DNA from: Leptospirales bacterium
GTDB taxonomy: Bacteria > Spirochaetota > Leptospiria > Leptospirales > Leptospiraceae
Length of the DNA: 64,000 bases
Reading direction: 5' to 3'
NCBI GenBank assembly: GCA_013297885.1
Contig: JAAFIR010000031.1
Span: 1-64,000 of the forward strand
Notes under the pieces: generated by a model
The model's input: the letters and a program-made list of their open reading frames with translations, nothing else
Told to the model about the DNA's origin: nothing
The model's database searches: none
Shown: positions 1-64,000 of the stretch, one piece after another
How positions within the stretch are numbered: position 1 is the stretch's first letter
Layout of the letters: each line of letters starts with the position of its first letter
Program-made: the position numbers and the translations under genes

Positions 1-275
1 GCATAACTATTCGATTTTAGAATACAAAAAAGTTTCTAAATACAGAAAAATTTCTCAAAGCAAACAAGTTCATTTTACAAAAAAATCTACCAAGACGAAA
101 AAGTGCTTCAATGCAAAAAAGTTTTTATTCCTCTACAAATTTATAGTTTACAAAATGAATTTTTCATTAAAATAAATTCCATTTTTTAAAAAAAGTTTAA
201 ACATTCATAAATCCCATTTTGCATAACTATTCAGATTTAGGTGGGCTTCAGAATACGGAAAAGTTTCTCAATACA
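1..275. repeat. Degenerate direct repeat, about 50-55 nt, two copies
   Basis: Positions 1-50 and 221-275 share the order GCATAACTATTC, GATTTAG, GAATAC, AAAAGTTTCT and AATACA; the second copy has about ten extra bases (around 241-250). The 170 bases between are A+T-rich with no convincing gene. The second copy leads straight into the structured element at 277-371. The left copy may continue outside the window. Probably remnants of a dispersed intergenic repeat. Confidence 0.4.
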
Positions 276-276
276 A

Positions 277-371
277 GCGAACGGGATTGTAGCGTTTCTG
301 AATCCTCTGACTTTAGCCACAGGATTCAGAAGTAGCGAAAAGCCCGGTTTTTGCGATAGCAAAAATTCGCC
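277..371 (+). repeat. Structured intergenic element, copy 1
   Basis: Blocks in order: A (GCGAACGGGATTGTAGCG, 277-294), hairpin 1 (arms 296-306 and 321-331), B (AGCGAAAAGCCCGG, 334-347, then T-run), hairpin 2 (348-354 with 359-365) and C (TTCGCC, 366-371). GCGAA (277-281) pairs with TTCGC (366-370), and CGGG (282-285) with CCCG (343-346). It ends 15 nt from the stop codon of the minus-strand SH3 gene and reads antisense to it. Confidence 0.75.
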
Positions 372-386
372 AAAATTTTTTTTAAA

Positions 387-1466
387 TCAACATGCGTCCC
401 CACCACCATTTGCTACAAGAATTAATTTATCTTTTTCAAGCTTCATAATACGTTTGATTGAAGCATCAAAACCAAAATCTTTATAGATCAAAATAGTTCC
501 TAGTCCATCTAGATTTAGAACACCTATTAGATGATTTTCTCCACCATAACCAATTAAATCTTTTGAAAGTTCTTTAAATTCTTGTAAAATTATTTTTTTT
601 GATTTACTCTCAAACAATAAGTATAAATACTTTGTTTCTAATTTATTTTCATCCTCTAAATGAAATCTAGCTGAAATCAATTCTCGGTTTCCTTCATTTA
701 TAAACGAACTTTCACTTAACTTAAATTTTTGAATTTCAGAATCTTTAATTTTATTTTTTTTCAAAATTGATTCTGATTCTTTTTGAACAATTGAAATTTG
801 TTCTTTAGTAAGAGAATTTTCTTTTAATATTTGTTTAGTTACTTTTAGTCCATTTAATACAAATAAGCTCTCCGTCTCAATCATAGACTTGATAACTTCA
901 GTTTGAGGGATATTAGCTATAATATAATTTTGGCAACCTGCGACTGAAGTGGAAGAGATTTTTAGTTTATTAATAAAACTTCCGTTCGAATCAAATATCT
1001 CAATAGGAGATTTTGAAAGTGCTAGTTTATTTAAAAAATAAGCTGGCTCTTTATCATCATTACCATTTCCAATCCATTTATTTCCAATTTTATAAATTAT
1101 TGGTCTCATACCTACATGATTTTTCATAACAGAAACTTGAAGGCTGCTAATCATTTCCATTTTTTCAACTTCATCAATTGGAAAACGAGAAATAAATTCA
1201 TCCGAAACATAACCTTCATTACCTTTAGAAGTTTTAATAAATGTCCAACCAGATGTAATTGGCTCAGTGTATGAAGATTTAAGTAAAGTAATTTTTTCAC
1301 CTTTGATAAGCTTAGCAATCACTTTTCCTTTGTTTGGACTATCTCTTAAGTTTAAACTTGAAGATTCAGTCATCACGTAAAGAGGTGTTCCTTTTTTTGT
1401 ATAATCATTTTCTTCAGAATAAAGAAAAAAACTGATCAAAATTAAGTTTAAGACAAAAATTTTCAT
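387..1466 (-). CDS. Exported protein with bacterial SH3 domain
   Basis: 359 residues. Begins with a short positively charged start and a hydrophobic stretch (residues 3-16), a likely signal peptide; there is no clear lipobox. Residues about 28-95 read as a bacterial SH3 (SH3b) domain: the 'LNLRDSPNKGKVIAKLIKGE' segment, then a Trp (GWTF) and a 'GYVSDEF' end, the usual SH3b landmarks. The remaining 260 residues resemble nothing I can name. SH3b domains often bind peptidoglycan or cell-wall peptides, so an envelope role is inferred. It is divergent from the lipoprotein gene at 1518 with a 51-nt gap, which must hold both promoters. Confidence 0.65.
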   Translation of the reverse strand: MKIFVLNLILISFFLYSEENDYTKKGTPLYVMTESSSLNLRDSPNKGKVIAKLIKGEKITLLKSSYTEPITSGWTFIKTSKGNEGYVSDEFISRFPIDEVEKMEMISSLQVSVMKNHVGMRPIIYKIGNKWIGNGNDDKEPAYFLNKLALSKSPIEIFDSNGSFINKLKISSTSVAGCQNYIIANIPQTEVIKSMIETESLFVLNGLKVTKQILKENSLTKEQISIVQKESESILKKNKIKDSEIQKFKLSESSFINEGNRELISARFHLEDENKLETKYLYLLFESKSKKIILQEFKELSKDLIGYGGENHLIGVLNLDGLGTILIYKDFGFDASIKRIMKLEKDKLILVANGGGDAC

Positions 1467-1517
1467 AAATTTATTTTTTTTAGTTTCTAAAATTTGTAAA
1501 CAGAGATATTAGAATTA

Positions 1518-2483
1518 GTGCATAAAATTATACTTTTACTTTTATTATTTCTTATTTCATGTAAAAAAGAAAATTTATTTAGTTCTGATTTAAAAAAAGA
1601 AAATTTCTGGACAAAAAATAATTCAAACCTACAAAAACCTATTTATGAAGTTAAATTTTCAGACTTATTAAAAACAAAAGACCAAAAATATGAAGCTAGT
1701 GGCATTTATTTTTCTAATTCTAAACATTATATTGTATTTGATAATATTGAATCGGTATTAGAATTAAATGAACATTTTGAAAAATTTATTTTCAAAAATA
1801 AAAATGAATCAAAATCAAATTTTGAAGCAATTCATTTTGATGATAAAAATGAAAAATTTTTTATTGTTGTTGAATCCACAAAATTTGGAGAAAATTATTT
1901 TCCCGAAATTTTAGAATTTGATAAAAATTGGAATTTAAAAAATAGAAAAAAAATAAATTACCAATTAGAAAAAAAAAACAAAGGAATTGAAGGTTTAAGT
2001 TCTATTTGGATTGAAAATAAATTTTACCTTCTTGCTCTTTGTGAAGGAAATTTTTGTTATTCCAATAAAGAAAAACACAAAGGAAATGGAAAAATTTTAC
2101 TTTTGGAAGAAAAAGAAAATTCTTGGGAGAGAAAAAAAGAAATTTCAATTCCAGAAAAAGCAAATTTTTTGGATTATTCAGACATAGACCAATTTGGAAA
2201 TACTTTTATTATCAGCTCACAAGAATCATCAGCGATTTGGTTAGGAGAATTGGATTTAATAAATTTGAATTTTTCAATTGGAGAAGTTTTAAAATTACCT
2301 TTTGGTGATAAATCTGGTAATATTAACTATGGAGCAGAAACAATTTATTGTAACATAGAAGGGGTTACTTTTATCTCTCAAAATAAAATTGCTTTAGTCT
2401 CAGACAAAGCTGGTTCTGAGCAAGATAAATGGTGTAAATACAAAGAACAAATGATACATATTTTCGAGTTACCAAAAAAATAG
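1518..2483 (+). CDS. Lipoprotein, probable beta-propeller (SdiA-regulated/phytase-esterase-like)
   Basis: 321 residues from a GTG start. Residues 1-15 (ending 'LLFLISC') form a lipoprotein signal with Cys15 as the lipidation site. The body has strand-turn units typical of six-bladed propellers: 'YEASGIYFSN', 'NFEAIHFDD', 'KGIEGLSSIW', 'YSDIDQFGNTFIIS' and 'NIEGVTFIS'. Repeated E-G/A-hydrophobic blocks of this kind occur in the SdiA-regulated and esterase-like phytase families, but the match is loose. Probably a periplasm-facing or surface lipoprotein. A strong intrinsic terminator follows at 2611. Confidence 0.55.
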   Translation: MHKIILLLLLFLISCKKENLFSSDLKKENFWTKNNSNLQKPIYEVKFSDLLKTKDQKYEASGIYFSNSKHYIVFDNIESVLELNEHFEKFIFKNKNESKSNFEAIHFDDKNEKFFIVVESTKFGENYFPEILEFDKNWNLKNRKKINYQLEKKNKGIEGLSSIWIENKFYLLALCEGNFCYSNKEKHKGNGKILLLEEKENSWERKKEISIPEKANFLDYSDIDQFGNTFIISSQESSAIWLGELDLINLNFSIGEVLKLPFGDKSGNINYGAETIYCNIEGVTFISQNKIALVSDKAGSEQDKWCKYKEQMIHIFELPKK

Positions 2484-2610
2484 CAAAAGTGAAATATTAA
2501 AAAATATTTTTTAAAAATTTATTTTTTTTTACTTTTTGCTTTACTTTTCTGTCAAATAATTAAACGTGTAAGTAATTATTGTTCATTTTATCTCAATTGT
2601 TGGATCACTC

Positions 2611-2647
2611 GCTCTACTTATTGCAAAATAGGTAGAGCTTTTTTTTT
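2611..2647 (+). terminator. Intrinsic terminator after the 1518-2483 lipoprotein gene
   Basis: A perfect 7-bp stem (GCTCTAC 2611-2617 with GTAGAGC 2632-2638) is followed by nine T residues (2639-2647). The loop holds TTATTGCAAAA, which can pair instead with TTTTTGCAATAA downstream of the T-run, so a competing hairpin exists. It lies 128 nt past the stop codon. Confidence 0.75.
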
Positions 2648-2893
2648 GCAATAATGTGTTTAGGATTTTTTGGGCGAATTTTTTTGTTTTGATTATTAAT
2701 TTTTAAATCATCAGAGATAATTTTAATTAAATAAATATCTTTGCTAAATTGATTGCACCTAATGATTTGGTTTTATTTAGTTTGTTTTACACAGTCATCA
2801 ATATTTATTTCTAGAAATAGAGTGTTATATTTGAAAAGATAAAGACTAAAAAGTTAATTGACTTTCATTCAAGATGAATCTTCTCATTTAAAA
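2648..2893. other. Gene-free A+T-rich gap upstream of the nuclease-like gene
   Basis: No gene or RNA recognised. An isolated block-C-like motif (GGGCGAA plus T-run) lies near 2681-2694 without the other blocks of the structured element, probably a remnant. The promoter of the 2894 gene must lie here, but no -35/-10 pair was clear enough to mark. Confidence 0.4.
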
Positions 2894-5167
2894 ATGAATG
2901 ATTTTTACAAACAAGCAATTGATTTCTGGAAAAATAAAAACTTTAATGAGTCGTTAAATCTGTTTGAAAATTTATTCAAAGAAAACGAAGGCAAAGTTAT
3001 AAAAATTATTGAGCAAGAAAAAATTTATCAAGGAGAAAATTCAATTTATTTCTGGAAGTCAAACTTGCTTGAAAATAATTTTTTTTCATTTTTTGAAGAT
3101 TATCACCAAGGTTATTATTTTTTAAAAGAATATTTTAAACAAAAACAATCAAGTATTTCATTAATTGAAAATCTAATCAAAAAGAAAGAAGAACTTTTAC
3201 TTGAAGTAATTAAAAATTTAAAAATACAAACTGCTTCAGAACATTTTAAATTAATTTTTGCTGAAGCTGTAAAGTTAAATTCAAAAAAAATAATTAAAAC
3301 TTTAAATGAAATGGCTTTTTTAGAAAAAGCTAAAAATGATTTAGAATCAGAAATTTTTCAGAAACAGGATGTATTTTTAAAAAAATTTTCAATTCAACAA
3401 CTGGTAATGACACTAGGGATTTATTTTGAGAACGAAAGATTACAAAATAGAAAAGAAAATTTAGTCACTCTTGACTGGAGTCCATCTATTTCTGATTTAA
3501 TTTCAAAAATTATAAATAGATATAAAGAAATGAATCAAGATAAAATAATAAACAATGAAGATTTAAGTATCGATGAGATGAATAAAATATATTTAGAATG
3601 TATTCTTAATCTTCAAAAAGACACTTCAAAAATAAATGATTTAATTTCTGATTTTGAAACATTAGAAAGTTTTGAACAAGCAATGGATTTTTATTATTAT
3701 TATGATTGGGAAATTGATTTTTCTTTAAATCCTCCTGAATTAAAACCTGTTGAATCTGAAAAACATAAATTATGGATTAAAAATGGATTCAAATACAAGC
3801 ATAAACATATTTATAATATTCAATTTGCACAAACACTTCCACAATCAGAACAAATTTATGAACATTTTAAAAATAGCCCAGACGATTTTGAAATGAATCA
3901 AAGATTATGCCAATTTAAATTATCATATTATCTTTCAAAACTCCCAGAAGAAATTTTATTCAAAGAAGAAACAAGTTTTTCTTCAGAGGAATATTTTTTT
4001 TGTATGGAATTTTTAGCAATGTATTCCAGAATACGATATTTAAAACCAGTTCATCAAAATACATATTATAATTCAAAGTCTAGAGACTATGAAGAACTAC
4101 TTTATTTAATTCAAGAAAATTCAAATAGCCAATGTGTTATATTTAGAAAAATTGAAGATCAAGTTAAAAATATTTTTAGAATAGAATCAAAACCTGTTTC
4201 ATTAACAAAAGATAAAATTAAATCTATTTATAAAATTGGCTCATCAGATTTAATTGGAAATTTTAAAATCAATTTAGAAGAAAAACCATTGATGAAACTT
4301 GGTGGTTATTATATCTTTTTTGCATTTCCAATTAGTAATAGAGATTATTCAGTTTGTTTAACTGAAATCATTGAAAAAGAAATTCTTTCATCTAATTCAA
4401 AAATTAAATTTGATACAAAAAAATGGACTGGAAAATATGAAGAATATATTTCAGAATTGTTTAGAACTTTTAATTATAATTCTAAATTTGGGTTAAAATA
4501 TGGAATTAATGATAATGAAATTGATATAATTGCTTATAAAGATAAAACTTTTTTTATAATAGAATTAAAAATGACTCATACTAGAATTGAAAATCATTCA
4601 GTTCTAGACCATAGGCGTTCTGCTTTATTAAAAGGAGGAGTACAGTTAGAAAAGGCTGTTTCTTATTTAGAAACAGAAGCTGGCAAAAAAGAAATTGCTG
4701 ATAAGATTTCTATTAATGAAAAAGATATTGAAAGAATTTATCCAATTTTAATCACAAATTCATTTGAAGATGATTATTATTTAATCTCTGATAAATTTAG
4801 AAAAATTACTTTATTTGAATTAGAAAGAATTCTAATAAATGATAAATTTTTTATGTTTAAACTAGAAGAATCAATTCTTGAAAACGATTCTGAAGCTTAT
4901 CAACAACATATTGACTTTACTAAATCTCAAATAGTTGATTTGAGTTTAAATCAAAAGTTAAAAGAGAAATTAAATTCAAAAAAAGAATTCGATAATCCTA
5001 GAAAAAAATTTTCTTTGAGAAAAGACAACGAAGAACCTTCACCAGATTACATTATTGATTGTGTTGAAAATGATAAAGTTTGGTCTGAATTGAAAAATGA
5101 AGATGACGGTTTAAAGGAAAGAATCATTCCGATAAATGGAGTTGATAGAATTAAATTCTACATTTAA
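2894..5167 (+). CDS. Large protein with C-terminal PD-(D/E)XK nuclease-like domain
   Basis: 757 residues from ATG 2894; a TTG at 2858 in the same frame would add 12. Neither start has a clear Shine-Dalgarno. The N-terminal 500 residues are Lys/Glu-rich and helical, with an opening that looks TPR-like ('AIDFWKNKNFNESLNLFENL'). Near residues 510-570 lies a restriction-endonuclease fold signature: a helix with 'YEEYISELF', then 'NEIDIIAY' (Asp) and 'FFIIELKM', which gives the E-x-K of a D...ExK active site. The 'RRSALLKGGVQLEKAVSYL' that follows fits the helix after the core in Mrr-like nucleases. There is no signal peptide, so it is cytoplasmic. The viperin gene follows 112 nt later on the same strand, so a joint role in defence is inferred. 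I do not recognise the full-length family. Confidence 0.6.
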   Translation: MNDFYKQAIDFWKNKNFNESLNLFENLFKENEGKVIKIIEQEKIYQGENSIYFWKSNLLENNFFSFFEDYHQGYYFLKEYFKQKQSSISLIENLIKKKEELLLEVIKNLKIQTASEHFKLIFAEAVKLNSKKIIKTLNEMAFLEKAKNDLESEIFQKQDVFLKKFSIQQLVMTLGIYFENERLQNRKENLVTLDWSPSISDLISKIINRYKEMNQDKIINNEDLSIDEMNKIYLECILNLQKDTSKINDLISDFETLESFEQAMDFYYYYDWEIDFSLNPPELKPVESEKHKLWIKNGFKYKHKHIYNIQFAQTLPQSEQIYEHFKNSPDDFEMNQRLCQFKLSYYLSKLPEEILFKEETSFSSEEYFFCMEFLAMYSRIRYLKPVHQNTYYNSKSRDYEELLYLIQENSNSQCVIFRKIEDQVKNIFRIESKPVSLTKDKIKSIYKIGSSDLIGNFKINLEEKPLMKLGGYYIFFAFPISNRDYSVCLTEIIEKEILSSNSKIKFDTKKWTGKYEEYISELFRTFNYNSKFGLKYGINDNEIDIIAYKDKTFFIIELKMTHTRIENHSVLDHRRSALLKGGVQLEKAVSYLETEAGKKEIADKISINEKDIERIYPILITNSFEDDYYLISDKFRKITLFELERILINDKFFMFKLEESILENDSEAYQQHIDFTKSQIVDLSLNQKLKEKLNSKKEFDNPRKKFSLRKDNEEPSPDYIIDCVENDKVWSELKNEDDGLKERIIPINGVDRIKFYI

Positions 5168-5170
5168 GAG

Positions 5171-5198
5171 TTGACAAACTAAAATGATTTTATAAAAT
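5171..5198 (+). promoter_or_regulatory. Putative sigma-70 promoter for the viperin gene
   Basis: TTGACA (5171-5176), 16-bp spacer, TAAAAT (5193-5198), starting 4 nt after the upstream stop codon and 82 nt before the viperin ATG. It suggests pVip can be transcribed apart from the nuclease-like gene. A+T-rich DNA gives chance matches, but a perfect -35 box is rarer. Confidence 0.5.
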
Positions 5199-5239
5199 AT
5201 TTAAGAATTAATTTTTTAAATTGTTCTATTAGAATCTCA

Positions 5240-5268
5240 TAGGCTTGGTCTTTGACCATTTGAGCCTA
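5240..5268 (+). promoter_or_regulatory. Two-step leader hairpin just before the viperin ribosome-binding site
   Basis: TAGGCT (5240-5245) pairs with AGCCTA (5263-5268), enclosing TGGTC (5246-5250) paired with GACCA (5254-5258). The hairpin stops 2 nt before the Shine-Dalgarno AGGA (5271-5274) of the viperin gene (ATG 5280). There is no T-run, so it is more likely an mRNA leader structure than a terminator. Confidence 0.45.
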
Positions 5269-5279
5269 AAAGGACAAAT

Positions 5280-6128
5280 ATGAATTTTAATTCAACGGTG
5301 AATTTTCACCTTTTAAAAAACTGTAACTTTCGTTGCAAATTTTGTTATGCACATTTTAATGATGCTTCTTTATTAACTTTTGATGAATCGAAACAAATCT
5401 TAATTGAGCTAAAAAAAATGGGTGTTTATAAAATTAACTTTGCAGGAGGAGAACCTCTTCTTTATAAAAATTTTGAAGAGCTTCTAGTATTAGCAAAAGA
5501 ATTAAGTTTTGTTACTTCAGTAATCAGCAATGGTTCTAAAATGACTAAAACTTGGATTTTTGAGTTTGGAAAATTTCTTGATATTGTTGGAATAAGCTGT
5601 GATAGTGCAAAAAGTGAAACTCTGATTAATCTAGGAAGAGGAAATGGGAATAGTTATGAAACAACTAAAGAAGTGTTTCACAATCTTGATTTGTTAAGTT
5701 TTAAAATTAACAGAAAAATTTTCAAAAAATTAAATTCTGTTATTACTCGTTTAAATTTTCAAGAAGATATGAATGACTTTGTAAAAAGTTTAAACATTGA
5801 CCGTTGGAAAATATTTCAAATTTTAAGAATTGATGGTGAAAATGAAAAAGCATTTAAAGCTCTTAAAATTTCAGATTGTGAATTTAAAGAATTTGTCTCA
5901 AAACATTTATCTTTAAATTCTTATCGAACAAAAGTTGTAGCTGAAACAAACACAGATATGATAGATTCTTACTTGATGATAAATCCTGATGGAAGTTTTT
6001 TTCAGAACTCAAAAGGAAAATATGTAAAAAGTTTACCTATTTTAGAAGTAGGATGGGAAAAAGCCTTCAATCAAATTTCTTTTTCAGAAAAGAAATTTTT
6101 AGATAGAGGGGGAGGTTATCTAATTTAA
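5280..6128 (+). CDS. Prokaryotic viperin (pVip), radical-SAM antiviral ddhNTP synthase
   Basis: 282 residues, close to the viperin catalytic core. The radical-SAM CxxxCxxC motif is Cys15-Cys19-Cys22 ('NCNFRCKFCYAHF'); SAM-binding 'NFAGGEP' is at 53-59. Viperin-specific blocks follow in order: 'SNGS' 83-86, 'ISCDS' 105-109, 'LGRGNG' 118-123, 'KLNSVITRLN' 150-159, 'RWKIFQ' 175-180, 'DSYLMINPDG' 229-238 and 'FLDRGGGYL' at the C terminus. These line up block by block with human viperin as I remember it; generic radical-SAM enzymes such as MoaA lack them. Viperins turn a nucleoside triphosphate into its 3'-deoxy-3',4'-didehydro form, a chain terminator for phage RNA polymerase. Which NTP is used cannot be read here. 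AGGA at 5271 sets the start. No nucleotide kinase is fused or directly adjacent. Confidence 0.92.
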   Translation: MNFNSTVNFHLLKNCNFRCKFCYAHFNDASLLTFDESKQILIELKKMGVYKINFAGGEPLLYKNFEELLVLAKELSFVTSVISNGSKMTKTWIFEFGKFLDIVGISCDSAKSETLINLGRGNGNSYETTKEVFHNLDLLSFKINRKIFKKLNSVITRLNFQEDMNDFVKSLNIDRWKIFQILRIDGENEKAFKALKISDCEFKEFVSKHLSLNSYRTKVVAETNTDMIDSYLMINPDGSFFQNSKGKYVKSLPILEVGWEKAFNQISFSEKKFLDRGGGYLI

Positions 6129-6134
6129 AACACC

Positions 6135-6164
6135 CAACCTTTCTTGCTAAAACTTGAAAGGTTG
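6135..6164 (+). terminator. Putative terminator hairpin after viperin
   Basis: CAACCTTTC (6135-6143) pairs perfectly with GAAAGGTTG (6156-6164), 6 nt past the viperin stop; a short T-rich stretch (ATTTTAAACC) follows. The weak T-run lowers confidence in intrinsic termination. Confidence 0.45.
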
Positions 6165-6286
6165 ATTTTAAACCTTCTCTTTTTATAGAGCCAAATTTAT
6201 CTTCAAATTTACCAAAAAATATTGAACTCTAAAGGGGAAGAAATTGAGGTAAAACTTTAAGAAACTTAACCTACTCAAAATTACTC

Positions 6287-6312
6287 CTCATTCTCTCGTT
6301 TGGGAGAATGAG
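6287..6312. terminator. Hairpin between convergent genes
   Basis: CTCATTCTC (6287-6295) pairs with GAGAATGAG (6304-6312). It sits between the convergent viperin and M15 peptidase genes, 60 nt from the peptidase stop. It lacks a T-run on either side, so termination is uncertain. Confidence 0.3.
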
Positions 6313-6372
6313 CATGAACTTCTAAGCAGGGTTTAAGAAATAAGGAAGCAGAACTTATAGTATAAAATTAAC

Positions 6373-7152
6373 TTATTTGCTCATATTCAAACAATCCGAA
6401 TTAATTGTTTTTACATATTCAATTGGTCTTGTCCCAAGTTTGTTTGATCCTGAAAATTTATTTTCAAAACTAATTTTGTTTTCTATAAATGCTTTTTCCC
6501 ACTCAGTCATTAATTTTGTAGAGATTGGAAAATAGGACCAGTGCCATTTTTCTTCTTTGTAGCCTTTAAAATTTCTTTTTTCATGTTCATTGTATGGTTG
6601 ACAAAAACCAAACTTAAAAGCATTTTTTTTCATCCATTGGTATAAAAATTTTCCATTTCCAGTTTCATAATATGAATTGGTTAAGTTATTTATATCAAAA
6701 TCAGTTCCCCAGTGATGTCTTGAAGTGCTTGGAGCAGATGAAAACTCTAAAATCAAATTTATTTTTTCTTCATCTGTTTTTCCAACCACAGACTCACTCA
6801 TTTTTCTTTTACCTGAAAATTTATCTTCCCAAATCATTTTTTGATCTGAATAATTTCTATGTGCTGAAATAATAAAAATCGGTTGGTTGTCTTTTCCTTC
6901 TCTATCTATATCATAAGCTTTAATCATTTTTTGGTAAGCCAAAATCACATCTTCTCTTAAATGGTGAACTCTTTCTTCATTTGGATTTTTAAAACCTTTT
7001 AGAACTTTATCTCTAGAAAAATCTCCTGTGAGATATTTAATTTTATCAATACTTAAAAAAATATCAGGTTTTAATTCTTGGGAATCTATGTTTGAATTGG
7101 AACAGTTTTGAATGAATAAAATTAAACTAAGAAAAAAAAAAATATAGAACAT
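6373..7152 (-). CDS. M15-family D-Ala-D-Ala carboxypeptidase, lipoprotein (VanY-like)
   Basis: 259 residues. The hydrophobic N terminus ends 'LFIQNCSN', a lipobox with Cys17. Metal-binding and catalytic motifs of the VanY/M15 fold are visible: 'SRHHWGTDFDIN' (about 147-158; His and Asp ligands) and 'EKWHWSYFP' (about 206-214; Glu and His). An earlier 'FIISAHRNYSDQ' matches the 'S.YRS...Q' region of M15. It probably trims the peptide stems of peptidoglycan from the inner or outer membrane face. The poly-A/T stretch at its start codon leaves the Shine-Dalgarno weak. The neighbouring tmk cluster runs in the same direction with a 72-nt gap. Confidence 0.82.
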   Translation of the reverse strand: MFYIFFFLSLILFIQNCSNSNIDSQELKPDIFLSIDKIKYLTGDFSRDKVLKGFKNPNEERVHHLREDVILAYQKMIKAYDIDREGKDNQPIFIISAHRNYSDQKMIWEDKFSGKRKMSESVVGKTDEEKINLILEFSSAPSTSRHHWGTDFDINNLTNSYYETGNGKFLYQWMKKNAFKFGFCQPYNEHEKRNFKGYKEEKWHWSYFPISTKLMTEWEKAFIENKISFENKFSGSNKLGTRPIEYVKTINSDCLNMSK

Positions 7153-7224
7153 AAAATCATTAACTTATTAATCAATTAATAATCAAGTGAAAATTCAATA
7201 CTACTGTTTAATGATAGTATCGTT

Positions 7225-7818
7225 TTAGGATAGTAATAAAATTAATTTTTTAAAACAAAATTCTAATACTTCTTCAGAGGATTTTTCAGCATCAACATAA
7301 ATAGTATTTTTTGGAAGAATTTTTTTATATTCATTTGCAACTCTAGTTAGTTCATCTAAATTTTCAAAAAATTCAGATTCTCCTCTTTTAGCTGTGCGAC
7401 TTAGAGCAATTTTTGGATCAATTTCCAAATAAAACACAAAATCTGGAAGTAAAAATTTCTCATCTAAATTTAATTGAATGATTTTTTCTGAAGAAAAACT
7501 TTCATCCGATTGATAAGCAGCCATAGAATAAAAATATCTATCCAAAATTATATGAAATTCAGAATCTAAATTTGGCTGAATATTTTTAGAAATAGAATCT
7601 TTTCTATCTTTTAAAAAAAGCTGAATTTGTTCATTTTTAGAAAGAGAAATTTTGTTTTGTAAAAATTCTCTGATTTTAAGTCCATGTTCATATTTTGTTG
7701 GTTCAAAAAAATTTTTCACTTTGAAGTTTAACTTATTCAATTCTTCTGTAATTTTCTGAACTAAGCTAGTTTTTCCAGATCCATCAATTCCTTCAAAAAC
7801 AATCAATTTTTGTTTCAT
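7225..7818 (-). CDS. tmk: Thymidylate kinase
   Basis: 197 residues, normal length. P-loop 'GIDGSGKT' at residues 10-17, 'DRY' at 93-95 with the following 'SMAAYQ', and a LID-like segment rich in Arg/Glu near 'SRTAKRGESEFFE'. It phosphorylates dTMP to dTDP. The start overlaps the stop of the 870-residue gene by 4 nt, so the two are probably translationally coupled. It is the housekeeping enzyme of dTTP synthesis; closeness to viperin is likely chance because it is convergent and one gene removed. Confidence 0.9.
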   Translation of the reverse strand: MKQKLIVFEGIDGSGKTSLVQKITEELNKLNFKVKNFFEPTKYEHGLKIREFLQNKISLSKNEQIQLFLKDRKDSISKNIQPNLDSEFHIILDRYFYSMAAYQSDESFSSEKIIQLNLDEKFLLPDFVFYLEIDPKIALSRTAKRGESEFFENLDELTRVANEYKKILPKNTIYVDAEKSSEEVLEFCFKKLILLLS

Positions 7819-10427
7819 TTCATTTCTTTACTAAGTGCAAAAATTGATTTACCAGAATTTTTAAAAATGGCAATAGTTTTATAAAAATCTTCAGAAGAGT
7901 TAATTGGTTTAGATAAAATAACTGCTTGTTCAGTAATTTTATCAGATTCTATTCTCTCTATCAGAAAAATATTTCTAGTTCCTTTTCTAAAAAAGAAATC
8001 TACATAAAAATAAAAATCAATAACTGGATTATCTATAGCAAGTCTAGAAAATAAATTTCCATCTATTAAAATTGAGCTAGGTGTTGTTCTTAAATCCATT
8101 CTTCTCATTAATTTTTGAAAAATAATACTTGAGCTAGTTCTCCATTCATATCCTTCAAATATTGATTCGCGGTTATAAGAATTTTTTACATTCCAAATAT
8201 GAAGTCTTTCATCACTTGGAAAAAATTTGATTCCTTCAAAAAATTCTGTTCCAAAAAAATTTACTTCATTTGCTAATTGTTCTGAATTGGAATCATTTGC
8301 AATTGCAACTGAATTCAAGTTGGATTCTTGTTTTTTATGATTTCCTTTAGTAAAAGAATAAAACATTCTAATCTGAAGATTGGGATTATATTTTTTAAAT
8401 GCTAAATAGGAGTCTAGTCCAATTGGATTTAAAAAGATTTGAATTTGTGTAGATTTTTCATTTACGAAAGATAGAATTTTTTCATAATATGAACTGGTTC
8501 TATAATCTATTGAATTAAAAATATGTAAATTCCATTTTAATGGTTTGTTTTCATAGTGAATATAATAAATTTTTTCGTTAAAAGAAAATCCTGCTAGAAC
8601 AGGTTCTGTGGTTTCTTTAAAATTTCCAAGTTCAAATTTATCAGAATCATTTATTAATTTTATAGCTTCTTGTTCACGAATTCTTGAATAATCATTTTTA
8701 TAATACAAATTATCTGAAACAGGTCTCAAACCTCTATAATATTTGATTCGTCTGTTTACATCAGGAATTTGTAAAATTGTTTTATTGTACAACCCAATTG
8801 TTTTGGATTTCATTCTTTGGTAAGAATAAAGTGTTTCAAGAAGATTCGCATAATTTTTTGAGTTCACAAAATAATTTACAGAAAGCTTGTAAAAACTATC
8901 AGCATCAAATCTTGAATCAATATAATTTTTAACCATCAAAACTTCATCATTAGGCTCTTCCAATTTCATTGCATTCAAAAGATACTTTAAACCTGTCGAA
9001 TGATTTCCTCTTTCACCACCCATAATCCTAGCGAACAATGTTCCAGAATTTCTCATCCACTCAGAAGAAAAAACTGGATCTGAATCTCCAAGAATTCCAT
9101 AACTTTTTGTAAATTGGACAGTTGATTTTCTATATTTTTTTGTTAGAATATTGCAATAACCATTAAGTTCAGTTGCTGCATATTCAACTCTTTTAAAATT
9201 ATTACTTTGTGCGATATACAAAATATCTTCGGTCATTTTTTCAGCAACTTCTGGTTTTTCACTCATTATGATTTGAGCAATACGAAGGCGAATAAATAAA
9301 TTTTCTTCAGTTTGAGATTTTTCGGGATGAAGTTGATTTAATGCTTTAACAGCTTGAATAGCAGATTTAGTTTTCCAAATTGCAATTGCAATTAATTCTC
9401 TTGCTTGGTTTGGACTGAGACTATCTTGAAAAAAAGGATTTCGTTCTTCAGGATTCCAATTTTTAAAATTTAATTCTGAGTAATAATTTAAAGCTTGTTT
9501 ATGATCTTTTCTAAAACTAGAAATTGCTGCAAGTTTTAATAAAATAGAATTTCTATTAGAATTGGAAGATGGAGTTTTTTTCAAAACAAAATTCATTGTT
9601 TCTTCTGCTGCAAGTAAATCATCTGAAAGCATTTGGTAATAAGCTAATTTTTCATATACTGATGGAAACATAATTCCAGCAATTCGATGGGAATTAGAAA
9701 TATTTTTTTGAAAAAAACTAGCTTCATAAGCAAAACCGAAATGAGCTAATTTTGGAGAAATATCTGGGATGATTTTATCTAAGAAATAAATTTGTTGTAG
9801 TTCTGCTTCTTCAAAAAATGGAGCAAGAACTCTATCTAAGTTTAAATAATCTCTATGGAGGTAATCTGAATTATCTACCAATGTTTCCATTTGAACTTTT
9901 AATTTTAAAATTTTACAAATTTGAAAATAAGGTTTTAATTTTTGACAAGAAAGATTTTTAATTGATTCTTTTGTTTCATCATTAATAGATTTTTTTTTCA
10001 AATTTGATTTAAGAGTTTTTGCAAAAGTACTTAAAATGGAATTTTCTTCTTTAGAAATAATTTCATCTAATCTTAAAAGTGCATCTTGTTCTTGTTCTAA
10101 TTCAATTTTTTGAAGTACGATTAAAATTTGAACTAAAGATTCGTTTGATTTATCTTGTTTTAATGCTAAAATTAAATTTGAAAATGAGTCTTTATCATTT
10201 CTCAAAATAAAATATTCTGCTATATAAAAAGCATAACTAGAAATATTTTCAGAAGAAATTTTTGATGGAATAGAATTTGTTTTAAACTTTTCTCTAGAAT
10301 CAAAAACTGAAGAGCCATTGATGTATAGATAAGAAGAAGTAGAATATTGTTCCCATCCAAAACTTGGGGAAGAAAAAGCTTTTAAGGAAAGAAATAAATT
10401 GACTATTAAAAAAAAGAATTTAAACAC
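7815..10427 (-). CDS. Large exported helical-repeat protein of unknown function
   Basis: 870 residues. A signal peptide (residues 1-19, ending 'LKAFSS') is followed by about 450 residues of amphipathic helices resembling TPR/HEAT-type repeats ('EKLAYYQMLSDDLLAAEETM', 'HKQALNYYSEL'). The C-terminal 250 residues are strand-rich ('IYYIHYENKPLKWNLHIFNS', 'SSILIDGNLFSRLA') and vaguely recall the core of CHAT-like peptidase domains, but I see no convincing His-Cys pair. It lies between pepF and tmk with overlaps of 1 and 4 nt, so the three form one transcription unit. Function unknown; a periplasmic scaffold is a guess. Confidence 0.6.
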   Translation of the reverse strand: MFKFFFLIVNLFLSLKAFSSPSFGWEQYSTSSYLYINGSSVFDSREKFKTNSIPSKISSENISSYAFYIAEYFILRNDKDSFSNLILALKQDKSNESLVQILIVLQKIELEQEQDALLRLDEIISKEENSILSTFAKTLKSNLKKKSINDETKESIKNLSCQKLKPYFQICKILKLKVQMETLVDNSDYLHRDYLNLDRVLAPFFEEAELQQIYFLDKIIPDISPKLAHFGFAYEASFFQKNISNSHRIAGIMFPSVYEKLAYYQMLSDDLLAAEETMNFVLKKTPSSNSNRNSILLKLAAISSFRKDHKQALNYYSELNFKNWNPEERNPFFQDSLSPNQARELIAIAIWKTKSAIQAVKALNQLHPEKSQTEENLFIRLRIAQIIMSEKPEVAEKMTEDILYIAQSNNFKRVEYAATELNGYCNILTKKYRKSTVQFTKSYGILGDSDPVFSSEWMRNSGTLFARIMGGERGNHSTGLKYLLNAMKLEEPNDEVLMVKNYIDSRFDADSFYKLSVNYFVNSKNYANLLETLYSYQRMKSKTIGLYNKTILQIPDVNRRIKYYRGLRPVSDNLYYKNDYSRIREQEAIKLINDSDKFELGNFKETTEPVLAGFSFNEKIYYIHYENKPLKWNLHIFNSIDYRTSSYYEKILSFVNEKSTQIQIFLNPIGLDSYLAFKKYNPNLQIRMFYSFTKGNHKKQESNLNSVAIANDSNSEQLANEVNFFGTEFFEGIKFFPSDERLHIWNVKNSYNRESIFEGYEWRTSSSIIFQKLMRRMDLRTTPSSILIDGNLFSRLAIDNPVIDFYFYVDFFFRKGTRNIFLIERIESDKITEQAVILSKPINSSEDFYKTIAIFKNSGKSIFALSKEMK

Positions 10428-12127
10428 TATAACTCTTTTTTGATCAAGTCCACCAATTCCTGCAAACTTTTTTTATCCATAGAAAATTGAATATTGCATG
10501 CTTCAAAAAGTTTTGGTAAACCAACAGAACCACCAAGGGAAAGAGCGGATAAATAATCTTGAATAGCTTTTTTTTCATCCAGTAAACTATTTTTCCAAAC
10601 CATCAATGCACCTAATTGTGCAATTCCATATTCTATATAATAAAATGGTGAAGTATAAACATGAGGATATTGCCAACGAGTTTCTAAAATTTCATCTAAT
10701 CCTGTCATATCCAAATAAGGTTGAAATCTTGCATTTAGTTCTCGCCATTTTTTTCCTCGAGCTACTCGATCATTTTCTTTTGTTGTATAGACCCAATGTT
10801 GAAAAGAATCAATCATTGACATAAATGGAAAAAATTCAATTATCTTAACAAGTTGTTCTTTTTTAACTCTTTGCACATCATCTTTTTTATAAACATAATG
10901 AAAATATTTTCTTCCAAGTAATTCCATAGACATAGATGCTACTTCGGCAAATTCTAATGGTGAAGAACGATAAGATTTTAAAACTTGTTCTCTTGCTTGA
11001 AATGAATGAAACGAGTGGCCAGCTTCATGAAGCAATGTATCCACATCTCGTTTAGAGCCAACAGCATTCATAAAAATATAGGGAACACGTTTTTCAGATA
11101 AATCAGTCATATACCCACCAGGAGCTTTTCCTTCACGACTATATAAATCAAGCAATTGATTTTGTTTCATGTAACGGAAATATTCACCAATGAGATCGTT
11201 CATGTTTAAAAAAATATTTTCAACTTTATCCACTAAGTCAGCTTCTGTTTCAAATGCTTTTATAATTCCACCTTTTTCAGGATCTACATACAAATCCCAA
11301 GGTCTCAATGAATCAATTCCTAGTTTTTTACATTTCTCTTTGTTCCATTCAACTAAAAGTGGAACAATAGTTTCCTCGATAGCATCATGAAGTTTCATAC
11401 AATCTTCAGCAGTATAATCAAATCTACCTTTCATTACAAAAGCATAATCGCGATAATTTTTAAAACCTGCATTTGTAGCAATTGAAGTTCTAACTTTTAG
11501 CATTTCATCGTAAAGGTCTTCTAATTTTTCTTTATCTTTTAAATGTTCTCCAACACGAATACGGTAGGTATTTTCTCTAATTTCACGATTTTCATTTTCT
11601 TGAAAAACTGCTAACTGTTGTACTGTATATTTTTTTCCTTCATACTCACACATCCATGAACCAGTAATTTTTTGGTATGTTTGAGAAAGTTTTGCGTCTT
11701 CAGTAAATAAAGCTGTGTTCTCTTCTCTAAAAATTTCTTTTTCAGATTTAGTTCGTTTTATAAATAGTTCAAAATAATTTTTATCAATTTCATGAATAAA
11801 TTTTGAAGATAAAAATTTTTCTTTTATAAGATTTTCATATTTATCACAAATCGGATAAATATTTTCCACAAGATGCAAATATGTTTTTTCGTATTCAGGA
11901 TTTTTTGTGTCAACTGTCATATCAACATATGCAATTGCTCCAGCCTCATCAATAATAGTACCTAGTTCAGACCAATGATTTAAAAAATTTTCCATTTCAT
12001 ATTTGGAAGAGATTGAGCTAGTTAAAATTGTTTTGTATGCTTGTTCTAAAATTTCAGCATTACGTGGATTAAATTCACCAGATAAAAATTTTCTTTCGTA
12101 AACTTTATGGATTGGACTTAATTGCAT
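10427..12127 (-). CDS. pepF: M3-family oligoendopeptidase F-like metallopeptidase
   Basis: 566 residues, typical for bacterial M3B enzymes. The zinc motif 'HEAGH' lies near residues 366-370 inside 'DTLLHEAGHSFHSFQ', and the downstream Glu is in 'PLEFAEVASMSMELL' as in PepF. C-terminal 'YPHVYTSPFYYIEYGIAQLG' is the substrate-binding Tyr-rich loop of the family. There is no signal peptide; it is a cytosolic enzyme that degrades short peptides. It overlaps the downstream repeat protein by 1 nt and is 3 nt from the upstream gene at 12131, so the block transcribes together. Confidence 0.88.
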   Translation of the reverse strand: MQLSPIHKVYERKFLSGEFNPRNAEILEQAYKTILTSSISSKYEMENFLNHWSELGTIIDEAGAIAYVDMTVDTKNPEYEKTYLHLVENIYPICDKYENLIKEKFLSSKFIHEIDKNYFELFIKRTKSEKEIFREENTALFTEDAKLSQTYQKITGSWMCEYEGKKYTVQQLAVFQENENREIRENTYRIRVGEHLKDKEKLEDLYDEMLKVRTSIATNAGFKNYRDYAFVMKGRFDYTAEDCMKLHDAIEETIVPLLVEWNKEKCKKLGIDSLRPWDLYVDPEKGGIIKAFETEADLVDKVENIFLNMNDLIGEYFRYMKQNQLLDLYSREGKAPGGYMTDLSEKRVPYIFMNAVGSKRDVDTLLHEAGHSFHSFQAREQVLKSYRSSPLEFAEVASMSMELLGRKYFHYVYKKDDVQRVKKEQLVKIIEFFPFMSMIDSFQHWVYTTKENDRVARGKKWRELNARFQPYLDMTGLDEILETRWQYPHVYTSPFYYIEYGIAQLGALMVWKNSLLDEKKAIQDYLSALSLGGSVGLPKLFEACNIQFSMDKKSLQELVDLIKKEL

Positions 12128-12130
12128 AAA

Positions 12131-12769
12131 TTAACCTACCAATTGAATATCTATTTTTTCAGATTCCTCCTTTGAACTTAAATTATGAAATCTGAATTGA
12201 AGAAGTTCTGAAATATGAGCAACATAATAATAATCATTTTTATATGTTTTTGCAATTTCAAAAAGATTTTTTTCTTCTTCAATTTCCAATTTTCTTTCCA
12301 TTGCCAAATTGAATAGTGTTAAAAAACCAATCGCTGATTGTGCTTTATTTTTTGAATTCAAATAATGAAAAAATTCTTTTACATCAATTAAATTAAAACT
12401 TGGAAATAAAGTTGAAATAAGTTCAATTGCACCTGAGGGTGTGTCCTCTTTGCAATTCTGAATAAACCATTTTGCTAGTGAATAGGCTTTAATATTATTG
12501 ATGTCAATTAAAATATAAAAAATCCCCACAGATAAATTAGATTTTGTGTTCCAGAGATTTGAATCTTGAACAAGGTCATGAATAAGTTCTTTAAAGAAAA
12601 ACCAAATTGCTTTTTCATCACTGAGGGCTTTTTCTTTCCATGATTCCAAAAGAGCTTGAAATTCATAATGACCTTCAATATCTTCAAGCTCTTTAAAATA
12701 ATTTTGAATTTCTTTATCTTCTCTATTCATAACTTTATCTTCTGAACGTTTATAAATTATTCTACTCAA
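12131..12769 (-). CDS. Conserved-looking helical protein, function unknown
   Basis: 212 residues, acidic, without signal peptide or membrane segments. Mostly helical ('NYFKELEDIEGHYEFQALLE', 'ALSDEKAIWFFFKELIHDLV'). A second in-frame ATG at residue 14 (MNREDKE) may be the real start. First gene of the minus-strand unit running through pepF and the 870-residue protein to tmk; the gap to pepF is 3 nt. No recognised motif. Confidence 0.55.
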   Translation of the reverse strand: MSRIIYKRSEDKVMNREDKEIQNYFKELEDIEGHYEFQALLESWKEKALSDEKAIWFFFKELIHDLVQDSNLWNTKSNLSVGIFYILIDINNIKAYSLAKWFIQNCKEDTPSGAIELISTLFPSFNLIDVKEFFHYLNSKNKAQSAIGFLTLFNLAMERKLEIEEEKNLFEIAKTYKNDYYYVAHISELLQFRFHNLSSKEESEKIDIQLVG

Positions 12770-12807
12770 AAGTAAAGTACAATTTGGTTAATTGTTGTAG
12801 GGAGTTT

Positions 12808-12857
12808 CCCTTTAAATAGCAACCTGAGTTTTAAAACTCGGGTTGCTATTTGAAGGG
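12808..12857. repeat. Long near-perfect intergenic hairpin
   Basis: AAATAGCAACCTGAGTT (12814-12830) pairs with AACTCGGGTTGCTATTT in the second half (to 12851), flanked by CCCTT/GAAGGG. The GGTCGTGCT that follows resembles the B block of the structured element read backwards, so this may be a decayed minus-strand copy. A further small hairpin (ATGCCGCC/GGCAGCAT) lies at about 12877-12895. It is upstream of the minus-strand gene that starts at 12769. Confidence 0.45.
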
Positions 12858-12895
12858 TCGTGCTGAAAAAAGCTAGATGCCGCCTCTGGGCAGCA

Positions 12896-13128
12896 TTCTC
12901 TTCGAGACTTTTTTCATCTCTAACTATAGTGTTGAAAAAAAATTTTTGTGAAATTAAAAAAAACTCATTATTGCCATCGAATATTCCATTGAAAAAATTG
13001 AAACTTGGTTACTATCGTCAAACGATAGCATTGCATTAGAGACTTTACTTCCTCTCCCCATACTTTTTCAAAAGTTTTTTTAAGTATTAAGAATTATTTT
13101 TGAATATATAGAAGCTTTTCAATGCTAT
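12896..13128. other. Gene-free A+T-rich gap
   Basis: No open reading frame or RNA recognised. One short hairpin (CTATCGT/ACGATAG, about 13012-13028) is the only structure noticed. Confidence 0.35.
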
Positions 13129-13281
13129 GCGAAAGGGATTGAAGCAGAAGTCAAAAAAATTTGAATAAATTTTTTTGACAGAACGGAAAGCCCGTTTTTT
13201 TTTGTGGACGTAGAAAAACTTTTTAGCTGTTTTATTGGATACTAAAATTTATATCTACGTCCTTACAAAAAAAATTCGCCC
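13129..13281 (+). repeat. Structured intergenic element, copy 2
   Basis: Block A GCGAAAGGGATTGAAGC (13129-13145); hairpin 1 TCAAAAAAATTT (13151-13162) with AAATTTTTTTGA (13168-13179); block B ACGGAAAGCCCG plus T-run (13183-13203); hairpin 2 GGACGTAGA (13206-13214) with TCTACGTCC (13254-13262); block C TTCGCC (13275-13280). GCGAA (13129-13133) pairs with TTCGC (13275-13279), and GGG (13135-13137) with CCC (13191-13193). It ends 6 nt from the stop codon of the minus-strand aldehyde dehydrogenase gene. Confidence 0.8.
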
Positions 13282-13286
13282 GTAAA

Positions 13287-14732
13287 CTAAATCCCACCCA
13301 TACACAGATATTTTATATTACAATAATCATCAATTCCATACTTGGAACCTTCTCTTCCCATTCCAGATTGTTTTATTCCACCAAAAGGAATTTGTTCTGA
13401 GGAAATAATTCCTTCGTTGATTCCAACCATACCTGCTTCGATTGCTTCTGCAACTTTCCAAATTCTAGAAATATCTTTTGTATAAAAATAAGAAGCTAAA
13501 CCAAATGGTGTACTATTTGCAAGATGAATTGCTTCTTCATCAGTTTGAAAAGTTTGTATTCCAGAAACAGGACCAAATGTTTCTTCATGAGAAAATTTCA
13601 TTTTTTCATTTGTGTTAATTAAAATTGTTGGTTCAAAAAAAGTTTTTCCGAGTGAATGTCTTTTTCCACCACAAATTAATTTTGCTCCTTTTTCGATTGC
13701 ATCTGAAATATGTTCTTCCACTTTTAAAACTGCTTGTTCTGAAATTAAAGGACCTTGAGTTACACCTTCTTCAAAACCATTCCCAAGTTTTAAATTTAAA
13801 ACTTGTTCTTTTAGTTTAGAATAAAATTCTTCTGCTATTTTTTCTTGAACATAAAAACGATTTACACAAACACAAGTTTGTCCTGCGTTACGATATTTGG
13901 ATAACATGGCACCTTTTACAGCTGCATCAATATCTGCATCCTCAAAAACGATAAACGGTGCATTTCCACCAAGTTCTAAACTTAATTTTTTAATTGTGCT
14001 GGATGATTGTTGCATGAGTATTGAACCAGTTTTTGTAGATCCAGTAAAACTGATTTTTTTTACAATTGGATTTTCTGTTAGCTCTTTTCCAATTGCAATA
14101 AAATCTCCCATCACTAAATTCCACACACCTGATGGAAGTCCTGCTCTTTCTGCGAGAACATATAATGCAAGTGCAGTGAATGGAGTTAACTCAGCTGGCT
14201 TTGATACAACTGTGCAACCCACAGCAAAAGCAGGAGCAACTTTTCTAGCTAGCATTGCTGCTGGAAAATTCCAAGGTGTAATTGTTCCAACAACACCAAT
14301 CGGTTCTTTTAAAACTAAAATTCTAGTGTCTTGTCTATGAGAAGGAATCACATCTCCATAAACCCTTTTTGCTTCTTCGCTAAACCATTCGATATAAGAA
14401 GCGGCATATAAAACTTCCCCTTTTGCTTCAGCGAATGGTTTTCCTTGTTCAGTTGTGATGATGGTTGCAAGATCATCCTGATTTTCTAAAACAAGCTTAT
14501 GCCAGTTTTTTAAAATTGTTGAACGCTCTTTTGCTGTAATTTTTTTCCAAGAAGGAAAAGCTGAATTCGCGGATTCAATTGCTTTTTTAGTTTCTGCTTG
14601 ACCAAGATTGGGAATAGAGCCAACTTTTTCTAATGTAGCTTTATTGATTACATCAATCTTTTTTGCAGAGTCAATTCTTTCAGAATGAATAATTGCTTTT
14701 TCAAGTAATAAGGAAGAGTCCTTCAACTTCAT
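13287..14732 (-). CDS. gabD: NAD(P)-dependent succinate-semialdehyde dehydrogenase
   Basis: 481 residues, standard aldehyde dehydrogenase length. Visible motifs: 'TPWNFPAAML' (active-site Asn), cofactor-binding 'FTGSTKTGS', 'SLELGGNAPF' (general-base Glu) and 'NAGQTCVCVNR' (catalytic Cys). The C terminus 'EGSKYGIDDYCNIKYLCMGG' matches the GabD-type succinate-semialdehyde dehydrogenases better than other branches. It oxidises succinate semialdehyde to succinate. No GABA transaminase is adjacent, so the pathway is not set by context. The gene stands alone: a structured repeat follows and a 540-nt gap precedes it. Confidence 0.85.
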   Translation of the reverse strand: MKLKDSSLLLEKAIIHSERIDSAKKIDVINKATLEKVGSIPNLGQAETKKAIESANSAFPSWKKITAKERSTILKNWHKLVLENQDDLATIITTEQGKPFAEAKGEVLYAASYIEWFSEEAKRVYGDVIPSHRQDTRILVLKEPIGVVGTITPWNFPAAMLARKVAPAFAVGCTVVSKPAELTPFTALALYVLAERAGLPSGVWNLVMGDFIAIGKELTENPIVKKISFTGSTKTGSILMQQSSSTIKKLSLELGGNAPFIVFEDADIDAAVKGAMLSKYRNAGQTCVCVNRFYVQEKIAEEFYSKLKEQVLNLKLGNGFEEGVTQGPLISEQAVLKVEEHISDAIEKGAKLICGGKRHSLGKTFFEPTILINTNEKMKFSHEETFGPVSGIQTFQTDEEAIHLANSTPFGLASYFYTKDISRIWKVAEAIEAGMVGINEGIISSEQIPFGGIKQSGMGREGSKYGIDDYCNIKYLCMGGI

Positions 14733-15092
14733 ACAAAAATCTCCCTATTTTATAAATTAAAATATATATTTTTGTCTAATTAGTTTGTTTGAATGTCAAA
14801 TATTTTTTTAACTAATTTTATAAGTTTATATTCTCTCAACAAATTTAAAAGGTAAATTTTAGCTCATGTAGCCTTAAACATTTTTACGAATTATACAAAT
14901 GTTGCTTTTGGTGTGGAAGTAGATTTTCCAAAAATAAATTTAAGAAATTAGATCAAACATTCAGTATAGTTAAATTTATTAAAAAAAATGCGGGTTGATG
15001 AGGCATCCCAAATATAAATTTTACTTTTTTTCACATATTTTTTTTACAAACTAAACTTACATAATAAGTTTATAATAAATTCTAAATTTAGA
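14733..15092. other. Gene-free A+T-rich gap upstream of gabD
   Basis: No convincing gene on either strand. It should hold the gabD promoter (minus strand), but no clear boxes were identified. Confidence 0.35.
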
Positions 15093-15267
15093 GTTGATAA
15101 AAAAAACCTGTGACAAAAATTTAGCAAATTTTTTTGAGTTTGCGTTTTTGGAACAAATTTTTTTTAACAGCCTTAATTCTTATTTAACTTTTCAAAATTT
15201 TTTCATTTTAACAATTTGATTCATGTTCAGATTTAGAATCGAGCTTAGCGAGATTCTAAATCTGAAC
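15093..15267. repeat. Two-part composite repeat, copy 1
   Basis: Part one (15093-15172) contains AAAAATTTAGCAAATTT, TTTGCGTTTTTGGA and an AACAGCC end, with partly complementary outer arms. Part two is a perfect 16-bp palindrome, arms 15225-15240 (GTTCAGATTTAGAATC) and 15252-15267. The same two parts in the same order recur at 42843-43025. The palindrome begins 8 nt past the ssb stop (minus strand) but has no T-run, so it is not a clean terminator. Confidence 0.65.
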
Positions 15268-15274
15268 AATGTAA

Positions 15275-15679
15275 CTATGCTGCTTTTCTTTCTTGCTCTT
15301 TTTCTTTGTTTGCTGCTTTTTCAGGGATGCTATCAAATCTTACAGTAGTTGCAATGACCTTCCATTTGCTTCTACCTGTTCCATCTGATGATTTCCAACG
15401 ATCTTGTTTTAGGTTTCCTAAAATTGTAACTTTTTTTCCTTTTTTTAAATACTCAGCACAATTTTCAGCTGCTCTGTCCCAAACTTCTACATCAAGATAG
15501 GAAACATCGTGATTTCCTTTTTCATCTTCTTTGTAATCGTGATTGATCGCAACACTAAATGTTGAAACTTTTTTTCCAGAATTAATCGTTTTTAATTCTG
15601 GATCAGTTGTTAAGTTTCCATCTATCACTGCATAAGCGATATTTTTTTGAGTGAATTGTTTTACCATATTCATAATCAT
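15275..15679 (-). CDS. ssb: Single-stranded DNA-binding protein
   Basis: 134 residues with the SSB OB-fold: 'YAVIDGNLTTDPELKTINSG' start, 'VSTFSVAINHDY', 'SYLDVEVWDRAAENCAEYLK', then 'KKVTILGNLKQDRWKSSDG'. The tail is short and ends 'KEQERKAA', without the acidic 'DDDIPF' tip through which most SSBs recruit partners. Start codons at residues 1, 3 and 5 (MIMNMVKQ) are all possible. Short tails occur in some spirochaete and accessory SSBs. Whether this is the sole SSB cannot be seen from this window. Confidence 0.88.
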   Translation of the reverse strand: MIMNMVKQFTQKNIAYAVIDGNLTTDPELKTINSGKKVSTFSVAINHDYKEDEKGNHDVSYLDVEVWDRAAENCAEYLKKGKKVTILGNLKQDRWKSSDGTGRSKWKVIATTVRFDSIPEKAANKEKEQERKAA

Positions 15680-15843
15680 TATTCTCCTAAGCCATTTTTC
15701 GGGCTTAACTTATATATAGATGATTTTTCATTTTCATCTAATATTTTTTTTGGAATAGTATGAGATTTTGTTAAACTTTTACAAATTGTGATACTTATTG
15801 AAATGATTTTAATTAAGAACAAAAATTTTTTCAATAAAATCTT

Positions 15844-15989
15844 GGGCGAATTTTTTTGGAGAGAAAATTGATGAAGCTTCTCTCCGAAAAAAAACACGCT
15901 CTCCTCTCTTGTCAACTTTTTGTTCACAAATCAGTTTTCAAAATTTTTTTAATTCACAAAAAGTTGACATCGAGTCGATCGTTTTCGCA
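15844..15989 (-). repeat. Structured intergenic element, copy 3
   Basis: Minus-strand copy. Block C is the complement of GCGAA (15846-15850); hairpin 2 is GGAGAGAA (15858-15865) with TTCTCTCC (15878-15885); hairpin 1 is a perfect 14-bp stem (15910-15923 with 15956-15969); block A is the complement of 15971-15988. On the minus strand the A-B triplet is ACG (15980-15982) with CGT (15896-15898), replacing GGG/CCC seen elsewhere. A short open frame across this repeat (15679-15927, minus) is judged non-coding. Confidence 0.7.
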
Positions 15990-16017
15990 GATCACATAGT
16001 GAAATTTTTCAAAACTA

Positions 16018-16127
16018 GCGAAAGAGATTGCAGCGTTTCCCACCATCATTTTGGTGGGAAGTAGCAGAAAGCTCGGTTTTTTTTGTAGAGCGGTTTTAGG
16101 AAACTGCTCTACAAAAAAAATTCGCCC
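16018..16127 (+). repeat. Structured intergenic element, copy 4
   Basis: Block A GCGAAAGAGATTGCAGCG (16018-16035); hairpin 1 TTCCCACC (16037-16044) with GGTGGGAA (16053-16060); block B AGCAGAAAGCTCGG (16063-16076) plus T-run; hairpin 2 GTAGAGC (16085-16091) with GCTCTAC (16106-16112), extended by the T-run and A-run; block C TTCGCCC (16121-16127). The A-B triplet is GAG (16024-16026) with CTC (16072-16074). It is head to head with copy 3, 28 nt apart. Confidence 0.8.
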
Positions 16128-16165
16128 AAAAATTTATTTTAAATATTTTATAAAAAAAATTAAAA

Positions 16166-16969
16166 TTACTTTATATTCACAAATGGTAATGAATTATTTC
16201 CGAGCATGTATTGTGGAAGTTTACCGTCCCATTTATCTATTGCATTTAATTGAATCATTAGAGGTGAAACAGAAATATTTTTGAGACGTAGAGTTTCTGC
16301 TTCTGCTCTAGCTGTAGCAATTTGTTGTTCAGCTTCAATTTTAATTCTTTGTAAATCTCTTTCTGCTTTAAGTGCTAATTGTTCAGCTTCTTGTTTTGAT
16401 TCAATCGCTTTTGCAAATGTTGCTGAAAACTGAAAATCTTTAATTGAAAAATCATCAATGATTAAATTGTATTTTGCTAGTCTAGCTTCAATTCCTGATT
16501 TCATGTTTAAGCTAACTTGTTCACGAAGAGTTATTAATTCTGCTGCAGTGTATTTTGCTGTAACACCTTTTAATACTTCTTGAATTGCAGGATCAATAAT
16601 TACATGTTCATAATTGAGTCCAACATTTTTGTAAAGCTCATTTACTGCTTCTGGTTTGAGATGATAGTTTAAAGCAATTACAGTTGATATGTTTTGCAAA
16701 TCTTTTGAAGCTGCCTCTGCTTTGGTTTCGTTTTTTAAAACTCTAACATCAACTTCAATCACTGTTTGCACTAAAGGTATTCTAAAGTGAACACCTTCAT
16801 CCATAACTTTTTCTGAGACAGCACCTAAGTTTAGAACAATACCTTTGTGACCTGGACTAACAATAATACAAGGATTCACAATAAGCACTATAACTAATAG
16901 GGCAATACCTAAACCTATTTTAACAAAATTAGATTTATTTGTTTCTGAATTAAAAACTGAATTTGGCAT
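16166..16969 (-). CDS. Prohibitin-like SPFH/Band 7 membrane protein
   Basis: 267 residues. One membrane segment (about 17-37) is followed by an SPFH domain: 'PGHKGIVLNLGAVSEKVMDEG', 'HFRIPLVQTVIEVDVRV', 'YTAAELITLREQVS'. A Glu/Ala/Lys-rich coiled coil (about 185-230, 'QEAEQLALKAERDLQRIKIE') precedes the short C-terminal tail. It matches the prohibitin branch (PHB1-like), which forms ring oligomers and often restrains the FtsH protease. The domain faces the periplasm or cytoplasm depending on topology, which the sequence does not settle. It is monocistronic between structured repeats and the divergent DUF455 gene (94-nt gap). Confidence 0.85.
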   Translation of the reverse strand: MPNSVFNSETNKSNFVKIGLGIALLVIVLIVNPCIIVSPGHKGIVLNLGAVSEKVMDEGVHFRIPLVQTVIEVDVRVLKNETKAEAASKDLQNISTVIALNYHLKPEAVNELYKNVGLNYEHVIIDPAIQEVLKGVTAKYTAAELITLREQVSLNMKSGIEARLAKYNLIIDDFSIKDFQFSATFAKAIESKQEAEQLALKAERDLQRIKIEAEQQIATARAEAETLRLKNISVSPLMIQLNAIDKWDGKLPQYMLGNNSLPFVNIK

Positions 16970-17063
16970 ATAAAACTCCTAATATAAACTTTTTTTAATA
17001 TTCATATTATATACTGTCAAGAAAAGAATTTACTAGAAAGTCTTTTATAAAACTATTTTTTTT

Positions 17064-17906
17064 ATGGAGTCATTATCAGATTATTTAAGACAAATTTTGT
17101 ATTCTCCAAAATTAGAAGATAAATTAGTTTCAATTCCTGAAAATATTTTTTTGGATAATAAATTTTTTGAAGTAAAAGATTTTCCTGAAAGAGAAGAAAA
17201 AATTTCTTTCTCAGATAAAAAATCAAAAATTCCAAGACTGGAACATTTAAATTCTGAAATCAATCGAGCAATTTCCATTCATCATTTCGCAAATCACGAA
17301 CTAATGGCAATAGAATTATTTGCTTGGGCTTTATTAAAATTTCCTAATATGGATGATAAAACAAAACTAGATACTTTAAAAACAATTTCAGAAGAACAAA
17401 AACACTTCTTGATGTATAAAAAAAGAATGAATGAACTTGGACTTGATTTTGGAGATCGTCCATTAAATCAAATTTTCTGGAAATATACAAAATATATGAC
17501 TAGTTTTGAAAAATTTACTTCCATACTTTCTATTTCATTTGAAGGAGCAAACTTAGATTTTTCTTTAGTGTATGAAAAAGCTTTTGAAAACTATGGTGAT
17601 AAAAAATCTGCAAATATAATGAATCAGGTTTTTAAAGACGAAATTAAACATGTAAAACGTGGATTAAACTTTTTAGAATCCAAAAAAAAGAATATTAGCT
17701 TTTGGGAATATTACAATTCACTAATAGAGCATCCATTTACACCTAGAAGAGCAAAAGGATTTTTTTATATTCCTGAGACTAGAAGAAAAGTTGGATTCGA
17801 AGAAGATTTTATTTTTCAATTAGGAGAATACAAAGATGAATTTTCAAATCGTAAAAAAGAAATCATACCTGAGGAATTATTGGATTGTGGAATTTATACA
17901 GGTTAA
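17064..17906 (+). CDS. DUF455 ferritin-like di-iron protein
   Basis: 280 residues. The ferritin-like metal ligands are visible in pairs: 'HHFANHELMAIELFAWALL' (Glu/His), 'SEEQKHFLMYKKRM' (ExxH), 'ISFEGANLDFS' (Glu) and 'FKDEIKHVKRGLNFL' (ExxH), the layout of DUF455. Four helices make a di-iron site; activity is unproven, and a hydroxylase or oxidase role is an inference from the fold. The next gene's TTG start lies inside its last codons, so translation is probably coupled. It is the first gene of a three-gene plus-strand unit (17064-20376). Confidence 0.75.
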   Translation: MESLSDYLRQILYSPKLEDKLVSIPENIFLDNKFFEVKDFPEREEKISFSDKKSKIPRLEHLNSEINRAISIHHFANHELMAIELFAWALLKFPNMDDKTKLDTLKTISEEQKHFLMYKKRMNELGLDFGDRPLNQIFWKYTKYMTSFEKFTSILSISFEGANLDFSLVYEKAFENYGDKKSANIMNQVFKDEIKHVKRGLNFLESKKKNISFWEYYNSLIEHPFTPRRAKGFFYIPETRRKVGFEEDFIFQLGEYKDEFSNRKKEIIPEELLDCGIYTG

Positions 17907-18925
17907 ATTCTACTTTTGAATTTATTTTAGCAAATTACCCAAATTTTTATAAACCAAAACACCCAGTTATTTATAGAAGATTTTTGGACTTGGAATATTT
18001 ATTTTTATTCCTCGCAAATTCTAATGATTTTGTTTTGATAAGTGAAGAACCAGATTCCGAAATAATTGAAATTTGGAAATCTAAGAAGTTTAATTTTGGA
18101 ACACCAATTATTAATCCAAACCATTTATTCCAATATGATTTTAATTTAAAGAATGCTGAGAATTATAATTTAATAGAGTGGGGAAACCTTTCTGAAATCA
18201 AAAAAGAAAAGTTAATTTTATCAAAACAAAAAATTCTAGAAGCTAAAAAATTAAATTCTAAATTTGAACAATATCAATTTAAATTTGAAAAAAAATATAT
18301 TTCAAATTTAAAAATTATTTCATCTGAAAAAGAATTAATTGAACTATTAGAAGAGTTAAACTTTCCAGCTGTTTTTAAAAAAGAGTTCAGTTTTTCAGGG
18401 AATGGAAACTCAGTATTTCAGGATCAGACTGAATTTTATTCTAATAAAGGATTTCAAAGAATCAAGAATATTTTAAAAAATCAAAATCTAATTATTGAAG
18501 AGTGGAGAATTAATAAGACTGAAGAGTTTAGTTTTTTATTTAATGGCTCTGAGTTTTTATCCAAAACAAAAATGGAAGTTTCAAATACTGGAGAATTTTT
18601 AGGAATTGAATTAGTGAATTCAGAAAAATCAAATTTTAATTTTGTAGATCAATATTTGAAAGAACAAAAAATAAATTATAATACTTATTATTCTGTTGAT
18701 GGCTATTCATACTTAGATAATAAATTTGAAGTTCAGGAAAATTTTTTTTCAGAAATCAACTTTAGGTATTCAATGGGAATTTTATTGTATTTGATTAATC
18801 AAAAACTAAATCATAATTTTAAACTAAGATACATCCAAAAAATAGATTATACTTTAAATAAGGAAAATTATATTCCTCTGACTCCTTATTCAATTGGTAA
18901 AAAAAATTTTGCCCTTGAATTTTGA
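17885..18925 (+). CDS. ATP-grasp-like protein in the DUF455 operon
   Basis: 346 residues from TTG 17885, with GAGGA at 17872-17876, eight nt upstream; it overlaps DUF455 by 22 nt. The central part resembles an ATP-grasp fold: 'LNFPAVFKKEFSFSGNGNSV' matches the nucleotide-binding Lys and flexible Gly-rich loop, followed by 'LIIEEWRIN'. The usual metal-binding Glu/Asn near the end is less clear ('SEINFRYSMG' is the best candidate). If right, it joins a carboxylate to an amine or thiol. The substrate is unknown. The placement between DUF455 and a BshC-like gene suggests a shared pathway. Confidence 0.5.
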   Translation: MWNLYRLNSTFEFILANYPNFYKPKHPVIYRRFLDLEYLFLFLANSNDFVLISEEPDSEIIEIWKSKKFNFGTPIINPNHLFQYDFNLKNAENYNLIEWGNLSEIKKEKLILSKQKILEAKKLNSKFEQYQFKFEKKYISNLKIISSEKELIELLEELNFPAVFKKEFSFSGNGNSVFQDQTEFYSNKGFQRIKNILKNQNLIIEEWRINKTEEFSFLFNGSEFLSKTKMEVSNTGEFLGIELVNSEKSNFNFVDQYLKEQKINYNTYYSVDGYSYLDNKFEVQENFFSEINFRYSMGILLYLINQKLNHNFKLRYIQKIDYTLNKENYIPLTPYSIGKKNFALEF

Positions 18926-18969
18926 ATTTGTTTAATTGACAATGAAGCAAAACTAAATTTCATAAAATC

Positions 18970-20376
18970 ATGAGTCAAATTCAGTCTATACATTGGGACT
19001 TTACTAAAAATCAAGAAATTATCCAAAATATTTTAAATCATCAAAAGAATATTGAAAATTTAATCCCTTTTGGATTTACAAAAGAAATTTTTTTTGGTTT
19101 TAAACTTGAAATAAAAAAATTTTTAGAAAATAAATTCCAAATTTCATTTGATAATAAATTAATTATTTCAAATGGTCACCAACCAGAAATACAACATCCA
19201 GGAATTTTATTTAAAGATATTCTCACTGATTTAATTGCAAAAAAATTAAATGCTATTGCTATTCATGTTATTGTGGATACTGATGCAACTGAATTTAATA
19301 TTTCATTACCTAAATCCAAAAATCAGTTTTTATTTTTAAATCAAATTCACATTAAGTCAAATGAAATTTTTTCTAAATTTAATCTTAAAGAAATTGAAAA
19401 AAAAGAAATTATTAATTATTTAAAAAAATTAAATTCTGAAATGAATTTGTTTATTCCTGAAAATTATATTTCATCCAGTCTTGAATATTCTAATTTTATT
19501 ATTTCTGAACTTGAAAAAAATACTAGTTTAACAAAAATATCATTTTTGATAAGGGAAAAGTTTTTTAAAGATAATTCCATACAAATATACCAAATTCCAA
19601 TTTCAGAATTGATTCAATTAAGCTCATTTCAATTTTTAGTAAAATTAATTAAAGAAAACTTTAATACTTTCAGAGAAGCCTATAATTCTTCACTTGCTGA
19701 ATATAGAAAAGAACATAAAATAAAAAATCATGCACAACCGATTCCAGACTTAAATGAAGAAGAATTGCCTTTTTGGGTTTTAAACTTTACTACAAATGAA
19801 AGAGTAACTTTAAAAAAAGATGAAAGTTGGGAAGGAAAAATAATTCTTCCAAAAGCAATTACATTAACTATGTTTTTAAGATTATTTTTATCAGATTTTT
19901 TTATTCACGGTAAAGGAGGAGGAAGATACGAAGAAGTTTCTGAAAAAATTTATGAAAAATTTTTTAAAATTAAAGCTTCTCCTTATTCAGTTGCTAGTAT
20001 AACATATAATTTGATTTTTCCTGAAAAATTTAATTTTGCTAATATCGATGAAAAAACATTAGAACAAAATTTAAGAGATATAGAATATTCTCCTGAAAAA
20101 TTTTTAGATTCAGAGAATGAATTTGTAAAAGAAAAAAAAATTATTCAAGCAGAATTTAAAAATCTTGATTCAAACAAAAAAGAACTTCATAAAAAAATTG
20201 AAGAACTTAATTCTCAAATGAAAAAATTAGTTCAGAATAAAAAAGAGGATTTTGAAAAAACTAAATCGATTTTACCAGAAATTTTAAAAACGAAAGAAGT
20301 TTTTATTACTAGAACATTTCCTTTTTTCCTATATGCAATGAATGAAATAAAAAATTTAGAATTTAAAGATTTTTAG
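18970..20376 (+). CDS. BshC-like (cysteine-ligase-like) protein, tentative
   Basis: 468 residues, cytoplasmic. '[20 protein letters not shown]' near residue 57 recalls the 'TGQQ.G...GP.Y...K' nucleotide-fold motif of BshC, the enzyme that adds cysteine to glucosaminyl-malate in bacillithiol synthesis. The '[19 protein letters not shown]' block near residue 315 is also reminiscent of BshC-related proteins. A long coiled coil follows at about 390-430, as in BshC. Similarity is weak and bshA/bshB are not in the window. The 3' end overlaps the convergent chemoreceptor gene by 21 nt. Confidence 0.4.
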
Positions 20377-22461
20377 AGATTCACTTAAGTTAAAAGATAA
20401 AGAGTTCATTTTTTTTGATAACGTAACTAATTCATTCAAACTATCAGAAATAGTTAGAGTTTCATTTGAAATAATATTCATGCTTTCTGAAATTTGAGAA
20501 ATTGCAATTTCTTCTTCTTTGGAACTGGATTCAATTTGTTGAGACAATGATTGAAGTTGTCCATGAGACTCAGAAATAAATTTAACATTAATATTTTGAG
20601 ATTTAATTTCTTTTTCAACTTCAGATGACTTTGTATTTATTTGAGAAACTGATTTTGAAATCTTTTTCAAAACAATAAGCACTTTATCAACTTGAGAAAT
20701 TCCATTAGAAATAGATAAATTACTGTTTAAAATTAATAAATTAATTTGTTTTACAGAATCATCAGTTTTTAAAGCTAATTTTGAAACTTCATCTGCAACT
20801 ACGGAAAATCCTTTTCCTTGCTCACCTGCTCTAGCAGCTTCAATTGATGCGTTCAAAGCAAGCAAACTAGTTTGTTTAGAAATTTCAGTAATTAAAGTTG
20901 TGATTTTAGCGATTTCATCACCAACTTTTTTGATTTGATTCATTGACTCAACAGTTTCATTTACAAACTTTTCTGCTTCAATAGCTTCTTTTTCAGATGA
21001 TTTAGCAATTTCACTTAGTTGCTGTACAGATTTTGAAGCTGTAATAATTGAGTTAGAAATATTTTCTGTAATATTTCCAATTTCAACAATATCATTTGCT
21101 TCTTGAAAAATGGAACTAGATATTTTTTTAAAAGTTGATGCGACTTCTTCTAAAGCTGCAGCAGATTCTTCTGTGCTGGCTGATTGGGAATGTGTGGCTG
21201 TTCTTAAATCATCTGACATTTTTGAAATTTTTTCAAAAACTAAATTAGATTCATTTGATATTTCAGTTATTAATTTAATTAACCCACTTAAAAAATCAAT
21301 AAATTGATTTATACTTTTTGATAAAACTCCAATCTCATCCTTGCCATCATATGAAATTCTTAAATTAATATAACCTTCAGCCATTTTAGCAAATTTAGTT
21401 TCAGCCTCTAACAAAGGATCTGAAATGCTTTGAATGATGACCAATAGTAAAAAAATAGTAAAAACTAAAATAATTGAGACAAATAAAAATGAAAAAACTT
21501 GTTCTTTTTGAAAGCGATAAATTCTATCTTCTAAAAGTTTTTTTTGTTCCATTACACCAAGTTTATAAATATTTTCTGTTGAATCAAAACTAATAGAACT
21601 TGTTTCAAAAAAATTTTTAAAAGGAGGTATAATTTCTATTTTTTTATCAGGATTAGAAATTTCATAAATTAATGATTGGTATTTTTCTAAATTAATCAAC
21701 TCAAGTTCTAACTTACTTTCTATTTTCACCTTTACATTTGAATTGTATTTATAAGTTGTTTGAAGAGAAAGTATTGATTGAAGAATAAAGTTATTTAACT
21801 CTGAAGATTTTGCAAATAATTTTATTAATAGATCGTTTGAAATCTTTTGTTTTTCATATACTTCAAAAATTAGATTTTCAATTTCGATTTTTTTTTGTAA
21901 AATAGATGGGAGTTTGATTAAAGTTAGATCCATTAAATAATAAGAATCTAAATCAGGATCAAGTATCAAATTTGAAGTATCACCAATAAAAGTATTTAGC
22001 TGAAAAATTTTTTCTAATATAGAATTTAATTTCAGCTCAATTTTTTTTATTTCAGTAGTATTATCTAGTTCAGAATTTAGAATAACAATTTCATCATAAA
22101 TACTTTTTGTATTTAGTTCATTAGAGTATTTTTTTTCAATTTCGTCAAATTCTTTAAATAACTCTTTGTTCAATTCCAAAGCAGATTTGATTTTAAGACT
22201 TAGTTTTTCATCTTTAGTTAAATCAAACTCATCTGCTAAAAATAAAATTTGGTGATATTTTCCAATTAGTCTAAATAAAACTTGATTGTATTCTAAACCT
22301 TTAATTTCTTTTTTTCCAAATTGAATCGCTCTATTTTGGGTTGTGAAAACTAAATAAAGTAAAGTCAAAATGGGAATCATGACTAGAATAAAAATCAAAT
22401 AAAGTCTAGATTTAATTCTGTGTTTTTTAAGAAAATTTTGAATTAATTGAAAATGAAGCAT
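20356..22461 (-). CDS. Methyl-accepting chemotaxis protein (transmembrane)
   Basis: 701 residues. Membrane segments at about 20-40 and 318-340 enclose a roughly 275-residue helical sensor region in the periplasm. A HAMP linker follows ('[20 protein letters not shown]'), then a signalling domain whose tip reads '[20 protein letters not shown]', the CheW/CheA-contacting hairpin. '[11 protein letters not shown]' completes the signature. Methylation helices flank it (Glu/Ser-rich). The sensor has no PAS or Cache motif I can name and looks like a four-helix bundle. No che genes are adjacent. It diverges from the STAS gene. Confidence 0.9.
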
Positions 22462-22557
22462 TTATAATTAGTATATTCTTTGGACAATTTTTTTTCAACA
22501 ATAAACTTTCTAATACTAATTTTGAATTGATTTATCGAAGATAATAATAATATTGGA

Positions 22558-22902
22558 ATGATGGATTTACAAGTTTTAGATTCTGTAAAATACATAGAGA
22601 TAAGAATCAATTCTCCTATTGATGCTAAATCTTCTGTTGAACTTGAAGATGAATTAGATAGAATTATTTATTTTCACAACGACAAAGACATAATTTTAAA
22701 TTTATCTGGGGTAAAATATATGTCATCCTCTGGGCTAAGAATTTTTATTGGATTAAAAAATAATATGATCGAGACTAATCAAAAATTAAAACTCGTTTGT
22801 TTAACAGATGCTGTAAATAAAATTTTTGAAATCACAAGAGTTAAAGAATTATTTGAAATTTTTGATTCTATAGAAGAAGCATCTAAATCTTATCAATCTT
22901 AG
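22558..22902 (+). CDS. STAS-domain anti-sigma-factor antagonist
   Basis: 114 residues, the size of a single STAS domain. 'IILNLSGVKYMSSSGLRIFI' holds the Ser-Ser-Gly core (residues 56-58), the site phosphorylated by partner switch kinases in SpoIIAA/RsbV relatives. It lies 96 nt from the divergent chemoreceptor and 91 nt ahead of flhG. No RsbW-like kinase is nearby. It probably works in a partner-switching or motility-linked module. Two adjacent ATGs (22558 and 22561) are both possible starts. Confidence 0.85.
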   Translation: MMDLQVLDSVKYIEIRINSPIDAKSSVELEDELDRIIYFHNDKDIILNLSGVKYMSSSGLRIFIGLKNNMIETNQKLKLVCLTDAVNKIFEITRVKELFEIFDSIEEASKSYQS

Positions 22903-22993
22903 AACTTTACTTTAATTCACCAAAAAATTTATAACTAGACTAATTTAAAATCAATACCAAGATAGTTTTAACTTTGAATCTAGAGTTTTTAAT

Positions 22994-23866
22994 TTGGAAG
23001 AAAAAATCAAACCATTAAATCTGTCACAAATGAACAATAGAACTATTTCCATTTGCTCTGGAAAAGGTGGAGTTGGTAAAACTTTTTTTACTGTAAATTT
23101 AAGTATTGCACTTGCAAAACAAGGAAAAAAAGTTTTAGTATTTGATGGAGATTTTGGATTAGGGAATATCAATGTACTTTTTGGTTTTGTCCCTAAACAA
23201 ACAATTTATAATGTATTTAAAGGACATCGAAGCTTAAGAGATATTTTATTTCATACTTCAGAAGGAGTTGATGTTATTCCTGGAGCGAGTGGATATTCTC
23301 AAATCGCTAATTTGGTTGATGAAGAAAGGCAAAATTTATTTAAAGGATTTTCTGAGTTACCAAATTATGATTATATTTTAGTTGATGTTGGAGCTGGTAT
23401 CAACCAAAATTCAATAAGTCTTTGTCTTTCTTCTGATGAGGTTATTGTTGTTGTGAATCCTGAACCAGCTTCAATCACAGATGCATATGGAACTATTAAA
23501 ACAATTCGAGCGAGTGATACTTCCAAAAAAATTAAATTAGTCATAAATAAAATTCATTCAGAAGCAGAGGGTTATAAAGTTGTAAAAAGGATTCAAGATA
23601 TTTCAGAAAAATTTTTAAGTTTTAAACCTGATTTATTGGGTTTTATAAATTATGATATCGAAGTAGAAAAAAGTATTAAAAAGCAAAAACCAATTTTAAT
23701 TTTTTCTCCTTTTTCTAAACCTTCCGAAAATATAACTAGGCTTTCTAAAATTTTAACAGGTGAAAAATTAATTGAAACTCAAAATAATAATGGGTTGCTT
23801 GATTTTTTTAAAAAAAGATTTAAAGTTTTAGAGAAAAATCCAGAGGAGAGAAATTCTGCAAGTTAA
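22994..23866 (+). CDS. flhG: FlhG/FleN (MinD-type) flagellar-number ATPase
   Basis: 290 residues from TTG 22994. The deviant Walker A 'KGGVGKT' (24-30), switch 'FDGDFGLGNINVLFG' and 'DYILVDVGAG' mark a MinD/ParA-type ATPase; the glycine-rich, DGD-containing form is typical of FlhG. It controls number and place of flagella with FlhF, but flhF is not upstream here; a STAS gene takes that place. The membrane-targeting C-terminal helix is likely 'LLDFFKKRFKVLEKN'. It is followed by a small membrane protein and fliA, so it belongs to a flagellar block. Confidence 0.88.
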   Translation: MEEKIKPLNLSQMNNRTISICSGKGGVGKTFFTVNLSIALAKQGKKVLVFDGDFGLGNINVLFGFVPKQTIYNVFKGHRSLRDILFHTSEGVDVIPGASGYSQIANLVDEERQNLFKGFSELPNYDYILVDVGAGINQNSISLCLSSDEVIVVVNPEPASITDAYGTIKTIRASDTSKKIKLVINKIHSEAEGYKVVKRIQDISEKFLSFKPDLLGFINYDIEVEKSIKKQKPILIFSPFSKPSENITRLSKILTGEKLIETQNNNGLLDFFKKRFKVLEKNPEERNSAS

Positions 23867-24326
23867 ATTCATTACAGTATTTTTTATTTTAGCAGTAATT
23901 ATTACAATTACTTGCGGATTTATCACTGGCAACAGGATTAATCATATCTTTCTAGTTAGTTTAATAGGATCCTTGATTTTTGGTGGTTTTGGTCTATTTG
24001 TTTATATGGTTTTAGAAAAAAAAGTTCCAGAATTTTTAGAATACTTATCAGGAATCTCGTTTGCAGGTGGCGGAGGTTTTGAATCAAGTGAGTATTCTGA
24101 ATCCAATTCTGCAAACGGTGGAGACATTAAACTTCAATCAGCTTCAAATCTTTCATCAGATATGGGAGGTGGTACCACTGGAAATTATAAAGAACAAGTA
24201 AAAGATGGCAAATATGGTGATACGATTTATGTAAGTAATATTGCATTCAAAAATGAACCTAAACTAATGGCTGAAGCTGTTAGAACAATTTTAGCTCAAG
24301 ATGAACCTGAATCAACACAAAAATAA
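23856..24326 (+). CDS. Small two-TM membrane protein between flhG and fliA
   Basis: The frame is open well upstream of the TTG at 23973, adding two membrane helices ('VFFILAVIITITC' and 'HIFLVSLIGSLIFGGFGLF'). A good ribosome-binding site, GAGGAGAG at 23843-23850, lies inside flhG, and the only in-frame candidates after it are ATT 23853 and CTG 23856; CTG is taken here. The protein (about 157 residues) would overlap flhG by 11 nt. After the helices comes a Gly/Ser-rich acidic linker and a conserved-looking 'YGDTIYVSNIAFKNEPKLMA' tail. No known family; motility is inferred from position only. Confidence 0.55.
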   Translation: MQVKFITVFFILAVIITITCGFITGNRINHIFLVSLIGSLIFGGFGLFVYMVLEKKVPEFLEYLSGISFAGGGGFESSEYSESNSANGGDIKLQSASNLSSDMGGGTTGNYKEQVKDGKYGDTIYVSNIAFKNEPKLMAEAVRTILAQDEPESTQK

Positions 24327-24391
24327 TTAAAAGACATAAATAAAATGATTGTAATTTTACCAAGAAAAAAATTGATTATAAATTTAAGATT

Positions 24392-25192
24392 ATGTCTAGA
24401 GTTCTTGATAAATACAATCAGATGGATGAAACCAAGCTTTGGAAAGAATATAGAGCTACAAAAAATCGAGAACTAAAAGATTATTTTGCACAAAAATATT
24501 CTCCTCTTGTAAAACATGTTGCAGGTAGAGTGGCAATTGGTATGCCTCAAAATGTTGAATTTGATGATTTAGTGAGCTATGGCGTTTTTGGACTATTAGA
24601 CGCAATCGAGAAATTTGATCCTGCAAGAGAAATTAAATTTAAAACCTATGCAATGACTAGAATTCGTGGAAGTATATTCGACGAACTTCGCTCTGTGGAC
24701 TGGATTCCTCGTTCCATTAGACAAAAAGCAAAACAACTAGAACAAATCATTGGAATGCTTGAAAATAAAGAAGGGCAAACAGTTGAAGACGATGCAATTG
24801 CAAAAGAGCTTGGTCTAACTGGTGAAGAATATTCATCCTTACTCACTCAAGTGCGTGGAACATCTCTAGTATCCTTAAATGATATTTGGTTTCTTGGAGA
24901 TGAAAACGATGAAGTTTCATTTATGGAAACTCTTGAGTCACCTGCCAATTTGAATCCAGATGTGATTATTGAAAAAGAAGAAATAAAAAATGTAATTGTT
25001 GAAGCCATTAAAACTCTTCCTGAAAAAGAAAAAAAAGTAATTGTGCTTTATTATTATGAAGATTTAACTCTTAAAGAAATTGGTGAAGTGCTTGAAGTTA
25101 CTGAATCTAGAATTTCACAACTCCATACAAAAGCAGTAATGAGACTTCGAAGTAAATTAAGTAAAGTTAAATCAGTTGTTTCCAAAAAATAA
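24392..25192 (+). CDS. fliA: Flagellar RNA polymerase sigma-28 factor (FliA/WhiG)
   Basis: 266 residues. Region 2 is recognised by '[13 protein letters not shown]', '[20 protein letters not shown]' and '[18 protein letters not shown]', with the '[14 protein letters not shown]' linker to region 3, and region 4 by '[20 protein letters not shown]' then '[17 protein letters not shown]', a helix-turn-helix for the -35 box. These are FliA/WhiG landmarks. It directs late flagellar genes; their promoters should have TAAA and GCCGATAA boxes, which I did not find convincingly in this window. It runs directly into the next gene (adjacent codons). Confidence 0.93.
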
Positions 25193-26368
25193 TTGTTCCA
25201 AAAAAAAAACTTTTTTTTTATTCTAATAATTCTTAATTTTCAATTTTGTGAGGACATCAAACGTCCACCATTAACTTCATTACTTTTTAATACATTAATT
25301 TATAACGGAACTAGTTCTGAAAGAGTAGCTGTAATTAGTACAGATTTCACAACTGGTAAATTTAATTTACTTAATCCAGATGGAAATTTCGCAATTCCAA
25401 CAGTTATAAATATTCATTCTGATGCTGTTGGAAAATTTATGAATGGTAAAGTTTTTATTATCAATCGATTAAATAGGGATTCTGTTTTGGTTTTAAATCC
25501 TAATAATGCATTTTTACCTGAAAAAGAATTCTCTGTAGGAAAAGGTTCAAATCCATACGACATTATTCAAGTTGGAAACAAAGCATATATTTCACTTTAT
25601 GAAAGAAATTATATTTCAATTTATAGTTTAGATTCTGGACAAGAAATTTCACGAATAGATTTATCATCCTACTCAGAAATTAATTCAAATGGTGGAACAA
25701 TTGATAATTTACCTGAAACATCTTATATGTTTTTAGATGGAAATTCAATTTATGTACTACTTCAAAGACTAGATACAAATAATCCAACATTTCCTTTTTT
25801 TCCAAATACAGATTCATTGCTTTTAGAAATTGATTCTAGGACAGATAAAATTATTGCAAGTTATATTACACCTTCACGAAATCCATTTTCAAAAATAAAT
25901 AAAGTAAATTTATTAGGAGAACCACATTTAGCATTTGCATGCCCTAATCAAATAGGTGCAATTTCAAAAATTGACGGAGGAATAGTTGCATTTAACTTAA
26001 ATACTAAAAAATTCCGTGCAGGATTTTTATTATCTGAAACTGAAACTAATGGAGATATTTTAGATTTTGTTGTCAAAACTGAAAATGAAGGTTATGCTTA
26101 TTCATTAGATGCAAAACTGAACAAAACAATTTTAGAATTTAATCCCACGACAGGAAAAAAAGGAATTACTTTAATCAATATTCCCGCTCAAGCAGGGGTT
26201 ATAAATGGACTAGCAATCAGTAATAGTGGCAAACTTTATGTAGGTGATGGAAGTTTTTCAAAACCTGGAGTGAGTATTTTTGATACAACAAAATCTTCCA
26301 AACCAAGGCTTACTCTCACTCCTATCAATATTGATCTTAGACCTTTTAATATTTTTGTTATTGAGTGA
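25193..26368 (+). CDS. Lipoprotein with beta-propeller-like repeats
   Basis: 391 residues; the TTG start touches the fliA stop codon. A hydrophobic signal (about residues 4-18) ends in 'NFQFC', a loose spirochaetal lipobox (Cys19). The rest has YncE-like propeller blades ('RVAVISTDFTTGKFNLLNPD', 'DSVLVLNPNNAFLP', 'NKAYISLYERNYISIYSLDS', 'SGKLYVGDGSFSKPGVSIFD'). Ligand unknown. It probably faces the periplasm or cell surface. Transcription with fliA is likely, which need not mean a motility role. Confidence 0.6.
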   Translation: MFQKKNFFFILIILNFQFCEDIKRPPLTSLLFNTLIYNGTSSERVAVISTDFTTGKFNLLNPDGNFAIPTVINIHSDAVGKFMNGKVFIINRLNRDSVLVLNPNNAFLPEKEFSVGKGSNPYDIIQVGNKAYISLYERNYISIYSLDSGQEISRIDLSSYSEINSNGGTIDNLPETSYMFLDGNSIYVLLQRLDTNNPTFPFFPNTDSLLLEIDSRTDKIIASYITPSRNPFSKINKVNLLGEPHLAFACPNQIGAISKIDGGIVAFNLNTKKFRAGFLLSETETNGDILDFVVKTENEGYAYSLDAKLNKTILEFNPTTGKKGITLINIPAQAGVINGLAISNSGKLYVGDGSFSKPGVSIFDTTKSSKPRLTLTPINIDLRPFNIFVIE

Positions 26369-26449
26369 TTTAGTTGAATAGTTTTTATTCGCTTAACACT
26401 TTTTATTTGAATAACTTAAAGTTTTTGAAATTGAAAAAAATTTATTTAA

Positions 26450-27814
26450 TTAATGAGAATTAAAAAAAATAGCATTTAATTTTAATAATTCTTTCCTATT
26501 TAATTCACCTTTTGGAGATAAAATTAATTCTTCTTTTTTTTTATGTATCAATTTAATATTAAATTTATCAAAAAATTTAGGAAGAATAATATTTGTTTCG
26601 ATTTTAAAGAAATAAAATATAAAAAAAATTTCTTTAAAATAAACTAAAACATTTTCTAAGTTTTGGTTTAATTCCAGAATTTCATTTTCTAAAACTTCAG
26701 GTGAAATTAAAATTCCTGTTGGAAGTTTAAAGCTAAAATCAATTCTTCCTTTAAAATAAAATTCATCAACAACTTGTTTTACAATATCACCTGTTGAAAA
26801 AAAACCGAGTTCAGTTTTTTCAAAACCATTTTTAGTATAATAACCCAAAAATTTATTCTCTCCACTAAATTCTAAAACATTTTCTATATTAATTCTGGTA
26901 TTTGTTCCAATAACTTTACCAATATAATTTTCTTCAAATTTTCCAATTTCTCCTAAACAAATTCCCGGAGCAGCTTCTGATTGTCCATAACCAACTCTTA
27001 GTTTAGAATTTTTTAACTTATCAGAAATAAATTTACTAATTGGTGCTCCACCGATTAAACCCGAATTAAGGGATAATAATTTTTCTTTGCCAAATTCCAT
27101 TTTTAAAATTTTTTCAATCAAAATAGGTACAGTCGAGAAATGGTTTATGTTGTATTTTTCAAAATTAGTTAATATATGATCTAAGTTTTTTCCTGAAAAT
27201 TTATCTCTGAAAATTAAATTTCCATTAAATGTTAATAGTAATAAATCTAATATTAATCCAAAGGAATGAGTCCAAGGTAATGATGATAATGCTAAAATAG
27301 GGTTATTAGAAAAAATAATTTTATGCGAAGTCAGAACTGATAAAATATTTTTTTCAGATAGACAAATAAATTTTGCTTTTCCTGTACTACCTGAGGATTT
27401 TAAAATAAGTGCAATTTCAGAATAATTTTTTTTTGAATAACGTATATCAGCTCTATAGTTGGAAGGGAGTCCCATTTCATTAGGATTATATGAATAATAA
27501 TTTTTTTCTTCCATGATTACTAGTTTAGCATCAAAATAACTGAGATGAGAACTTTCAAAAAAACCTTTTCTTAGTAATACAATAGTGATTCCTTCCCAAA
27601 GACAAGCCATTAGAATATGAATGAAAGCATTACTCTCATCTAACGAGAGTATGACTCGATCACCTTTTGAAATTTGGTTTATCCTAAAAAAATTCACCCA
27701 TTCTCTTACACCAACCCAAATACTTGCAGCAGGTGTTATTACTTCATCAAAAATAAATAAAGGCTCTGGTTTATCTTTTAAGTTTTCTAAAAGTAGCTCT
27801 TTAAAACTTGACAT
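26450..27814 (-). CDS. AMP-dependent acyl-CoA synthetase/ligase
   Basis: 454 residues, a compact member of the adenylate-forming family. The A3 P-loop 'LILKSSGSTGKAKFI' lies near residues 130-145, A5 'GYGQSEAAPG' near 273, A7 'FFSTGDIVK' near 342 and A8 'GRIDFSFKLPTGILISP' near 360. The last A10 Lys is in 'SPKGELNRKELLKL'. The small size and divergent pocket prevent naming a substrate; a small acyl or aryl acid is possible. No partner carrier protein is adjacent. It is divergent from the FecR-like gene with 108 nt between. Confidence 0.8.
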   Translation of the reverse strand: MSSFKELLLENLKDKPEPLFIFDEVITPAASIWVGVREWVNFFRINQISKGDRVILSLDESNAFIHILMACLWEGITIVLLRKGFFESSHLSYFDAKLVIMEEKNYYSYNPNEMGLPSNYRADIRYSKKNYSEIALILKSSGSTGKAKFICLSEKNILSVLTSHKIIFSNNPILALSSLPWTHSFGLILDLLLLTFNGNLIFRDKFSGKNLDHILTNFEKYNINHFSTVPILIEKILKMEFGKEKLLSLNSGLIGGAPISKFISDKLKNSKLRVGYGQSEAAPGICLGEIGKFEENYIGKVIGTNTRINIENVLEFSGENKFLGYYTKNGFEKTELGFFSTGDIVKQVVDEFYFKGRIDFSFKLPTGILISPEVLENEILELNQNLENVLVYFKEIFFIFYFFKIETNIILPKFFDKFNIKLIHKKKEELILSPKGELNRKELLKLNAIFFNSH

Positions 27815-27922
27815 AAGTTATTTACCAGATTTTGTTTTAAGTAATCAGTTTCAACTTCAATAAATTTAGAAAAAAATAGAATTTGTTTTGATAAAAAAAT
27901 GAATTCTGTAAAATAGAAATCT

Positions 27923-29080
27923 ATGAATAAAATTATCCTTCTTCTTTTTTTATTATTTTGTAAAAGACCCGAAGACAAATTAGCTGTTGAAATTGAAAAA
28001 AAAGAATTTAACTCTCATGCAGTAGTTATGTCTACTAGTGGTGAGTCAAGGATAATCCACTCCGACTTAACTGAAGAAAAAACATCTCTGGGTTCAAGTT
28101 TTAAAACTGGAGATAAAATTCTTACTGGAGCGAAATCTAAAGTAGATATTTCAATAGGGAAATCGATTTCAATTAGGATTTTAGAAAATTCAATTTTAGA
28201 ATTTCCAAAACTTTTTCAATTAAATGAAACAGAGAATACAAAAATTTTTTTAAAAAAAGGAAAATTATTTATTAATAAAAAAACTGAAAAAAATCTAAAT
28301 AGTTTTGAATTGATTACAGAAACATTATTTGTAATAATAAAATCAAATTCTTTTTTTGTAGAAAGAGTTGAAGAAGAAGAAATTCTTTTTAAAATTTTGG
28401 AAGGGAAATTAGTTATTTCACCTAGAGTTGAAAATTTCGAAAAAATTAGTTTAAGCGAAATTGATTCAAACTCTAATTTTAAAAAATTAAGTCAAAGTTT
28501 AAAAACTGCAACTCTTCAAGTTTCAAAAGAAGAAGAAATTTTTTTAAATCCAAAAGTCAAAATTTTTGAATCAAAAAAAATTGACTCAAATTCAATTAGT
28601 AAAATGATTTCTGAAATTGAAAGTTTCAAAAATTTTAAACCGACTCTTTCCTCCATTACAAAAAATGAACAACAAGAATTAAAAACAATTTTGCCTGTTG
28701 ATACAAAACTAGCCATTGAAATAGCAAAACTAAATGAAGAGTTGGCTAGTGGAAAACTAGATGAAAAAAAAGCTGATGAGCTTGAAAAAAAAAGAGTTGG
28801 ACTGCAAAAACAAATTCTAGGAAAACAAGAAGTAGAAAAATCCAAATTTAACGAAGAAGTTGTAGTTAAACCCAGAAAATTAAAAACCAAAAAAGAAATT
28901 ATTAAATACTATGAAAGAATTGAAAAAATTATTTTAAGTGATGGAAGATTTGAAATTGGTGCTATCATTAATCAAGAAGATTCAATTATGGTAATACATA
29001 CTGAATCAGGAATTGTAAGAGTTAATACAAATGATATAGTTGAAGTGATTTATGATTACCAAACTAAAGTCAAATTTTAA
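27923..29080 (+). CDS. FecR-domain lipoprotein with coiled coil
   Basis: 385 residues. 'LLFLLFCKR' gives a lipobox with Cys13. Residues about 33-160 resemble a FecR domain (beta-strands with 'SSFKTGDKILTGAKSKVDIS' and 'ILENSILEFPKLFQL'). A Lys/Glu coiled coil follows near 255-300, then a short folded end ('VIHTESGIVRVNTNDIVEVI'). Leptospira has several FecR-like lipoproteins. No TonB receptor or sigma factor is adjacent, so it does not look like an iron-sensing FecR. It is convergent with the 95-residue gene (4-nt overlap). Confidence 0.7.
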   Translation: MNKIILLLFLLFCKRPEDKLAVEIEKKEFNSHAVVMSTSGESRIIHSDLTEEKTSLGSSFKTGDKILTGAKSKVDISIGKSISIRILENSILEFPKLFQLNETENTKIFLKKGKLFINKKTEKNLNSFELITETLFVIIKSNSFFVERVEEEEILFKILEGKLVISPRVENFEKISLSEIDSNSNFKKLSQSLKTATLQVSKEEEIFLNPKVKIFESKKIDSNSISKMISEIESFKNFKPTLSSITKNEQQELKTILPVDTKLAIEIAKLNEELASGKLDEKKADELEKKRVGLQKQILGKQEVEKSKFNEEVVVKPRKLKTKKEIIKYYERIEKIILSDGRFEIGAIINQEDSIMVIHTESGIVRVNTNDIVEVIYDYQTKVKF

Positions 29081-29364
29081 GCAATATATTTCTTATGAAG
29101 TTCTTTAATTCTTTCAATTAATTCTGTCGTATCCATTTGTAGTACTTTGTGTTTGTTATAAATAAGGATTTTATTTTTTCCAAATTTTTCTGAATCAGCC
29201 CAATCTATTTCATCTGGAATGATTTTTTTTGCCATTTCAAAAATGATTTTTTTTATGTCATAAATTGAAATTTCAGATTCAAATTTTGGAAGTTCTGTTT
29301 TTAAAGATTCAAAAATCATATTGATAATTTCATCTTCATTATAAAAAGAACTTACATTTAACAT
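29077..29364 (-). CDS. Small acidic protein coupled to lipA, unknown
   Basis: 95 residues without signal or membrane segments. Its ATG overlaps the lipA stop codon by one base (TAATG), so translation is coupled. 'DEIDWADSEKFGKNKILIYN' and 'MDTTELIERIKELHKKY' are the only distinctive stretches. No known family; position suggests a link with lipoylation but that is inference. Confidence 0.5.
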   Translation of the reverse strand: MLNVSSFYNEDEIINMIFESLKTELPKFESEISIYDIKKIIFEMAKKIIPDEIDWADSEKFGKNKILIYNKHKVLQMDTTELIERIKELHKKYIA

Positions 29365-30269
29365 TAACTTAAACTTTTACTGGCTTGTTCGTCAGCATGA
29401 TAAGAACTTCTAACTAATGGACCAGATTCAACATGTTTAAAACCTAAAGAATAAGCATATTTTTTTAATTCCAAAAAAATGTCAGGATGGATGAATTCTT
29501 TTACTGGATAATGAGTTTTAGTTGGTTGCATATACTGTCCAATTGTTAACATTTTTACATTAACATTTTTTAAATCTAAAATTGTTTTTTTTACTTCATT
29601 AATTGTTTCTCCAAGTCCCAAAATTAATCCTGATTTAGAAACAAAACCATGCTTTGTGATTGATTTTAAGACTTCTAAAGATAAATTATAATTTTTTGAT
29701 CGGGCTATAGTTGAAAATAAAGACTCAACGGTTTCCAGATTATGATTGATAATATCTGGTTTTGCTTCATAAATAATTTGAAGTGAATCTTTATGATTTT
29801 TAAAATCAGGAATTAATACTTCTATATGAATTTCTGGAGAAACTTTTTTTATTTCTTTGATAGTTTCTGCAAAATGTCCAGCACCATAATCCTTTAAATC
29901 ATCACGATTAACTGATGTCAAAACAACATATTTTAATTCTAAAAGTTTTACTGAATCAGCTACTTTTTTTGGTTCATCCAAATCCAAACTATTTGGTTTT
30001 CCAAATGGAACATCACAATAAGCACATCTTCTAGTGCAAATATCTCCAGCTAACATAAATGTGGCGGTTTTTCTTGACCAACAATGATTTAAATTTGGAC
30101 AAGATGCACTTTCACAAACAGTATTTAATTTTTTTTCATTTAAATTATTTCGAACTATTTGAACTGATGAATCGTTTTTAGGAAATTGAATTTTTACTTT
30201 TAACCAACTTGGTAAGTCAGGAATTTCAGTTTCCTCCTTCGTTCTTGGCTTTTTTTTTAAAGGATTCAT
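29364..30269 (-). CDS. lipA: Lipoyl synthase
   Basis: 301 residues. Both iron-sulfur motifs are present: Cys52, Cys57, Cys63 (CX4CX5C, auxiliary cluster) and Cys78, Cys82, Cys85 (CX3CX2C, radical-SAM cluster). 'ATFMLAGDICTRRCAYCDV' is the family hallmark and 'RSSYHADEQ' near the C terminus carries the conserved RSSY Ser. It inserts two sulfurs into octanoyl-lipoyl domains of pyruvate and related dehydrogenases. No lipB/lipM or E2 gene is in the window. Start 'MNPLKKKP' has a weak leader. Confidence 0.95.
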   Translation of the reverse strand: MNPLKKKPRTKEETEIPDLPSWLKVKIQFPKNDSSVQIVRNNLNEKKLNTVCESASCPNLNHCWSRKTATFMLAGDICTRRCAYCDVPFGKPNSLDLDEPKKVADSVKLLELKYVVLTSVNRDDLKDYGAGHFAETIKEIKKVSPEIHIEVLIPDFKNHKDSLQIIYEAKPDIINHNLETVESLFSTIARSKNYNLSLEVLKSITKHGFVSKSGLILGLGETINEVKKTILDLKNVNVKMLTIGQYMQPTKTHYPVKEFIHPDIFLELKKYAYSLGFKHVESGPLVRSSYHADEQASKSLS

Positions 30270-30378
30270 AAAATTACCATACCTCTCAATCTATAATTTC
30301 TGGCTTCAAAAATTAAGTGTTTTTTTTGAATTGATTCTTTCTTAAAATTAATTTTTCAATATTTACTTTCCAACAATA

Positions 30379-30516
30379 GTGATTCAAGCTATGGTCAAAA
30401 AAAAATTTATGAAATTTTTGACCATAGCTTGTCAAAGTGCTTCGGAGAAGAAGGTTGGCGAAAACACGTTTTTTTAGTAAGACGTTGTTTGCAAGGGCTT
30501 ACTAAAAAAATTCGCC
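30379..30516 (+). repeat. Structured intergenic element, copy 5 (variant order)
   Basis: GTG (30379-30381) in a shortened block A (AGTGATTCAAGC) pairs with CAC (30465-30467) in block B. Hairpin 1 is a 16-bp stem (30386-30401 with 30415-30430); hairpin 2 is the T-run/AGTAAG with CTTACT/A-run (about 30471-30508). Here the 5' arm of the outer stem, GGCGAA (30457-30462), sits next to block B and pairs with TTCGCC (30511-30516), a rearranged form. Extra bases (30431-30456) separate hairpin 1 from B. Antisense to the htpX stop, 17 nt away. Confidence 0.65.
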
Positions 30517-30532
30517 AAAATCAAACTAAAAG

Positions 30533-31432
30533 TTAACTTTTAAAATTTCTCAGAGCAGCAATTCTATCTTCCAAAGGAGGGTGAGTCGAGAATAAAGCAA
30601 ACCAACCACCTTTACTAGAAGAAATTTTTAATGAAGCTATTGCCGCAGATGTATCCACCTCAGGTTCATTATAAACTTTTTGTAAATTTTGTAGAGCAGA
30701 AATCATACTGTTTCTACCCGCCAATTTTGCACCACCAGCGTCTGCTCTAAATTCTCTTTGTCTTGAAAAATAAGCCACAACTATGGAACCTAAAATGCTA
30801 AAAACAATATCAAAAACTAGAACTAAAACAAAATTAATCAAGTGATTAAATCCACCACCACGTTCATCATCACCTTTACTTAAAAAACTAGTAATGAAAA
30901 AGCTTAAAATTCTTGATAAGAACATCGAAAAAGTGTTCACTATTCCTTGAATCAAAGTGAGAGTTACCATATCACCATTTGCAATATGTGAAACCTCGTG
31001 GGCAAGAACTCCTTCTACTTCTTCATTTGACATTCTCTCAAGCAAACCAGTTGAGACTGCAACTAAAGAGTTTGATCTAGAAGGTCCAGTTGCAAAAGCA
31101 TTAATTTCAGGTGAATTGTAAATTCCAACTTCAGGCATTGCAATTCCAGCTCCAGCACTAAGTCTTTTTACAGATCTAACAAGCCCAGAATATGGACCAG
31201 TCTCAGATACAATTTCAACTCCCATCATTGATTTTGCCATCCATTTTGATAACATTAAAGAAATGAATGAACCGGCAAAACCACAAATTCCACAAAAAAC
31301 AAGTAATGAAGTTAAATTAATTCCATGAGCACCCATATAATGTCTCACACCAAGTGCTGATGTTGTAATTGAAATTGTGATCATTATCAAAATGTTCACT
31401 AAAAAAAATAGGCCTATGCGTTTAAACCACAT
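30533..31432 (-). CDS. htpX: Protease HtpX (M48 membrane metallopeptidase)
   Basis: 299 residues. Two N-terminal membrane segments (about 7-27 and 42-62) and two more near 160-220. The zinc motif HEVSH is at 145-149 inside 'EVEGVLAHEVSHIANGD'; the distal Glu is within 'YFSRQREFRADAGGAKLAG'. The 'FSTHPPLEDRIAALR' end is the M48 hallmark. It degrades damaged membrane proteins alongside FtsH. It is preceded by a 62-nt gap from the cNMP sensor and is probably its own unit. Confidence 0.95.
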   Translation of the reverse strand: MWFKRIGLFFLVNILIMITISITTSALGVRHYMGAHGINLTSLLVFCGICGFAGSFISLMLSKWMAKSMMGVEIVSETGPYSGLVRSVKRLSAGAGIAMPEVGIYNSPEINAFATGPSRSNSLVAVSTGLLERMSNEEVEGVLAHEVSHIANGDMVTLTLIQGIVNTFSMFLSRILSFFITSFLSKGDDERGGGFNHLINFVLVLVFDIVFSILGSIVVAYFSRQREFRADAGGAKLAGRNSMISALQNLQKVYNEPEVDTSAAIASLKISSSKGGWFALFSTHPPLEDRIAALRNFKS

Positions 31433-31494
31433 GAATTTATCTCCTGATAATTAGACTTTATAGTTTTCAAATTTTCTCAACTGCTTTTTTATTT

Positions 31495-32688
31495 TTAAAT
31501 ACGAACCTTACCTTCTTTGTGAAAATGAACTAACCTATCTAGAAGTGCCAAATCGAGGCAAATAATATTTTCACCATCCAATTTCATAAATTTATTGGAG
31601 TTCATAAATTTTAAAACAGTTTGAGTTTCTCTATCGGATAGACCAAGCATTTTTAATAAATCAAATACTGATAATTTAAAATCAAATTCTATTTTTGGTC
31701 CTATTTTTATTCTTGCACGTTCAACTTGAGTGAGTAATGTATCAGCAATTTTTCCGTTAACATCTTCAAGTAATGAATTTGAAATTTTCTTATATGCGTT
31801 CCAAACTCTTTCTGAAAGAACAGTTACAATTTTTGACATGAGTTGAGGTTGGGTTTCAACCATTTTTTCAAAATTAGATTTATTGATTGCTAATAGTTCA
31901 GAATGCTCCATAGCAATTGCTGAAGCAGATCTTGGTTTATTATCTAATAGTGCCATCTCGCCAAATACATCACCTGGCTTCATGATATTTAAAATTGTAT
32001 CAATTCCCTGAATGATTTTAGTAATTTTTACTTTTCCTTTTTGCAAAATAAATAAATCATTTCCGGGTTCATTTTCAGAAAATATCATTTGATCTTGTAA
32101 GTATTCTCTTGAAGATTTATTAATAGCAATTGGTTCAATTGGTCGTCCTAACATTTTTAATTTATCTTTACAATTTTTGGATTCTTGACCAGTAGGAGAA
32201 TATTTTAAATAACTTTGATAAAGATAAACTGCGGATTCAATATTTCCTTGTTCAAAATAACTTTCCGCCATTGAAAATAAAACACCCAAATCCTCAGTGT
32301 TGGAACTTTTTATAGCCCCAACTTTTGCTTGCCCTTGATCAAACTCTCTTAGTTTTTTAGAAAAGAAACGAATAATCTTCATTGCTAAAATAGCATTTTT
32401 TTGTATTAGTTCACCGAAACGATTATAAGAAACTGAAATTAAATTTACATTCGTAGCTGCAACAGCTGTTTCAATTTGTGGATATTGACTCATTGCTGAG
32501 ACAACACCAAAAAAATCTCCAGGACCAATGATTTCATCTGTAATTTCATTTCCAAAACTCAAAGATTTTTTTAAACTGACTTTTCCATCTTTAATGATAA
32601 AAAATTGACTAGAAGGTTTTCTTTCTCCTTCTAGAATAATATAAGAACCAGCTTTAAAACCGGTAATTTTAAAAAGAGGATTTTCCAT
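31495..32688 (-). CDS. Double cyclic-nucleotide-binding (Crp/Fnr-like) regulator
   Basis: 397 residues with two cNMP-binding domains (about 5-120 and 195-310) flanking a TPR-like helix pair ('LFSMAESYFEQGNIESAVYL'). 'GDVFGEMALLDNKPRSASAI' in the second domain is the phosphate-binding cassette with the ligand Arg; the first domain's equivalent ('GPGDFFGVVSAMSQYPQIET') lacks it and may not bind cNMP. A short C-terminal winged-helix ('FDLLKMLGLSDRETQTVLKF') could contact DNA but is reduced. Four membrane cyclase or sensor genes in the window make cAMP signalling plausible. Cytoplasmic. Confidence 0.8.
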   Translation of the reverse strand: MENPLFKITGFKAGSYIILEGERKPSSQFFIIKDGKVSLKKSLSFGNEITDEIIGPGDFFGVVSAMSQYPQIETAVAATNVNLISVSYNRFGELIQKNAILAMKIIRFFSKKLREFDQGQAKVGAIKSSNTEDLGVLFSMAESYFEQGNIESAVYLYQSYLKYSPTGQESKNCKDKLKMLGRPIEPIAINKSSREYLQDQMIFSENEPGNDLFILQKGKVKITKIIQGIDTILNIMKPGDVFGEMALLDNKPRSASAIAMEHSELLAINKSNFEKMVETQPQLMSKIVTVLSERVWNAYKKISNSLLEDVNGKIADTLLTQVERARIKIGPKIEFDFKLSVFDLLKMLGLSDRETQTVLKFMNSNKFMKLDGENIICLDLALLDRLVHFHKEGKVRI

Positions 32689-32726
32689 GCATACGATTTA
32701 AACTTAAACTCTAAATTAATCAATGA

Positions 32727-33656
32727 TTATTCTTTTATTAATTTCAAAATAATTGCTTTTTGGGCATCTAAGCGATTTTCAGATTGTTGAAAAATTATAG
32801 ATTTTTCTGATTGGACAACCTCTCTAGTAATTTCATATCCTGCATGTATAGGCATATCATGCATGATTTTAGCTTTTGAATTTTTTAAAAGCTCTGAATT
32901 TAATTGATAAGGCATCATTATGTTAATTCTTTCTTTCTTTTTTTCTTGGTAGCTTGGATCGTTAAAAAATTCCATATCCACCCAAGTATCAGTATAAATA
33001 TAATCAGAGTTATTTACAGCATATGTCAAATTTTTTTCCCAAGAAATGGTTTTATTTAATTTAGCTTTTTCAACTACTTCTTCTACAATAGACTCTTTTG
33101 CGGCTATTGGAGTAACTAGTGTTAAGTGTACACCTAAAGCAGTAGTTATGCTGATTAATGAATTCACAACATTATTATGAACACCAATATAACATAAGTT
33201 TGTATTTTCTAAAGTACCTTTATCCATATAAATTGTTAACATGTCTGCTAAGGCTTGGCAGGGGTGAAACAAATTACAACATCCATTAATTAACGGAACT
33301 TTTGAACCAGATTGTAACTTCAGCAAATCTTCATGCCGTTTCATTCTCGCCATAATTACAGAAACATTTCGAGATAAATATTCTGCTTCAAAATCGATAT
33401 CTGATAGCTGAAAGTTAGAAGCCATCCAATCTAAATAAATTGCATGACCTCCAAGCTCAGTCATGCCAGCTTCAAATGAAACTCTAGTTCTAGTTGAAGT
33501 TTTTTGAAACAACATGGCTAGAGTTCTACCTTGAAGATGCCCAGTAAAAAAAACACGGTTATTTTTTACATAAACAGCAAATTCTAAAATAGATTTAATT
33601 TCATCATCTGACCAATAGTTCCAATCTATAAGATGTTTAACTTCTTTATGTTCCAT
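32727..33656 (-). CDS. argF: Ornithine-carbamoyltransferase-like enzyme, altered substrate loops
   Basis: 309 residues, normal length. Carbamoyl-phosphate residues are intact: 'STRTRVSFEAG' near residue 53 and 'HPCQALADML' near 130. The parts that grip ornithine are not standard: the usual D-x-x-SMG loop reads 'DTWVDMEFF', and the HCLP motif reads 'HDMPIHAGYEI', so the ornithine-contacting Cys is Asp. The last helix 'SENRLDAQKAIIL' is ordinary OTC. A real OTC remains the likeliest call, but a different amine or amino-acid acceptor is possible. No arginine genes are adjacent. Confidence 0.7.
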   Translation of the reverse strand: MEHKEVKHLIDWNYWSDDEIKSILEFAVYVKNNRVFFTGHLQGRTLAMLFQKTSTRTRVSFEAGMTELGGHAIYLDWMASNFQLSDIDFEAEYLSRNVSVIMARMKRHEDLLKLQSGSKVPLINGCCNLFHPCQALADMLTIYMDKGTLENTNLCYIGVHNNVVNSLISITTALGVHLTLVTPIAAKESIVEEVVEKAKLNKTISWEKNLTYAVNNSDYIYTDTWVDMEFFNDPSYQEKKKERINIMMPYQLNSELLKNSKAKIMHDMPIHAGYEITREVVQSEKSIIFQQSENRLDAQKAIILKLIKE

Positions 33657-33782
33657 AATTTATTTTCGGTTTATAATTGCTTAGAATTTAGAACATGGTA
33701 CAGAATTTAAAAATAACTGACTTGAATAGCTTAAGTTATTCTAAACTTCTTCCCTTTAAAATAAATTACAAAAATGTTCATA

Positions 33783-35429
33783 TTACTTTTCTTTTAAGTG
33801 AACTACTCCATCCCAATCTTGTTTTGGTGGATTCCTCTCATAAACTAAACAACGATCTATCATTAAATTCAAAGCTTGATCAACTTTTCCATTTTTTCTA
33901 AATTCTAAAAAAATATTTAAACTAAGAGTAAATTTTCTCGCTAAATAAAGATTCATTGCATCAGAAAATTTTTCTGCAAAATAAACTTCTTCTGGAGTCG
34001 CTTTATCTTTTGAGTTAATCAATTCAAAAATTTTTACCCCTTTTTCTTTTCCTTTTACAGCTACAATATCAATAAATCTTGTAAGAAATTTTTCTTTAAT
34101 TGCATGGTATGTTACTTCTGAAATCAAAATGGAAGTAGCATACATTTTATTTGCACCTTCAAGCCTCGCTGCAAGATTTACACTATCACCAATCGCAGTA
34201 TAACTTAATCTTTCACGATAACCCATATTCCCGACAATTGATTCACCAGTATTTAAACCAATTCTAGTTTCCATTTTAGGAAGACCTATTTTTTCAAACC
34301 TTTGGTTTAATTTTTTTAATCTTAAAATGCATTGAATCGCAGCAGTAGCTGCTTTTAAGTTGAATTCTTCAACATTATTTGGTGCATTCCAAATTGCCAT
34401 TACTGCATCACCAATATATTTATCCACTGTTCCATGCTCATTAAGAATAGTTTTTGTTACTAAACCTAAATAAATTCCTAACATTTTAGAAAGAGTTTCA
34501 GGTGGAACTTTTTCTGAAAGAGAAGTGAATGAAGCGATGTCTGAGAAGAATATACATACATCTTTTTTTTCAACTTCAAGAATTGCTTCTTTATTTGATT
34601 TTATGAGACTTGAGACAATTTCTGAAGGAACATATTTTTTAAAAGATCTTAAACTTTTTTTCATGTTCTCTAAAGCAAAAATCATTTCTCTAATTTCTAC
34701 AATTCTGGTATTTGTTTGGATAAAATTATCAATATTAAATTTTTGAATTTCTTCCATCTCTTTTGTAACTAGCAAAATTGGTTTACTAATCTTATTTGAA
34801 ATAAAAATACTCAGAAAAATTGAAAGTGATGCCACAATTAATCCAGCAAAAGAGATTGTGATTATATTTTTATATTGTTTAGCTTTAATTGTATTAACTG
34901 AAATATCAACTGCGAGTACACCTTCAAAATTTCCTTCTGAGTCAGAGAATGTTGCGAACCCTGTCATCCAAGTTCCCCATTTATCGGTGTAATAATCTGC
35001 ATTTACAAAAATTCCTTTTTTGTTCTTAAATGCTTCTCTCATTCCGTCAGTGATTGATTCGACTTTTGTGTTTACAGATGCTCTTGAAGTTAAATCTGGA
35101 TCTGAATCGATTACAAAAACTATATCTTTGAACTCATTTTCTCTAAGTGTGTAAACATATTTTATATCAGGGCTAATTCCTCGAATATCATTTAAAATTT
35201 TTAAATTATCTTCAAACTCTTTGTTTTCTTTATGTTCTTCTGAATAAATTTTTTTATGTGAGTTTACATCTAGTCTCATAACTGCTAGACCAACTATATC
35301 GTGGATTCTAGTTTTTGTTGATTCTAAAACTTGGTTACTCATATAAATTGCAGCAAGTAATGTAATTAAAAAGCATGTGCTAATTACTGAAAGTATAAAT
35401 GAAGCAGAAAGACTAAGCCATAAAGTCAA
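33783..35429 (-). CDS. Membrane class III adenylate/guanylate cyclase with sensor domain
   Basis: 548 residues. Membrane segments at about 9-31 and 195-217 enclose a roughly 160-residue Cache-like sensor ('FKNKKGIFVNADYYTDKWGTW' is the strand core). A HAMP-like linker leads to the class III catalytic domain (about 290-465): 'VCIFFSDIASFTSLSEKV' and 'DKYIGDAVMAIWNAP' carry the two metal-binding Asp, and 'GLNTGESIVGNMG' the turn. It makes cAMP or cGMP; the determinants at the purine-specifying positions were not certain by eye. The C-terminal 80 residues are helical. Pairs logically with the cNMP sensor at 31495. Confidence 0.85.
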   Translation of the reverse strand: MTLWLSLSASFILSVISTCFLITLLAAIYMSNQVLESTKTRIHDIVGLAVMRLDVNSHKKIYSEEHKENKEFEDNLKILNDIRGISPDIKYVYTLRENEFKDIVFVIDSDPDLTSRASVNTKVESITDGMREAFKNKKGIFVNADYYTDKWGTWMTGFATFSDSEGNFEGVLAVDISVNTIKAKQYKNIITISFAGLIVASLSIFLSIFISNKISKPILLVTKEMEEIQKFNIDNFIQTNTRIVEIREMIFALENMKKSLRSFKKYVPSEIVSSLIKSNKEAILEVEKKDVCIFFSDIASFTSLSEKVPPETLSKMLGIYLGLVTKTILNEHGTVDKYIGDAVMAIWNAPNNVEEFNLKAATAAIQCILRLKKLNQRFEKIGLPKMETRIGLNTGESIVGNMGYRERLSYTAIGDSVNLAARLEGANKMYATSILISEVTYHAIKEKFLTRFIDIVAVKGKEKGVKIFELINSKDKATPEEVYFAEKFSDAMNLYLARKFTLSLNIFLEFRKNGKVDQALNLMIDRCLVYERNPPKQDWDGVVHLKEK

Positions 35430-35577
35430 TTTTTTTTGTTTTAACTTACTAAAAATGGTTTAACCTCCAAGAATAACTTATAAAAATCTTTTTTTTAGAT
35501 ATATTGTCAAGTGAATTTAAAATAATTTTCAAATTAGAGAATGTAACAAAAGTTCATAATGCAGCTTTAAAAATTTT

Positions 35578-35731
35578 GGGCGTTACCTTTTTTTAATGTA
35601 ATAGAATAAAAGTCAAATTGTTGTACGAATGTAAAAAAAGGTCGTGCTTTTCGCTACAATCTTTTGAAACCAAATTTATTTTAGTAAATACCAAATTCCT
35701 TCAAAAGGATTTTCGCTTCAATCACTAACGC
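35578..35731 (-). repeat. Structured intergenic element, copy 6
   Basis: Minus-strand copy. Outer stem on that strand: GCGTTA (35726-35731) with TAACGC (35580-35585), a compensated change from GCGAA/TTCGC. A-B triplet: GTG (35723-35725) with CAC (35644-35646). Hairpin 1 (AATCTTTTGAA with TTCAAAAGGATT, about 35659-35711) and hairpin 2 (T-run/A-run with ACATT) are both present. Lies between two minus-strand genes; the remaining 35430-35577 and 35732-35868 hold no recognisable gene. Confidence 0.7.
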
Positions 35732-35868
35732 ATACCAGAAGTGTTAAATTACTTTTTTGAAAAAAAATTTAAGCATTTTATAGTTTGACCTTTCTTTTTT
35801 TTTCTTATAAGTTTTAAAACCATTTAGATCTAAGTTAAAAATAAAGAAAGGAAACGCACTAGTTATTT

Positions 35869-36777
35869 CTACAGCTCAGTAACTTTAAAAGTATCACAAG
35901 ATTCAAAGTCACCTTTTTCATAACCGATTCTAAACCATTTTGCACGTTGTGCCGAAGTTCCATGAGTAAAAGATTCTGGCACTACACCACGACCTGAATT
36001 TTTTTGCAATGTGTCGTCACCGATTTGAGTAGCAGCATTTAATGCTTCTTCCAAGTCACCAGATTCAATGATGCTTCTTGCTTTGTTTGCATGATTTCCC
36101 CAGAGTCCAGCAAAACAATCAGCTTGAAGTTCAAGTCTCACGGACATTTGATTGCTTTCTTCTTCTGAAAGAGATTTTTTTGCTTTATGTACTTTTCCTG
36201 AATAGCCAAGCAAATTTTGAACATGATGACCCACTTCATGGGCTACAACATATGCCTGAGCAAAATCCCCTGGTGCTGAAAATTTACTTTTGAGCTCATC
36301 AAAAAATCCAAGATCAATGTACACTTTTTTATCTGCAGGACAATAAAACGGTCCCATTGCAGACTCGCCTTTTCCACATGCAGTACTTGTGCTGTTTCTA
36401 AATAAAACTAGTTTAGGTTCTTGGTATTGTTTGTTGAGATTATTAAATTCTTTGTTCCAAACATCTTCTGTGTCAGCTAGCACAACAGAAACTAATTTAG
36501 CTTCCATTGAATCTGGTTTAGAATTATCTCTAGGTGTAGATTCTTCAGATACTGTTGACATGTCTGGATTGCCTGTGAGTAGACCAATAATTTTCATTGG
36601 ACTAATTCCCATAAAGTAAGAAACTATGAAAGCTAGAATTAATGTTCCAATTCCCATTTTACTTCCAAGCAATGGTAGAATGGCACCAATTAATCCCATA
36701 TTACCCCCGCCACCACCTGAAGAACTTCTTCTATCTTCTATATTATCACTTTCTCTTCCATCTGATTTCATAAGCAA
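35869..36777 (-). CDS. Neutral zinc metallopeptidase (YpfJ/KPN_02809 family)
   Basis: 302 residues. Membrane segment at about 40-58 after a polar Arg/Ser/Gly-rich leader. HEVGH at 180-184 in '[16 protein letters not shown]', and the later Glu/Asp in '[14 protein letters not shown]', make the zinc site. '[18 protein letters not shown]' and '[20 protein letters not shown]' are characteristic of this family. Substrate unknown. The catalytic domain probably faces the periplasm. It stands alone upstream of a structured repeat. Confidence 0.9.
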
Positions 36778-36865
36778 ACCTCAAAGGGAAAGGTTTTTTA
36801 AACTTTAAAATCAAACAAGAAAAAAATATTTTTTTCTCATCGTGTGCAGTTTTTTTAAATTGAAA

Positions 36866-37561
36866 TTATATTTTTTCCATATAAATTAAATTTAGATTTC
36901 GTCCTGTTTCTTTATTTCGATGAGAATAAAATTCACTAGAAAGTTTTGAACAAATTTCATCGTCTTGTAGCTGAATTGGAATTTGATGATTTTTTAGATT
37001 TTGTTGTAAAATTTTTTTTAGGTCTAGTAAATATTTTGAATTTGAAATTTCTTTAAATGCTGAATGAGTTTCATTTGGGAATTGAACTTTTAAATCTTCA
37101 CCAACTTCATATTGGTTTTGTCTGATACAAGGACCGAGATAAGCTTGAATAGATTCCAATGAATATTTTTTTTTTAATTCCAAAAACAATTTTTCTGCAA
37201 TTCCAAGAGCTGTCCCTTTCCAACCAGAATGAATTAGTCCAATTAATTTTTCTTTGGTTGACCAAAAAAAAATCGGCATACAATCAGCAGTTTTAACAAT
37301 TAAAATTTCATCGAGGTAAGTGGAATAAATTGCATCTCCAATTAAAATTTTATCATCTAATTTAGATGAGTTATAAAATTTATCTCCATGAACTTGATCT
37401 AAAATAAAAGATTTTTTTTTAAATTTATCAGAAATAAATTCTTTATAAAATAAATTTAGTTTTTCTTTATCTGCAAAATTTACTTCTGGCAAATCATTTT
37501 TTCCAAGAACTTTTAAAATTACTTTATGTGAATTGGAAATGAGAAATTCTTTATTAATCAT
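36866..37561 (-). CDS. pgeF: Multi-copper-polyphenol-oxidase-type laccase-domain protein (PgeF/YfiH)
   Basis: 231 residues, slightly short for the family. Family motifs: 'DQVHGDKFYN', 'VKTADCMPIFFW' (zinc Cys), 'HSGWKGTALGIAEK' (zinc His) and 'LGPCIRQNQYEVGEDL'. Members cleave purine nucleosides or remove wrongly joined D-peptides in peptidoglycan precursors; the sequence does not choose between them. The start overlaps the stop of the membrane gene upstream by 8 nt, so both are co-translated. Cytoplasmic. Confidence 0.88.
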   Translation of the reverse strand: MINKEFLISNSHKVILKVLGKNDLPEVNFADKEKLNLFYKEFISDKFKKKSFILDQVHGDKFYNSSKLDDKILIGDAIYSTYLDEILIVKTADCMPIFFWSTKEKLIGLIHSGWKGTALGIAEKLFLELKKKYSLESIQAYLGPCIRQNQYEVGEDLKVQFPNETHSAFKEISNSKYLLDLKKILQQNLKNHQIPIQLQDDEICSKLSSEFYSHRNKETGRNLNLIYMEKI

Positions 37562-39413
37562 GATTCATTTTATAAGTATGGATTTGTAAACATCTATGTG
37601 GGTCAAGATTCATTCGGATCAATTCTGAATTTGGGTCTTTGACAAGTTCAATTTTACCAATTCCTTCTTTTAGAACGATGATTTCAGAATGTAAACTGGA
37701 ACTATAAGATTTTTCAATTTGAAAATGATTGCTCAAATAATTAAAATAATTTCCGAGTGTTCCATTATGAAATCCATCACAAGAATCCCAAATAAATAAA
37801 ATTTTTTTATGTTTTTTATCTTGGTAGTATCTTAATCTTTTGGTATCAAAATCAATTTTTATTTTTTTTTCAAAAGCTAATTTTTCTAAAACTAATTCTG
37901 TATCTGCTTTGTTTAAATGAATTGGATTAATTGCATTTAGAATAATGCTTCCATCTTCCAATAAATTTTTTTCTTTAACTAGATCATATACTTTTCTTGG
38001 AAGTTCGTAAATATAATTTTCTTTTCCAGAAAAACATAAATTTGGTGAAGAAATTTTATAAAAATCATAAATTTTAAATCCAAAAAAAATGCTTAGTAAT
38101 AATAAAAAAAATAATTTTAATTTTTCAATTCGAATCATATCAAAACTAAATAGTCCGACTAAAAACACAGCTGGGATAAAATGATAAATATGTCTAGATT
38201 GATGATTTCCCGTGAGAAATGTTAAAATAAAAATGGAAAGAAGAATCAAAAAACTTCCGAGATAAGAAAAATGAATTTCTTTTTTATTTTTATAATTTTT
38301 ATATCCAAGAAAAATTGCAGAGATTAATAAAATTAAATATATTATATGAGTTGCATCCATAAGGGAATTTACAAAAAGAGAATAATAAGCTAAATCTTTT
38401 GTAACTTCCACTCCAACTAAATTTCCTTCAGATTGAACATGAGCAATTGTTCCACTAGAACTTCCAAAACGATCAGGGTGAATTGCTACAAAAAATAAAA
38501 TCGGTAAAATGATAAATTGAAACAAAATTAAAATTCGATCATATTTTAAATTGATTAATTCTGCTTTTTGTCTAATTAAATAAATTGTAAAATCTAAAAT
38601 TAATAATATAAAAATAAAATATTTTAAATAAGTAGAAACTTTTCCTTTTAAAAAAGAACTTGGTAAAAACAGCATAGCCAAAAATAAAATACTCAAACCA
38701 AATAATCTATAATTTTTTTTTGGAGAATAAAATAAATAAATCAAATATCTGAGTGCAAAAAATAAAGTATCAGAAAAATAATGAATCAAATGAAAAATCA
38801 ATAAACTAAATACAAATAAATACCCATAAGGATATTTTGTTTGGAATAATAAAAAAACTGAGAGAAACAATTTCCATTTTAAATTTGGAACTGATTTGTA
38901 TTCTTCAGAATAAAATTGGTGCAAAAAATAAATTGAAAGTAAAAAGAAAAATGCCCCTTGGATTTCAAGCATCGCAGAAAAACTATAAATCAAAAACTCT
39001 TTGGAAATATAAATAGAAAAATAAGAACTCAGTAAAATTAAAAATTTAGTAATAAAACTAGTTTCCAATTTTAAACAAACATAAGCAATTAATACCAAAA
39101 CTAAAATTCCAGTAATCATCGTAAAAATAGGAATGGATTCAATCGAAATAGAATTTGTACTAAATAAAAAAATACTTTCTATAAAATTTCTAAATGTGGG
39201 CCAAGTGGGTGCATCCAAAATAGAAATAATATAAGAAACCAAATCAAAATTTCTTAAATGATTGATTAACTCAATTGTTTTAATTGCACGTAAATCTCCA
39301 TCCCAACTTAAAAAATCTTTATTGATGCAAGTATCATTATATAATTTATAAAGCTTAATTGGTAAAAATAAAAATGCAAAAAAGAAAATCGGTAGAAGAA
39401 AAATTAATCTCAT
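37554..39413 (-). CDS. Polytopic membrane protein, glycosyltransferase-39-like topology
   Basis: 619 residues, with about 11-13 hydrophobic helices and a soluble C-terminal region (about 480-619). The layout resembles membrane-bound polyprenyl-phosphate-sugar mannosyltransferases: an early luminal acidic pair, 'FLSWDGDLRAIKTIE' (Asp-Gly-Asp), after the first segment. The catalytic Asp of that fold would be there. The call rests on topology and that one motif. Coupled to pgeF by an 8-nt overlap. If right, it transfers a sugar from a lipid carrier to an envelope glycan or protein. Confidence 0.45.
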   Translation of the reverse strand: MRLIFLLPIFFFAFLFLPIKLYKLYNDTCINKDFLSWDGDLRAIKTIELINHLRNFDLVSYIISILDAPTWPTFRNFIESIFLFSTNSISIESIPIFTMITGILVLVLIAYVCLKLETSFITKFLILLSSYFSIYISKEFLIYSFSAMLEIQGAFFFLLSIYFLHQFYSEEYKSVPNLKWKLFLSVFLLFQTKYPYGYLFVFSLLIFHLIHYFSDTLFFALRYLIYLFYSPKKNYRLFGLSILFLAMLFLPSSFLKGKVSTYLKYFIFILLILDFTIYLIRQKAELINLKYDRILILFQFIILPILFFVAIHPDRFGSSSGTIAHVQSEGNLVGVEVTKDLAYYSLFVNSLMDATHIIYLILLISAIFLGYKNYKNKKEIHFSYLGSFLILLSIFILTFLTGNHQSRHIYHFIPAVFLVGLFSFDMIRIEKLKLFFLLLLSIFFGFKIYDFYKISSPNLCFSGKENYIYELPRKVYDLVKEKNLLEDGSIILNAINPIHLNKADTELVLEKLAFEKKIKIDFDTKRLRYYQDKKHKKILFIWDSCDGFHNGTLGNYFNYLSNHFQIEKSYSSSLHSEIIVLKEGIGKIELVKDPNSELIRMNLDPHRCLQIHTYKMNHD

Positions 39414-39523
39414 TAGAGAATGAGTTTTTGTTTAAAATGATTTTTTTCAAGATAAAAAATTATTTTTGAATTATAAAAAAATAAGTAGACTTAGGTTAAA
39501 TAAAAAGATAGGTTTAGTAAAAG

Positions 39524-40024
39524 ATGAAAATTTTAATTTTAATAATTTGTTTCTATTTACAAAATATTCTTGCGAAAGATGAAGAAACAGTTGATGCAAA
39601 GACATTTGAAGAATTGTTAGAGGCGGGAGTTATTCAAAAATCAGTTCCACTTCCAATTAGAGGAATCTGGCAAGGGGAATTGGTATTAACTCCCTATGCA
39701 AATCAAAACTAAATTGAGATTATAAACATGTGTAGCTATCCATTAAAAAAATTTGTGAAAATAAAATCTCCATTCGATGGAAAATATACTGAACATAATG
39801 TTTTAGCGGGTATAAGGGAATATGATAAATATGAATTTAGAAATAAAGATTTAATTAATGTGTATCTTTAGTTCTTTAATGAAAAATCAAGAAAACAACG
39901 TTCTGGTTCAACCGATTTTAGGTTTTATAAAAATAAAAATATGTTAACTCAAGAATATTATAACCCTGATGATAAAGATCCATATTGGAAAATGGAATAT
40001 AAAAGAGAGAAGTGTCCTAAATAA
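39524..40024 (+). pseudogene. Exported protein gene broken by two in-frame stops
   Basis: A single reading frame runs 39524-40024 with TAA at 39710-39712 and TAG at 39869-39871. The first part has a signal peptide ('KILILIICFYLQNILAK') and 'IRGIWQGELVLTPYANQN'; the frame then continues with 'MCSYPLKKFVKIKSPFDGKY' and, after the TAG, 'FNEKSRKQRSGSTDFRFYKN' and 'DPYWKMEYKREKCPK'. Composition stays protein-like throughout (Tyr, Trp, Lys, few stops). Full length would be about 166 residues. Two nearby decayed genes (this and the Rpn gene) suggest a neutral region. Family unknown. Confidence 0.6.
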
Positions 40025-40248
40025 TTTTATAAAAATATGAATAAATAAATTCAATCCATAAAGTAGACATTTTAATTTTTATAATTCCTAAGCTCGTTAA
40101 AAAAAGTTCACACAAAAAAAGTTTACCAAAAAACGAACTTATCTAAACTTTTTTAATTAAAGAATAATTCTACTCTAATCTAAAAATCATGACAGAAAAC
40201 TTACCTTTTACAGATAATTTTTTATTTAAAGCACTTTTCGCTTCGCTC

Positions 40249-40313
40249 AAATGATGAATTTAGAATTATAAATTATGAATTGATGTATTCATAAAAATTT
40301 TCATTCATCATTT
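40249..40313. mobile_element. Small palindromic insert in the Rpn gene
   Basis: AAATGATGAAT (40249-40259) is the exact reverse complement of ATTCATCATTT (40303-40313); the 43 nt between are A+T-rich. A nearby TTGAGCTTGCTCAA (about 40335-40348) is another palindrome. Too small for any transposase; a miniature inverted-repeat-like element or an old excision scar. No target-site duplication is obvious. Confidence 0.4.
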
Positions 40314-40906
40314 AACATTAATCATTTTTAATTCTTGAGCTTGCTCAAGATAAAGCTAGTGAGTTAGAAAAACTATCAGTATTAGATATTCATGCTGAAG
40401 ATAGAAAAGGGAATAAATTTTTAATTGAAATGCAATCGCAAATGGAAGTTGGTTTTGAAAAAAGAATATTATTTTATTCATCAAAAATATATACAAAGTC
40501 TTTAAAAAAAGGAGAAGAATATTCTCTATTACCGAAAATTTATTCAATAAGTTTTTTAGAATTTGATTTATTGAAAACTAAAAATTACCATTCAGTATTT
40601 CAATTAAGAGAAAAAGAAAATCCAGAATTAATCTTGACAGAAGCTTTAGAATTTCATATAATTGAATTAAGAAAAATAAAATCAGAATTATCAAAATTAG
40701 TAACTGATTTTGAGACATGGCTTTATTTATTTAGAAAAGGACATGAATTGAAGGAGGAAGAAATGAATACATTAGTTAAAAAGAATCCCAAATTAAAAAA
40801 GACACTTGATGAATACAAAGAATATACATCAAATCCTAAAAATAAAAATTTAATAGAAGCAAGAAGAAAATCAAGATTAGTCTTAAATGGTCAAGTTGCT
40901 GCTGCA

Positions 40907-40963
40907 AAATTAGAAGGAAAATTAGAAGGAAAATTAGAAGGTAAATTAGAAGGTAAGTTAGAA
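40907..40963 (+). repeat. 12-nt tandem repeat coding Lys-Leu-Glu-Gly
   Basis: Almost five copies of AAATTAGAAGGA with third-base changes (GGA/GGT), each coding K-L-E-G, near the 3' end of the Rpn pseudogene. It is a typical Rpn C-terminal linker. Copy number of such repeats can change by slippage. Confidence 0.8.
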
Positions 40964-41201
40964 ACTGCACTGGATTTTCTTCATTTTGGAATGCTTTTAG
41001 AACAAGTTTGTAAAGTTACTGGTTTAACTGAAAAACAGATTTTAGATTTTAAGAAAAAACAACAGAAATAGATTTTTTTTTAAAAAAAACCTAATTTAAA
41101 ATAGAAATTCATATGATTAATTTAATATTTTAATTCAGATGATTAAAGCACTTAAAACAGTGAATTTGAGTTAATATGTTAAAAAAAATTCGCCATAAAA
41201 A

Positions 41202-41474
41202 TCATTCGTAAGTCACAGTGAGCATTTCGTAAGTCATTCTCTCAGCAACAGTTTCACAAACTTCCATGCTGCCTTCATAACAAACTGCTTTTCCATTTGT
41301 GTGAGCTTCCATAGCAATTTCCATTGCTTCTTCTTCTGTTTTAAAACAAATCTTCATCAAACATTCTTCTACATGTTCAAATGAATTTACATCATCATTG
41401 TATAAAATTACTCGATGACCATAAATTGAACCAATATCTTCAACAACTTTTGTGTCTTCTTCAGTAAATGGCAT
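41202..41474 (-). CDS. clpS: ATP-dependent Clp protease adaptor ClpS
   Basis: 90 residues, full length for ClpS. 'RVILYNDDVNSFEHVEECLM' is the family hallmark (the YNDD loop binds N-degron side chains) and 'AHTNGKAVCYEGSMEVCETV' the second half, which contacts ClpA. It delivers N-end-rule substrates to ClpAP. clpA is not next to it; its start overlaps the stop of malic enzyme by 1 nt, an unusual partner. An isolated block-C motif of the structured repeat (TTCGCC, about 41188) lies past its stop. Confidence 0.95.
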   Translation of the reverse strand: MPFTEEDTKVVEDIGSIYGHRVILYNDDVNSFEHVEECLMKICFKTEEEAMEIAMEAHTNGKAVCYEGSMEVCETVAERMTYEMLTVTYE

Positions 41475-42748
41475 TAGATATCTTTTCTATATTTTTTTAA
41501 ATGTTCCCTGTAAGCTTCCACACCCGGAAATTGAATTCGAGCCACACCAGATTCATTTGCAGCAATTGCAACAGCAGTGGATACTTGAAAATAAACTCTT
41601 GGGTCAAATGGTTTTGGAATGATATAATCTTTTCCAAATTGAAATTTTTCTCCGTTGTATGCACGAGATACATATTCAGGAACTTCCCAGCGTGCAAGTT
41701 CAGCAAGTGCGTTCACAGCAGCAAGTTTCATTTCGAGAGAAATTTTTTTGGCTCTCATGTCGAGAGCTCCACGAAAGATGTAAGGAAATCCCAAAAGATT
41801 GTTCACTTGGTTTGGATAGTCAGAGCGACCAGTACCCATAACCAAATCTTCTCTTGATGAAACAGCTAGTGGATAAGAAATTTCAGGATCAGGATTTGCC
41901 ATTGCAAGTATCAAAGGATTTTTTGCCATTGACTTCACCATTGCAACATCCACTTGGTCTTTTTTGGAAACACCAATAAAAATATCAGCATCAGTCATGA
42001 TTTCTCGAAGAGTTGTAAATTTAGTTTCACGAGCAAATTCTTTTTTTAAATCGTTTAAATCATCTCGGTTTGTGTGAATTACAGATTTGGAATCCACAAG
42101 AAAAATATTTTCTTTTTTAATTCCAATATTGCTAGATAGTCTTGCAATAGAAACAGCAGCAGCACCAGCTCCATTAATCACAACTCTAACTTCAGAAGAT
42201 TTTTTTCCAGTTAATAATAAATAATTTAAAATTGCAGCACAAGTGATAATTGCAGTTCCATGTTGGTCGTCATGAAAAATGGGAATGTCCATGATTTCGA
42301 TTAATTTTTCTTCGATATAAAAACACTCTGGAGCTTTGATATCTTCTAAATTGATTCCACCAAAAGTGGGCTCCATCAATTTAACAGTGCGAATAAATTC
42401 TTCTGGATCTTTTGTGTTCAGTTCAATATCAAATACATCAATACCAGCAAATTTTTTGAACAAAACAGATTTGCCTTCCATCACAGGTTTGCCTGCTAAT
42501 GCCCCAATATCTCCAAGTCCCAAAATAGAAGTTCCATTGGAAATGATGCCGAGTAAATTTCCACGGTTGGTATATTCATAAGCAAGATCAGGATTTTCAA
42601 AAATTTCAAGGCATGGATATGCTACTCCAGGTGAATACGCAAGAGCCAAATCAATTGCATTAGAAGTGGGTTTTGTGGGTTCAATTGAAGTTTTTCCTTT
42701 TGGGTGAGAGCTATGATATAAGAGAGCCTTTTCTCTGTAATCTTCCAA
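41474..42748 (-). CDS. maeB: NAD(P)-dependent malic enzyme
   Basis: 424 residues, the short bacterial form without the phosphotransacetylase domain. Motifs: '[11 protein letters not shown]', '[20 protein letters not shown]' (substrate Tyr/Lys region), '[19 protein letters not shown]' (divalent metal Asp) and the Rossmann '[16 protein letters not shown]'. It decarboxylates malate to pyruvate, feeding NADPH or acetyl-CoA. The start overlaps nothing upstream; it ends into clpS by 1 nt. Cofactor preference is not readable by eye. Confidence 0.92.
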
Positions 42749-42842
42749 TGTTTTTTCCTAAAATTACTTACTTCATGTCAAATTAAGAAATTGAGTTCAT
42801 AGGGCAAGGATTAGTTATGCTTACTAAAATCATGAATAGGAA

Positions 42843-43025
42843 GGCTAATAAAAATTTTTTGAGAAAAAAATTTAGCAAATTTGTTGTTTAATTTGCGTTT
42901 TTTGGAGCAAAAATTTTTATCAGCCTTTTAACAGAATGTGATTTTTCGTTACAAATAAAGTCTAAATTAAATATTAAAATCAGTCCCAGATTTAGAATCG
43001 AACGCAGTGAGATTCTAAATCTGGG
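42843..43025. repeat. Two-part composite repeat, copy 2
   Basis: Part one 42843-42925 has outer arms GGCTAATAAAAATTTTT and AAAAATTTTTATCAGCC (one mismatch) around inner AATTTAGCAAATTT and AATTTGCGTTTTTT. Part two is a 15-bp palindrome, 42985-42999 (CCCAGATTTAGAATC) with 43011-43025. Both parts and their order match the copy at 15093-15267. Lies upstream of malic enzyme, with the remaining gap 42749-42842 holding no gene. Confidence 0.65.
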
Positions 43026-43040
43026 TACTTGGTTTTGCTT

Positions 43041-43167
43041 GGCGAATTTTTAAAAAGTAAAGACCTAATACATTAAGTCTTTACTTTTTAAAAACCGTGC
43101 TTTCCGCTACTTCCCTCAACCACACCCTTAAGGATGTGGTTGAAGGAAACGCTTCAATCACTTACGC
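43041..43167 (-). repeat. Structured intergenic element, copy 7
   Basis: Minus-strand copy. Block C complement GGCGAA (43041-43046); hairpin 2, 13-bp stem (43052-43064 with 43077-43089); block B complement CCGTGCTTTCCGCTAC (43095-43110); hairpin 1 TCAACCACA (43116-43124) with TGTGGTTGA (43135-43143), flanked by TTCC/GGAA; block A complement CGCTTCAATCACTTACGC (43150-43167). A-B triplet on the minus strand: GTG (43159-43161) with CAC (43097-43099). It starts 16 nt after the composite repeat. Confidence 0.8.
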
Positions 43168-43253
43168 TTTGGTTTAAAAAATCTTTCTTCATTCAAAACT
43201 CAAGAGTAGCAAAAATCAATTGACATTTTTTTTATTAGAATTTTTTTTTAACT

Positions 43254-44789
43254 ATGAAATTCTTATTCCTGTTATTTCTAATTTTAAATTCTTCGTGTAA
43301 ATCTGGAATCAATGAAGAAAAATTTTGTGATAGAAAATCACAAGGTTTTTTATTAGCAACAATTTTTTATTCTCAAAGAAATGAATCTTATTGTTATTTT
43401 GGACAACAAAATAGAAGTTCAACAACAGCACCACCAATATCATTAACACCAGTTACTTATTCTTACTCTCGAACTAATATCGTTTTTCTAGATAATATTC
43501 CAATCACGAATCTAACTCCAACAACAATAGGTCCAACAACAACTTATAGAGTGAGTCCAGCTTTACCAAATGGATTAGTTTTAAATTCTTCAACAGGTGT
43601 AATTTCAGGAACAGCTAGTAGTGTCTCACCTGAAACGAATTATACATTTACAGCATCTGGCACAAATACAACCACAGCAAATTTTGTGATGAAAATTCGA
43701 GTGGGAACAACAACTGCAATCCGAGTTTATGGACAAAGTGGTGACTTTAGCTGCGGAGTAATTAATAGAAGTAGCACTTCTTGTATAACTTCAACTCCCT
43801 CAGCAAATTCTTTTAACACTCCTTTCGGAGTTTCAGGAGATTTATTAGGTGGAATTTATATCAGTGATCCTTTAAACAATCGTGTTCTGTTTTATGAAAA
43901 AGAAATAACTACAGCATCCAGAGTTTATGGACAAAATGGAAGTTTTTCCACGATAACTGCTACCCCAATAAATGCAGATTCATTAAGTTCTCCTCGAAAT
44001 GTATTTTTTGGGTTGAATAATATTCTATATATATCTGATTTTACAAACAATCGCGTTTTAACTTACTCTGGAACAAGCACTACTGCAACTGGAGTTTATG
44101 GACAAAATGGAAGTTTTTTAACTACAACAACTACCCCAGTAAATGCTGATTCATTAAATTTTCCACAAGGTGTCGTTCAAGATTCTGATGGTGGGATTTA
44201 TATTGCTGATGGTCCAAATCAAAGAGTATTGTATTATGCGAATCGATCAACAACAGCAACAAGAGTTTATGGACAAAATGGGAGTTTTACAACCAATACC
44301 CCTGGCACAACTGCAAGTACATTTAATTTACCAGTAGCACTTGCCCTTGATTCAACTGGTGGACTATTTGTAGTGGAGGTCTCAAATAATAGAGTTTTAC
44401 ATTTTCCAAAAGATTCTGCAGTCCCAGATCGAGTATATGGACAATTTGGAAGTTATACATGTACTAATTCCCAAAACAATAATGGAAGTTGTGTATCTGT
44501 TATCGCTAGCCCGTCAGCTAATTCTCTATCCCAACCTAGAGGAATTGCAGTTGATGCATTTGATAATGTTTATATTTCAGATACATTAAATCATAGAATT
44601 TTATTTTATCAAGGAACTAGCACAACACCAACTAGAGTTTATGGTCAAGCTGGAAGTTTTAGCACTCAAGTTGTAAACAATGGAGGAATTTCTGCTAGTA
44701 GCTTAAATCTACCAGTTAGACTTTATATTGATCCAGATGGTGGTTTGTATGCTGCAGATCAATTGAATAATAGGATTTTGTATTATTAG
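43254..44789 (+). CDS. Lipoprotein with Ig-like domain and NHL repeats
   Basis: 511 residues. 'LILNSSC' gives a lipobox (Cys15). Residues about 62-150 form a putative Ig domain (He_PIG type: 'PALPNGLVLNSSTGVISGTA'). Then six repeats of about 55-60 residues, each opening with 'RVYGQ.GSF' and containing 'GIYIADGPNQRVLYY'-like NHL strands, close a six-bladed propeller. The repeats run from about 163 to the end. Surface-exposed or periplasmic; ligand unknown. Similar lipoproteins occur in Leptospira. TTGACA at 43220-43225 may be its -35 box. Confidence 0.8.
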   Translation: MKFLFLLFLILNSSCKSGINEEKFCDRKSQGFLLATIFYSQRNESYCYFGQQNRSSTTAPPISLTPVTYSYSRTNIVFLDNIPITNLTPTTIGPTTTYRVSPALPNGLVLNSSTGVISGTASSVSPETNYTFTASGTNTTTANFVMKIRVGTTTAIRVYGQSGDFSCGVINRSSTSCITSTPSANSFNTPFGVSGDLLGGIYISDPLNNRVLFYEKEITTASRVYGQNGSFSTITATPINADSLSSPRNVFFGLNNILYISDFTNNRVLTYSGTSTTATGVYGQNGSFLTTTTTPVNADSLNFPQGVVQDSDGGIYIADGPNQRVLYYANRSTTATRVYGQNGSFTTNTPGTTASTFNLPVALALDSTGGLFVVEVSNNRVLHFPKDSAVPDRVYGQFGSYTCTNSQNNNGSCVSVIASPSANSLSQPRGIAVDAFDNVYISDTLNHRILFYQGTSTTPTRVYGQAGSFSTQVVNNGGISASSLNLPVRLYIDPDGGLYAADQLNNRILYY

Positions 44790-44824
44790 ATTTTTTTACT
44801 TTTATAAATCAATAAACACTAATT

Positions 44825-44962
44825 CTATAAATTGGAACATTTTTCTTGAATCAGTTCCGCTGAAAAACTTTTATTTGAGAAATTTTTATCTAGATAATTT
44901 TGTAATTCTGGAATTTGTTTTGGGTTTTGAAGAATTGGTTTTACTTCATCACAAAAATTTTG
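44825..44962 (-). pseudogene. Remnant of a small protein gene
   Basis: A 46-codon minus-strand frame (45 residues and a TAG stop at 44825-44827) with protein-like content ('FCDEVKPILQNPKQIPELQ', 'FSNKSFSAELIQEKCSNL') has no start codon and meets a TAA just upstream. Two Cys and regular Leu/Pro suggest the C-terminal end of a small lipoprotein or exported protein. The rest of the gap 44790-45118 holds nothing recognised. Confidence 0.45.
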
Positions 44963-45118
44963 TTAACAAAAAAATACAAACAAGAACTTACACCCATAAA
45001 CAAATTTAACTCAATTTAGTTCTAGTTCAACTTAAATTCTATTTTTTTAAATAAAATTTTTTCTGCACAAAGCTTCCCAATCTTTTGAATTCTATTCAAG
45101 TGAATTCTTGTTTTGGAA

Positions 45119-45306
45119 GCGAAAGGGATTGAAGCGGAAATACTTTTGCACAACTATGTTAATTTTTGGGATTTAAAAGATTTGCAAAAGATTGGAGCGG
45201 AAAGCCCGGTTTTTCGTACCTAACCCAATTCTATTTGTACTCGATAATATTTTTGTTTCATCCCTTCCCTATCAGGTTAACAGGGTTAGGTGGGAAAAAT
45301 TCGCCC
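45119..45306 (+). repeat. Structured intergenic element, copy 8
   Basis: Block A GCGAAAGGGATTGAAGCGG (45119-45137); hairpin 1 CTTTTGCA (45143-45150) with TGCAAAAG (45183-45190); block B GAGCGGAAAGCCCGG (45195-45209); hairpin 2 ACCTAACCC (45218-45226) with GGGTTAGGT (45283-45291); block C TTCGCC (45300-45305). GGG (45125-45127) with CCC (45205-45207); GCGAA (45119-45123) with TTCGC (45300-45304). It ends 78 nt before the enoyl-CoA hydratase start. Confidence 0.8.
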
Positions 45307-45383
45307 ATAAGTTTAATCTAATGAATTAAAAAACTTAATTCCAAGCGAAACTCAATTTTAAAAAATGGCATGAAGGAAATTCT

Positions 45384-46148
45384 ATGGATTATAAATTTTT
45401 AAAACTTCAAAAAAAAGACAAACTTTGCATTGTTGAAATTTCTAGACCTGAAGCATTAAACGCTTTGAACACAGATTTGTTAAAAGAAATCAAAAACTGC
45501 TTTGTCGAATTGGAAAAAGAAATTCGTGTCGTGATTTTAACTGGCAGTGGAAAAGCTTTTGTGGCTGGTGCTGATATTGCTGCAATGAAAACTTATCGTG
45601 AAAAAGAAGCTTTAGAATTTTCTGAACTTGGACAATCTGCATTTGACACAATTGAAAAATCAAAAATAGTTTCTATCGCTGCAATTAATGGATTTGCACT
45701 TGGTGGCGGACTAGAACTTGCACTTTCATGTGATATTCGAATTGGTTCTAAAAATGCAAAACTTGGTTTGCCGGAAGTTTCACTTGGACTCATTCCCGGT
45801 TTTGGTGGAACACAAAGACTTGCTAGAATTTTGGGAAAAGCAATTGCAAATGAATTGATTTTTTCTGGTGATATGTTTTCAGCTGAGGTTGCATTTCAAA
45901 AAGGAATTTTAAATCGTTTAGTAGAAGCTGAAGAATTAATTCCTGAATCTGAAAAATTAGCAAATTCTATTTTGAGTCGAGGAACAAAAGCAATCCAAGT
46001 TGCAAAGAAAACAATTTCTGATAGTTTAGATTTGTCTTCGTCAAAGGGAATGGAATTAGAACGAAAAGAATTTTCCAATTTATTTGATGGAACTGAAAGT
46101 CTTGAAGGTCTTTCTGCATTTTTAGAAAAAAGAAAACCAAATTTTTGA
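45384..46148 (+). CDS. Enoyl-CoA hydratase/isomerase
   Basis: 254 residues with the crotonase fold. '[18 protein letters not shown]' forms the oxyanion loop, '[19 protein letters not shown]' carries the second Gly/Glu, and '[19 protein letters not shown]' the catalytic Glu region, as in short-chain enoyl-CoA hydratase. It hydrates trans-2-enoyl-CoA in beta-oxidation. AAGGAA at 45373-45378 sets ATG 45384. The GAGGTG ribosome-binding site of dapF is formed over its stop codon, so the two are co-translated though the pathways differ. Confidence 0.9.
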
Positions 46149-46155
46149 GGTGAAC

Positions 46156-46998
46156 ATGAAAATTCCTTTTATTAAAATGGAAGGCATTGGTAACGATTAT
46201 GTTTATATTGATGCCACTAGAGAAAATATAATTTTAAGCACTGAACAAATTCAAAAAATTTCCAATCGTAATTTTGGTGTTGGATCTGATGGTGTGATTT
46301 TTATTCGCTCATCAAAAATAGCTGATTTTCAAATGGATATGTTTAACTCAGATGGAAGCTCTTCTGAAATGTGTGGAAATGGAATTAGATGTGTTGGAAA
46401 ATTTGTTTATGATAATTCTCTCACCAAATCAAAACAACCAAGTATTGAAACTGGAAAAGGTGTACTGAAACTTGATCTTGAAACTGACTCAAATAATTTA
46501 GTGAGTTATGTGACTGTGAACATGGGCGAGGCGATTTTAAAACCAAAATTAGTTCCAGTAAACTTAGATACTGAAGAACCAATCATTGAAAAAGAAATTG
46601 AAGTAAACGGAATGAAATTAAAATTTACAGCAGTGAGTATGGGAAATCCTCACGCAGTAATTTTTGTAGAGGATGCAGATAAATTTCCTGTCACTGAAAT
46701 TGGTCCCATTTTAGAAAACCATGCACTGTTTCCAAGAAGAACCAATGTGGAATTTGTTTCGATAAAAGGACAAAATCATTTTTACCAAAGAACTTGGGAG
46801 CGTGGTGCAGGTGAAACTCTAGCTTGTGGAACAGGTGCTTGTGCAGTTTCTGTTGCAGCTTACCTCACAAAACGTGGTGGCAAATCCAATCAAATTGATC
46901 TTCGCGGTGGAACTTTGTATATTGATTGGAATGAAGATGGAAATGTGATTATGAAAGGTCCAGCTAGAACTACATTCAGAGGTGAATTAGAAATTTAA
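46156..46998 (+). CDS. dapF: Diaminopimelate epimerase
   Basis: 280 residues from ATG 46156; GAGGTG (46147-46152) sits right before it, favouring this ATG over the GTG at 46150. Catalytic Cys pair is Cys73 in '[13 protein letters not shown]' and Cys224 in '[14 protein letters not shown]'. '[13 protein letters not shown]' is the hallmark N-terminus. It turns LL-DAP into meso-DAP for peptidoglycan and lysine. No other dap gene is adjacent. 3 nt separate it from the transporter gene. Confidence 0.95.
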
Positions 46999-47001
46999 TT
47001 C

Positions 47002-47844
47002 ATGTTAGTAAAAATTTTAATATTAAGTCTTTCTGTTTTTTCTATGCTTGCTCTTGGGCTTAATATTAAAAAATCTGAAATTCAATTCCAAAACCATTTT
47101 AAATTTTTGATTCTTGCTTTGGTATTAAATTTTTTTGTATTACCTTTTTTTAGTTTTGTATTACTTCAACTTTTAAATATTGAAAAAGATTTTGCATCTG
47201 GACTTTTTTTATGTGCTGCAAGTAGTGCAGGTGCTTCGAGTGCATTATTTTTGCTCAGGGCAAATGCAGATTTGACTCTTGGAGGAATTTTATCTATATT
47301 TTTAAATTTTTCAAATGCAATTTTTACTCCCCTGATTTTTTCAATTTATCTCGAAACAAGTTTGAATTTAGAAATTCAGTTTTTTTTAAAATTATTTTTA
47401 ACTACATTTCTTGTTCAAATTCTTCCCATACTAATTGGTTTTGTGTTACAAAAAATTTTAGCTGATAAAAAAAACTTTTATGCAACTCTATTTGAAAAAA
47501 TCAGCAAGTTTAGTTTAATTGCAGTGATTATAATTCTAGCTTATCAAAACTTTTCTGAAATTTTAAAAATTGATTTTAAAATTTTGCTTTCTGCATTTAT
47601 GATTGTGGTTTTTTCTTCTTATATTGTTTTTATATTTTTACTAAATCACAAAATTAGAAATACAATTTCAATGATAACTACAATTAGAAGTTTATCTTTG
47701 GCTTTGCTCTTAGCTGAAACTTCAAACTTAAATAAGAATTCTATATTGAGTATTTTGATTTATGGTTTGTTTATGTTTAGTCTAGGTTTGGTTATTTCTA
47801 AATGGATTCGATTACAAAAAAATTCTGAGGTAAATCATGTATAA
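47002..47844 (+). CDS. BASS-family (bile acid:sodium symporter-like) transporter
   Basis: 280 residues with about nine membrane helices. 'LFLCAASSAGASSALFLLRA' is the family's crossover region with small residues, and the following 'GGILSIFLNFSNAIFTPLI' matches the second crossover. The N-in start 'LVKILILSLSVFSMLALGLN' fits. Substrates of bacterial members are organic acids, pantoate and similar; none can be read here. Follows dapF in the same unit and overlaps the next gene by 8 nt. Confidence 0.7.
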   Translation: MLVKILILSLSVFSMLALGLNIKKSEIQFQNHFKFLILALVLNFFVLPFFSFVLLQLLNIEKDFASGLFLCAASSAGASSALFLLRANADLTLGGILSIFLNFSNAIFTPLIFSIYLETSLNLEIQFFLKLFLTTFLVQILPILIGFVLQKILADKKNFYATLFEKISKFSLIAVIIILAYQNFSEILKIDFKILLSAFMIVVFSSYIVFIFLLNHKIRNTISMITTIRSLSLALLLAETSNLNKNSILSILIYGLFMFSLGLVISKWIRLQKNSEVNHV

Positions 47845-48298
47845 ATTGTTACTAATTATTTTTCTTGTTCAGTGTTCAAGTTTAGCAGAAAGGCAAAAGT
47901 CTTCTATTGAAAAAGTATTTTCTGAAAACCAAATGTATTTTAACCAAGCCCAAGAAAAAATCAAAAAAGACTCTAATTTTATTTCAGCTTTTCAAGATTA
48001 TACTAATCAACTTGAAAATATAGATTTGAATAATGTTCCAAAAGATTTTGGTCTGGCATTTGTGGAGCATAAACTGGCATGGAGAACTTATATTAAAGAA
48101 TTGCAGGAAAAGGATAAAAATAAAAGTAAAGAATTTTTAAAAGGTTTAGTTGCAGTAATTACAGGAAATATTGCCCAAACTGCAAGTAGTGTTTTGAGTT
48201 TAGTTAATCCTTCCGAAGTTGATAAATCTGAAATTCATAGAGCTTGGAAAAAATTACTTTTAGTTGCAAAAAAATATGATGTTGAATTAAAAAATTAG
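47837..48298 (+). CDS. Small helical lipoprotein
   Basis: 153 residues. 'LLIIFLVQCSS' is a lipobox with Cys13. The remainder is helical and charged ('KDFGLAFVEHKLAWRTYIKE', then 'AVITGNIAQTASSVL', a glycine/alanine-rich helix pair). Starts inside the transporter gene by 8 nt, so co-translated with it. No recognised family. Confidence 0.55.
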   Translation: MYKLLLIIFLVQCSSLAERQKSSIEKVFSENQMYFNQAQEKIKKDSNFISAFQDYTNQLENIDLNNVPKDFGLAFVEHKLAWRTYIKELQEKDKNKSKEFLKGLVAVITGNIAQTASSVLSLVNPSEVDKSEIHRAWKKLLLVAKKYDVELKN

Positions 48299-48331
48299 AT
48301 TTAAGAATACAAATAAATTATCCCAACTCTA

Positions 48332-48509
48332 GTGTTAGTGATTGAAGCGTTTCTGAATTGGGCTAGTCTTAAGTCCAAGAGGAGGCAAAATCTTGCCGAG
48401 CTTGCCAGTTGCCGCTGGAAGCGAATAGGAAACTGACAACTGCGAAGTAGTTAAATTCAGAAGTAGCGGAAAGCACGACAGCTCTTTTAAAGAAAGAGCT
48501 GGAACACCC
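48332..48509 (+). repeat. Structured intergenic element, copy 9
   Basis: Block A GTGTTAGTGATTGAAGCG (48332-48349); hairpin 1 TTCTGAATT (48351-48359) with AATTCAGAA (48454-48462) enclosing a larger 94-nt G+C-richer loop; block B AGCGGAAAGCACGAC (48464-48478); hairpin 2 AGCTCTTT (48480-48487) with AAAGAGCT (48493-48500). Outer stem GTGTT (48332-48336) with AACAC (48503-48507), and triplet GTG (48338-48340) with CAC (48474-48476), are both compensated relative to other copies. Confidence 0.75.
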
Positions 48510-48512
48510 AAA

Positions 48513-48550
48513 AAAGATTTATTTGTACTAGAAAAAAATTCTAAATCTTT
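48513..48550 (+). promoter_or_regulatory. A+T-rich leader hairpin before the chemoreceptor gene
   Basis: AAAGATTTA (48513-48521) pairs with TAAATCTTT (48542-48550), 12 nt before ATG 48563; AGG at about 48556 is a weak Shine-Dalgarno. May only reflect A+T-rich composition. Confidence 0.25.
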
Positions 48551-48562
48551 AAACTAGGTATT

Positions 48563-50131
48563 ATGAGTATTTTAAATTCAGAATTACCCATTATCAAAGG
48601 TGAACAAATTGTAAATAGAATGCGATTTGGTTTATTTGCATTTTATTTATTTGCTACAATTATTACTCTAGGACAAACTACATTTCAAATTTCGATAATG
48701 TATTTTTTAACTGACATCATTGTTTTTAGCACAGCCTATTTTTCTTTTAAAGCTATAAAAGAAAATAAAATGACTGAACAAATCATTTATCTCACTGCCA
48801 CATTAGATATTATAATCATTACTGTAATACAAATTGTAAGTATATTTTATGAAAAAGATGGTGGTGATTTTATTATTAAAGATAAAGGCTTTTATACTAT
48901 TTTTTTCTTTTATGTTGTCTTAACTCCTATTCGATTCAATTCTAAATTTGCAATTTATAATGGTAGTTTGATTACTTTTGCACTACTTTCAGTTTATATT
49001 TCAGGTGCAATTGCAGGAGTAAAGTTTCCGCTTCAATCAAGAGGACTGTCCACTTTAAATAGTGTTCCACTAACAAATGTGATTATTGCAGTAGTTGGAT
49101 TTTCATTAATCAATTTTTTATGTTATGTTCTATCCAAGTTAAGTGCAGATGCTATTACAAGCTCAATTGAAAAAGAACAATTTGCTAGAGCAAGCTTAGA
49201 AAAAAATTCAATCATCGTTCAAAATTTGAAAGATTCATCTATAAAACTTGCTTCGCTACAAATTAATGTCAAAGAAACAATTTCCACAATTCAAACTTCA
49301 CTAATGACCCAAGCTGCCAATTCTGAAGAGACTTCTTCATCAATGGAAGAAATTTCTGCAGCTTCAAGAAATATTAGCTCAAACACTGATACTCAAAATT
49401 CACTTTCAAAAGAAGTGATTCATTTATTGGAAGAAAATGATGAGAACTTTAAACTATTAAAAACAAGTATCACAGAATTAAAAGATATTAATTCAAAATT
49501 AAATCACAATATTAAAGCTGGAAGAAATGTAATTGGTAAAACTGGTGTTTCAATGGAGCATATGAAAGAATCATCTGTTGGAATTTCAAAAGTTGTTAGT
49601 GTTATGAAAGAAATTGCATACCAAACAAATTTACTAGCATTAAATGCTTCTATTGAAGCTGCTCGAGCAGGAGACTCAGGAAAAGGATTTGCTGTTGTTG
49701 CTGAAGAAGTTAGTAAACTGGCACTCAAATCAACTATTCACACAAAAGAAATTACGGATAATGTTAATAATTCGCTTGTTGGTGTTAAAGATGGAACAAA
49801 ATCAATTGAAGAAGTTGTAAAAACATTTGATATGATAATGCTACGTTACAAAAATGTGGATGGTTTAATTTCAGATTGTAATAAAGCATTAGAAAAATTT
49901 GAAGAACTAAAATTTAAAATTCATGATTCAGTTTCTAGTTTAGGTAAAATTATTTCAACTGTTAAAGATGCAACAAATGAGCAAGAAATGGCAGTGAATG
50001 AAACAACAGATGCTGTTACAAAAATTTCTGAAGAAGCAAATACTTTAGCAAACTCAATTGAACAATTAAATGATGTAATTGGATTTTTAGAAGAAACTGA
50101 ATTTTTAATAAATAAATTAAGTATCGAATAA
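48563..50131 (+). CDS. Chemoreceptor (MCP) with polytopic N-terminal membrane domain
   Basis: 522 residues. The first 200 hold five to six membrane helices ('FGLFAFYLFATIITLGQTTF', 'TNVIIAVVGFSLINFLCYVL') and no periplasmic domain. The cytoplasmic MCP part follows, with the tip '[20 protein letters not shown]' and '[14 protein letters not shown]', and methylation segments Glu/Ser-rich. Such receptors may sense membrane state or a partner's state. No HAMP is visible. Neighbouring hybrid kinase may share a signal, but nothing proves it. Confidence 0.88.
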   Translation: MSILNSELPIIKGEQIVNRMRFGLFAFYLFATIITLGQTTFQISIMYFLTDIIVFSTAYFSFKAIKENKMTEQIIYLTATLDIIIITVIQIVSIFYEKDGGDFIIKDKGFYTIFFFYVVLTPIRFNSKFAIYNGSLITFALLSVYISGAIAGVKFPLQSRGLSTLNSVPLTNVIIAVVGFSLINFLCYVLSKLSADAITSSIEKEQFARASLEKNSIIVQNLKDSSIKLASLQINVKETISTIQTSLMTQAANSEETSSSMEEISAASRNISSNTDTQNSLSKEVIHLLEENDENFKLLKTSITELKDINSKLNHNIKAGRNVIGKTGVSMEHMKESSVGISKVVSVMKEIAYQTNLLALNASIEAARAGDSGKGFAVVAEEVSKLALKSTIHTKEITDNVNNSLVGVKDGTKSIEEVVKTFDMIMLRYKNVDGLISDCNKALEKFEELKFKIHDSVSSLGKIISTVKDATNEQEMAVNETTDAVTKISEEANTLANSIEQLNDVIGFLEETEFLINKLSIE

Positions 50132-50152
50132 AAAAAGTCTTGTATTTATTGT

Positions 50153-50174
50153 CCGTTTAAGTAGCATTAAACGG
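50153..50174 (+). terminator. Short hairpin between receptor and hybrid kinase genes
   Basis: CCGTTTA (50153-50159) pairs with TAAACGG (50168-50174), 22 nt past the receptor stop. No T-run follows, so it is a weak terminator or an mRNA processing site. The kinase ATG is 17 nt further. Confidence 0.3.
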
Positions 50175-50190
50175 TTGTAACAAAATTGTC

Positions 50191-52674
50191 ATGTTTCCAA
50201 AAATTGTTTTACTATTTTTTATTACTTTTCATCTTTTTTCAAATGAAATAATAAAATTCCAAAATAAATCTGAAGTTTTATCTATTGGTAAATTAGTAGA
50301 ATATTTTGAGGACACAGATAAAAAGCTTTCTTTAACACAAATTTTCACTTCAAAGCAATTTAAAACATTTTCAAAAGAAATTTATTTTAACCCCAAACCG
50401 AAAGGAAGTTATTGGTTTAAGTTTGACATTCAAAATCAAACAGATGAAGACTTAATACTTGAATTATCCTATATATTTCTTAACAAACTAATTGTTATAG
50501 ATTCAAATTCCAAACTTGAACTTCTAAATTATAATAAAAATAAAAATGAAATTGAAAAAGAATCAATTTTTTTTAGAATCCCAATTTTAGAAAAAAATGA
50601 ATTGAATTCAAAAACAATTTTTATCTTAATTGAAACTGAATTTCCTTTAGATATTGGATTTTTTATTGGAACTAATTTAAAAATTAATCAAAAAGAAATT
50701 GAATACTATTCAATTCATTATTTTTTTATGGGAATAATTAGTATCTTAATTCTATTCAATCTATTTGTTTATTTTACTGTAAAAGAAAAATTGTATTTAT
50801 ATTATATTGGAGTTTTATTTTTTTCTGCAACAACTAGACTCTTTATAAATGGATTTAATTTTTTTGAAATAATTGGACTTGAAAGTTTTCAGAATATAAA
50901 TTGGTATATATTAAATTGGAATTCATTTGTGTATATTTTTTTGACTCCATTTTTAATTTCCTACTTAAATCTAGAAAATTCAAAATCCAAAATAAGAGTA
51001 GTTTTATTTGTATTAACAATTCTTTTAAGTTTAGTTTTTCCAATTATAAATGTAATGAGCATGGAAAAATTACAAATCAGTTTTTTATTTCAAAGAGTAA
51101 TTTTTATATACTTTTTATTTTGTTTAGTTTTGTTAATCAAATCATGGTTTGACGGAAACAAAAACGTAAAATTTGTAACTCTTGGTTGGTTGTGTTTTTT
51201 TATTAGTATAATTATTTTTGTTTTACTATTAAATGGAGTTCTTCCATTTAATTTTTTTACTAGGAACGCTCCACTTTTTGGGATTGCTCTTGAAGGTCTT
51301 TTTTTCTCATTTGCACTAGGTAATAGAATTAATGTTTTAACATTTGAAAAAAATATTCTAATTGAAAAAGAAATTCTCACATTAAAAGAAAAAGAACAAT
51401 TAGTTTTTGAAAATAAAATTCTTCTTCAAGAACAAAATAGAGTTTTAGAATTAAAAGTTGCTGAACGAACTCTTGAACTAGAAAATAAAAATGAAGAACT
51501 TGAAGATCTTAATGAAGAATTAAATTCACAGGCTAAATCTTTAATTGAATCCAAAACTAAACTTGAAAAAGCAAATAACTTTAAGTCAATTTTTTTAGCT
51601 ACTATGAGTCACGAAATTAGAACACCAATAAATGGAATTCTAGGAATTAGTGGAATTTTACAAGAAAAAGAATTAGGAATGGAGACAAAAGATTTTATAA
51701 ATTCTATAAACTATTCTGCTAAAAATTTATTACTATTAGTGAACGATATATTAGATATTTCTAAAATTGAAGCTGGTAAATTAGAAATTGAAAAAATTTC
51801 TTTTGATCTAACAGAATTAATTATTGAACTTGAAAAAAATTTTATTTTTTCAAATGTTAATAAAAATATAAGATTTGATATTGAAAAACCAAACTTTCCA
51901 TTTAATTTAATTGGAGATCAAAATCGTATTAGACAAGTTTTAACAAATTTTATGAGTAATGCAACTAAATTTACTGAAAGTGGAACTATACAATTAAAGC
52001 TCACGGAAAAAATGAATAAACCAAATGAAATCAATATTTTATTTGAAGTGATAGATAAAGGAATAGGAATATCTGAAGAGAATCAAAAGTATTTGTTTAA
52101 AGAATATTCTCAAGCAGAATCTAGTACTTCTAGAAATTATGGAGGAACAGGACTTGGTCTATCTATTTGTAAAAAGTTAATTGAGCTAATGGAAGGAAAA
52201 ATTGGTGTTAAATCAGAATTAAGTAAGGGTTCAACTTTTTGGTTTCTATTAAACTTTGAAATTGAAGCTAAACATAAAATTATTTCCAATACATATGAAA
52301 CAAATTCAAAAATTTTAGTAGCTGAAGATAATGTGATTAATCAAAAAATTGCTGTAACTTTTTTTAAAAAACTTGGTTTCAAAATTGATATTGCTTATGA
52401 TGGAGAACAGGTTTTAGAAAAATTAGATAATGAAAATTATGATATTATCTTTATGGACTGTCATATGCCTAATTTGGATGGTTATGAAACAACAAAAATT
52501 TTACGTGAGAAAAATTTTAATAAACCAATTATAGCTTTAACAGCTGATAATTCAAATTCAGAAAGAGTAAAATGTCTCTCTGTTGGAATGAATGATTTCT
52601 TATCAAAACCTTTTACTGAACCAGAGATTAAATCTATCTTGAATAAATATTTAAAACTAAATACTATTGTTTAA
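50191..52674 (+). CDS. Hybrid sensor histidine kinase with 7TMR-DISM sensor
   Basis: 827 residues. A signal peptide is followed by a DISM-type extracellular domain (about 25-165, with 'GSYWFKFDIQNQTDEDLIL'), seven membrane helices (about 180-390), a coiled coil (395-465), a HisKA dimer domain ('TMSHEIRTPINGILG', His about 474), an ATP-binding domain ('GTGLGLSICKKLIELMEGK') and a C-terminal receiver ('FMDCHMPNLDGYETT', Asp about 755). DISM sensors bind carbohydrates or small ligands. It has no response regulator next to it; a separate one is needed for output. The 3' end overlaps the ChaN-like gene by 11 nt (convergent). Confidence 0.92.
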   Translation: MFPKIVLLFFITFHLFSNEIIKFQNKSEVLSIGKLVEYFEDTDKKLSLTQIFTSKQFKTFSKEIYFNPKPKGSYWFKFDIQNQTDEDLILELSYIFLNKLIVIDSNSKLELLNYNKNKNEIEKESIFFRIPILEKNELNSKTIFILIETEFPLDIGFFIGTNLKINQKEIEYYSIHYFFMGIISILILFNLFVYFTVKEKLYLYYIGVLFFSATTRLFINGFNFFEIIGLESFQNINWYILNWNSFVYIFLTPFLISYLNLENSKSKIRVVLFVLTILLSLVFPIINVMSMEKLQISFLFQRVIFIYFLFCLVLLIKSWFDGNKNVKFVTLGWLCFFISIIIFVLLLNGVLPFNFFTRNAPLFGIALEGLFFSFALGNRINVLTFEKNILIEKEILTLKEKEQLVFENKILLQEQNRVLELKVAERTLELENKNEELEDLNEELNSQAKSLIESKTKLEKANNFKSIFLATMSHEIRTPINGILGISGILQEKELGMETKDFINSINYSAKNLLLLVNDILDISKIEAGKLEIEKISFDLTELIIELEKNFIFSNVNKNIRFDIEKPNFPFNLIGDQNRIRQVLTNFMSNATKFTESGTIQLKLTEKMNKPNEINILFEVIDKGIGISEENQKYLFKEYSQAESSTSRNYGGTGLGLSICKKLIELMEGKIGVKSELSKGSTFWFLLNFEIEAKHKIISNTYETNSKILVAEDNVINQKIAVTFFKKLGFKIDIAYDGEQVLEKLDNENYDIIFMDCHMPNLDGYETTKILREKNFNKPIIALTADNSNSERVKCLSVGMNDFLSKPFTEPEIKSILNKYLKLNTIV

Positions 52675-53494
52675 TAGGAGTATTTGAAGTAATAATTACT
52701 AAATCAGCTAAATCCGATTTTGCATCTTTTTCATTTTGAATTAAGCTAATTGTCAAAACTTTTAAACCCATTTTTTCTAAACGATATACAACTCCCATTC
52801 TATTGTCAGAATGAAATCTTCCGTTTATATGAATTATTTTTTTATTTTGCTTTTTTTTGTAAATTTGTTCAGACATGGAAGCATCCCAAAGATTTTGTGC
52901 TAACAACATTTGAGCTAAAGACTGTTCAGACATTTTTCCATGTGCAGAAATACTTTCCAAAATTTTTTTTTCGTAATTTTTATCTCTAAAATTTTCAATC
53001 ATATAAAGGGAAGGTAAATAAATTTTTGATTCTTCGGTAAGTTTTTCTAATTCTGAAAAACCTTTTCTAGATAAAATCCGCACATATCTTCTTGGAGCAT
53101 TTGCTGCAATGACTGGGATTTTTTTTTCTTTTGCAAATTCAATAATTGGTTTATAATCTTCATAATTTGCCCAAAGTTTTAAATCGTTCTGAAAAGTTTT
53201 TTCATCAATAAAACCATTTAGGTATTCGTTTAAAACAATTTGCTGATCTGTTTCAAACATTTCCATTGATAAAATCAATTCATTTTTAGAAGAAAGAAAT
53301 TTAATAAGTTCAAGTTTAAATTGATGACCAATTTTATCATCATGCTCTTCACCTATCACTAAAACATCTGATTTTAAAAAATCTTTTTCAATAGAAGTTA
53401 AATTTTGTTCAGTTAATTTACTTTTAAAAAAAATATTATTTTCAATTGGGTAAATAATTCTTGTTAAAGTTAAAAATAGAAAAATTAATTTCAT
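52664..53494 (-). CDS. ChaN-like haem-binding/Tiki-superfamily exported protein
   Basis: 276 residues. An N-terminal hydrophobic segment (about 1-18) is a signal. 'DVLVIGEEHDDKIGHQFKLE' and 'LILSMEMFETDQQIVLNEYL' match the ChaN family (DUF399), in which the first Glu/His pair and a later His bind iron-porphyrin or metal; later 'INGRFHSDNRMGVVYRLEKM' holds another conserved His. ChaN members are lipoproteins tied to haem uptake; here no lipobox Cys is seen. It overlaps the beta-flower-like gene upstream by 4 nt, suggesting co-transcription. Confidence 0.8.
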   Translation of the reverse strand: MKLIFLFLTLTRIIYPIENNIFFKSKLTEQNLTSIEKDFLKSDVLVIGEEHDDKIGHQFKLELIKFLSSKNELILSMEMFETDQQIVLNEYLNGFIDEKTFQNDLKLWANYEDYKPIIEFAKEKKIPVIAANAPRRYVRILSRKGFSELEKLTEESKIYLPSLYMIENFRDKNYEKKILESISAHGKMSEQSLAQMLLAQNLWDASMSEQIYKKKQNKKIIHINGRFHSDNRMGVVYRLEKMGLKVLTISLIQNEKDAKSDLADLVIITSNTPIKQ

Positions 53495-53733
53495 TGTTTT
53501 AATAAGGAAAAAAAGTATAAAACTATAACTTTATTTGAACCTTTGATCCTGCCAATTGTTCTTCCTGAATCATAGTAAAGGGAATCCCCAATTAATCTTG
53601 AAATTGCCCTTCCAGATGCTTCATAAAAAGTATCACTAGAATAACGCCTTATACTTCTTCCTGAAGAAGCATAAATATTCTCAGAAAAAAGTTCACACAA
53701 CAGAACTAGAAAAAACATCATTAGTAATTTCAT
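53491..53733 (-). CDS. Small exported beta-flower-like repeat protein
   Basis: 80 residues. Signal peptide (1-22), then three repeats of about 16 residues, each 'Y..SGR.I.R..GD.': 'YASSGRSIRRYSSDTF', 'YEASGRAISRLIGDSL' and 'YYDSGRTIGRIKGSNK'. It ends in a hydrophobic 'VIVLYFFSLL'. Such repeats are typical of the small 4-/5-fold beta-flower proteins; I recall members whose repeats are near identical to these. Function unknown. It is followed by ChaN-like with 4-nt overlap and may be a periplasmic partner. Confidence 0.6.
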   Translation of the reverse strand: MKLLMMFFLVLLCELFSENIYASSGRSIRRYSSDTFYEASGRAISRLIGDSLYYDSGRTIGRIKGSNKVIVLYFFSLLKQ

Positions 53734-53861
53734 ATTTACCCCAAATATTAGACTCTATAATTTTATTTACTTTACAGAATTGAATAATTCATTAATTCTC
53801 GTTGAATAATAGAATTTTGATTGAGAAATCTTGCCGAAATTTAGAATAGAGGTTTTTTTCT

Positions 53862-55889
53862 ATGAGTAATTTTAAAGCTACAGTTTTTAAAGAAGCTGAA
53901 GAAGTCGAAAGAATTGAACGAGAAGAAGTTGAAGTAATTGGTGATACAATTGACGAAAGTTTGAAACTTGCTGCTCGTCATTTTGGGAAAGAAATTTATC
54001 AGTTAGATTACGAAGTTTTGGAAAGAGGAAAAAAAGGTTTATTTTTTTCGGAACCCTACAGAATCAGGGTTTTTCCAGCTAGTTTAGAAGACAATTTAGA
54101 CGATTTAAGAGAATTAGATAAAAAATTATCAGATGGATCAGGAAAATTAATTTCCAAAGATTTACAAAATTTATTAACTCCTAAAGATGTAGATGCCTGG
54201 GTATGTATTAAATACTACCGTCATGGATTATACATGAAATACCACCCACCTATTGGAAATGGAAAAATAATTTCAACTCAAGAAGTCAATCGCCAACTAG
54301 GTCTTAGGGGATTAAACACTCTTAAAGAAAGTGACATTAGTAAATTTTTAAACGAAAACTCAGGAGAATTTGTAAGGTTTGGTGACTCCAAGTTAAAAGT
54401 ATTCCATGATGCTACAGTAAAAATTGAACTATCAGATGATAGAATGAAAGCATTTGCTACTTTTTATCCTCCTAAAGCTTCTGGAAAAGATTTAGAATTA
54501 TCTGATTTTATTTATGAACTTAAAAAAGAAGATATTGGATATGGAATTAAAGAAGATGTAATCAAAGATATGATTGAAAATGAATTATATGAAGAAACAA
54601 TTGTTGTAGCTGCAGGAGAACCACCGGTTCATGGAAAAAATGCCCAAATTGTATATCATGTAAGAACCGAAAAAAAAGTAACTCTTCGAGAAGATTCTTC
54701 TGGTAAAGTTGATTATAAAGATTTAGATTTAATTGAAAACGTCGTTGTAGGACAATTGCTTGCTGAAAAAATACCTGCTGAAAAAGGAAAATATGGTAGA
54801 GATTTATTCAACTCGGTTTTAGATGCAAAAGATGGTTTAGATGTAGTTTTACAACAAGGGAAAGGAACAATTCTATCTGAAGACAAATCCAAACTAACAG
54901 CTGAAGTTAACGGACAGGTTGTTTTTGCTGAGGGTAAACTTTCAGTTGAGACTGTTTATCGAGTGAGTGGTGATGTAAGTATGAAAACTGGTAACATCAC
55001 TTTCCTAGGTTCAATTATCATAACTGGAAATGTGGAAGATAACTTTCAAGTTAAAGCTTCAGGACATGTTGAAATATATGGAACTGTCCAAAAAGCATCA
55101 ATAGAAGCTGATGGCGATATTATTATTCGGCAAGGTGTTACTGGTAGAGGAGAAGCTAAAATTGAATCAACTACAGGAAATATTGTTTCTAAATTTTTAC
55201 AAGATGCTGTGATAATTACAGATAAAGATGTTATAGTTCAAGAAGTGATTATGAACTGTGATGTTAGTGCTGGTGGTAAGATTGTTTGTAAAGGTAAAAA
55301 AGCAAATATTATTGGGGGAAAACTTAAAGCAGGTGTATTAATCGCAGCTAAAAATATTGGCTCACCTTCAAATCCCACTACAGAATTAATAGTTGGTGTA
55401 AATCCTAAATTTATAAAACAAATCGAAGAATTTCAAAAGAAAATATTGGACACTAAAGATAGTTTAGATTCTTTGAGTAAAACTTACAAAACATTAAAAG
55501 CAAGACAAGAATCAGATCCAGAAGGTTTTTCAGAAGATCATTTGAGTTATTCAAAAAAATTAGAATCAGGTGTAAAAAAACTAGAAAAAAGAATCTCTGA
55601 ATACAATGTTGAAATTCAAAAGATAAATGAGCAAATGGAGACAGTTGGGGATCAAGGAAAAGTATTTTTTGAGAAAAAAATGTTTGGTGGAGTTTCAGTT
55701 AGAATAAAAAATGCTGAACCATATAAAGTTAAAAATGAAATACAATCTAAAACATTATTTTTATCAGAAGGAAAAATTCAAATGAAACCTTTTTCTGACC
55801 CAGATTCAGAAAAACCCTCAGGTAGAAGAGTTTCAAAAAAACCAACTACTAATGTAGGTTCATCAGATGTTTCAGAGAAGGAAAGTTAA
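53862..55889 (+). CDS. fapA: FapA family protein (DUF342, flagellar assembly protein A)
   Basis: 675 residues. N terminus (about 10-70) is a Jag-N domain ('ESLKLAARHFGKEIYQLDYE', then 'GLFFSEPYRIRVF'). The middle and C-terminal part (about 200-520) is the long parallel beta-helix of FapA/DUF342: 'GDVSMKTGNITFLGSIIITG', 'ASGHVEIYGTVQKASIEADG' and 'GGKIVCKGKKANIIGGKLKA'. Coiled coil at 520-600, then a Ser/Lys-rich end. FapA affects flagellar placement or assembly in other bacteria; nucleic-acid-like binding is debated. TAATG couples it to the next gene (1-nt overlap). Confidence 0.82.
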   Translation: MSNFKATVFKEAEEVERIEREEVEVIGDTIDESLKLAARHFGKEIYQLDYEVLERGKKGLFFSEPYRIRVFPASLEDNLDDLRELDKKLSDGSGKLISKDLQNLLTPKDVDAWVCIKYYRHGLYMKYHPPIGNGKIISTQEVNRQLGLRGLNTLKESDISKFLNENSGEFVRFGDSKLKVFHDATVKIELSDDRMKAFATFYPPKASGKDLELSDFIYELKKEDIGYGIKEDVIKDMIENELYEETIVVAAGEPPVHGKNAQIVYHVRTEKKVTLREDSSGKVDYKDLDLIENVVVGQLLAEKIPAEKGKYGRDLFNSVLDAKDGLDVVLQQGKGTILSEDKSKLTAEVNGQVVFAEGKLSVETVYRVSGDVSMKTGNITFLGSIIITGNVEDNFQVKASGHVEIYGTVQKASIEADGDIIIRQGVTGRGEAKIESTTGNIVSKFLQDAVIITDKDVIVQEVIMNCDVSAGGKIVCKGKKANIIGGKLKAGVLIAAKNIGSPSNPTTELIVGVNPKFIKQIEEFQKKILDTKDSLDSLSKTYKTLKARQESDPEGFSEDHLSYSKKLESGVKKLEKRISEYNVEIQKINEQMETVGDQGKVFFEKKMFGGVSVRIKNAEPYKVKNEIQSKTLFLSEGKIQMKPFSDPDSEKPSGRRVSKKPTTNVGSSDVSEKES

Positions 55890-56674
55890 TGGAGCTTTTA
55901 GCTTTAGTATTAATTAATTTGGTATTTGGATTTGTGCTATATTATGTTATTTCAATTAAAATGAATTCGACATTTAAAGATTACCAAAATAATAAATTAA
56001 AAAAAGAAATTCAAAACTTATCATTAGAATTTTACAAAGAGTCAGATAATTATTTAGCATTAATGGATTCAAGAATTACATCTTTAAAAAATTTATTACA
56101 AAAAGCTGATTCTATGGGAATTGATTTTAAAAAAATAGAAACCATTCCTGAAAAATCTCATATCCCAAAAGTTTCAAATAATTCAGATATTCAAAACAAA
56201 CCAATTCAAAAAGAATTAAAATTAACCAGATCTGATGATGAAGAAATTGAAGAGAGTAGTATTGGAAATTTTTTTGGTTCAATAGGAAAAAGTTTTAAAT
56301 CAGTTTTAGGTTTAGAAGATGAAAAACCAAATATCAAATTTACAACTAAAGAAAGAACATCTATTAATTTAAAAATTTCAGGTAATCCACTTCTAGAAAA
56401 AGACCAAGTAATTGACGAAACAAAACAAGATTTTAAAAAATTTTTAGCAAATTCAAAAGAATACCAAACAGATGATATTCAAGACAAAATATCTATTGAT
56501 GCAAATACTGTTTTAAAAGAAATTCCAAATAATTCTACAAAAGTAGAAAAAGTTGTTTATTTGTTAAAAAAAGGTTTTACTCAAATTGAAATTTCAGAAG
56601 CAATAGGGCTTGCAATTCCAGAAATTTCTTTAATTGAAACTATAAAAATGGAAAAGTTAAAAAAGAACTTATGA
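55889..56674 (+). CDS. Membrane-anchored protein with C-terminal HTH-like helices
   Basis: 261 residues. One N-terminal membrane helix (3-23), a charged coiled coil (about 28-75), a low-complexity linker and a final segment, 'KVVYLLKKGFTQIEISEAIG', 'LAIPEISLIE', that resembles a helix-turn-helix. The layout recalls the DUF6115-type Spirochaete/Firmicute proteins next to remA or flagellar genes. It starts on the last base of fapA's stop and shares 4 nt with remA, so all three are co-translated. Confidence 0.55.
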   Translation: MELLALVLINLVFGFVLYYVISIKMNSTFKDYQNNKLKKEIQNLSLEFYKESDNYLALMDSRITSLKNLLQKADSMGIDFKKIETIPEKSHIPKVSNNSDIQNKPIQKELKLTRSDDEEIEESSIGNFFGSIGKSFKSVLGLEDEKPNIKFTTKERTSINLKISGNPLLEKDQVIDETKQDFKKFLANSKEYQTDDIQDKISIDANTVLKEIPNNSTKVEKVVYLLKKGFTQIEISEAIGLAIPEISLIETIKMEKLKKNL

Positions 56675-56952
56675 GTTTTTTTAAAATCTTAAATATCGGC
56701 TTTTCGAATATTGTTATGGTAGAAAGAGTAGTAAGTATTATAAATGCAGATTCTGCTGCTGGAAGGAGACTTAGATCCGAAGCAAAATCAAATGAACTTT
56801 TAGTAGATGCTACAAACGGAAGAAAAACTCGTTCAGTCATTATTACTGATAGCAAACATTTGATTTTATCCAGTCTAAAAGTTGAATCATTAAGTAAAAG
56901 AGTTGAAAAGCAAGATAATTTAATTCAAGCAGAAGAAGAAGTCGAAGACTAA
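56671..56952 (+). CDS. remA: RemA/DUF370 regulatory protein
   Basis: 93 residues, DUF370 size. 'KILNIGFSNIVMVERVVSII' then 'DSAAGRRLRSEAKSNELLVD' and 'ATNGRKTRSVIITDSKHLIL' are the RemA hallmarks: an oligomeric DNA-binding ring with conserved Arg. In Bacillus it activates biofilm matrix genes; in spirochaetes its targets are unknown. The gene order remA-gmk is widely kept. The start overlaps the previous gene by 4 nt (ATGA). Confidence 0.9.
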   Translation: MSFFKILNIGFSNIVMVERVVSIINADSAAGRRLRSEAKSNELLVDATNGRKTRSVIITDSKHLILSSLKVESLSKRVEKQDNLIQAEEEVED

Positions 56953-56953
56953 A

Positions 56954-57529
56954 ATGTTATATATTATTTCCTCAGTAGCTGGTGGTGGCAAGTCAACTTT
57001 AATTTCAAAAATTTTGGAACGACATCCAAGTATTCATTTTTCGATTTCATTTACTTCTAGACCAATCCGAAAAAATGACGAACCGGGAATAAATTATCAT
57101 TTTGTATCCAAAACTGAATTTGAAAAATTAATTAAAGAAGATTTCTTTTTTGAATATGCACTTGTTCATGATAATTATTATGGTACACCAAAAAAATTTA
57201 TAGAAGAAGAAATTGCTAAAGGTAACAAAGTAATTTTAGACATTGATGTTCAAGGATTTAGAATTATCAAAAATAAATTTGATGATTTAATCTCTATTTT
57301 TATTTTACCTCCTAGTGAAGAGGTTTGGATAGCAAGACTAAAAAATAGAGGAACAGATAATGAAGAAGTAATTGAAAAAAGAATTAAAAATGGTCGTGAT
57401 GAATTAAAAGCAGTAAATGAATATGATTTTAGAATCATAAATGACAAACTTGAAACAGCAGTTGATGAGCTTGAAAAAATTCTTTTTTTAAAAGAAGATA
57501 GAATACAAAGGATTATAAATGAGTTTTGA
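56954..57529 (+). CDS. gmk: Guanylate kinase
   Basis: 191 residues. P-loop is 'SVAGGGKST' (7-15), a small variant of the usual GPSGAGKST. GMP-binding residues: 'SFTSRPIRKNDEPGINYHFV', 'FFEYALVHDNYYGTP' and 'KVILDIDVQGFR'. It phosphorylates GMP to GDP. It overlaps the cyclase gene downstream by 11 nt, so nucleotide supply and cyclic-nucleotide synthesis are co-translated here. Confidence 0.95.
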   Translation: MLYIISSVAGGGKSTLISKILERHPSIHFSISFTSRPIRKNDEPGINYHFVSKTEFEKLIKEDFFFEYALVHDNYYGTPKKFIEEEIAKGNKVILDIDVQGFRIIKNKFDDLISIFILPPSEEVWIARLKNRGTDNEEVIEKRIKNGRDELKAVNEYDFRIINDKLETAVDELEKILFLKEDRIQRIINEF

Positions 57530-58820
57530 TTTAGAAGTTAAAAAAAATTTTCAGAAAGAACTTGATCAAGAAATTTTTAAAAGTGAAATTTTAAGAGCTA
57601 AAATTTTAAATATTATTTTTTATGTTATTTCAATATTCTTTTTTGTTTTACCTACTTTTCTTGAAGATGAATATGTTAAAGTTTTTTCAAATCGAATTAA
57701 TAAATACATACCTCTCTCTTTTTTTTTAATTGTTGGAACTTATTTTTTAATCCTAAAAAATATTTTAACTAAATTTAAAAAGAATGAAAGACCAATTCCT
57801 GGCATTCCAAGATATATCAATGCATTTATAGAAACTAGCCTACCAACAATTTTAATAATACTCTTAATTTATATGAGACCTGATTATCCACTTTATAATT
57901 TAATTTCACCACCATTTAGTGCCTATTTTTTATTTATCATTCTATCTGGATTAAGACTCAATTTTAAATTATCTATTTTTACAGGTACAGTAGCTGGTGT
58001 AGAGTTTTTTTTATTAGCGATGTTTTTTAAAGAAAATAATTTCCCTGTTTTACCTACAGATTATACAATTAGTACAATTGGCTTTTTTATTAGATCATTC
58101 TTTTTTATTTTAGCAGGAACCGCTATTGGATATGTAACTTCTGAAATTGAAAAAAGGATTTTGCATTCATTTAGTTTACTCAATGATAAAAATAAAATCA
58201 CAAATCTTTTTGGTCAACATGTTTCACCAGAAGTAGTCGAAAAATTAGTAAACCAAACTGATTTTGTTTCTGAGATAAAGCATGTTAGTATTATGTTTTT
58301 TGATATAAGAAATTTTACTTCTTTTTCAGAAAAAAGAACTGCAACAGAAGTTGTAGAATATTTAAATCAAATTTTTAATTTCTGTATTGAAATAGTAAAT
58401 AAAAATAATGGAATTATTAATAAGTTTTTGGGTGATGGCTTTATGGCAGTTTTTGGAGCACCCATTTCAAATGGAAATGATGTCAAAAATTCTGTTATTG
58501 CTTCTTTAGAAATTTTGGAGAGAATTAAATTGGAAGTGAAAGAAAAAAATATTCCTGAAACTGGAATTGGAGTTGGAATTCATTCTGGAGAAGCAGTTAC
58601 AGGTAATATAGGTTCTAGCACAAGAAAAGAATACACAATTATTGGAGATGTTGTAAATTTAGCTTCGAGAGTAGAACAACTAAATAAACAATTTAATTCA
58701 AAAATTTTAATTACTGAAGATGTAAAAAATTCATTAGATCAAAACTTTTTAACAGAATATTTAGATGAAGTGAATGTAAAAGGTAGAGAGCAAAAAGTTA
58801 AGATTTATAAAATTGCTTAA
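57519..58820 (+). CDS. Integral-membrane class III nucleotide cyclase
   Basis: 433 residues. Six membrane helices in the first 210 residues ('ILNIIFYVISIFFFVLPTFL' first, 'IGFFIRSFFFILAGTAIGYV' last), then the class III catalytic domain with 'SIMFFDIRNFTSFSEK' and 'FLGDGFMAVFGAP', which provide both metal Asp. 'GVGIHSGEAVTGNIGSSTRK' is the dimer strand. It makes cAMP (or cGMP). The start is inside gmk by 11 nt; the 3' end overlaps the convergent gene by 4 nt. Confidence 0.85.
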   Translation: MSFDLEVKKNFQKELDQEIFKSEILRAKILNIIFYVISIFFFVLPTFLEDEYVKVFSNRINKYIPLSFFLIVGTYFLILKNILTKFKKNERPIPGIPRYINAFIETSLPTILIILLIYMRPDYPLYNLISPPFSAYFLFIILSGLRLNFKLSIFTGTVAGVEFFLLAMFFKENNFPVLPTDYTISTIGFFIRSFFFILAGTAIGYVTSEIEKRILHSFSLLNDKNKITNLFGQHVSPEVVEKLVNQTDFVSEIKHVSIMFFDIRNFTSFSEKRTATEVVEYLNQIFNFCIEIVNKNNGIINKFLGDGFMAVFGAPISNGNDVKNSVIASLEILERIKLEVKEKNIPETGIGVGIHSGEAVTGNIGSSTRKEYTIIGDVVNLASRVEQLNKQFNSKILITEDVKNSLDQNFLTEYLDEVNVKGREQKVKIYKIA

Positions 58821-59845
58821 AACTCTACTTTAATTGAGTTTAACATTTCTAGGATTTTTTCTTCGTGGTATTCTTTTTCTACTAAGTTTTCTGTGACAGT
58901 TATAACGACAGATGCACCATCATTTAGTTTTAATAAATAAAAACCTGTTTTGGAATATCTTGGTCTTATCACATCATAAAAAGTCCAAAAATGTCCTTTC
59001 CATTTTTTTTCAAATTCATTTTCACCTAAATATTTGATTTCTTCCATTTGACCTTGAGATTTTTCAAAATTTAAAATTTTTTCAAACTCGTCTTTTAATA
59101 TATCCAATTCTACGTTCACTAAAGCTTCAACATAAAACAATCTAATTTGAGGATATGAATTTACTTTTATGGAATCTGTGATTATGCCTAAAATTTGACC
59201 TGTTCCAGTTGATTCATCTTGTTTTAAATCTTTTGGGTTATGAAAATAAAATCCTTCTGGTTTTAAAATTTGAATTGGAACATCTTTATTTGTAGCAATA
59301 TTTGTTTTTTCATCTAATTCCCAATTTGAAAAATCTTTTTTTTCATTTGAATATTTAGATTCTAAAGATTTGTTAAAAAGAAAAATTTCAGAATATTGAA
59401 GATATTTAAAACTCAAAAGTCCATTTATAAAAATGGATACCCCAATCAAAATAATTTGGTAATAAACACGAAGTTTTAACACTCTATAAAATAGAAATAT
59501 ACAAACTATAAAAAACAAAAAAATAATTCCTGCTTGGTTATCAAAAAAACCAAAAAGATAAACAAGATAAATTCCAATTCCAAAATAGAATATTTCAAAA
59601 ACAGGGTGAAACTCATTCTTAAATAAAAATTTTAAAACTTGTATAAATATTAAAAAAGTGAGAATACTTATTACTAAAGTACTAAAAATCAATGCCAAAA
59701 TAGCAAGTATTGGAAGATGTTTTTCATGGTAATACAAAAAAGGTGCAGAAATAGATATATATCCAAAAAGAATTTTTTGTAAAAAACTTAATGAATCAAA
59801 CTTTTTTGTGAGTTTACCGATATTTATAATTAGGAAATTCAACAT
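58817..59845 (-). CDS. Membrane protein with C-terminal soluble domain, unknown
   Basis: 342 residues. Four or five membrane helices in the first 160 ('YISISAPFLYYHEKHLPILA', 'HPVFEIFYFGIGIYLVYLFG'), then a soluble alpha/beta domain ('EFEKILNFEKSQGQMEEIKY', 'RYSKTGFYLLKLNDGASVVI') outside or inside the membrane. No recognised family. Its ATG (59843-59845, minus) interlocks with the ATG of the plus-strand gene in the palindrome CATG. Confidence 0.5.
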   Translation of the reverse strand: MLNFLIINIGKLTKKFDSLSFLQKILFGYISISAPFLYYHEKHLPILAILALIFSTLVISILTFLIFIQVLKFLFKNEFHPVFEIFYFGIGIYLVYLFGFFDNQAGIIFLFFIVCIFLFYRVLKLRVYYQIILIGVSIFINGLLSFKYLQYSEIFLFNKSLESKYSNEKKDFSNWELDEKTNIATNKDVPIQILKPEGFYFHNPKDLKQDESTGTGQILGIITDSIKVNSYPQIRLFYVEALVNVELDILKDEFEKILNFEKSQGQMEEIKYLGENEFEKKWKGHFWTFYDVIRPRYSKTGFYLLKLNDGASVVITVTENLVEKEYHEEKILEMLNSIKVEF

Positions 59846-60506
59846 GCCAAACGCTAAAGACTTTTTATCAATTTTAGAAACCGATTACCATAATTTTGAA
59901 AAATACTTTAAATCCTTTTTAAATAACTATACAAAATTAACAAACTTTTTGGAAAGGATTTTTGCAGTACTGCCAATTGAATTAGTTGCAGTTTTGCTTC
60001 TAAGTTTGATAATTTTTTACATTCTAAATTCTTTAGTAAAAGATAGTTCTAAAATTAATTTTGTGGCTTCCCTAATAATCTCAACCTTAATTTTATATTT
60101 TGTTATGAAAGCCGGAATTTTAAATAAAAAGAAATTTGACACAAGTTTTAACCGTTTATTGATTTCACCTATTTTGATTTTGGGTTGTATTGTAATTTAT
60201 TATTTAGTAATTCAAGGTATAAAATCAATTATAGCAAGAATTCAAAAAAATAAAATTCAAAATCTTCAGAGTTTGGAAAAATCAATTTTTAATCTTCAAA
60301 TAACTTACAACCAAATTATGTCAGAATATTATGGATTAAGTGAAAAAAATTATTTTACGGATGATTTAAAAACAAAAATTTCTGATTTGGAAACTATTTT
60401 GACAAGAGTTAAAGTTATTCTAGAAAAAAAAGATAAACCTAAAATTGTTAAAGAAAATTCAGTAAAAGAATCTAAATTAGAAGAATCTGAAATTGTAAGT
60501 CAGTAA
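59844..60506 (+). CDS. Small membrane protein, unknown
   Basis: 220 residues from ATG 59844, with TAGGAA upstream at 59831-59836. An earlier in-frame start at 59808 would overlap the divergent gene by 38 nt and is less likely. Three to four membrane helices ('VAVLLLSLIIFYILNSLVK', 'SLIISTLILYFVMKAGIL', 'LLISPILILGCIVIYYLVI') are followed by a charged helix to the C terminus. No recognised family. Convergent with the CrtC-like gene (7-nt overlap). Confidence 0.55.
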   Translation: MPNAKDFLSILETDYHNFEKYFKSFLNNYTKLTNFLERIFAVLPIELVAVLLLSLIIFYILNSLVKDSSKINFVASLIISTLILYFVMKAGILNKKKFDTSFNRLLISPILILGCIVIYYLVIQGIKSIIARIQKNKIQNLQSLEKSIFNLQITYNQIMSEYYGLSEKNYFTDDLKTKISDLETILTRVKVILEKKDKPKIVKENSVKESKLEESEIVSQ

Positions 60507-61525
60507 CCTTTTAATTCCATATAACCTTTACCAGAAATCTTTTTATCTATTTTAGTTAAACTCGATTTGATTGCACCTTCCCAATAAACATTTCCAGTTG
60601 TCTCTAAAGCAATAAATTCTTGTTCTGAAAAAATTGGTTCTACTAAAATTTTGAAATCCAAAAATTCAATCTGCCAACTCAATTGGTATTTAATTTTAGA
60701 ATTTTTACTTTTCCAAAAATTTTCTAAACTTTTTATTTTGATTTGATTTTCTTTTTCAAAATAAAATTTCTCTTTTTTGGAATTTATATATGTGCCAAAA
60801 CTTTCAGGTTCAGAAGATTTATTTTTTCTAAAGTTAAAACACATTAAGCTTGAACCATCCTCAAAATTAATCCCAAACCAATCCCAAGAAACTTCGTTGG
60901 AACTTAAAGATGAATTTTTATTTGACTTACTCCATTCATGATCCATCCAAGTATATCCTGAAATGATTTCATAAGTTTTTTCGTTTAATACTAATTTTCC
61001 TCTTGGTTTTAAATTTGGTATTGAATAATAATTGGAATTGTATTCCGGAAATTTTCTACTCTTGGTAGAAAATCCATTTTTTCCTTGAAGTAAAATTTGG
61101 TCTGGTTCAGAACTGAGTTCTAGTTGAAGCGAAATTTTTTTATTCCTTGGATTTGCATTAATTAAAAATTTTGTTTTGTCTAGAATTTTTAAACTAAAAT
61201 CACCAGAACGAATTCCTGTCTTATCAAATCGAGCTAAATTACCAAAACCTCTTTGAATTGTTTGTGCAGTATAATGAATTTTATTATCTAAATCTGAAAT
61301 TGCAAAATGGACTGGAAAAACTTCAATTTCATCAGTTAATTTTCCTTTAAAAAAACTCAATTCAAAACCAAATTTTTTTCCATCACTAGACTCAACTTGT
61401 CCCACAAAATAAACCCATTCCACATTAAACTCATTATGAAAAGAATGATCTTTTGGAAAATCAAATGGTAAAAGAGCCGAGACAAAAATTAATTTTAAAA
61501 ATAAAAATCTTATTATTTGAGACAT
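60500..61525 (-). CDS. CrtC/AttH-like exported lipocalin-type protein
   Basis: 341 residues with an N-terminal signal ('LFLKLIFVSALLP', about 7-19). 'DHSFHNEFNVEWVYFVGQVE' and 'YTWMDHEWSKS' are the two blocks of the CrtC/AttH family; 'DWFGINFEDGSSLMCFNFRK' belongs to the same fold. Some members hydrate carotenoids; others (AttH) have no known reaction, so the substrate is open. Periplasmic. The next gene at 61565 shares direction with 39 nt between. Confidence 0.75.
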   Translation of the reverse strand: MSQIIRFLFLKLIFVSALLPFDFPKDHSFHNEFNVEWVYFVGQVESSDGKKFGFELSFFKGKLTDEIEVFPVHFAISDLDNKIHYTAQTIQRGFGNLARFDKTGIRSGDFSLKILDKTKFLINANPRNKKISLQLELSSEPDQILLQGKNGFSTKSRKFPEYNSNYYSIPNLKPRGKLVLNEKTYEIISGYTWMDHEWSKSNKNSSLSSNEVSWDWFGINFEDGSSLMCFNFRKNKSSEPESFGTYINSKKEKFYFEKENQIKIKSLENFWKSKNSKIKYQLSWQIEFLDFKILVEPIFSEQEFIALETTGNVYWEGAIKSSLTKIDKKISGKGYMELKGY

Positions 61526-61564
61526 TACTATTTAGACTACTCTGAAAAATTTGTTCTATTTAAT

Positions 61565-62293
61565 TTATTCTTGAATATCTGAATATTTTTGATCCATAAT
61601 TACAAAAATACTAAAAAGAATTAATAAAGAAGTATATAAAAAATTTTGGATTAAAATATAATATTCTTGAATTTGAAAAGTTTGATTTTCAACATTAAAA
61701 CTCTGAATAGATGTTCGAATGAAAAATAAGATTAAATTAATTCCGAGAAAATAATAGTATAAAATTTTTATCCATTTTAAAGTTTGAAAAAAATTTAACT
61801 TAGAGTTGTTTTCTTTTAATTGGACTATATTTTTACGGATTAAAATTACCGCTTTAAAATGATAATAAATTGCAAATATAACCCCAATTCTTGAATGAAT
61901 TTTTCCAAAGTAAGAAACATTTTCAAAAAGATTTAAAAATGGTATTTGATAAACATGGCTAAATTTTGATTCTTCAGATAGAGTGTAACAAAAAATTATC
62001 AAAACAGGTATCAAATGATATAAAAGAGATATATCGAATTTAGAATGGACTTTTGTAAAAGTATAAAAATACATTAGCTGTGGAAAAATCCAAGCATAAC
62101 TTATAAAACGATAAAAAATAGGAATTGTATTTTCAAAACTTTCTAATTTTGGTCTTGAAATAAAATGAGCAACAAAAATAAAAAAGCAAAACAAAATTAA
62201 ATTGCTCATTTCAAATTTTTTTTTAAAAAATTTATAAATTAACAACAATATTGAAAATAAAAGAATTCCAGTTCCTAAAATGATATTATTCAA
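61565..62293 (-). CDS. Seven-helix membrane protein, sensor-domain-like without output
   Basis: 242 residues with seven hydrophobic helices. The layout ('IFPQLMYFYTFTKVHSKFDI', 'SLLYHLIPVLIIF') is that of the N-terminal membrane domain of AraC-type regulators from Leptospira, but the protein stops right after the last helix and has no helix-turn-helix. A frame reaching such a domain was not seen upstream of the stop at 61565. It may be a complete stand-alone sensor or a truncated regulator. Confidence 0.45.
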   Translation of the reverse strand: MNNIILGTGILLFSILLLIYKFFKKKFEMSNLILFCFFIFVAHFISRPKLESFENTIPIFYRFISYAWIFPQLMYFYTFTKVHSKFDISLLYHLIPVLIIFCYTLSEESKFSHVYQIPFLNLFENVSYFGKIHSRIGVIFAIYYHFKAVILIRKNIVQLKENNSKLNFFQTLKWIKILYYYFLGINLILFFIRTSIQSFNVENQTFQIQEYYILIQNFLYTSLLILFSIFVIMDQKYSDIQE

Positions 62294-62424
62294 AAAATCA
62301 AATCCAAAACTATTTTTTATTAAGTAAGAATAGAAAGATATATTTTTTTAACTATATTTTTCCTTAATTTAGTATAAGAGAACTTCCTTAACAATTAATT
62401 CTTAAAGAAATCGAAAGTTTTTTA

Positions 62425-62585
62425 CTAATTTATAATTTCTCTTAATGATGGTTCATAAGTATTTATCCACTCTTCTTTTTTCCAAGGATGGCTTTTTGTA
62501 TTTTTATCTCCAAAAATTAGATAAAAATGAAATTCTCTTTCATTAAAGCTCAACCAGAAATCCTTTTTAAAATTTAATTTTTCTT
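62425..62585 (-). pseudogene. Coding remnant overlapping the end of the 62567-63310 gene
   Basis: A minus-strand frame ends at TAG 62425-62427 and reads upstream 'DFWLSFNEREFHFYLIFGD', 'KNTKSHPWKKEEWINTYEP' and 'SLREIIN', rich in Trp, Phe and Pro, as real proteins are. It has no start and overlaps the last codons of the upstream gene in the +1 frame at a run of T/A. It may be the true C terminus of that protein lost by a frameshift, or an unrelated remnant. Confidence 0.45.
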
Positions 62586-63310
62586 AAAAATTTTAGGGCT
62601 AGTTTTTCAAAATTAATTAGATTTGAATTCTTTTTTTGAGTTTTAAAAAAATAGTTTTCAAATTGAAATAATTTTTTAGAAATACTTTCAGAAGTAAAAA
62701 TACTTTTTGAGTTTGGATTAATTAAGATTTGAAAATCTTTGTCTTTTAAAATTTTTTCAATTTCAATTTTATTGGAAGTAACTTCATATAGATAAATCAA
62801 AGTCAATTTGGAACTAAAACTTTTTTCAGATTTTAATTCATTGATAAATTTTTTTACTTTTTTTGATTTGAGCCATTCTAGTTCGCTTAAAGCTCGATAA
62901 GATAAAATTGAATTTTCATTTTTAAATTTTTTCAGGTAAGCTGTTTCTAAATACTTTGAATTTTCTTTTCTAGAAAACTTTCCAAATGTATAAATTGTAT
63001 AACTAGAAATTGATATTTTTTTTGAGTATAAATATTTGTTTAACTCTTCAAAAAATTTTTGCTTTTTTAATTCAATGTAATATTTATTTTTAGCAGTTTT
63101 TGTTAAATCAGAACCAATATAAAAATCACGAGCAAAAGTCATTACATCAATTAAATTTGAATTTTCGATTTTAATTTGTTTCACTATTTCTGAAGCAATT
63201 TTTTCCATAGGATATTTTTGAATTAAAAAGTTCAACTTACAGTTATATTTGTATTCTTGTGTGATAAAATTTATTAGATTTAAAGGATCTTCACTAAACT
63301 TTTTTTTCAT
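62567..63310 (-). CDS. Helical-repeat protein, unknown (possible 3' frameshift)
   Basis: 247 residues, lysine-rich, no signal. Repeated helix pairs ('TYTFGKFSRKENSKYLETAY', 'SFSSKLTLIYLYEVTSNKIE') suggest HEAT-like repeats. Ends 'LALKFLRKIKF' at a T/A run where the +1 frame continues as a plausible protein segment for another 50 residues (to 62425). Cytoplasmic. No known family. Confidence 0.5.
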   Translation of the reverse strand: MKKKFSEDPLNLINFITQEYKYNCKLNFLIQKYPMEKIASEIVKQIKIENSNLIDVMTFARDFYIGSDLTKTAKNKYYIELKKQKFFEELNKYLYSKKISISSYTIYTFGKFSRKENSKYLETAYLKKFKNENSILSYRALSELEWLKSKKVKKFINELKSEKSFSSKLTLIYLYEVTSNKIEIEKILKDKDFQILINPNSKSIFTSESISKKLFQFENYFFKTQKKNSNLINFEKLALKFLRKIKF

Positions 63311-63388
63311 TCATGATTCCCATATACACTCTTAGGAGTAGAAGTAAAAAAATATTTCCTTAAATGCAATCCTTTTTAAAATGTAATC

Positions 63389-63940
63389 ATGACAAAGATT
63401 CTATTTTACTTAATTTTTTTTCTTTTCCTAAACTTCAGTTTAACTTCAGAAGATGCAAAAATTATAGATGAAAACTTTGCAAAAAATTTTGAATCAGGAA
63501 TTATTTCAACTGGAGTTGATTGTGAAAATTTAACTCTAAATAAAAACAAAACTTTTATATATAAGTTTACTGGTGATTGTAAAGGTTGGGGAAGAACTAT
63601 AAGTGGGAAATGGTTTATAAAAAATAATTTTATTTTTATAAAAGGAACTTTAAATGAAAATGAAGCTGAAGGTAAAAAAGGTTGTGCTGGTTCTTATTAC
63701 AAAGCAAATTCTAAAAAAGAAATAGAGGTTTGTTTTAAAAACTATAAAAGTGGCATATTGGCTGAATTTAAAAAATTTCCTGCTAGTTTTGATTTTGAAG
63801 GAAAAATTTGGAAAACAACTAATTCAACTATAATAGCTGTTAGTATTGAAACTTATTTATTAAATGGAAATAAGAAAACTACTACAAAAGGTTTAATGTT
63901 TTTTAACGATGAAACATTTGGTGTATTAACTCAAAACTAA
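63389..63940 (+). CDS. Small exported protein, unknown
   Basis: 183 residues. A signal peptide (1-19, 'FYLIFFLFLNFSLTS') precedes a beta-rich body with three or four Cys ('GVDCENLTLNKNKTFIYKF', 'CKGWGRTISGKWFIKNNFIF', 'EGKKGCAGSYYKA', 'EVCFKNYKSG'), which may form disulfides in the periplasm. No recognised family. It is followed by a structured repeat copy at 63949. Confidence 0.55.
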   Translation: MTKILFYLIFFLFLNFSLTSEDAKIIDENFAKNFESGIISTGVDCENLTLNKNKTFIYKFTGDCKGWGRTISGKWFIKNNFIFIKGTLNENEAEGKKGCAGSYYKANSKKEIEVCFKNYKSGILAEFKKFPASFDFEGKIWKTTNSTIIAVSIETYLLNGNKKTTTKGLMFFNDETFGVLTQN

Positions 63941-63948
63941 AAAATCCC

Positions 63949-64000
63949 CGAGAAAGGGATTGACTCGGTGTCAAAAATTTGCAAATGCAAATTTTTGACA
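63949..64000 (+). repeat. Structured intergenic element, copy 10, cut by the window end
   Basis: Block A variant CGAGAAAGGGATTGACTCGG (63949-63968) is followed by a perfect 14-bp hairpin 1 (63969-63982 with 63987-64000) that ends exactly at the window edge. Block B, hairpin 2 and block C are therefore outside. The GACTCG variant of block A is shared with copy 3 (15844-15989). Confidence 0.65.

Follow-up and report, generated by a model that had tools for sequence, protein, structure and literature searches.

Viperin belongs to the antiviral enzymes that bacteria, archaea and animals have in common. It is a radical-SAM enzyme that dehydrates a nucleoside triphosphate, which is CTP in vertebrates and either CTP, GTP or UTP in the bacterial relatives, to a ddh-nucleotide that terminates transcripts. 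Why bacterial viperins have differing partners is a question that the gene pair described here lets one address directly: does a viperin act on its own or together with another effector, and can the nuclease part be exchanged? The window, a stretch of 64,000 nucleotides from a Leptospirales bacterium, contains a nuclease-type gene directly upstream of a viperin gene on the same strand. A check against the list of open reading frames confirmed the coordinates, the strand and the 112-nt gap given in the initial annotation. The features of the locus are as follows.

2611-2638, plus strand: terminator-like hairpin and T-run, a 12-pair stem followed by TTTTTTTTT
2894-5167, plus strand: long PD-(D/E)XK ('viperin-associated NERD') protein, from PDLC02906 and homologues
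2894-3328, plus strand: predicted N-terminal helical part of that protein, residues ~1-145, from AlphaFold
4415-4756, plus strand: predicted PD-(D/E)XK nuclease core, residues 508-621, from AlphaFold, Foldseek and alignment
5171-5198, plus strand: promoter-like TTGACA-16-TAAAAT in the gap upstream of the viperin gene, 11/12 matches
5280-6128, plus strand: prokaryotic viperin of 282 residues, from NF038283, PADLOC pVip, solved viperins and tree

The 282-residue protein scored 282.9 bits in a profile search with the viperin model NF038283, far above the cut-off of 180, while the MoaA model gave 60.2 bits against a cut-off of 284. The PADLOC pVip profile matched it at E=5e-82, and solved viperins matched it at E=4e-50 to 8e-43, as against 2.5e-7 for MoaA. 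The radical-SAM motif CxxxCxxC is present (C15, C19 and C22), and the viperin blocks GRG, KxNSVI, RWK and the C-terminal GG.Y are kept, both in the alignment of relatives and against the solved viperins. In a maximum-likelihood tree of 30 rows, the protein grouped with bacterial and archaeal viperins with 100/100 support and was separated from other radical-SAM proteins of its own bacterial family. The viperin call made from the letters alone is thus firm, and the MoaA-like identity that had been named against it is ruled out by the model scores, the solved-structure matches and the tree. In the same tree, a Treponema viperin clustered with one genome of the window's own phylum. A thymidylate kinase gene 1.1 kb downstream (7225-7818, on the strand opposite to the viperin gene) was considered as a viperin kinase and rejected, since no further tmk homologue was found in the genome and this one is hence the housekeeping gene.

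The upstream protein has 757 residues from the ATG at 2894, or 769 from an alternative TTG at 2858. The initial annotation knew of no family for it; PADLOC-DB has one, PDLC02906 'Viperin-associated NERD', whose profile matched at E=3.2e-11 (41 bits) and aligned over nearly the full length (residues 5-730 on profile positions 6-541 of 542). The same profile gave 198 bits for a protein of G006, a genome of the window's genus, and 132 bits for one of G691 (Bacteroidota), and it also finds relatives that have no viperin neighbor. NERD is here PADLOC's naming, as a Pfam search of the 757-residue protein found no family, PF08378 (NERD) included, and no kinase or ATPase domain was seen. A relative in G922 (Pseudomonadota) reached 21.3 bits with PF08378, below the cut-off of 22.1, and a sequence search of the PDB returned no relative of the window protein.

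Two AlphaFold models, built on thin alignments (3 and 6 sequences), agree on a core at residues 508-621 with the order helix-strand-strand-strand-helix-strand, which is that of PD-(D/E)XK nucleases, with a pLDDT of about 70-88 across most residues. The top Foldseek matches in the PDB had weak scores, the best E being about 1e-3; nearly all of them were PD-(D/E)XK nucleases, including R2 endonuclease, R.BspD6I, AF1548, Shedu, McrC, Can2/Cdn1 and Hjc. The catalytic residues of the core are E516, D544, E557-x-K559 and Q584. Seven distant homologues, only 16-27% identical to the window protein, have E516, D544, K559, T561, Q584 and E625 invariant and either E or Q at position 557. The D...ExK site read from the sequence is therefore real, and since the catalytic site is intact across the homologues, the large protein is probably an active nuclease. 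The long N-terminal part had been described as helical; this holds for residues ~1-145, the only stretch of that part for which the model is usable (pLDDT ~72-90 in the first model and ~41-89 in the second), while residues ~150-505 have a pLDDT below 50.

The strong, terminator-like hairpin at 2611-2638 sets the pair apart from the preceding gene (1518-2483), and the next gene downstream, a VanY-like gene at 6373-7152, runs in the opposite direction. The two genes lie in an AT-rich part (GC 0.23-0.24 versus about 0.27 for the whole window), and the surrounding genes, judged by eye, have an ordinary chromosomal or housekeeping-type look. Since a PADLOC scan of ten other genes of the window found no match except tmk, the pair is not merely packed into a defense island. 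The gene order flanking tmk is not kept in relatives. Between the two genes, the site at 5171-5198 has the top promoter-like score of the region, where the overall count of such sites is no higher than expected by chance, and the viperin gene may have its own promoter at this predicted site. Comparison of the gaps of about 112 nt showed no convincing conserved element.

The same arrangement recurs elsewhere. In G002, which belongs to another genus of the same family, a nuclease of 773 residues (27% identical to the window protein) is followed after 113 nt by a viperin, and in G714 (Bacteroidota) a nuclease of 634 residues is followed after 69 nt by a viperin, both in the same order and on the same strand. 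The G714 nuclease is linked directly to the window protein by profile only (hhalign E=1.5e-5, probability 80%) and is also tied to it through the intermediate G691 (BLASTP 2e-22 to G691). Altogether, nuclease then viperin on one strand with a gap of 69-113 nt is found in three genomes of two phyla, with viperins of two clades. Five other full-length relatives came from searches of whole genomes in which viperin was no criterion, and two of these five directly precede a viperin. The worry that homologues of the large protein might never lie near viperin genes is thus removed. Upstream of the G002 pair (L049 1375-5438, contig C26) lies a GmrSD_N/DUF262 protein, with a match to the HEC-05 candidate defense models at E=1e-109.

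Other relatives of the nuclease have other neighbors. In G006 the nuclease, which is the best PDLC02906 match (contig C88, L048 1-2999), neighbors the type I restriction gene hsdM, with no viperin on that stretch and one elsewhere in the genome. The G691 relative has no viperin on its 10-kb contig, and the G922 relative has none within 16 kb and has an integrase-like gene near it (by eye). On the Tenacibaculum finnmarkense plasmid CP116296.1 (L186 5713-8160), a 'Viperin-associated NERD' match at E=1e-28 directly follows BREX pglX-pglZ-brxL, with no annotated viperin near. BREX, HsdM and the HEC-05 candidate are defense settings, and the relatives found at BREX and next to type I methylase genes point to an accessory role of a general kind. 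Since the relatives in G006, G691, G922 and Tenacibaculum have no viperin on the stretch examined, the nuclease does not need viperin. The two-gene locus proposed at the outset is thus likely to be a functional pair, and a looser one than proposed, with homologues also beside HsdM, beside BREX or alone. Searches of phages and viral contigs found no relative of the large protein; phage records contained no viperin relative, and in the viral contigs the viperin search gave only two weak radical-SAM matches and the Bacteroidota viperin query none.

Monophyly of the viperins from the three pairs is rejected (AU p=4e-6), as is that of the corresponding nucleases (p=0.003; the branches are long). 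Both trees track the hosts, the window's family versus Bacteroidota. The pair is either old, with partners lost or swapped, or was assembled twice, and both histories favor a functional link. Within the window's family, viperins that belong to one clade (100/100) differ in their neighbors, which indicates that partners change. The partners of the sister viperins are a WYL-like protein and a VakA kinase.

A conserved module of a 333-343-residue protein, a WYL-like protein and a viperin was seen at L050 5293-8953 (G006, contig C220) and at L051 5051-7016, the WYL-like proteins matching PADLOC WYL at E=1.8e-14 and 3.3e-16. The G006 copy has a VakA-type kinase after the viperin, and the module is possibly a regulated viperin operon. 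The window's own genome (G000) has a second viperin gene, 57% identical, on contig C67 (L051 5051-7972, and L002). This gene is preceded by a WYL-like protein and by a 333-residue protein for which Pfam has no family; it is interrupted, being read in two frames, either through decay or through an assembly error. On the archaeal plasmid pMETHO01 of Methanomethylovorans (L140 4281-7816), a viperin is flanked by a 473-residue hypothetical protein on one side and a SEC-C domain protein on the other, and neither neighbor matches the nuclease family. The viperin scan of genome contigs gave about ten true viperins (L052-L061) among the matches listed, the rest being other radical-SAM proteins.

Based on the viperin identity, the kept nuclease fold and residues, the recurrent gene order and the defense settings, we propose that the pair is a two-gene locus against phages, of the already known viperin-NERD type, in which a ddh-nucleotide-making viperin is joined by a PD-(D/E)XK nuclease as second effector. 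We put the probability of this reading at about 0.6. In the proposed scheme, viperin, with SAM and a 4Fe-4S cluster, would convert a nucleoside triphosphate to the 3'-deoxy-3',4'-didehydro nucleotide, which would terminate phage transcripts. The long helical N-terminal part of the nuclease would serve as a sensor or assembly surface, and the nuclease would act as the other effector, probably a back-up, by cutting nucleic acid of the phage or of the cell. The long nuclease would thereby be an accessory effector that can be exchanged and that deals a second hit. From the comparisons above we infer the coupling, the trigger, the nuclease substrate and the joint response of both proteins.

PADLOC's independent curation of the association counts for a functional pair and speaks against chance neighbors without a common role, as does the arithmetic of their placement. 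Viperins occur in 16 of 198 genomes of the window's phylum and in 1 of 198 in a Bacteroidota draw, where the single viperin genome was the chosen center of that draw. If no more than 8% of genomes have a viperin, the probability of such adjacency by random placement is 2e-8 or less, a rough figure as three of the searches used a profile built from viperin-associated proteins. Chance neighbors are thus highly improbable, although the adjacent cases are just three and the family is rare. Some evidence does count against the functional pair: nuclease relatives occur without a viperin on the stretch examined, the closest viperins have other partners, the promoter-like site lies between the genes, and the G714 nuclease is linked by profile and through an intermediate. 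An alternative is two independent defense genes that share a site, a lone-acting viperin and a nuclease that forms a system by itself or works for nearby genes. For it speak the promoter-like site, the nuclease relatives found beside BREX, beside HsdM or alone, and the same-clade viperins that have a WYL-like protein and a kinase instead. Against such independence, three genomes from two phyla have the two genes directly adjacent and in the same order, and the pair stands among housekeeping-type genes, of which, in the ten scanned, only tmk matches PADLOC. We regard independent genes as possible but doubtful.

The constant order, with the large protein always first, could also mean that this protein controls viperin, its helical part sensing infection and then releasing or activating viperin expression or activity. 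Sister viperins do have a WYL-like, regulator-type protein at the same upstream position. However, all the catalytic residues are retained, although a protein with a purely regulatory function would have no use for them, and the Pfam search found no DNA-binding family in the large protein, so that control of viperin is unlikely. Returning to the two-effector locus, we tentatively extend it: long PD-(D/E)XK proteins may be a general plug-in effector, which has taken the same upstream place at viperins in two lineages and also joins BREX and type I restriction. If true, in the viperin-coupled form phage transcripts would be ended first and nucleic acid cut next, possibly at a polymerase stalled on the ddh-nucleotide.

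The initial annotation held that a nuclease partner of viperin would be new. This is ruled out by the PADLOC-DB (2023) family PDLC02906 and by the published HicA and RelE RNases, whose genes adjoin prokaryotic viperin genes according to a 2024 paper, which remarks that HicA beside viperin had already been seen earlier (PMC10865869). Those systems resemble the window pair in having a nuclease gene that adjoins the viperin gene, but HicA and RelE are small toxin RNases of another fold, whereas the partner in the window is a long PD-(D/E)XK protein. The viperins with VakA kinases (Nostoc, Pseudoalteromonas plasmids and G006) belong to the same enzyme family as the window viperin, and their operons have a dedicated nucleotide kinase, which the window locus lacks. 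In archaea, an association of viperin with TPR has been reported (PMC12988326). A survey of BREX discusses nucleases of the NERD type as effectors that act as a back-up and are possibly suicidal (PMC12839542). Effectors of the NERD/Shedu type, among them the NERD nuclease of PglW (BREX type 2), combine PD-(D/E)XK with a long extra part, as does the window protein, although the latter has no Pfam match and no kinase or ATPase domain. The PADLOC viperin-NERD proteins are likewise long, with the nuclease domain nearer the C-terminal end, and adjoin viperin, although their profile matches the window protein only distantly, at 41 bits. None of the papers covered by our literature search treats the viperin-NERD pair as a subject of its own, and Bernheim et al. 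2021 may describe it. The window pair is an example of this known, barely described association. What is new here is its recurrence in a second genus and across phyla, the intact catalytic site, and the finding of the nuclease family beside BREX and HsdM.
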